A program made the position numbers and the translations under genes. DNA of 21,391 nt from an uncultured Emergencia sp. GTDB taxonomy: Bacteria > Bacillota > Clostridia > Peptostreptococcales > Anaerovoracaceae. Positions within the stretch are counted from its first letter, which is position 1, and every line of letters starts with the position of its first letter. This document shows positions 1 to 21,391 of the stretch, piece after piece. The DNA is taken from NCBI GenBank assembly GCA_902476665.1, contig CABSEO010000004.1, forward strand, positions 1 through 21,391. The letters run 5' to 3'. The notes under the pieces were generated by a model. That model made no database searches and was not told where the DNA came from. It saw only the letters and a list, made by a program, of their open reading frames with translations.

Positions 1-1044
1 AGCCATACCCGGCAGATTTTCTGTAATCATTTCTCCAGTCTTTTCATTTGTAACATTATACATTCCAGTGGACAGAATCATGATAGCTGTCGCTGTGCAG
101 ACAAATAAAGTATCAACATATACAGAGAAAGACTGTGCCAGACCCTGTTTAGCAGGATGAGATACTTCTGCTGATGCAGCTGCATGGGCTCCGGAACCGT
201 AACCGGCTTCGTTTGAGTAGATACCTCTCTTTACGCCCCACATTACTGTGCTGCCCCAGATTGCACCATAAACGGAATCCATCTTAAATGCGCCTTTGAA
301 AATAAGTCCGAACATTTCAGGAATCTGCTTGAAGTTGATTCCCAGAATAATCAGAGCGATGATAATATAAGCAATTGCCATAACAGGAACGATAAGTTCA
401 GAAACTCTTCCCAGTCTCTTTGCACCGCCGAAAGCTACTACTGCTACGCATACAGCCATAGCTATGCCGCCAATCCAAGGATTCAGACCGAAAGCGTTAT
501 GTGCAGCGTCTGCAAAGTTGAAAGCCTGAATCGTAGGACCTGTAATACCGTTGGCAAGGATTGCTGCCAGTGCGAAAATAACTGCGAAAATTTTTGCAAA
601 TCCGTTGCCGCCCATACCTTTTTCGATATAGTATGCAGGACCGCCCTTGTACTCTCCGTCAATTCTGGTCTTGTAAAGCTGTGCCAGAGCAGATTCGGAG
701 AAAGCAGTGCCGGCACCGATAAATGCGATGATCCACATCCAGAATACCGCACCAGGTCCACCGAAGCAGATAGCGGTAGCTACACCGGCAATATTGCCCA
801 CACCAACTCTGCCGCCCAGAGCCAAAGCAAAGGCCTGGAAGGAAGACATACCTTCTTTACTGGTTCTGTCTTCTCTCTTTCTGTCTCTTCCCAGCAGATA
901 GTGCACCATATCCTTGAAAAGTCTCAATTGCGGGAATTTCATACGCAGTGAAAAATAAAAGCCTGTTCCAAGCGCCAGAATGATAAGAGGAAGCGCCCAG
1001 AGCACATTGTAGATTTGAGTTGTCAAATTGTCTAAAAAACTCAT
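1..1044 (-). CDS. AGCS-family sodium:amino acid (alanine/glutamine-type) symporter, C-terminus cut by window edge
   Basis: Membrane carrier expected to import alanine, glycine or glutamine with Na+. The start ATG (1044-1042) follows AAGGAG with 7 bases between. 348 codons are visible with no stop, so the last 100-200 residues of this usually 450-540 aa family lie outside. The protein is almost entirely hydrophobic helices. Family landmarks are GGPGAVFWMW near residue 90 and SNEAGYGSG with an Ala-rich continuation near residue 300, both matching the AGCS (alanine or glycine:cation symporter) signature regions. The two genes just upstream on the same strand are a YcbA/YcbB-like two-component system. 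In Bacillus that system controls the AGCS glutamine transporter GlnT, so glutamine is my preferred substrate. This is inference from context; alanine or glycine cannot be excluded from sequence. A terminator-like hairpin separates it from the regulator gene, so it probably has its own promoter. Confidence 0.93.
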   Translation of the reverse strand, partial: MSFLDNLTTQIYNVLWALPLIILALGTGFYFSLRMKFPQLRLFKDMVHYLLGRDRKREDRTSKEGMSSFQAFALALGGRVGVGNIAGVATAICFGGPGAVFWMWIIAFIGAGTAFSESALAQLYKTRIDGEYKGGPAYYIEKGMGGNGFAKIFAVIFALAAILANGITGPTIQAFNFADAAHNAFGLNPWIGGIAMAVCVAVVAFGGAKRLGRVSELIVPVMAIAYIIIALIILGINFKQIPEMFGLIFKGAFKMDSVYGAIWGSTVMWGVKRGIYSNEAGYGSGAHAAASAEVSHPAKQGLAQSFSVYVDTLFVCTATAIMILSTGMYNVTNEKTGEMITENLPGMA

Positions 1045-1092
1045 ACAATAACTCCTTTCTTTCTTATAAGTAATCTATGTAGTGAAAAGTCC

Positions 1093-1142
1093 TATATACA
1101 GTCTATCTGTCCCTTTCAAAAAAACTCAAAAAGAATCAAAAA
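1093..1142 (-). promoter_or_regulatory. Probable symporter promoter with three 10-bp-phased TTTTTGA direct repeats
   Basis: On the minus strand TTTTTGA occurs at 1142-1136, 1132-1126 and 1122-1116, each exactly 10 bp from the next. A TATATA at 1098-1093 can serve as a -10, placing the repeats at about -30 to -56, where a -35 would be, and no good -35 hexamer is present. That is the layout of an activator-dependent promoter. From memory, Bacillus GlnL recognises TTTTGT-type direct repeats with the same 10-bp period, so the adjacent response regulator is the candidate ligand. The A/T-rich repeats also form part of the T-tract of the preceding terminator, so their sequence may be partly explained by that. 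Confidence 0.5.
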
Positions 1143-1170
1143 ACGGAAGAATTTTTCGAATATTCTTCCG
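1130..1170 (-). terminator. Rho-independent terminator of the kinase/response-regulator pair
   Basis: A perfect 9-bp stem, CGGAAGAAT (1144-1152) with ATTCTTCCG (1162-1170), encloses a 9-nt loop. It is followed on the minus strand by TTTTTTGATTCTTTTTG. It lies 62 bp after the response-regulator stop and before the symporter gene. Confidence 0.8.
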
Positions 1171-1196
1171 CTTCAGTTTTTATCCAGTTTTCAGAT

Positions 1197-1210
1197 TGTT
1201 CTTAAGAACA
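1197..1210. repeat. 14-bp perfect palindrome TGTTCTTAAGAACA
   Basis: A gapless two-fold symmetric sequence in the spacer between the response-regulator stop codon and its terminator. It has the form of a dimeric protein-binding site. It is not followed by a T-tract on either strand, so it does not look like a terminator. Its function is unknown. Confidence 0.4.
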
Positions 1211-1231
1211 GCGTTCCTGTTGATATTTCTT

Positions 1232-2101
1232 TTATTCCAGTGTATTGCGATAAACAATAAGACCTTCAATAAACTTTGAAATATTCACCCGACCGCCGGC
1301 TTCTCTCTGTCCTCTGATATATTCCATCTCCTCTTTGATGTTTTTAAAATCGAAAACATAGTTTGCATAAACCTGAAAGACTTCGCTTCCATAATCTTCA
1401 ATTCCTAAAATCGCCACGTTATACAGTCCTTTTTTGATAGCTCTCCGAATCCGCTGTTCCAGATTTTTAGGCGTTTCTCCCTTTTCCTGCGCAACCTGTA
1501 TCAGAATCTCTTTCTGATAACTGCATCCCTTTTGATCCAGATATCTGCATACATCTATGATGTCTGCCGTGCCTTTTTCTCCCAACATCCCAAGCAATCC
1601 AAGAAACAGACTGATTTCTCGGGTAGATTTCTCAGAAGCCTGCGAGACAGAACTCTGGTTCTCTCTGACCGGGGTGCTCTGAGTCAAAGCGTCCTCTGCA
1701 AACATGCCGCGAATATTGCTGACAATGCTGTTCATCTTAATCTTATCTGCCACGTTTCCTAAAACTTTTTCAATCTCAATCACGTTGACAGGTTTATTGA
1801 CAAAAAACTCCACCCCTGCATGATAGGCCTGTTCGATCATTGATTTGTCAGCCACTTTGGAAAGCATTACAAAACTGATCTCCGGCCGTTTTCTTTTTAC
1901 CCTCTGTACAAGGGCAATTCCATCCATACGGCTCATCAGCAGATCTGCCAGAACAATATCCGGCTTTAACTCAATAATTTCCTCAGCAGCATCAACCGGA
2001 TCGGTTGCGTAACCGATCACTTCACCCAGATTTCTGCTTTCAATCAGATTCTCCAGTGTTTTGACAATACCAATTTCATCATCTATCAGATAATACTTCA
2101 T
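1232..2101 (-). CDS. Response regulator with YcbB-type output domain (GlnL-like)
   Basis: This 289-aa regulator has an N-terminal receiver domain: acidic pair D7-D8, phosphoacceptor Asp53 in LADLLM, the conserved Ser in VMLSK near residue 80 and Lys in NKPVN near residue 104. A linker of about 40 residues follows. The C-terminal domain contains RIRRAIKKGLYN and the end motif GQREAGGRVNISKFIEGL, which I recognise as the YcbB output domain of Bacillus GlnL rather than an OmpR, NarL or LytTR domain. The start at 2101 is chosen because GAGGAGG precedes that ATG by 6 bases; an in-frame upstream ATG at 2122 has no such site. The gene starts inside the end of the kinase gene (23-bp overlap), so the two are translationally coupled. 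Likely role: activating the neighbouring symporter when amide amino acid is sensed. Family assignment is firm; the ligand is inferred. Confidence 0.9.
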   Translation of the reverse strand: MKYYLIDDEIGIVKTLENLIESRNLGEVIGYATDPVDAAEEIIELKPDIVLADLLMSRMDGIALVQRVKRKRPEISFVMLSKVADKSMIEQAYHAGVEFFVNKPVNVIEIEKVLGNVADKIKMNSIVSNIRGMFAEDALTQSTPVRENQSSVSQASEKSTREISLFLGLLGMLGEKGTADIIDVCRYLDQKGCSYQKEILIQVAQEKGETPKNLEQRIRRAIKKGLYNVAILGIEDYGSEVFQVYANYVFDFKNIKEEMEYIRGQREAGGRVNISKFIEGLIVYRNTLE

Positions 2102-3377
2102 ACTCTGCCTCCTCAAAATCACCTTTCTGCATGGTAATTACAAACTCAGTAAATTCCCCGGGCACACTTTCCACCTCAATACTGCCGCCAAAGTAGTTTT
2201 CCACATAATCCTTCACCAGAGAAAGCCCTACCCCCCGCTGCGTCTTTCCAGTCTGTGGATCAAACTTGGTGGAATAAAACTCCAAAAAAACTGTATCCAG
2301 TTTATTCTGCGGAATACCTGGTCCATTGTCTCTTACTTTTAAAATATACTGCTGTTTCTCTTCCAAAAGAATCACCGTTACTTTTCCACCTTCTTCTCCC
2401 ATAGCTTCAATCGCATTAAGCATCAGATTTCTCACCACAGACATCATCTTAAAGTACTGTTCCACAAAGAAATTTGTTCTGATACGTGTATGTATCTCAA
2501 TAGAAAAGTTTTTTCGTTTAATCAGACTCTGCATATTAAGCCGCTCAATAGAAATTATATCCCTCATGCTCATTTTTCTCTCATGTACCCCGTCTAGATA
2601 GGTATCCTTTAACACATCAAGAATGTTAAGATAATCACCTTTCACCTCATGAGCATTTTTGGAAATATCCAGCGCACGATCTCTCAGTCCCAGAGGAGCA
2701 TTCAGCTTTTCCATGTCCCGGTATAATTCAAAGGCCTGGCGCATAATGTCTTCTATTTCAGCTGTATTCTTCTCCATGACATAAAGTTCACTCTCAAAAA
2801 CAGAGGCCTGAATCAAAAGTTTCCTGTATTCTTTATCATGCTCCTGACGAAGCAGCAGATTGGAATAAGCTTCCATAGCCAGCAGTATCACCTGAATCAG
2901 CACTGTTCGCAGAAACGCCACGACCAGCAGGGAAGTGATAACGCCGGCATCAAATAAAAATACTCCCTGCAGCAGACTTCTGGCCAGCATCTCTGTACAG
3001 TTGGACAAAAGATCACAACAGAATATGACCATGGGAAAATTCCGGATATCCTTAGGCTTCCTTATAAGATATTGATAAATTAAGGTGTAAAAGATACCAT
3101 AAGAAAAGAAAAATACGGCATCAGGAATCGCCAAAAAAGCAGCTTCCTCCAAGGTTCCGTCATTGATGGTGATAACTGCCAGTCGAAAAAGCGGAGAAAA
3201 AATACCTGAACATACGCCCACATAAATAGGCGACAGATCTTCATAGCAATACACAAAAATAGACATAACCACTACTGACATGGCAATAATAAAACCATCT
3301 GTCAGAAAGTTAAATTTTATCTGTGACGCAATGGATACAAAGAATGCGATAAAAATTGTCTTCTGTGTTTTTTTCAT
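2079..3377 (-). CDS. Membrane sensor histidine kinase, YcbA/GlnK-like
   Basis: This 432-aa kinase carries about six hydrophobic segments in residues 8-170 and almost no extracytoplasmic loop, so sensing probably occurs within the membrane. A cytoplasmic helical linker (about 175-235) follows. The phosphoacceptor region reads AHEVKGDYL with His243, a non-HisKA form resembling YcbA/CitA-type kinases. The HATPase domain shows the N-box LNAIEAM (Asn321), G1 DNGPGIP (350-356) and G2 GVGLSLVKDY (about 383-392). The ATG at 3377 has AAAGGA upstream at a rather long 9-base spacing. The stop codon lies inside the response-regulator gene, giving a tight two-gene operon with its own sigma-A promoter at 3404-3432. 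The signal is likely extracellular or membrane-bound glutamine or a related amino acid, inferred from the partner regulator and the AGCS transporter downstream. Confidence 0.9.
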   Translation of the reverse strand: MKKTQKTIFIAFFVSIASQIKFNFLTDGFIIAMSVVVMSIFVYCYEDLSPIYVGVCSGIFSPLFRLAVITINDGTLEEAAFLAIPDAVFFFSYGIFYTLIYQYLIRKPKDIRNFPMVIFCCDLLSNCTEMLARSLLQGVFLFDAGVITSLLVVAFLRTVLIQVILLAMEAYSNLLLRQEHDKEYRKLLIQASVFESELYVMEKNTAEIEDIMRQAFELYRDMEKLNAPLGLRDRALDISKNAHEVKGDYLNILDVLKDTYLDGVHERKMSMRDIISIERLNMQSLIKRKNFSIEIHTRIRTNFFVEQYFKMMSVVRNLMLNAIEAMGEEGGKVTVILLEEKQQYILKVRDNGPGIPQNKLDTVFLEFYSTKFDPQTGKTQRGVGLSLVKDYVENYFGGSIEVESVPGEFTEFVITMQKGDFEEAEYEVLSDR

Positions 3378-3403
3378 AACTTTCAGTCCTTTCCCTATGG
3401 AAT

Positions 3404-3432
3404 ATTCTAGCAGAAAGGAACCCCGTTTTCAA
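3404..3432 (-). promoter_or_regulatory. Sigma-A promoter of the kinase/regulator operon
   Basis: The minus strand shows -35 TTGAAA (3432-3427), a 17-bp spacer ending in TGC (extended -10), and -10 TAGAAT (3409-3404). The expected transcript start lies about 20 bases before the kinase ATG, so the leader is very short. Confidence 0.65.
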
Positions 3433-3450
3433 TGCGAAATCCGCCAGTGA

Positions 3451-3487
3451 AAACAATACAAACAAAAGGACAGCATATATGCTGCCC
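3451..3487 (-). terminator. Rho-independent terminator after carB
   Basis: On the minus strand a stem formed by GGGCAGCAT (3487-3479) and ATGCTGTCC (3476-3468), with one G-U pair, is followed by TTTTGTTTGTATTGTTTT. It begins 37 bp after the carB stop and separates carAB from the sensor-kinase promoter. Confidence 0.8.
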
Positions 3488-3524
3488 CTCGTCCGTTCAA
3501 TGATATCGGAATTTACCGATGCAT

Positions 3525-6500
3525 CTATTTCAGTTCTTTGTATTCCAGTTTTATGTGTTTCTGCTTCAAACTGATGGCAATGGCAAAGATTTTGGCGGTG
3601 TCTATACATGTCATGACAGGAAGACCGTGTTCAATCGCCTGTCTTCTGATTGGGAATGTATCTGCACCAATAAGATTCATAGCCTTTGGCGTATTGATAA
3701 CTATCTGTATTTTTTCTCCAATCATGGGTATTACCCTGTCATAGGCCACAGTTTCCGCTTTTACCCCTTGCTGTGACAGAAAGTCTGCTGTTCCCTGAGA
3801 TGCATAAATATCAAACCCCAGCGCCTTATACCTACTGATAATTTCTGCAGTATCCTCAGTCTTATCATGATCCTTCAGCGAAACAAATACGCCGCCTCCT
3901 GTCGGAATATCGGTTCCTGCACCAAGAAACCCTTTATATATTGCCTTTTCCAGCTTCTCATCAATTCCGAGCACTTCTCCGGTAGACTTCATTTCCGGAC
4001 CTACTGCCACATCCACATCTGTCAGTTTGGAATCCGAGAAGACTGGAATTTTTACCGCATAATAATTATGGCTTGGATACAGACCGGTTCCCCCCTCCAG
4101 ATCAGCCAGTTTTTGTCCAGTCATCACACCTACGGCAATCTTTACCATGGGAACTCTGGTCACTTTGCTGAGAATCGGTACTGTTCTGGACGCTCTCGGA
4201 TTTACTTCGATCACGTAGATCTTGTCCCCATCCCATGCGTACTGAATATTGACAAGTCCCACGATATGAAGTGCTCTGGCGATCTTCTTGGTATAAGCTA
4301 CCAGCTGCTCGATCACTTCGTCAGGCAGGCTGTAAGGCGGGTATACACAGCAGCTGTCGCCGGAGTGAACGCCTGTACGTTCCACATGTTCCATGATACC
4401 CGGAATGAGCACGTCCTCACCGTCTGCTACGGCATCTACTTCTATTTCTTTTCCTTCAATATATTTATCTATCAGTACAGGATGTTCATGAGACAGCTTT
4501 ACAGCTTCTTTCAGGTATTTCATCAGTTCTTCATCACTATAGACAACCTGCATGGCTCTTCCGCCTATAACGAAAGACGGGCGCACCACCAGTGGATATC
4601 CCAGACGTTCTACGGCTTCAAAAGCTTCTTCTCTGGTTCTAACCGCACAGCCCTTTGGGGTGGAAATCTCCAGAAGATCCAGCAGTTCAGAAAACTTTTC
4701 TCTATCCTCAGCCAGATCAATATATTTATTCTGTGTCCCCAGAATCCGGATACTTCTTTCAGCAAGCTTTGCGGCAAGATTCAGCGATGTCTGACCGCCT
4801 AACTGCAGTATAACACCCTCCGGCCTCTCCTGCTTGATGACATTCATCACATCATCCGTATGCAGCGGTTCAAAATACAACTTATCCGAAGTATCAAAAT
4901 CAGTGCTGACAGTTTCAGGATTATTATTGATAATGATGGACTCATACCCAAGGTCTTTCAGCGCCCAGACTCCCTGTACACAGCTATAGTCAAATTCTAT
5001 TCCCTGGCCGATTCTTATCGGCCCTGAACCCACTACAAGTATTTTTTCATGAGGTGATTTCCTGCTTTCATTTTCTCCTCCATAGCTGGAATAATAATAT
5101 GGCGTCAGCGCTTCGAACTCTCCGGCACAGGTATCAACCACCTTATATACCGGATAAATATCATGATAAATTCTGATGTCCTGCAGTACTGCTCTGTCAA
5201 GGCCGGTCAGATCCAGAATCTCGTCATCGGTAAAACCTCTGTATTCCGCCTCCCTGATTAATTCTGCTGTCGGTTCAGAGTTTTTCAGAGTTTTTTCCAT
5301 CTGCACAATCCCGAAAACTTTATAAAGGAACCAGCGATCAATTCTGGTCATATGGAAGATATCTTCTACATCTGCCAGTCCACGTCTGAAGGCTTCGGCA
5401 ATACAGAAAATACGTTCGTCATCACAAGCTGCCAGTTTATCCATCAATTTTTCATCATTCAGTGATGTGACATAAGGAATCCTGAGGCCTGTGCCTTCCA
5501 CTTCCAAGGATGCAATAGCCTTCAGCAGTGCACTTTCAAAGTTTCTGTCAATTGCCATAATTTCACCGGTGGCTTTCATCTGTGTTCCCAGCTTTCTTGA
5601 AGCTGTTCTGAATTTGTTAAAAGGCCATTTAGGAAATTTCACCACACAGTAGTCCAGAGCCGGTTCAAAACAGGCACTGGAACCTTGAGTTACATAATTT
5701 TTCAGTTCATCCAGACTATAGCCGATGGCAATTTTAGCTGCAATCTTTGCAATCGGATATCCTGCAGCCTTGGAAGCAAGCGCTGAAGATCTACTTACTC
5801 TGGGATTTACTTCAATTACGATGTATTCGTCCCGTTCCGGATCCAGTGCAAACTGCACATTACATCCGCCTTCAATCTCCAGACTTCTAATAATCTTCAG
5901 TGCCGAATTTCTCAGCATCTGATACTGACTGTCATTCAAAGTCTGTGTCGGCGCAACTACAATGCTGTCACCGGTATGAACACCCACAGGATCCAGATTT
6001 TCCATGGAGCAGATGATAATGCAGTTATCCTTGCTGTCTCTAATAACTTCATACTCTACTTCTTTCCAGCCTGCCACCGATTTTTCAAGCAGTATCTGTC
6101 CGATGGCACTCTTTTCCATGCCCATCCGGCAGTAGTGTTCCAGCTCTTCATCATTATGAGCTATGCCGCCTCCAGTTCCACCAAGCGTATAGGCCGGCCG
6201 AATGATGACGGGATAGCCAATTTTATCCACAAAGCAGCGACATTCCTCCATAGTAGTGGCTATGGTACTGTCTGGAATCGGTTCTCCAATTTCCAGCATC
6301 AGTTCCTTAAAGGCCTCTCTGTCCTCAGCCTTATGAATGCTTTCCCGATTGACTCCAAGAAGTTTTACTCCATATTTCTCAAAGATCCCTTTTTCATCCA
6401 AAGACATGGCCAGATTCAGTCCGGTCTGCCCGCCAAACCCTGCCAGAACCCCTTCCGGTCGCTCCTTCTCCAGAATTGCGGTTACAGCTTCTTCTGTAAT

Positions 6501-6704
6501 CGGCTCCAGATATACCTTGTCGGCAATACCGTTATCAGTCATAATTGTTGCAGGATTACTATTAATCAAAATGGTTTCTATGCCCTCTTCAGACACAGCC
6601 TTGCAGCACTGAGTTCCAGCATAATCAAACTCTGCCGCCTGGCCGATCACAATAGGTCCGGAACCAATAATCAAAACTTTTTTTAGCGTGAAATCTCTTG
6701 GCAT
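3525..6704 (-). CDS. carB: Carbamoyl phosphate synthase, large (ammonia-using) subunit
   Basis: CarB makes carbamoyl phosphate from bicarbonate, two ATP and the ammonia delivered by CarA, feeding arginine and pyrimidine synthesis. The 1059 aa match the usual length of about 1070. Two homologous halves are visible. Each opens with a GSGP-I-IGQ motif (about residues 14-22 and 555-563) and contains an ATP-grasp core. The first half has GGTGGGIAHN at 175-184 and metal-binding NPRVSR at 300-305; the second has the matching NPRASR motif. The last 125 residues form the MGS-like allosteric domain, ending with INTP and the FPIRR helix. The start codon overlaps the carA stop by one base (TAATG). Its Shine-Dalgarno site is formed by the GGA-GGA Gly codons at the end of carA, so translation is probably coupled. 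Adjacent argG suggests this copy serves arginine or citrulline metabolism. Confidence 0.98.
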   Translation of the reverse strand: MPRDFTLKKVLIIGSGPIVIGQAAEFDYAGTQCCKAVSEEGIETILINSNPATIMTDNGIADKVYLEPITEEAVTAILEKERPEGVLAGFGGQTGLNLAMSLDEKGIFEKYGVKLLGVNRESIHKAEDREAFKELMLEIGEPIPDSTIATTMEECRCFVDKIGYPVIIRPAYTLGGTGGGIAHNDEELEHYCRMGMEKSAIGQILLEKSVAGWKEVEYEVIRDSKDNCIIICSMENLDPVGVHTGDSIVVAPTQTLNDSQYQMLRNSALKIIRSLEIEGGCNVQFALDPERDEYIVIEVNPRVSRSSALASKAAGYPIAKIAAKIAIGYSLDELKNYVTQGSSACFEPALDYCVVKFPKWPFNKFRTASRKLGTQMKATGEIMAIDRNFESALLKAIASLEVEGTGLRIPYVTSLNDEKLMDKLAACDDERIFCIAEAFRRGLADVEDIFHMTRIDRWFLYKVFGIVQMEKTLKNSEPTAELIREAEYRGFTDDEILDLTGLDRAVLQDIRIYHDIYPVYKVVDTCAGEFEALTPYYYSSYGGENESRKSPHEKILVVGSGPIRIGQGIEFDYSCVQGVWALKDLGYESIIINNNPETVSTDFDTSDKLYFEPLHTDDVMNVIKQERPEGVILQLGGQTSLNLAAKLAERSIRILGTQNKYIDLAEDREKFSELLDLLEISTPKGCAVRTREEAFEAVERLGYPLVVRPSFVIGGRAMQVVYSDEELMKYLKEAVKLSHEHPVLIDKYIEGKEIEVDAVADGEDVLIPGIMEHVERTGVHSGDSCCVYPPYSLPDEVIEQLVAYTKKIARALHIVGLVNIQYAWDGDKIYVIEVNPRASRTVPILSKVTRVPMVKIAVGVMTGQKLADLEGGTGLYPSHNYYAVKIPVFSDSKLTDVDVAVGPEMKSTGEVLGIDEKLEKAIYKGFLGAGTDIPTGGGVFVSLKDHDKTEDTAEIISRYKALGFDIYASQGTADFLSQQGVKAETVAYDRVIPMIGEKIQIVINTPKAMNLIGADTFPIRRQAIEHGLPVMTCIDTAKIFAIAISLKQKHIKLEYKELK

Positions 6705-7804
6705 TACAGGGTTCCTCCTTCCATTAAAGATATGAATTTATCGAACAGATAACCGGTATCATCGGGACCCGGATTTGATTCTGGATGAAACTGCACTGAA
6801 AATACAGGCTTGTTCAAATGCCGCATTCCCTCCACAGTCCCGTCATTCAGGTTTAAATGTGTCACTTCCAGACCTTTCAATATTATACTCTCAGCTTTTA
6901 CTGCAAATCCATGATTCTGGGAGGTTATGTAGCTTCTGCCGTTATCTTTATCAAACACTCCGTGATTGCAGCCCCTGTGACCGTATTTCAATTTGTAGGT
7001 ACTACCGCCCTGAGCCAGCGCAATGAGCTGATGTCCCATACAAATCCCAAAAATCGGCATCTGATCAGGCCCATAATTACTGTTAGTAATCAGCTTTTCA
7101 ATAATAGCAACTGCTTCTTTTGCATCTTCGGGATTGCCCGGACCGTTGGTCAGAAACACACCATCCGGCTTTTCTTCCAATATGATTCTGGCTTTTGTCC
7201 CGTAAGGGTAAAGGGTCAAACTGCATCCTCTATCATAAAGCGCCTGTAATATACTTTTCTTTACTCCGAAGTCCAGCACCGCCACACGATGTTTTTCTTC
7301 CGGGTTCTTCCAGTGTTCTACCTTCTGTACCCCTGCATCTTTCATCTGATCTCCTCTAAGTTCCACATCTTCACAGATTTTTTTAAGTGCCTGCAGTGAC
7401 AGCTGTTCTGTGGAAATAACGCATTTCTGATTTCCTGACTCCCTTAATTTTCGAGTAATTTCTCTGGTGTCCACACCATAAATCCCAGGCACCTTCTGTT
7501 CTTTCAGCCATTGATCGATATTCATTACGGACCTCCAGTTACTTGGCGTAAAGCAGACATCTGCTGCTACAACACCAAAGGCATGAATCTGCTGGGATTC
7601 GTAATCCGTCTCGTTGATCCCATAATTGCCCAGCAAAGGATACGTTACAGTAATAATCTGTTCCTTATAGGAAGGATCTGTTAACATCTTCTGATACCCT
7701 GTCATGGCTGTGTTGAATACCAGTTCGCCCACTCTGGTGCCCTCAAATCCAAATCCTTTTCCTTTATATACAGTGCCATCTTCTAAATATAGAATTCCTT
7801 TCAT
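6704..7804 (-). CDS. carA: Carbamoyl phosphate synthase, small (glutaminase) subunit
   Basis: CarA hydrolyses glutamine and channels the ammonia to CarB. The 366-aa protein has the CarA N-terminal domain (start through about 165, with FNTAMTGYQ and TDPSY) and a class I glutamine amidotransferase domain (about 172-360). The catalytic nucleophile is Cys255 in GICMGHQ and the His-Glu pair is H340/E342 in QFHPES. The ATG at 7804 follows AAAGGAG by 5 bases. It is first in a two-gene operon with carB and divergent from argG. The leader from the predicted promoter is only about 27 nt, too short for a PyrR or similar attenuator, so control is more likely at initiation. It consumes glutamine, which fits the neighbouring glutamine-type transport system, although that link is only contextual. 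Confidence 0.97.
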   Translation of the reverse strand: MKGILYLEDGTVYKGKGFGFEGTRVGELVFNTAMTGYQKMLTDPSYKEQIITVTYPLLGNYGINETDYESQQIHAFGVVAADVCFTPSNWRSVMNIDQWLKEQKVPGIYGVDTREITRKLRESGNQKCVISTEQLSLQALKKICEDVELRGDQMKDAGVQKVEHWKNPEEKHRVAVLDFGVKKSILQALYDRGCSLTLYPYGTKARIILEEKPDGVFLTNGPGNPEDAKEAVAIIEKLITNSNYGPDQMPIFGICMGHQLIALAQGGSTYKLKYGHRGCNHGVFDKDNGRSYITSQNHGFAVKAESIILKGLEVTHLNLNDGTVEGMRHLNKPVFSVQFHPESNPGPDDTGYLFDKFISLMEGGTL

Positions 7805-7837
7805 GTTTGCTCCTTTCCCTGATTACTCTAAGTTTGC

Positions 7838-7866
7838 AGTATACTACTAAAATTATAAACATGCAA
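7838..7866 (-). promoter_or_regulatory. carAB promoter
   Basis: On the minus strand -35 TTGCAT (7866-7861), a 17-bp spacer and -10 TATACT (7843-7838). The start point would be near 7831, about 27 bases before the carA ATG. No hairpin or attenuator fits in that leader. Confidence 0.7.
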
Positions 7867-7914
7867 GAAGAAATTATATTTTTTCACTTTTTCTTATTTT
7901 TATGTAATAATGCC

Positions 7915-7943
7915 TTGATTTTATCCCAGAAATGTGGTATATT
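7915..7943 (+). promoter_or_regulatory. argG promoter
   Basis: The plus strand shows -35 TTGATT (7915-7920), an exact 17-bp spacer ending in TGG (extended -10) and -10 TATATT (7938-7943). The predicted start near 7950 gives a leader of about 55 nt. Confidence 0.75.
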
Positions 7944-7952
7944 ACATTCATT

Positions 7953-7970
7953 GATTGATTTTTATTCAAA
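7953..7970. promoter_or_regulatory. ARG-box-like operator (ArgR/AhrC) at the argG start site
   Basis: Read on the minus strand this is TTTGAATAAAAATCAATC, matching 12 of 18 positions of the AhrC/ArgR consensus as I recall it (CATGAATAAAAATTCAAG). One half-site, TGAATAAAAAT, is perfect. It sits immediately downstream of the predicted argG -10, at about +3 to +20, a position suited to repression. A weaker A/T-rich arg-like half-site, GAATATATAA on the minus strand, lies about 20 bp further downstream. The regulator gene itself is not in the window. Confidence 0.5.
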
Positions 7971-8005
7971 ATAATAAATATTTATATATTCGGAGGGAAA
8001 GAACA

Positions 8006-9274
8006 ATGGCTAAGGAAAAAATCGTACTGGCCTACTCTGGCGGCCTGGACACATCCATCATTATTGCATGGCTGAAAGAAAACTATGACTGTGAAGTGAT
8101 TGCAGTATGCTGCAACACAGGGCAGAAAGAAGATTTTGATGCAATTGAAAAGAAAGCTTATGCAACAGGAGCAGATAAAGCATATATTCTTGATATTCGT
8201 GAAGAATTTATTACCGATTATATTTATCCGACTCTGAAAGCTGACGCAATTTATGAAAATGACTACCTGCTGGGAACATCTATGGCAAGACCGCTGCAGG
8301 CCAAGAAAATCGTAGAGATTGCCGAAAAAGAAGGCGCATTTACCATTGCCCACGGCTGTACAGGCAAAGGCAATGATCAGGTTCGTTTTGAATCCACCAT
8401 TCATGCGCTGAATCCTGCGATTAAAATCATTGCGCCTTGGAGAATCTGGGATCTGCAGTCACGTGAAGAATGTATCGAGTATGCTCATGCCCACAACATT
8501 CCGATTTCACAGACTGTAGAAAAGATCTATTCTAGAGATGAAAACATCTGGCACATCAGCCACGAAGGCGGCAATCTGGAAAATCCATGGAACGAACATA
8601 AACCTGACATCCATGTACTTTCCAAAACACCGGAGGATGCACCTGATACACCGACTTATGTGGAAATTGATTTTGAAAAGGGTATCCCGGTTGCCATTGA
8701 TGGCAAAAAAATGGGTCCTGTTGAACTGCTGACCGCCTTAAATAAGTTAGGCAGCGAAAATGGTGTAGGAACCATCGATATTATTGAAAACCGTCTGGTA
8801 GGTATGAAATCCAGAGGTGTATATGAGACTCCGGGCGGCACCATCCTTTTTGCCGCACACAAAGATCTGGAAAAACTGATCCTTGACAGAGATACGCTTC
8901 AGTACAGGAATATTGTATCTCAGAAGTTTGCACAGCTGGTTTACGATGGTCTCTGGTTTACTCCTCTGCGCAAAGCAATTTCCGCATTCGTAGATGAGAC
9001 ACAGACGCTTGTAACTGGTACTGTAAAAATGAAGCTGTATAAAGGTACAGCGTGGCCGGTAGCAAGTAAATCTCCTTATTCTTTATATAACGAGGAATTT
9101 GCTACTTTCAGTGCTGATGAAGTCTATGATCAGAGCGATGCAGAAGGTTTCATCAATCTCTTCTCCCTGCCGCTGAAGATCAGAGCCATCCAGAAGCAGA
9201 ATCTGGAGGGAATTCCTGAAGCACAGAAAGCTCTACCAAAACAGATCTTTAAAGGTGGTTCTTTTGTGGAATAG
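8006..9274 (+). CDS. argG: Argininosuccinate synthase
   Basis: ArgG joins citrulline and aspartate to argininosuccinate using ATP, the next-to-last step of arginine synthesis. The 422-aa product carries the ATP pyrophosphatase P-loop AYSGGLDTS (residues 9-17), the [14 protein letters not shown] segment that binds nucleotide and citrulline (about 116-129), and the characteristic GIPVAIDGK region. Length is close to the 400-450 aa family norm. The start at 8006 is set by GGAGGG eight bases upstream; an in-frame ATG at 7955 would add 17 A/T-encoded residues lacking a ribosome site and overlapping the operator. It is the only plus-strand gene, divergent from carAB and convergent with arcC. The usual partner argH is not next to it, so argininosuccinate lyase must be elsewhere if the pathway is complete. 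Confidence 0.97.
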
Positions 9275-9365
9275 TAAGGGTATATAAAGCTTTAATTTTA
9301 GATCAGCTTCAAGAAGCCATTCTCTTCCTTATACATACAACACTTTTACATTTTCAGACAGCAAA

Positions 9366-9389
9366 GCGGCCGCCCTTTGGGGCGGCCGC
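9366..9389. terminator. GC-rich hairpin between convergent argG and arcC
   Basis: A perfect 10-bp stem, GCGGCCGCCC (9366-9375) with GGGCGGCCGC (9380-9389), encloses a TTTG loop. It is the only strong secondary structure between the convergent stops and so the likely shared terminator. The T-tracts are poor: TTTGCTGTCTG on the minus side, none on the plus side. Termination efficiency is therefore uncertain. Confidence 0.6.
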
Positions 9390-9421
9390 ATGGCATTTAC
9401 ACAATATTTCGTTCAAATAGA

Positions 9422-10366
9422 TTAAGCGAAAGTAATCACTGTACCAGTTTTTCCTTCCAAAGCATCGATAGCTTTATCCAGAGATGTGATAATCGCTTTC
9501 TTGTTCGGATAAGCTCTGACAAACTTCATTGCAGCTTCTACCTTCGGCAGCATGCTTCCAGGAGCAAACTGACCTTCTTCAATATACTTCACTGCATCTT
9601 CCAGATTCAGAGTGTCTAAATCTCTCTGATCAGGCTTGTTGAAGTTTACTGCAACTTTTTCAACTTCTGTCAGGATCATCAGAACGTCAGCCTTTACCTG
9701 TTCAGCAAGCAGTTCAGCTGCAAAGTCCTTATCGATAACAGCTGCCACACCTTCCATGGAACCGTCAGCATTTTCGATAACAGGAATACCGCCGCCTCCG
9801 CATGAAATTACGATGGAAGTATCCCACAGTTTTTTAACTGCATCGATTTCCACGATCTTTCTAGGAAGTGGGGAAGCAACTACTCTTCTCCAGCCTCTTC
9901 CTGCATCTTCTTTCATAGTATAGCCCTTTTCTGTTTCCAGAGCTCTGGCTTCTTCTTCAGAATAGAAAGGTCCAATCGGCTTTGTAGGGTTCTGGAAAGC
10001 TTTGTCGCTCTTTTCCACTACCATCTGAGTAGCTACAGTCAGAACAGGAATGTTTCTGCCTTTTTTGCTCAGAGCATATTTCAGAGCCTGCTGCAGATGA
10101 TATCCGATATAACCCTGGGACATTGCACCACAAACGTCAAATGGCATTGCAGGAGTCACATCTTTAGCTGTTTCAGAAGCCAGCAGAATTCTTCCTACCT
10201 GCGGACCGTTTCCGTGAACCAGACCGATTTCATATCCTTTGCAGCTGATTTCAGCAATATACTGACAAGTCTTTTTTACAACTTCTAACTGAGCTTCTGC
10301 AGTCGGCTCAGATTTTCCGGACTGCAATGCGTTTCCGCCTAAAGCAATTACAATTTTTTCTGCCAT
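9422..10366 (-). CDS. arcC: Carbamate kinase
   Basis: ArcC transfers phosphate from carbamoyl phosphate to ADP, yielding ATP, CO2 and ammonia: the energy-yielding last step of the arginine deiminase pathway. The 314 aa match the family length. It has the amino acid kinase fold signature: IALGGNAL near the N-terminus, VHGNGPQVG near residue 50 (HGNGPQ is diagnostic of carbamate kinase), SCGGGGIPV around residue 190, and a DKDFAAELLA segment that binds nucleotide. The ATG at 10366 is preceded by AGGAG at 9 bases. Only 16 bases separate it from the arcA stop, so it is the last gene of the arcB-arcA-arcC operon. In this cell it would compete with CarAB and ArcB for the same carbamoyl phosphate pool. 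Confidence 0.97.
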   Translation of the reverse strand: MAEKIVIALGGNALQSGKSEPTAEAQLEVVKKTCQYIAEISCKGYEIGLVHGNGPQVGRILLASETAKDVTPAMPFDVCGAMSQGYIGYHLQQALKYALSKKGRNIPVLTVATQMVVEKSDKAFQNPTKPIGPFYSEEEARALETEKGYTMKEDAGRGWRRVVASPLPRKIVEIDAVKKLWDTSIVISCGGGGIPVIENADGSMEGVAAVIDKDFAAELLAEQVKADVLMILTEVEKVAVNFNKPDQRDLDTLNLEDAVKYIEEGQFAPGSMLPKVEAAMKFVRAYPNKKAIITSLDKAIDALEGKTGTVITFA

Positions 10367-10382
10367 AATCTTTATCTCCTAA

Positions 10383-11600
10383 TTATAAATCGTCACGATT
10401 TACAGGGCAAGACATACATCTAGGGCCGCCTCTTCCTCTGGACAGCTCTGCACTTGGAATGGTCAGAACCTTAACGCCTCTCTTATCCAGTAAATCGTTA
10501 GTCACATAGTTTCTTTCATAAGTTACTACAGTTCCCGGAGCAATACACAGAGTGTTGGAGCCGTCGTTCCACTGTTCTCTCTGCGCAGCCATCAAATCGT
10601 TTCCACCACAGCGGATTAAGTCTACTGCAGGCAGATTCAGAACCTTGCTCAGAATATGATCAAGGGAGTCTGTTACAGATTTGAAGTTTGCTTTACCATC
10701 TTTGCCCAGGGTGATTTCAAACAACTGAAGCGGTCCTTCGATTTCAGGATGAATGGTAAACTTGTCATAGTCAACCATAGTGAATACGGTATCCAGATGC
10801 ATGAAAGCTCTTCTCTTTGGAATATCGAATACCAGCACTCTCTTGAAAGTGGACTTGTTCAGCATGTTCTCTGCAAATCTTTCAATAGCAGGCGCTGTGG
10901 TTCTTTCGCTGAGACCGATTGCAACGGTTTCTGCATTAAGCACCAGCACATCTCCGCCTTCAATGGAATATTCATGATCGTAGTCATACCAGATCTGTGA
11001 ACCTTCCGGTGCAAAATCCTTATTATGAAGGAACATATATTTCAGAAGCAGGGCTTCTCTTCTTCTTGTAGTAGTGCTCATGTGATGGATATTGAGGCCG
11101 TTTCCTACACATGCACCAGGGTCTCTGGTGAAATACAGGTTCGGCATCGGATCCATGTAGAACGGATAAGAAGAAGAAATGAAGTCAGCCAGAGACTTGC
11201 TCTCCACCTGAATTTCATCTCTCTTGATACCGGCGATCAGTTTTGTCACCATGGATTTTTCGTCCATGTTGATCAGATAATCATAAATCGCCTCTCTAAC
11301 ACCAATTGAATTAAGATTGCTTTCATCTAAGAATTTATTTAAAAACTCTTCTTTTACAACCTTGTCCTTCAATGCCTTGGCAGTTTCATCAACATAGTAG
11401 ATTACTTCTACACCGTTTTCTCTCAGGACTTCGGCAAATCTGTCGTGCTCCTGCTGTGCCACCTTCAGGAAAGGAATGTCGTCAAACAACAGCCTTTCGA
11501 AGTTGTCAGGAACCAGACCTTCTACTTCTTCACCGATTCTGTGAAGAAGCACTTTATTTAATTTTCCTATTTCAGAATAATTATGGATTCCAGGTTTCAT
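10383..11600 (-). CDS. arcA: Arginine deiminase
   Basis: ArcA hydrolyses arginine to citrulline and ammonia, the first step of fermentative arginine use. The 405-aa protein has the guanidino-modifying enzyme landmarks: FTRDPG near residue 160, the EGGDVLVL segment, HLDTVFTMVD containing the catalytic His near residue 270, and the C-terminal nucleophile Cys395 in GRGGPRCMSCPV. The C-terminus has Cys398 after the nucleophile where Met is common. The ATG at 11600 follows GAGGAG at 6 bases. It is the middle gene of the arc operon, with a 92-bp gap to arcB that holds a GC-rich hairpin and may allow separate control. No arginine/ornithine antiporter (arcD) accompanies the operon here. Confidence 0.97.
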   Translation of the reverse strand: MKPGIHNYSEIGKLNKVLLHRIGEEVEGLVPDNFERLLFDDIPFLKVAQQEHDRFAEVLRENGVEVIYYVDETAKALKDKVVKEEFLNKFLDESNLNSIGVREAIYDYLINMDEKSMVTKLIAGIKRDEIQVESKSLADFISSSYPFYMDPMPNLYFTRDPGACVGNGLNIHHMSTTTRRREALLLKYMFLHNKDFAPEGSQIWYDYDHEYSIEGGDVLVLNAETVAIGLSERTTAPAIERFAENMLNKSTFKRVLVFDIPKRRAFMHLDTVFTMVDYDKFTIHPEIEGPLQLFEITLGKDGKANFKSVTDSLDHILSKVLNLPAVDLIRCGGNDLMAAQREQWNDGSNTLCIAPGTVVTYERNYVTNDLLDKRGVKVLTIPSAELSRGRGGPRCMSCPVNRDDL

Positions 11601-11654
11601 AATTTTCTCCTCGCCTTTACTGTGAACCCTATTGGTTCATGATGAGTAAATCCA

Positions 11655-11680
11655 ACGCCGCGGATTTCAGACCGCGGCGT
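11655..11680 (-). terminator. Intercistronic hairpin between arcB and arcA (attenuator or RNA-processing/stability stem)
   Basis: A perfect GC-rich 9-bp stem, ACGCCGCGG (11655-11663) with CCGCGGCGT (11672-11680), encloses an 8-nt loop 12 bp after the arcB stop. On the minus strand it is followed by TGGATTTACTC, a weak T-tract, so it is probably a partial terminator or a 3' stabiliser for arcB mRNA rather than a full stop. A smaller inverted repeat, TGAACC/GGTTCA (11623-11639), follows before the arcA ribosome site. Confidence 0.5.
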
Positions 11681-11692
11681 CTGAGTCATAAA

Positions 11693-12688
11693 TTAAGCGA
11701 TGGTAGCTACGATAACAGCTTTGATTGTGTGCATTCTGTTTTCAGCTTCGTCGAATACAACGGAGTTCTTGCTTCTGAATACTTCGTCAGTCACCTCGCG
11801 AATGTCATAGCCGGCTTCCTTCTGAGTCTTAGCCATAGTTGTTTCAAAGTCATGGAAGGATGGCAGGCAGTGCATGAATAAGCAGTCAGGATTTTCAGTT
11901 GAAGCCATCAGTTCTTCTGTTACCTTGAATGGAGTCAGCAGTCTAACTCTTTCAGGAATTTCTGCTTCTTCACCCATGGAAGCCCATACGTCAGCGTAGA
12001 TTACATCTGCACCCTTCAGGCAAGCAGGATCGGAAGAGATTTCAATTGTTGCGCCTGTTTCTTTAGCAACTTCCTGTACCTTTGCGATAACATCCTGATT
12101 CAGCTCAGCTTTCAGTTCATCAGGACCATATGCAACATAGTGCATACCCATCTTTGCACATCCGTACATCCAAGCATAGGACATGTTGTTTCTGATATCT
12201 CCGGAGAATACAACCTTAACTCTGTTCAGCGGTTTTGCACAGTGTTCTTCGATAGTCATCAGGTCAGCCAGAATCTGAGTTGGATGATCAACGTCAGTCA
12301 GACCGTTCCATACAGGAACGCCTGCATATTTTGCAAGACCTTCAACAACTTCCTGATCAAATCCTCTGTATTCAATACCGTCATAGAATCTGCCCAGTAC
12401 CTTAGCAGTATCTTCCATAGTTTCTTTCTTGCCCATCTGGGAGCTTCCGGAATCCAGGAATGTTACACCAGCGCCTTCATCCATAGCTGCTACTTCAAAA
12501 GCGCATCTTGTTCTTGTGGAAGTCTTTTCGAACAACAGCACGATGTTCTTACCTTTCAGAATCTGATTGCAGATACCTGCTCTTTTCTTGGCCTTCAGGT
12601 CATGAGCCAGATCTAACATATATCTGATTTCTTCCGGTGTGAAATCCATGAGTGTTAAAAAGCTTCTTCCTTTTAAATTTACTGCCAT
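11693..12688 (-). CDS. arcB: Ornithine carbamoyltransferase (arc-operon, catabolic type)
   Basis: In the arginine deiminase pathway this enzyme splits citrulline by phosphorolysis into ornithine and carbamoyl phosphate; it can also run in the anabolic direction. The 331 aa carry the carbamoyl phosphate motif STRTR (57-61), HPTQ (135-138), the SGDIRNN segment near 162, the DVWASMGE loop near 233 and the ornithine-binding HCLP (273-276). The ATG at 12688 has AAAGGAG upstream. It is the first gene of an arcB-arcA-arcC operon with a sigma-A promoter at 12754-12783. As carAB and argG lie next door and no separate argF is visible, this one enzyme may serve both directions; that is inference. Catabolic and anabolic forms cannot be separated by sequence alone here. 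Confidence 0.96.
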   Translation of the reverse strand: MAVNLKGRSFLTLMDFTPEEIRYMLDLAHDLKAKKRAGICNQILKGKNIVLLFEKTSTRTRCAFEVAAMDEGAGVTFLDSGSSQMGKKETMEDTAKVLGRFYDGIEYRGFDQEVVEGLAKYAGVPVWNGLTDVDHPTQILADLMTIEEHCAKPLNRVKVVFSGDIRNNMSYAWMYGCAKMGMHYVAYGPDELKAELNQDVIAKVQEVAKETGATIEISSDPACLKGADVIYADVWASMGEEAEIPERVRLLTPFKVTEELMASTENPDCLFMHCLPSFHDFETTMAKTQKEAGYDIREVTDEVFRSKNSVVFDEAENRMHTIKAVIVATIA

Positions 12689-12720
12689 AGCTTTAGTCTC
12701 CTTTTCTCTTTAGAATTCGT

Positions 12721-12738
12721 GATGATTTTTCATTCATT
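12721..12738. promoter_or_regulatory. ARG-box-like site in the arc leader
   Basis: The minus strand reads AATGAATGAAAAATCATC, agreeing with the recalled ArgR/AhrC consensus CATGAATAAAAATTCAAG at 13 of 18 positions. It lies just downstream of the predicted arc start point. By-eye match only; the A/T-rich background lowers its value. Confidence 0.4.
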
Positions 12739-12753
12739 TAAATAGTTTAACTC

Positions 12754-12783
12754 TCTATACTGAAATCATACTATATTTGTCAA
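12754..12783 (-). promoter_or_regulatory. arcBAC promoter
   Basis: A consensus -35, TTGACA (12783-12778), is followed by an 18-bp spacer and -10 TATAGA (12759-12754). The leader to arcB is about 60 nt. The imperfect -10 and long spacer fit a promoter that needs help, and candidate activator repeats lie directly upstream of the -35. Confidence 0.6.
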
Positions 12784-12792
12784 AAAATTAAA

Positions 12793-12853
12793 GTACCAGT
12801 ACTTCATTTTTTTTATGTACCAGTTTTCGGTAAATATTTCATCAAAATACCAG
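12793..12853. promoter_or_regulatory. Three direct TACCAG repeats: candidate MocR operator
   Basis: On the plus strand GTACCAGT occurs at 12793-12800 and 12817-12824, and ATACCAG at 12847-12853 (starts 24 and 30 bp apart). They lie just upstream of the arc -35, where an activator would bind. The first copy is also the centre of the palindrome AAGTAC-CA-GTACTT (12791-12804). MocR-family regulators such as GabR are known for direct-repeat operators, and I recall ATACCA as the GabR half-site. The neighbouring MocR gene is therefore the obvious candidate to bind here. Confidence 0.5.
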
Positions 12854-12878
12854 AAAAACCGCGTTATTCCGCGGTTTT
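12848..12878 (-). terminator. Terminator overlapping the end of the MocR gene
   Basis: A 9-bp stem, AAAACCGCG with CGCGGTTTT (12855-12863 and 12870-12878), encloses a 6-nt loop that contains the stop codon of the regulator gene. On the minus strand it is followed by TTTTTCTGG. The last coding codons form one arm of the stem, and the third TACCAG repeat sits in the tail. Confidence 0.75.
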
Positions 12879-14354
12879 CAGTAAAGTATGCCTCTTGTCC
12901 GATACCAGTGTCTCTATGATTTCCACAAAATTCTCCATCCCCAGTTTAATCCTTGACTCATTTTCAAAAGAATAATTCAACCTGATATAATTCTGGCCTC
13001 CATTGCGATCCGGATAAAAAATCTCTCCAGGAATCACAGAAATCCCCTTCTTTGCGCAGGCAGTCACTACCATCTTGCTGTCCACCTTTTCTGGCAGTCT
13101 GCACCATATGTATACACCACCCCTGGGCTTTTCATAACTCAGCCCCAAGGGTACCAGTCTGTCCAGATAACTGCACATCAGGTTTCTTTTTTTCCTGTTC
13201 AGCGCGGTAATTCTTCTGGCATTCTCATAATACTTCCCTTCGATGATATATCTGGCCAGCAGTTTCTGTGTCATCCAGTCAAGAGACATAATACGAATAG
13301 AAACCAGATAGCTGAGGGCTTTGATCAGCTTGTCCGGACCTACAACAAACGCCATAGAAAGTCCCGGAATGAAAGTTAGCGAAAAAGAGTAGATGTAAAT
13401 CACATTTTCACTGCGGTCCATAGATTTAAGAGTCGGCTTTGTCATACTCTCAAAAGAAAGCTCAGATGCCGCATCCTCTTCGATGACCGGAAGTCGATAA
13501 CGGTTGGAAAGTTCCAGAATCTTCTGTCTGCGTTCTACAGACAGAATGTTGCCCGTAGGATCATGGTAACTGGAACTTACATAAATAAACTTAGGGCGGT
13601 GTGTCTCAATAAGAGCCTCCAGATTTTCACAGATCATGCCGTCATGGTCTACAGGTACAGTGACAGCTTTGCATCCGGCCAGCTCAATAACTCGATACAC
13701 ATCCGGAGAAACGGGCTCTTCGATAATAACCTTGTCTCCTTCTTTCAGCATGGCGGTGATAATAAAATCCAAAGCCTGATTGGTTTCAGACAAAATCTGC
13801 ACCTGACTGAGTCCCGCTTTAATTCCCTTGGTCCTCAAATAAGAAAGCACCTGCCGCCGCAGCGTAAGATCTCCCTGATAAGGGGTCAAAAACGATCCTC
13901 TTCTTCCCTGCTCATTAAGAATGGCCGCCAGATCTGCTCCCAGATTTTCCTCCCCATACACGGCAGGAGGCATTCCTGTGGAAAAGGAAATATTATTTGC
14001 TTCGGTAAAACGAAGAAAAATGTCGTCAAAGGTGCGTTCCATATCCTGATATTCATCTTTCAGCACCACACTCCAGTTTACTTTTTTCCTCACGTCAGGT
14101 TCATAAAAATCCCGGCTCCGGTAAGTAACCCGATAACCAACACCCCGCACCGACTCCACCAGTTCCTGATCTTTGAGATTAGAATACGCTTTAATCACTG
14201 TGTTTCGATGCACACCTAGGAGCTGCGAAAGAGCGCGTTCCGAAGGCAGTACTGCTCCATCTGACAGCTGACCGCTCAGAATCAGTTCCTTCACCTGATC
14301 AGCAATCTGCCAGTAGATTGGCGTTCTGATGTTTTTATCTACATGAATCTGCAT
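12864..14354 (-). CDS. MocR/GntR-family regulator with aminotransferase-like domain lacking the PLP lysine
   Basis: The 496-aa protein has an N-terminal GntR winged helix (about 8-75; LPSERALSQLLGVHRNTV at 36-53) fused to a class I aminotransferase fold (about 120-490), the MocR architecture. MocR proteins normally hold PLP through a Lys in an SFSKT motif. Here the motif reads SFSLTF with Leu326 (codon CTA). The EDDYDSE segment is IEEDAASE, so the PLP-contacting Tyr is Ala295 and the pyridine-contacting Asp is Glu293. The carboxylate-binding Arg near 458 (YIRLNYSF) is retained. The domain therefore probably cannot form an aldimine and may bind an amino acid directly. It follows the methyltransferase gene by 6 bases with a weak ribosome site. 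It ends just upstream of the arc promoter, so I infer control of arginine catabolism. Confidence 0.9.
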   Translation of the reverse strand: MQIHVDKNIRTPIYWQIADQVKELILSGQLSDGAVLPSERALSQLLGVHRNTVIKAYSNLKDQELVESVRGVGYRVTYRSRDFYEPDVRKKVNWSVVLKDEYQDMERTFDDIFLRFTEANNISFSTGMPPAVYGEENLGADLAAILNEQGRRGSFLTPYQGDLTLRRQVLSYLRTKGIKAGLSQVQILSETNQALDFIITAMLKEGDKVIIEEPVSPDVYRVIELAGCKAVTVPVDHDGMICENLEALIETHRPKFIYVSSSYHDPTGNILSVERRQKILELSNRYRLPVIEEDAASELSFESMTKPTLKSMDRSENVIYIYSFSLTFIPGLSMAFVVGPDKLIKALSYLVSIRIMSLDWMTQKLLARYIIEGKYYENARRITALNRKKRNLMCSYLDRLVPLGLSYEKPRGGVYIWCRLPEKVDSKMVVTACAKKGISVIPGEIFYPDRNGGQNYIRLNYSFENESRIKLGMENFVEIIETLVSDKRHTLLKTAE

Positions 14355-14360
14355 GCTTCT

Positions 14361-15488
14361 TTATGCCTTCTTTCCATGAAACTGATAATAGCACACCTCC
14401 AGGCGTCCATTATAAAGCTTTCTGCGGCGATCTGCAGGCCGTCCCATGATCTTTTCTTCAACATTTTTATCTGTGGTTACCATAAACAGAGACCATGTCG
14501 GATTCTCTGCAAAAAACTCTTTGTATTTCCGATAAATATTTTCTATCTGCTGTTTTTCTCCGATACGCTCCCCATAAGGCGGATTGGTGATAATGATTCC
14601 ACCGGGCTCTTTGGCCTGTATTCTGCTCATATTCATTCGTTTGAATACAATACAGTCATCCACTCCCGCCTCAATGGCATTTTCTTCAGCCGCTTCAATA
14701 GCCTTAGGATCCACGTCAAAAGCAAAAATAGACAGATCCGCATCGTAATTGACCGATTCAAAGGCTTTTTTTCTTTCTTCCTTCCATAAAGACTTGGGAA
14801 TCAGCTCCCATTCCTCAGAAGCAAAGACCCGATTCAGTCCCGGCGCAATATTGCGACCTATCATGGCGGCCTCGATAGGAATGGTTCCTGAACCGCAGCA
14901 CGGATCCATCAATAGCCGTCCCTCTTTCCAGAAGGAAAGCTGCACCATGGCTGCTGCCAGCGTTTCCTTGATAGGTGCCGCTACGTCACATACCCGGTAT
15001 CCACGCTTATGCAGACCCGCACCGCTGGTATCCACAGTGACCGTTACATTATCTTTCAGAAGAGTCACCTTCACCGTATAGGCAGCCCCTGTTTCTTCAA
15101 AGTGGTCTATACAATAATATTCATGCAGCCGTTCCACAATAGCTTTTTTAACAATGCTCTGACATGCCGGAACACTGTGCAGCTTAGATTTTACAGAAGT
15201 TCCTGTCACAGTGAATTTCCCGTCGGGCGGAATCAGTTCCTCCCAGGCGATGGCTTTTGTCTGCTGAAACAGCTCTTCGAACTCCTGCGCTTTGAATTCT
15301 CCCATCTTCAGAAGCACCCGATCCGCTGATCTCAGCCATAAATTGCTTCTGACAATTGCCCTTTCGTCACCCAGATAAGTAATTTTCGCATCCTCAGACT
15401 TGAGAATCTTATACCCCAGATTCTGTATTTCTCTTTTAACCACCGCCTCAAGCCCAAATGTGGCAGTGGCAATCAGTTCTAATTTCAT
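14361..15488 (-). CDS. THUMP-domain SAM-dependent RNA methyltransferase (RlmL/YpsC-like)
   Basis: Predicted N2-guanine methyltransferase acting on 23S rRNA (or tRNA) in the cytoplasm. The 375 aa match YpsC-type proteins, which correspond to the N-terminal half of E. coli RlmL. An N-terminal ferredoxin-like/THUMP region covers about 1-155 and has the HKRGYR motif at 160-165. The Rossmann methyltransferase domain shows the SAM motif DPCCGSG (195-201) and the catalytic motif NPPY (302-305) in ITNPPYGERIG. The ATG at 15488 follows GGAG by 5 bases, and a good promoter lies at 15525-15553. It shares a transcript with the MocR gene (6-base gap). No functional tie between rRNA modification and arginine is evident; this may be fortuitous co-transcription. 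The exact target base cannot be read from sequence. Confidence 0.93.
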   Translation of the reverse strand: MKLELIATATFGLEAVVKREIQNLGYKILKSEDAKITYLGDERAIVRSNLWLRSADRVLLKMGEFKAQEFEELFQQTKAIAWEELIPPDGKFTVTGTSVKSKLHSVPACQSIVKKAIVERLHEYYCIDHFEETGAAYTVKVTLLKDNVTVTVDTSGAGLHKRGYRVCDVAAPIKETLAAAMVQLSFWKEGRLLMDPCCGSGTIPIEAAMIGRNIAPGLNRVFASEEWELIPKSLWKEERKKAFESVNYDADLSIFAFDVDPKAIEAAEENAIEAGVDDCIVFKRMNMSRIQAKEPGGIIITNPPYGERIGEKQQIENIYRKYKEFFAENPTWSLFMVTTDKNVEEKIMGRPADRRRKLYNGRLEVCYYQFHGKKA

Positions 15489-15524
15489 AAATACTCCATA
15501 TTATCCGTAAATACTGATATAACT

Positions 15525-15553
15525 ATAATATCTGCTTATATGCCAGGTGTAAA
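15525..15553 (-). promoter_or_regulatory. Promoter of the methyltransferase-MocR operon
   Basis: On the minus strand -35 TTTACA (15553-15548), a 17-bp spacer and -10 TATTAT (15530-15525), giving a leader of about 30 nt. Confidence 0.7.
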
Positions 15554-15795
15554 GAATCCGCCGTCAGAACCTGCTGTTCACATCTATTGCCTGATATTCT
15601 CCCACCTTCGCCGCTAAGCCATGTGATATATTGTTGCGGCTGCCAAATAATGCAGAAAGTGAAAAGGTTTTGTCTGTCCATGAAACAAAAGCGGATTTCT
15701 GCCATAAAACAAAAATCCACTTATCTGAAGCATTATCATATGATAAATAATCTTGCCAATCGGGCTGCATTTTGCTCGCTCTCTTGGGTCAGATC
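15554..15795. other. Non-coding stretch between mreB and the methyltransferase gene
   Basis: About 240 bases hold no convincing gene. Overlapping short minus-strand frames (68 codons at 15770-15564, 65 codons at 15720-15523) have no ribosome site or recognisable domain; the second runs through the methyltransferase promoter. The only structure I see is the terminator-like hairpin at 15683-15720. The 75 bases between the mreB stop and that hairpin, and the 130 bases beyond it, look unstructured by eye. Confidence 0.5.
15680..15720 (-). terminator. Probable terminator after mreB
   Basis: An 8-bp stem, GCGGATTT (15691-15698) with AAATCCAC (15713-15720), includes one G-U pair on the RNA and a 14-nt loop. 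It is followed on the minus strand by TTTTGTTTC. It lies 75 bp past the mreB stop. The large loop makes it weaker than the other terminators here. Confidence 0.5.
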
Positions 15796-16812
15796 TTATA
15801 AATATGGAGCTCTTCTGTTGAGGGAATTCCCTTCCAGCGATTCCAGCTCATTGAGTGCCTTACCGGTACCGATAGCGACACAGGAAGTCGGATCATCTGC
15901 AATCCTTACATGAATTCCCGTTCTTTCTTCAATTCGCTTATCTATACCATAAAGCAGAGCGCCACCTCCGGTAATCACAATACCGGAATTACTGATATCT
16001 GCGGCAAGTTCAGGAGGCGTCTGTTCCAGAACGCCGTGAGCAGCCTCACAGATAGTGTGCAGAGGCTCTTCCAATGCCTCCATAATCTCTTCAGAGCTGA
16101 CTTCTACGGTCTTAGGAAGGCCGGTTACCAGATCCCGTCCCCTGCACTCCATTGTCATATTTTCTTCTCTCGGATATGCAGTTCCGATAGTTTTCTTGAT
16201 TTCTTCTCCGGTTCTCTCTCCGATATACAGCTTGTGTACTTTTCTCATGTACTTGATGATCGCATCATCAAACTTATCACCAGCCATCTTTACAGAGGTG
16301 CTGGCCACAATACCGCCCAGCGAAATAACCGCGATATCAGTAGTTCCTCCACCGATGTCAATGACCATCACTCCATCCGGCTGAGAGATATCGATGCCCG
16401 CACCGATAGCAGCAGCTACCGGCTCTTCCATAAGATAGACATCCTTTCCACCTGCCTGGGTAGCAGCTTCTCTGACTGCTCTCTTTTCTACCTCGGTGAC
16501 ACCGCTTGGCACGCAAACCATAATTTTAGGCTTGAAAAATCTGCCGCTGCCGCAGGTCTTCTTAATAAAATACTTAAGCATTCTCTCTGTAATATCATAA
16601 TCAGAAATTACACCATCACGCAAAGGCCGCACCGCAATAATGTTTGCCGGTGTTCTGCCAAGCATCTGTCTGGCTTCTTCCCCTACTGCCAGAATATCAT
16701 CCGTATCCTTATTGATTGCCACCACAGAAGGTTCATTAAGCACAATGCCTTTATTCTTTATATACACTAGGACATTTGCAGTCCCAAGGTCGATTCCTAC
16801 TTCACTTGCCAT
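15796..16812 (-). CDS. mreB: MreB/Mbl-family bacterial actin, rod-shape determining protein
   Basis: A membrane-associated actin homologue that organises lateral cell-wall synthesis. The 338 aa match MreB/Mbl length. Phosphate-1 motif DLGTANV (8-14), phosphate-2 motif DIGGGTTDIAV (about 155-165) and the adenosine loop VITGGGALLYG near residue 285 are all present; the VLNEPSVVAI segment is also typical. Two in-frame ATGs lie close together. The second (16812) is chosen because AAAAGGAG is 7 bases before it, whereas the first (16818) is only 1 base from the site. The gene stands alone without mreC, mreD or the minCD genes, as is usual for Mbl or MreBH paralogues, so it is probably not the only MreB-type protein. 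It has a near-consensus promoter just inside the end of the upstream operon. Confidence 0.95.
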   Translation of the reverse strand: MASEVGIDLGTANVLVYIKNKGIVLNEPSVVAINKDTDDILAVGEEARQMLGRTPANIIAVRPLRDGVISDYDITERMLKYFIKKTCGSGRFFKPKIMVCVPSGVTEVEKRAVREAATQAGGKDVYLMEEPVAAAIGAGIDISQPDGVMVIDIGGGTTDIAVISLGGIVASTSVKMAGDKFDDAIIKYMRKVHKLYIGERTGEEIKKTIGTAYPREENMTMECRGRDLVTGLPKTVEVSSEEIMEALEEPLHTICEAAHGVLEQTPPELAADISNSGIVITGGGALLYGIDKRIEERTGIHVRIADDPTSCVAIGTGKALNELESLEGNSLNRRAPYL

Positions 16813-16897
16813 ATCCATACTCCTTTTCTATAAAATTTGTTGTCCCTGTTTCGTTCTCTCTTATAGCATTTACAAAACAACGCAAATACATGCCAAC

Positions 16898-16926
16898 ATT
16901 ATATACAATTTTTGAAAAATTTTCAA
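16898..16926 (-). promoter_or_regulatory. mreB promoter
   Basis: On the minus strand -35 TTGAAA (16926-16921), a 17-bp spacer and a perfect -10 TATAAT (16903-16898). The leader to the chosen ATG is about 80 nt. The -35 begins only 20 bp after the transporter stop codon. Confidence 0.8.
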
Positions 16927-16946
16927 TCCAAATACAAATTTTTCCG

Positions 16947-18692
16947 TCAAATTGCATACTTCTTGCGATAGGACTTGAATGCCTCTTTAAAAGCAGGATC
17001 TTCCATGGTCTTCAGCCTGTCCAGATATTCGTGAGCATCGAATGAATCCTTATTGGCCAGTTCAATAACGGCAACACCGATATTGGAGCAATGATCAGAA
17101 ACCCTCTCATAGTTGGTAAGAATATCAGAAAGCACAAATCCCTGCTGAATAGTACATTCTCCTGCCTGAAGCCGATTAATATGGTTTCGGCGGATTTCTT
17201 CCACCAGGTTGTCCATCACTTCCTCCAGAGGTTCAACATGGTAGGCGGTTTCCAGATCATCCTCATCAAAGCTTTTCACAGCCAGATCCAGAATCTCTCT
17301 GATCGCCGCAGTAGCAGTCTTCAGTTCATGACGACCTTCCTTTGAAAGGTCCAGTTTTTTATCATGAAGTTCTCTGGCTGCCTCCATAACATTGACAGCA
17401 TGGTCACTGATACGCTCAAAATCCCCGATACACTGAAGCATCTTGGAAATCTGTTTGCTGTCGCTGTCAGAAATATCGTAAGCGGACAGCTTCACAAGAT
17501 AAGAACCAATACGGTCCTCATAAATATCCACTTTGCTTTCCAGTTCTTTCACCTTTTCAGCTTTTTTCTCATCATAGTGAAACAGAATTTCCATAGCATC
17601 AAGGATAGATTCCTTGGAAATATGACCCATTTCTACTGCAATCTGTGTACATTCAGCAACTGCAATAGAAGGGGTGTTGAGCAGTCTTTCGTCCAGAAAT
17701 GCCACTTCCTGTTCAGGCTCAGTCTTGATAGTTCCTTCTGCAATTTTAACCAGCTGTTTTGAAAACGGAAGCAGGAGCAGCGTCGTGGTAATATTAAAGA
17801 CACTATGCACTACAGCAATGCTTACAGGATTGATGGCCTCTTCCACAAAAGACAGTTTGAAACCATAAAATGCAATCATATAGAATATCATAAAAACTGC
17901 AGTACCCAGAATATTAAACGAAATATGAATAACAGCAACACGCTTTGCATTCTTGCTTACACCAATACTGGAAATCAACGCAGTGACGCAGGTTCCGATA
18001 TTCTGCCCCATGATGATCGGAATCGCCATACCATAGGAAATACTTCCCGTCAGAGAAAGCGCCTGCAGAATTCCCACTGATGCAGATGAGCTCTGAATAA
18101 TCGCAGTCAAGGCCAGTCCTGTAAATATGCCCAAAATCGGATTGCTGAATGCGGTCAGCATGGAGGTGAACTCCGGAGAATCTGCCAGAGGACTCACAGA
18201 GTCGCTCATAAAATTCATACCGTACATTAACACTGCAAATCCAACCAGAATGCTTCCAATATCTTTCTTTCTGCTTGTTTTGGCACTCATCATCAGAATA
18301 ACGCCTATCAGAGCAAGAATCGGCGAAAATGAATCTGGTTTCAAAAGCTTGACCCAGACATTATCGCTTTCAATTCCAATCAGACTCAGAATCCAGGCAG
18401 TCACAGTGGTTCCGATATTTGATCCCATAATCACGCCTACCGTTCCGGAAAGCTGCATAATTCCAGAGTTTACAAGCCCCACCAGCATGACAGTGACTGC
18501 AGACGAGCTCTGAATCACTGCGGTAATACCAATGCCTAAAAACAAACTTTTGACAGGATTGGATGTCATCTTTTTCAGAATTCCCTCCAGTTTACCTCCC
18601 GCCAGCTTTTCCAGCCCCTGTGACATCAGACTCATTCCGTAAAGGAATAGCGCCAGCCCGCCGAAAAGCGTGATAAATGAAAAAATGTCCAT
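16947..18692 (-). CDS. Na+/phosphate cotransporter (NptA/PNaS family) with C-terminal PhoU-like domain
   Basis: Imports phosphate with Na+. The 581-aa protein has two inverted hydrophobic repeats in residues 1-330, each with the family QSSSA motif (61-65 and 200-204). Companion glycine/asparagine motifs (GSNIGTTVTA at 90-99, GQNIGTCVTA in the second half) are also present. From about 350 to 560 the protein is soluble and helical with two PhoU-like repeats (LQCIGDFERISDH and LTNYERVSDHCSNI are the paired signature segments), as in many bacterial NptA-type proteins. The ATG at 18692 has AGAGG at a rather long 11-base spacing. It lies 37 bases after phoR with no room for an obvious promoter, so it is the third gene of a phosphate-responsive operon. 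No clear terminator follows before the mreB promoter. Confidence 0.94.
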   Translation of the reverse strand: MDIFSFITLFGGLALFLYGMSLMSQGLEKLAGGKLEGILKKMTSNPVKSLFLGIGITAVIQSSSAVTVMLVGLVNSGIMQLSGTVGVIMGSNIGTTVTAWILSLIGIESDNVWVKLLKPDSFSPILALIGVILMMSAKTSRKKDIGSILVGFAVLMYGMNFMSDSVSPLADSPEFTSMLTAFSNPILGIFTGLALTAIIQSSSASVGILQALSLTGSISYGMAIPIIMGQNIGTCVTALISSIGVSKNAKRVAVIHISFNILGTAVFMIFYMIAFYGFKLSFVEEAINPVSIAVVHSVFNITTTLLLLPFSKQLVKIAEGTIKTEPEQEVAFLDERLLNTPSIAVAECTQIAVEMGHISKESILDAMEILFHYDEKKAEKVKELESKVDIYEDRIGSYLVKLSAYDISDSDSKQISKMLQCIGDFERISDHAVNVMEAARELHDKKLDLSKEGRHELKTATAAIREILDLAVKSFDEDDLETAYHVEPLEEVMDNLVEEIRRNHINRLQAGECTIQQGFVLSDILTNYERVSDHCSNIGVAVIELANKDSFDAHEYLDRLKTMEDPAFKEAFKSYRKKYAI

Positions 18693-18729
18693 GTACGTAA
18701 ATTCCTCTCTTTTTTATAAATTGCTGCAA

Positions 18730-20079
18730 TTAAAAGATAATCGTTATTTCCGTTCCTTCGCCCAGTCTGCTATCCATACGTATTTTTGCATTATGGTAGG
18801 CAGCACCGTGCTTTACAATGGAAAGACCCAGGCCTGTACCGCCGATTTCCTTGGAATGGCTCTTGTTGACTCTGAAAAATCGTTCAAAGACCCGATCCAG
18901 ATCCTCTTTGGGAATTCCAATGCCTGTATCCGCTACACTAACGGCTGGTCTTCCATCCTCCTCAAAGACGGTGACCGTGACCGTTCCGTGATCCCGATTA
19001 TATTTTATCGCATTATCACATAGGTTGTAAATAATTTCTCCTAAAATTTGTTGTACAGCCTGCACATAAATATGTTTACCGTCAAGGTGAACGGTCAAAT
19101 TCTTGGATTCTGCCGCTGATTCCAGCGTACTCAGTACTTCCTCACAGGCAACATAAAGGTCCAGCCGCTCCTTTTTTGCTGCCACTTGCTTTTCATCAAG
19201 CTGTGAAAGCTTGATGATATCTTCCACCAGACACACCAGCCTCTGTGCCTCATCATAGATTCTGCCTGCAAAACGAGGAATATCTTCTTCTTTGACCAGT
19301 CCGTTTTTAATAATTTCAGCAAATCCTGAAATAGAAGTCAGCGGCGTCTTTAATTCATGAGACACGTTAGCCGTAAATTCCTTTCGAAAGTCTGCTTCTC
19401 TTGTCTTCTCATCCACATCCACCTGAAGCCTGCTGATTCTTTGATCCAGAGCCTTCTTCTGTTCCGCAATCTTGTCAATCAGTGGCTGCACTTCTTCATA
19501 CCCTACTGTTTTACGCACATGCTCCAGATCGATACGGTTAATTGGCTCCACAATCTTCCTTGCAGTCCTTGCCGCCAGAGCAAAAGCCAGAACCACTGCC
19601 AGAAGCAGTACAACCAGCAAAGGCTGAATCATATTCAATACCAGTGTAAATATAGTGAACTGATCTCTGGAAACCCTGAGCACAGTGCCGTCCTCAAGAC
19701 GCAACGCACAGTACATGGTTTTTTCCGCTAAAGTCTTTGAATATCTGGAATCTTCTCCATAACCTGTTTCCAGAGCTTCTTTCACCTCAGGCCTGCTGCC
19801 GTGATTTTCCAGGCTTTCATCAGTGATCACCGAATCCCAAATCACGGTCCCGTCTTGAGCAATCCACGTAATTCTGAAATCATGGGAAAGCTGTAAATCG
19901 TTAAAATAAGCTTTTCCACTTTGCTCCACTCCGTAGCCTGCCAGATAAGCCTCATTTTTAAGCTCATCGGTGTAAGCTTTGCTGAACTGAGCGTACAGTG
20001 CGCCCAGAATCAGGGAGAGACAGGCTACCCATACACAGATGGCAACTAGAAAGCTCCCCTTAAAAATCCGCTGTCTCAT
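18730..20079 (-). CDS. phoR: PhoR-type sensor histidine kinase
   Basis: A 449-aa membrane kinase presumed to sense phosphate limitation. A first transmembrane helix (about 9-30) and a second (about 148-170) bracket an extracytoplasmic domain of about 115 residues. A HAMP/linker segment (ARKIVEPINRID) follows, then a coiled-coil stretch (200-230). HisKA contains His241 in VSHELKTPLT. The HATPase domain shows N-box Asn356 (DNAIKYN), G1 DTGIGIP (384-390), the F-box ERFFRV and G2 GGTGLGLSIVKH (about 413-424). The start overlaps the response-regulator stop by four bases (ATGA), so the two are translationally coupled. There is no PAS domain evident between HAMP and HisKA, unlike E. coli PhoR. The phosphate role is inferred from the transporter in the operon; a generic envelope-stress role is the alternative. 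Confidence 0.88.
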   Translation of the reverse strand: MRQRIFKGSFLVAICVWVACLSLILGALYAQFSKAYTDELKNEAYLAGYGVEQSGKAYFNDLQLSHDFRITWIAQDGTVIWDSVITDESLENHGSRPEVKEALETGYGEDSRYSKTLAEKTMYCALRLEDGTVLRVSRDQFTIFTLVLNMIQPLLVVLLLAVVLAFALAARTARKIVEPINRIDLEHVRKTVGYEEVQPLIDKIAEQKKALDQRISRLQVDVDEKTREADFRKEFTANVSHELKTPLTSISGFAEIIKNGLVKEEDIPRFAGRIYDEAQRLVCLVEDIIKLSQLDEKQVAAKKERLDLYVACEEVLSTLESAAESKNLTVHLDGKHIYVQAVQQILGEIIYNLCDNAIKYNRDHGTVTVTVFEEDGRPAVSVADTGIGIPKEDLDRVFERFFRVNKSHSKEIGGTGLGLSIVKHGAAYHNAKIRMDSRLGEGTEITIIF

Positions 20080-20753
20080 GCTTTATCTTCTCCAATTTTA
20101 TATCCAATGCCACGTACAGTTTCTATCAGTTTTCCGCAGGCGCCCAGCTTCTGCCGGAGAGAACGGATATGGACATCAACCGTCCGGCTTTCTCCATCAA
20201 AAGCATAGCCCCAAATCTTAGTCAGAAGCTGATCACGGGTGAAGACAATTCCCTGATTTTCCACTAACAGCGTCAACATTTCAAATTCCTTCAAGGTCAG
20301 CGTAATAGGCTGACCATCTGCTTTTACAATGTGTTTTGCCGGAGCAACAAAAAACCCTCCGACAGTATATTCTTTCTCTCCGTCTACCACTTCTGCCCGC
20401 CGCAGCAGCGCCTTCACCCTTGCAATAAGTTCCATCATGCCGAAGGGTTTAGGAAGATAATCATCTGCTCCATAGTCCAGGCCGATCACTTTATCATACT
20501 CAGTACCTTTTGCAGTGAGCATCATAATCGGAACCTTTTGGGTTCTGCTGGAGGACCGGAGTTTTTTCAGAATCTGTAGTCCATCCTCTTCAGGCAGCAT
20601 GATATCCAGCAAAATCAACCGCGGAACCTCTTTGTTCACAGCTTCCCAGAACAGAGACGGCCGTTCAAAGCCCTTTGCATCATAGCCTGCATTATTTAAA
20701 GTATATAATACAAGTTCTCTGATACTATTGTCGTCTTCCACAAAATAAATCAT
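20076..20753 (-). CDS. phoB: OmpR/PhoB-family response regulator
   Basis: A 225-aa DNA-binding regulator. The receiver domain has acidic residues E6-D7-D8, phosphoacceptor Asp50 in LLDIMLP, Thr in MMLTAK near residue 78 and Lys in LPKPFG near 100. The C-terminal winged helix (about 125-222) shows LTLKEFEMLTLL, the RDQLLTKIWGY segment and the recognition helix RTVDVHIRSLRQKLG, ending in the wing IRTVRGIGYKI-like motif (ETVRGIGYKIG). The start at 20753 follows GGAGG by 10 bases. It heads a phoB-phoR-transporter operon, and its promoter contains TTTACA/TTAACA repeats like Gram-positive Pho boxes, so autoregulation is plausible. The PhoB/PhoP name rests on context more than on sequence. Confidence 0.9.
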   Translation of the reverse strand: MIYFVEDDNSIRELVLYTLNNAGYDAKGFERPSLFWEAVNKEVPRLILLDIMLPEEDGLQILKKLRSSSRTQKVPIMMLTAKGTEYDKVIGLDYGADDYLPKPFGMMELIARVKALLRRAEVVDGEKEYTVGGFFVAPAKHIVKADGQPITLTLKEFEMLTLLVENQGIVFTRDQLLTKIWGYAFDGESRTVDVHIRSLRQKLGACGKLIETVRGIGYKIGEDKA

Positions 20754-20786
20754 ACTTCAATTTCCTCCACTCCTCTAAAGTCTACT

Positions 20787-20833
20787 ATAATATGCAGTTA
20801 AATACCATATGTTAAATGTAAAATGTTTGTAAA
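20787..20833 (-). promoter_or_regulatory. phoB promoter with Pho-box-like TTTACA repeats
   Basis: On the minus strand -35 TTAACA (20815-20810), a 17-bp spacer and -10 TATTAT (20792-20787). Directly upstream are two TTTACA copies at 20833-20828 and 20822-20817, exactly 11 bp apart. PhoP boxes of Gram-positive bacteria are TT-A-CA repeats with about 11-bp periodicity. The third copy, TTAACA, coincides with the -35 but is 7 bp, not 11, from its neighbour. Confidence 0.5.
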
Positions 20834-20925
20834 GTTTGCAGGCTGAAGAAATTTACCCGTATAAAAGGAAAAAGCAGGCGTCATAAAGCAGATACCTTAG
20901 CAACAGAATCTTCATGGATTTGCTA

Positions 20926-21150
20926 TTAACCAGAATCCAAAAAAAGTACCGGATTGAGTATAAATATGAGAATTCGTTAACCAGAGACTTAAAAACACTT
21001 GATTTTAAGTATAAATGTTTATACTTGTTTTCGCATTTTAAAGCTATTTTGGTTAAATAAATACAAAAAATAGATGAATCTGATTTTAAGACCTGCCATT
21101 CTCCCCGAATCTTTATACTCATTTTTAATAAAACAGACAGTTCTGGTTAA
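20926..21150. repeat. Four copies of a bipartite module TTAACCARA/AGTATAAA with fixed 31-bp offset
   Basis: Box A (TTAACCAGA; TTAACCAAA in copy 3) is followed by box B (AGTATAAA) starting exactly 31 bp after it in every copy. Copy 1 is on plus at 20926-20965 and copy 2 on plus at 20977-21016. Copy 3 is on minus at 21056-21017 and copy 4 on minus at 21150-21111. The 22 bases between boxes are not conserved. Copies 2 and 3 abut head to head around the palindrome AGTATAAA-TG-TTTATACT (21008-21025). Because orientation is +,+,-,-, the box pairs 1/4 and 2/3 can pair in a nested fold. A second 8-bp inverted repeat, ACTTAAAA/TTTTAAGT (20987-21010), lies inside copy 2. I do not recognise the element. 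Confidence 0.8.
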
Positions 21151-21179
21151 CCCACTTGATCTATAGGGGATCATTTTTG

Positions 21180-21226
21180 AAAAGAAAACGGCAACATGAC
21201 GGAAGCCTTCATCCGGTTCCGTCATG
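21180..21226 (-). terminator. Terminator-like hairpin after the sigma-54 activator gene
   Basis: A perfect 10-bp stem, CATGACGGAA (21195-21204) with TTCCGTCATG (21217-21226), encloses a 12-nt loop. It is followed on the minus strand by TTGCCGTTTTCTTTT, an interrupted T-tract. It lies 36 bp after the stop of the partial gene at the window end. Confidence 0.6.
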
Positions 21227-21262
21227 ATTTGTTTCAGGGATATATAATTATGTTTTCCGAAA

Positions 21263-21391
21263 TTAAAACAAGTCGGAAATTCTGAGCATTCCGGTTCCGC
21301 TGCACATAAGTACTGCAGCTTCAATAAGATTTTCCAGTTCCCGCACATTGCCCGGCCATTGGTATTTCAGAAAATAGGCCTTAACTGCTTT
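21263..21391 (-). CDS. Sigma-54-interacting AAA+ transcriptional activator, C-terminal end only
   Basis: Only the last 42 codons are in the window. They read [20 protein letters not shown] followed by [19 protein letters not shown] and DLF-stop. [13 protein letters not shown] is the sensor-2 signature of NtrC-type AAA+ domains that remodel sigma-54 RNA polymerase. Family members usually continue for 40-80 residues to a Fis-type helix-turn-helix. Here the frame ends within 25 residues of the signature, and no such helix appears in any frame downstream. The protein therefore either binds DNA by another (for example N-terminal) domain, acts without DNA binding, or is truncated. The family call is secure from this motif; ligand and targets cannot be inferred. 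Confidence 0.88.

Follow-up and report, generated by a model that had tools for sequence, protein, structure and literature searches.

A dispersed, helically phased four-unit DNA element upstream of phoB and its association with an undescribed nuclease gene

The repeat that lies upstream of phoB in the window (the whole 21,391-nucleotide stretch of DNA analyzed here) is a single copy of a noncoding element that recurs at scattered intergenic sites. The element and an undescribed nuclease look like an unrecognized enzyme-plus-repeat system and not like a switch for the neighboring gene. We favor the reading, by analogy and with a probability of about 0.6, that the nuclease and its scattered, phased arrays would form a REPIN/RAYT-like pair built from an unrelated enzyme and kept by selection.

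A search of the window with the pattern TTAACCARA-N22-AGTATAAA returned four matches with 0 mismatches, and allowing up to 3 mismatches added no further match. In 100 dinucleotide shuffles of the window, the mean was 0.11 matches at up to 3 mismatches and the maximum was 1. The four copies reported in the first-pass annotation, starting at 20926(+), 20977(+), 21056(-), and 21150(-), were therefore all confirmed, as were the 31-bp offset between the boxes and the +,+,-,- order (Table 1). The limits of the element were set by aligning 14 relatives. Each unit is bipartite and not palindromic. The first-pass annotation also called the spacer between the boxes free; the 31-bp offset stands, but full freedom does not, as A-tracts recur in the spacer. 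These A-tracts occupy fixed positions in the 22-bp spacers across copies of the family and could bend DNA.

Table 1. Coordinates of the element, its units, and neighboring features in the window
Feature	Position	Strand	Basis
Whole element, 225 bp, ends TTAACC...GGTTAA	20926..21150	.	Alignment with 14 G260 elements; flanks unalignable
Unit 1, 39 bp, TTAACCAGA-N22-AGTATAAA	20926..20964	+	0 mismatches
Unit 2, 51 bp past unit 1	20977..21015	+	0 mismatches
Unit 3, start-to-start 79 bp (~7.5 turns) from unit 2	21018..21056	-	Pattern match
Unit 4, 94 bp (9 turns) from unit 3	21112..21150	-	Pattern match
phoB/phoP-type response regulator; neighbor, outside the system	20076..20753	-	
Pho-box-like TTTACA-N5-TTTACA of phoB, apart from the element	20817..20833	-	Counterparts in L001, L002
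Terminator-like hairpin behind the AAA+ gene, outside the element	21195..21226	-	Stem in folds; T-run by eye

By eye, the element sits upstream of phoB between a Pho-box-like site and the terminator-like hairpin that follows the AAA+ gene, and an operator for either gene had been proposed. The window PhoB is closest to Emergencia and other Anaerovoracaceae proteins among the matches that bear a name. The Pho box, the operator of PhoP/PhoB, consists of TT(A/T/C)ACA direct repeats 11 bp apart, and by that consensus we take the site at 20817..20833 on the minus strand to be the Pho box of the window. Where the window has this site, loci L001 and L002 have TTAACA-N5-TTAACA and lack the repeat, so that a comparison of phoB upstream spacers finds the Pho box conserved and the repeat absent. 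No unit was found near the gene at 80 loci with PhoB relatives from other genomes, and the sole match at up to 2 mismatches among them (L052) lay more than 8 kb away. The boxes are thus not conserved at PhoB loci, whereas the pattern is enriched in another genome, G260, in which no phoB orthologue was found (best match, 45%). A locus-specific operator serving phoB or its AAA+ neighbor is refuted as the main explanation and retains almost no probability: the element does lie in the phoB upstream spacer and TTAACC resembles half a Pho box, but the element is missing next to the gene at the 80 PhoB-relative loci, phoB has a conserved Pho box closer to it than the element, and the 14 G260 copies are at loci that, by blastn, have no match to the window outside the element. 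The Pho box was likewise rejected as the identity of the element, as successive TTAACC boxes are at least 51 bp apart and not 11 bp. Near phoB in another genome, G001 (L001:13861 onward), there are five palindromic units with the half-site GACTTGAG in steps of exactly 63 bp.

The pattern search suggested in the first-pass annotation was run on 296 genomes from the bacterial family of G001 and gave strong enrichment in one related genome. G260 had 20 matches at up to 1 mismatch versus 0 for the reversed pattern, and the other 295 genomes had 0 or 1 match each, which equals the control level. At up to 3 mismatches, G260 had 36 + 27 matches versus 5 + 11 in the control. These matches form 14 elements of about 205 to 268 bp at 13 loci (L166 to L178), all at different places. 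The aligned elements have the terminal inverted repeats expected of a miniature inverted-repeat element (MITE), TTAACC...GGTTAA, with the variants TCAACC, GGTTGA, and GGATAA and an ambiguous left end in L167. One G260 element shares 75% identity with that of the window over 233 bp (blastn; E value, 5e-32). Four copies in the +,+,-,- order were located in 12 of the 14 elements; in three of these (in L166, L171, and L173), a single copy is weak or a little out of place. The offset between units 1 and 2 is 51 bp in 13 elements and 41 bp in L167 (by eye). By a crude reading of open reading frames (ORFs), 31 of 37 elements have no overlapping ORF of at least 90 amino acids (aa), and by the same reading the flanking genes are codirectional at 19, divergent at 7, convergent at 5, and of undetermined orientation at 6. 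A phage or plasmid origin was considered and rejected, as a 311-base query returned weak short matches only (2 phage and 7 plasmid records). One exact unit each was found in 16 viral contigs, none of which has a close inverted pair.

Two of the G260 elements enclose the gene for an undescribed PD-(D/E)XK-like nuclease, a stand-alone protein of ~262 aa that is the sole homologue found in that genome. No other gene-sized ORF lies between them. The nearest homologues, in G002 (48%) and G228 (47%), each also lie between two elements. Two flanking elements are therefore present at all three TTAACC-type loci examined, inverted in G260 and in the same orientation in G002 and G228; in REPIN/RAYT systems, the two repeats that flank the enzyme gene are inverted. 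The two elements around the G260 gene (L176:4534-4770 and 5717-5943) are identical over 39 bp in unit 2 and share 77% identity over 214 bp, as if duplicated or converted. The first-pass annotation had noted no matching regulator in the window; we likewise saw no matching protein there, and the candidate partner is the nuclease of the relatives.

The nuclease family has a match in 181 of the 296 genomes, often 5 to 9 per genome. E153 and E202 are invariant in 64 nuclease sequences, and D188 is present in at least 90% of them; judging from this conservation, the three residues probably form the active site. The G260 nuclease matched no Pfam or NCBIfam family above the cutoff, and a Foldseek structural search gave no match at an E value of 0.001 or less. 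A Pfam scan of the 64 homologues gave nuclease-type and chance matches only, with no Transposase_17 (Y1/HUH), among the 25 of 29 matched families that were listed. Relatives of the nuclease domain occur in nine viral contigs (L309 to L317), eight of which match the C-terminal half only. The PADLOC model PDC-S68, a candidate phage defense protein of ~1,220 aa, ends in the same nuclease domain, a possible link to defense.

The same plan was found with other boxes in related genomes. In G002 and G228, the boxes read TTAACC-N24-TGTATAA, with 54 and 75 matches, respectively, versus 5 and 5 in the controls. As in REPIN/RAYT systems, the repeats are dispersed in genomes that bear the enzyme (G260, G002, and G228). 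In G001, a different nuclease adjoins units of the form GTTTCGTAA-N21-TTACGAAAC, which gave 40 matches per strand, largely at the same places because the unit is palindromic, versus 7 + 10 in the control. These matches are clustered in arrays on nine contigs; G253 and G002 were below the control for this type. A second nuclease family in G002 (L224) adjoins GCACCAT-N20-ATGGTGC, of which there are 27 units in nine arrays in the approximately 1.49 Mb of G002 searched (control, 0). Both the G001 and the GCACCAT families have inverted half-sites 20 to 21 bp apart. Counted by eye, there are 14 clusters in G260, 17 in G002, 26 in G228, nine arrays plus single units in G001, and nine arrays of the GCACCAT family in the 1.49 Mb of G002.

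We additionally examined 50 nuclease loci, comprising 30 returned by the homology search and 20 chosen in five genomes. At least three palindromic units, above the level of 20 shuffles, were present at 17 of the 50. Among controls, none of 200 random stretches qualified, and of 65 flanks of phoB relatives, 1 did. A looser repeat detector flagged 32 of the 50, many of them for A/T-rich runs, and the stricter count is used here. The three nearest TTAACC-type loci (L179 to L181) are nonpalindromic and stand outside the 17. The coevolution of boxes and nucleases is weak, with one clade driving the signal. A strict one-to-one rule is opposed chiefly by this weak correlation and by the lack of a palindromic array at 33 of the 50 loci, including 3 of the TTAACC type.

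The spacing of the units follows the helical repeat of DNA. The distances from the inner plus-strand box to the next minus-strand box in G002 and G228 are 108, 181 to 182, 191 to 192, 202 to 203, 211 to 214, 222 to 225, 233 to 234, 244 to 245, 255, and 265 to 266 bp. Among periods of 6 to 20 bp, the best was 10.50 bp (R = 0.929; n = 42), a fit reached by 0 of 20,000 random sets. That sample includes orthologous copies and excludes L303, which has no inner box, so the test of the 22 distinct distances alone is fairer (R = 0.890; 0 of 20,000 random sets). In the G260 family, the inner distances (unit 2 to unit 3) are 77 to 80, 90, 100 to 101, or 110 to 111 bp in 13 elements, and the right-hand distances (unit 3 to unit 4) are 73 to 74, 83, or 94 to 96 bp in 14. 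For G260 plus the window, R was 0.910 for the inner distances (n = 13) and 0.928 for the right-hand distances (n = 14), values matched for the distinct distances by 1 and 7 of 20,000 random sets, respectively; the best periods, 10.65 and 10.70 bp, come from small sets. The palindromic arrays of the 17 loci have steps of 42 to 43, 51 to 53, 62 to 64, 72 to 74, 94, and 117 bp, with a best period of 10.5 bp for steps below 130 bp (R = 0.907; n = 39; 0 of 20,000 random sets). The longer steps excluded from that test were 264, 175, 189, 179, 178, and 135 bp, of which 175 and perhaps 135 fit whole turns poorly. Genome-wide arrays in G001 have steps of mostly 63 to 64 and 74 bp, with one of 66 bp. 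Length differences between orthologous elements likewise approximate whole turns (as in the changes from 182 to 192, 223 to 214, and 192 to 245).

Since the spacing is quantized to 10.5 bp in several families, the boxes are most likely sites on duplex DNA that share one helical face, and not parts of an RNA fold. This agrees with the earlier suggestion of protein contacts whole helical turns apart. To our knowledge, few records exist of selection acting on the helical phase of DNA, and the 10.5-bp spacing of these evolved natural elements is one of them. The large nested RNA fold that had been offered as another possibility is unsupported, as such quantization belongs to duplex DNA and no clear covariation was seen among the elements. 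Single-strand folds did beat shuffles (z = -2.7 and -3.0), as those of any nested inverted repeat would. Pairing of boxes 2 and 3 within an element was no better than when boxes were redealt between elements (1,558 of 2,000 as good), and that of boxes 1 and 4 was slightly better (66 of 2,000 as good); in this test, one unit each of L173 and L166 was out of register by 1 to 2 bases. The spacers do not pair, and no Rfam family matched the repeat at the gathering score.

The boxes are conserved in place while the spacers drift. We compared 41 orthologous units at 14 loci common to G228 and G002, excluding one missing unit (L303) and the elements of the nuclease loci. The second box was 99.7% identical and the first box 95.1%, versus 72.8% for spacer positions 11 to 24, figures that carry some bias in favor of the boxes, since these served to recognize the units and, for ten of the loci, to select the locus by likeness. 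Where the spacers had diverged most (11 pairs), identity was 98.7% for the second box, 90.9% for the first box, and 48.7% for the spacer. Had the 13 box positions decayed at the spacer rate, about 3.5 changes per unit would be expected, versus about 0.3 observed.

Elements also differ in presence between relatives. Ten G228 element loci were compared with about 1.49 Mb of G002 in a search for empty sites, and four of the ten gave a readable outcome. The one clean absence (L232/L338) has an element at G228:C22 and none at the syntenic G002:C40, with 343 and 55 bases, respectively, between matching flanks and no match to the box pattern on C40; divergence (~83%) blurs the exact junction. An insertion at G228:C22 is likelier than a loss from G002 because, by eye, the stop codon of the upstream gene lies inside the element. 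By eye, the element at L232:2662-2937 seems to truncate that gene and supply its stop codon. In a second absence (L236/L261), the intergenic spacer has diverged and G002:C15 has no match to the box pattern. L233 falls at a rearrangement. Opposite the G228 TTAACC element of L231, about 1.9 kb of G002:C34 (L334:13648-15562) carries two units of the GCACCAT family, and one spacer is thus used by two element families. No target duplication was seen by eye at 15 elements.

The proposal of dispersed, TTAA-ended mobile elements is thus borne out in its dispersal, sharp ends, and presence/absence differences, and a target duplication is not established. A selfish, MITE-like mini-transposon of no host value, with cut-and-paste movement driven either by the nuclease acting as its transposase or by a transposase that was not seen, would account for the sharp TTAACC...GGTTAA ends, the dispersal, the gene flanked by two copies, the presence/absence differences, and the insertion that seems by eye to supply a stop codon. 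We nevertheless consider it unlikely, because orthologous copies retain their boxes and phase even where spacer identity is down to 49% (the 11 most diverged of 41 units), whereas a neutral relic would lose its boxes at the spacer rate, and because no target duplication was seen. Arrays of operators for a conventional regulator, or for a protein that organizes the nucleoid or chromosome, with the nuclease as an incidental or later passenger, would be expected to show both the phased, looping-type spacing and the selection in place. This explanation is less probable still: arrays accompany nucleases of several box types (17 of 50 loci versus 0 of 200 controls), two copies flank the sole homologue found in G260, and elements occur in all gene orientations, a comparison that covers orientation only.

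In the pairing of nuclease and arrays that we prefer, the element would offer a binding protein four bipartite sites of 39 bp, all on one helical face and two at each end in opposite orientation, and proteins bound at such phased sites would meet across a loop or a wrap. The bound protein would most likely be the ~262-aa, stand-alone, PD-(D/E)XK-like nuclease, whose gene lies between two elements in G260 and is predicted to do so elsewhere in the genome of the organism of the window. We infer that the nuclease binds the boxes, cuts the element ends, drives their movement, and is retained on the elements, and that the host benefits. Elements would spread to new intergenic sites through a nuclease-dependent process, comparable to the movement of REPINs by RAYT, and would then be kept at each site by selection. 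More tentatively, and at somewhat less than even odds, each genome may hold several independent nuclease/array pairs with their own 34- to 42-bp sites, each nuclease being kept inactive or regulated on arrays of the host itself, which could act as self-markers, as sinks, or as anchors for loops. With the sites on one helical face, such pairs could serve genome maintenance or defense and would not be merely mobile relics. If the preferred reading is true, a large nuclease family gains a predicted, directly testable DNA partner, and a REPIN/RAYT-like logic has evolved twice, the second time around an enzyme unrelated to the first. Pairs of box and nuclease may further supply independent, site-specific DNA-binding proteins with long sites (34 to 42 bp).

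Searches of the open-access literature returned no description of this system; as there is also no family model for the repeat or the protein, we regard the system as undescribed. The nuclease differs from the PD-(D/E)XK nucleases Tn7 TnsA, T7 endonuclease I, I-Bth0305I, and the C-terminal domain of PDC-S68 in being a stand-alone protein of ~262 aa with another N-terminal half. RU-1 and ERIC are enterobacterial intergenic repeat units. MITEs, RU-1, and ERIC resemble the element as intergenic elements of 100 to 300 bp with inverted ends (the size range is that of RU-1 [PMC2759123]). The element differs from MITEs and RU-1 in its multisite, helically phased anatomy, in boxes conserved in place, and in that no target duplication was found.

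TIGR arrays were considered because TasH turned up in a search. Like TIGR-Tas and CRISPR, the system has repeat arrays beside a nuclease gene. Transcribed arrays that yield guide or structured RNAs for the nuclease would be a further explanation, one that we regard as very improbable. In contrast to those systems, the steps are 42 to 94 bp in multiples of 10.5, the arrays are scattered over the genome, and no guide architecture was seen. TIGR arrays, as described in PMC12045711, have alternating 8- to 12-nucleotide edge and loop repeats with 9-nucleotide spacers, and TIGR-Tas is ruled out here by the 39-bp units, the box offset of 31, and the steps of 42 to 94 bp. CRISPR is ruled out by the inverted, diverging units and by steps that vary by whole helical turns.

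The closest logic to a nuclease with scattered arrays is that of REPIN/RAYT, a comparison based on PMC2817692 and PMC8049555, the latter describing RAYTs as single copy and vertically inherited. We do not class the system as REPIN/RAYT, given its unrelated enzyme and a repeat that resembles a phased array of double-strand sites. The enzyme here is PD-(D/E)XK-like, whereas RAYT is Y1/HUH (IS200/IS605-like); the sites are 34- to 42-bp double-strand sites phased at 10.5 bp, whereas REPINs are 20- to 40-bp hairpins; and copy numbers are far lower here. The likeness lies in dispersed, intergenic, noncoding repeats, in one cognate enzyme gene between two repeats, and in several repeat types in related genomes.
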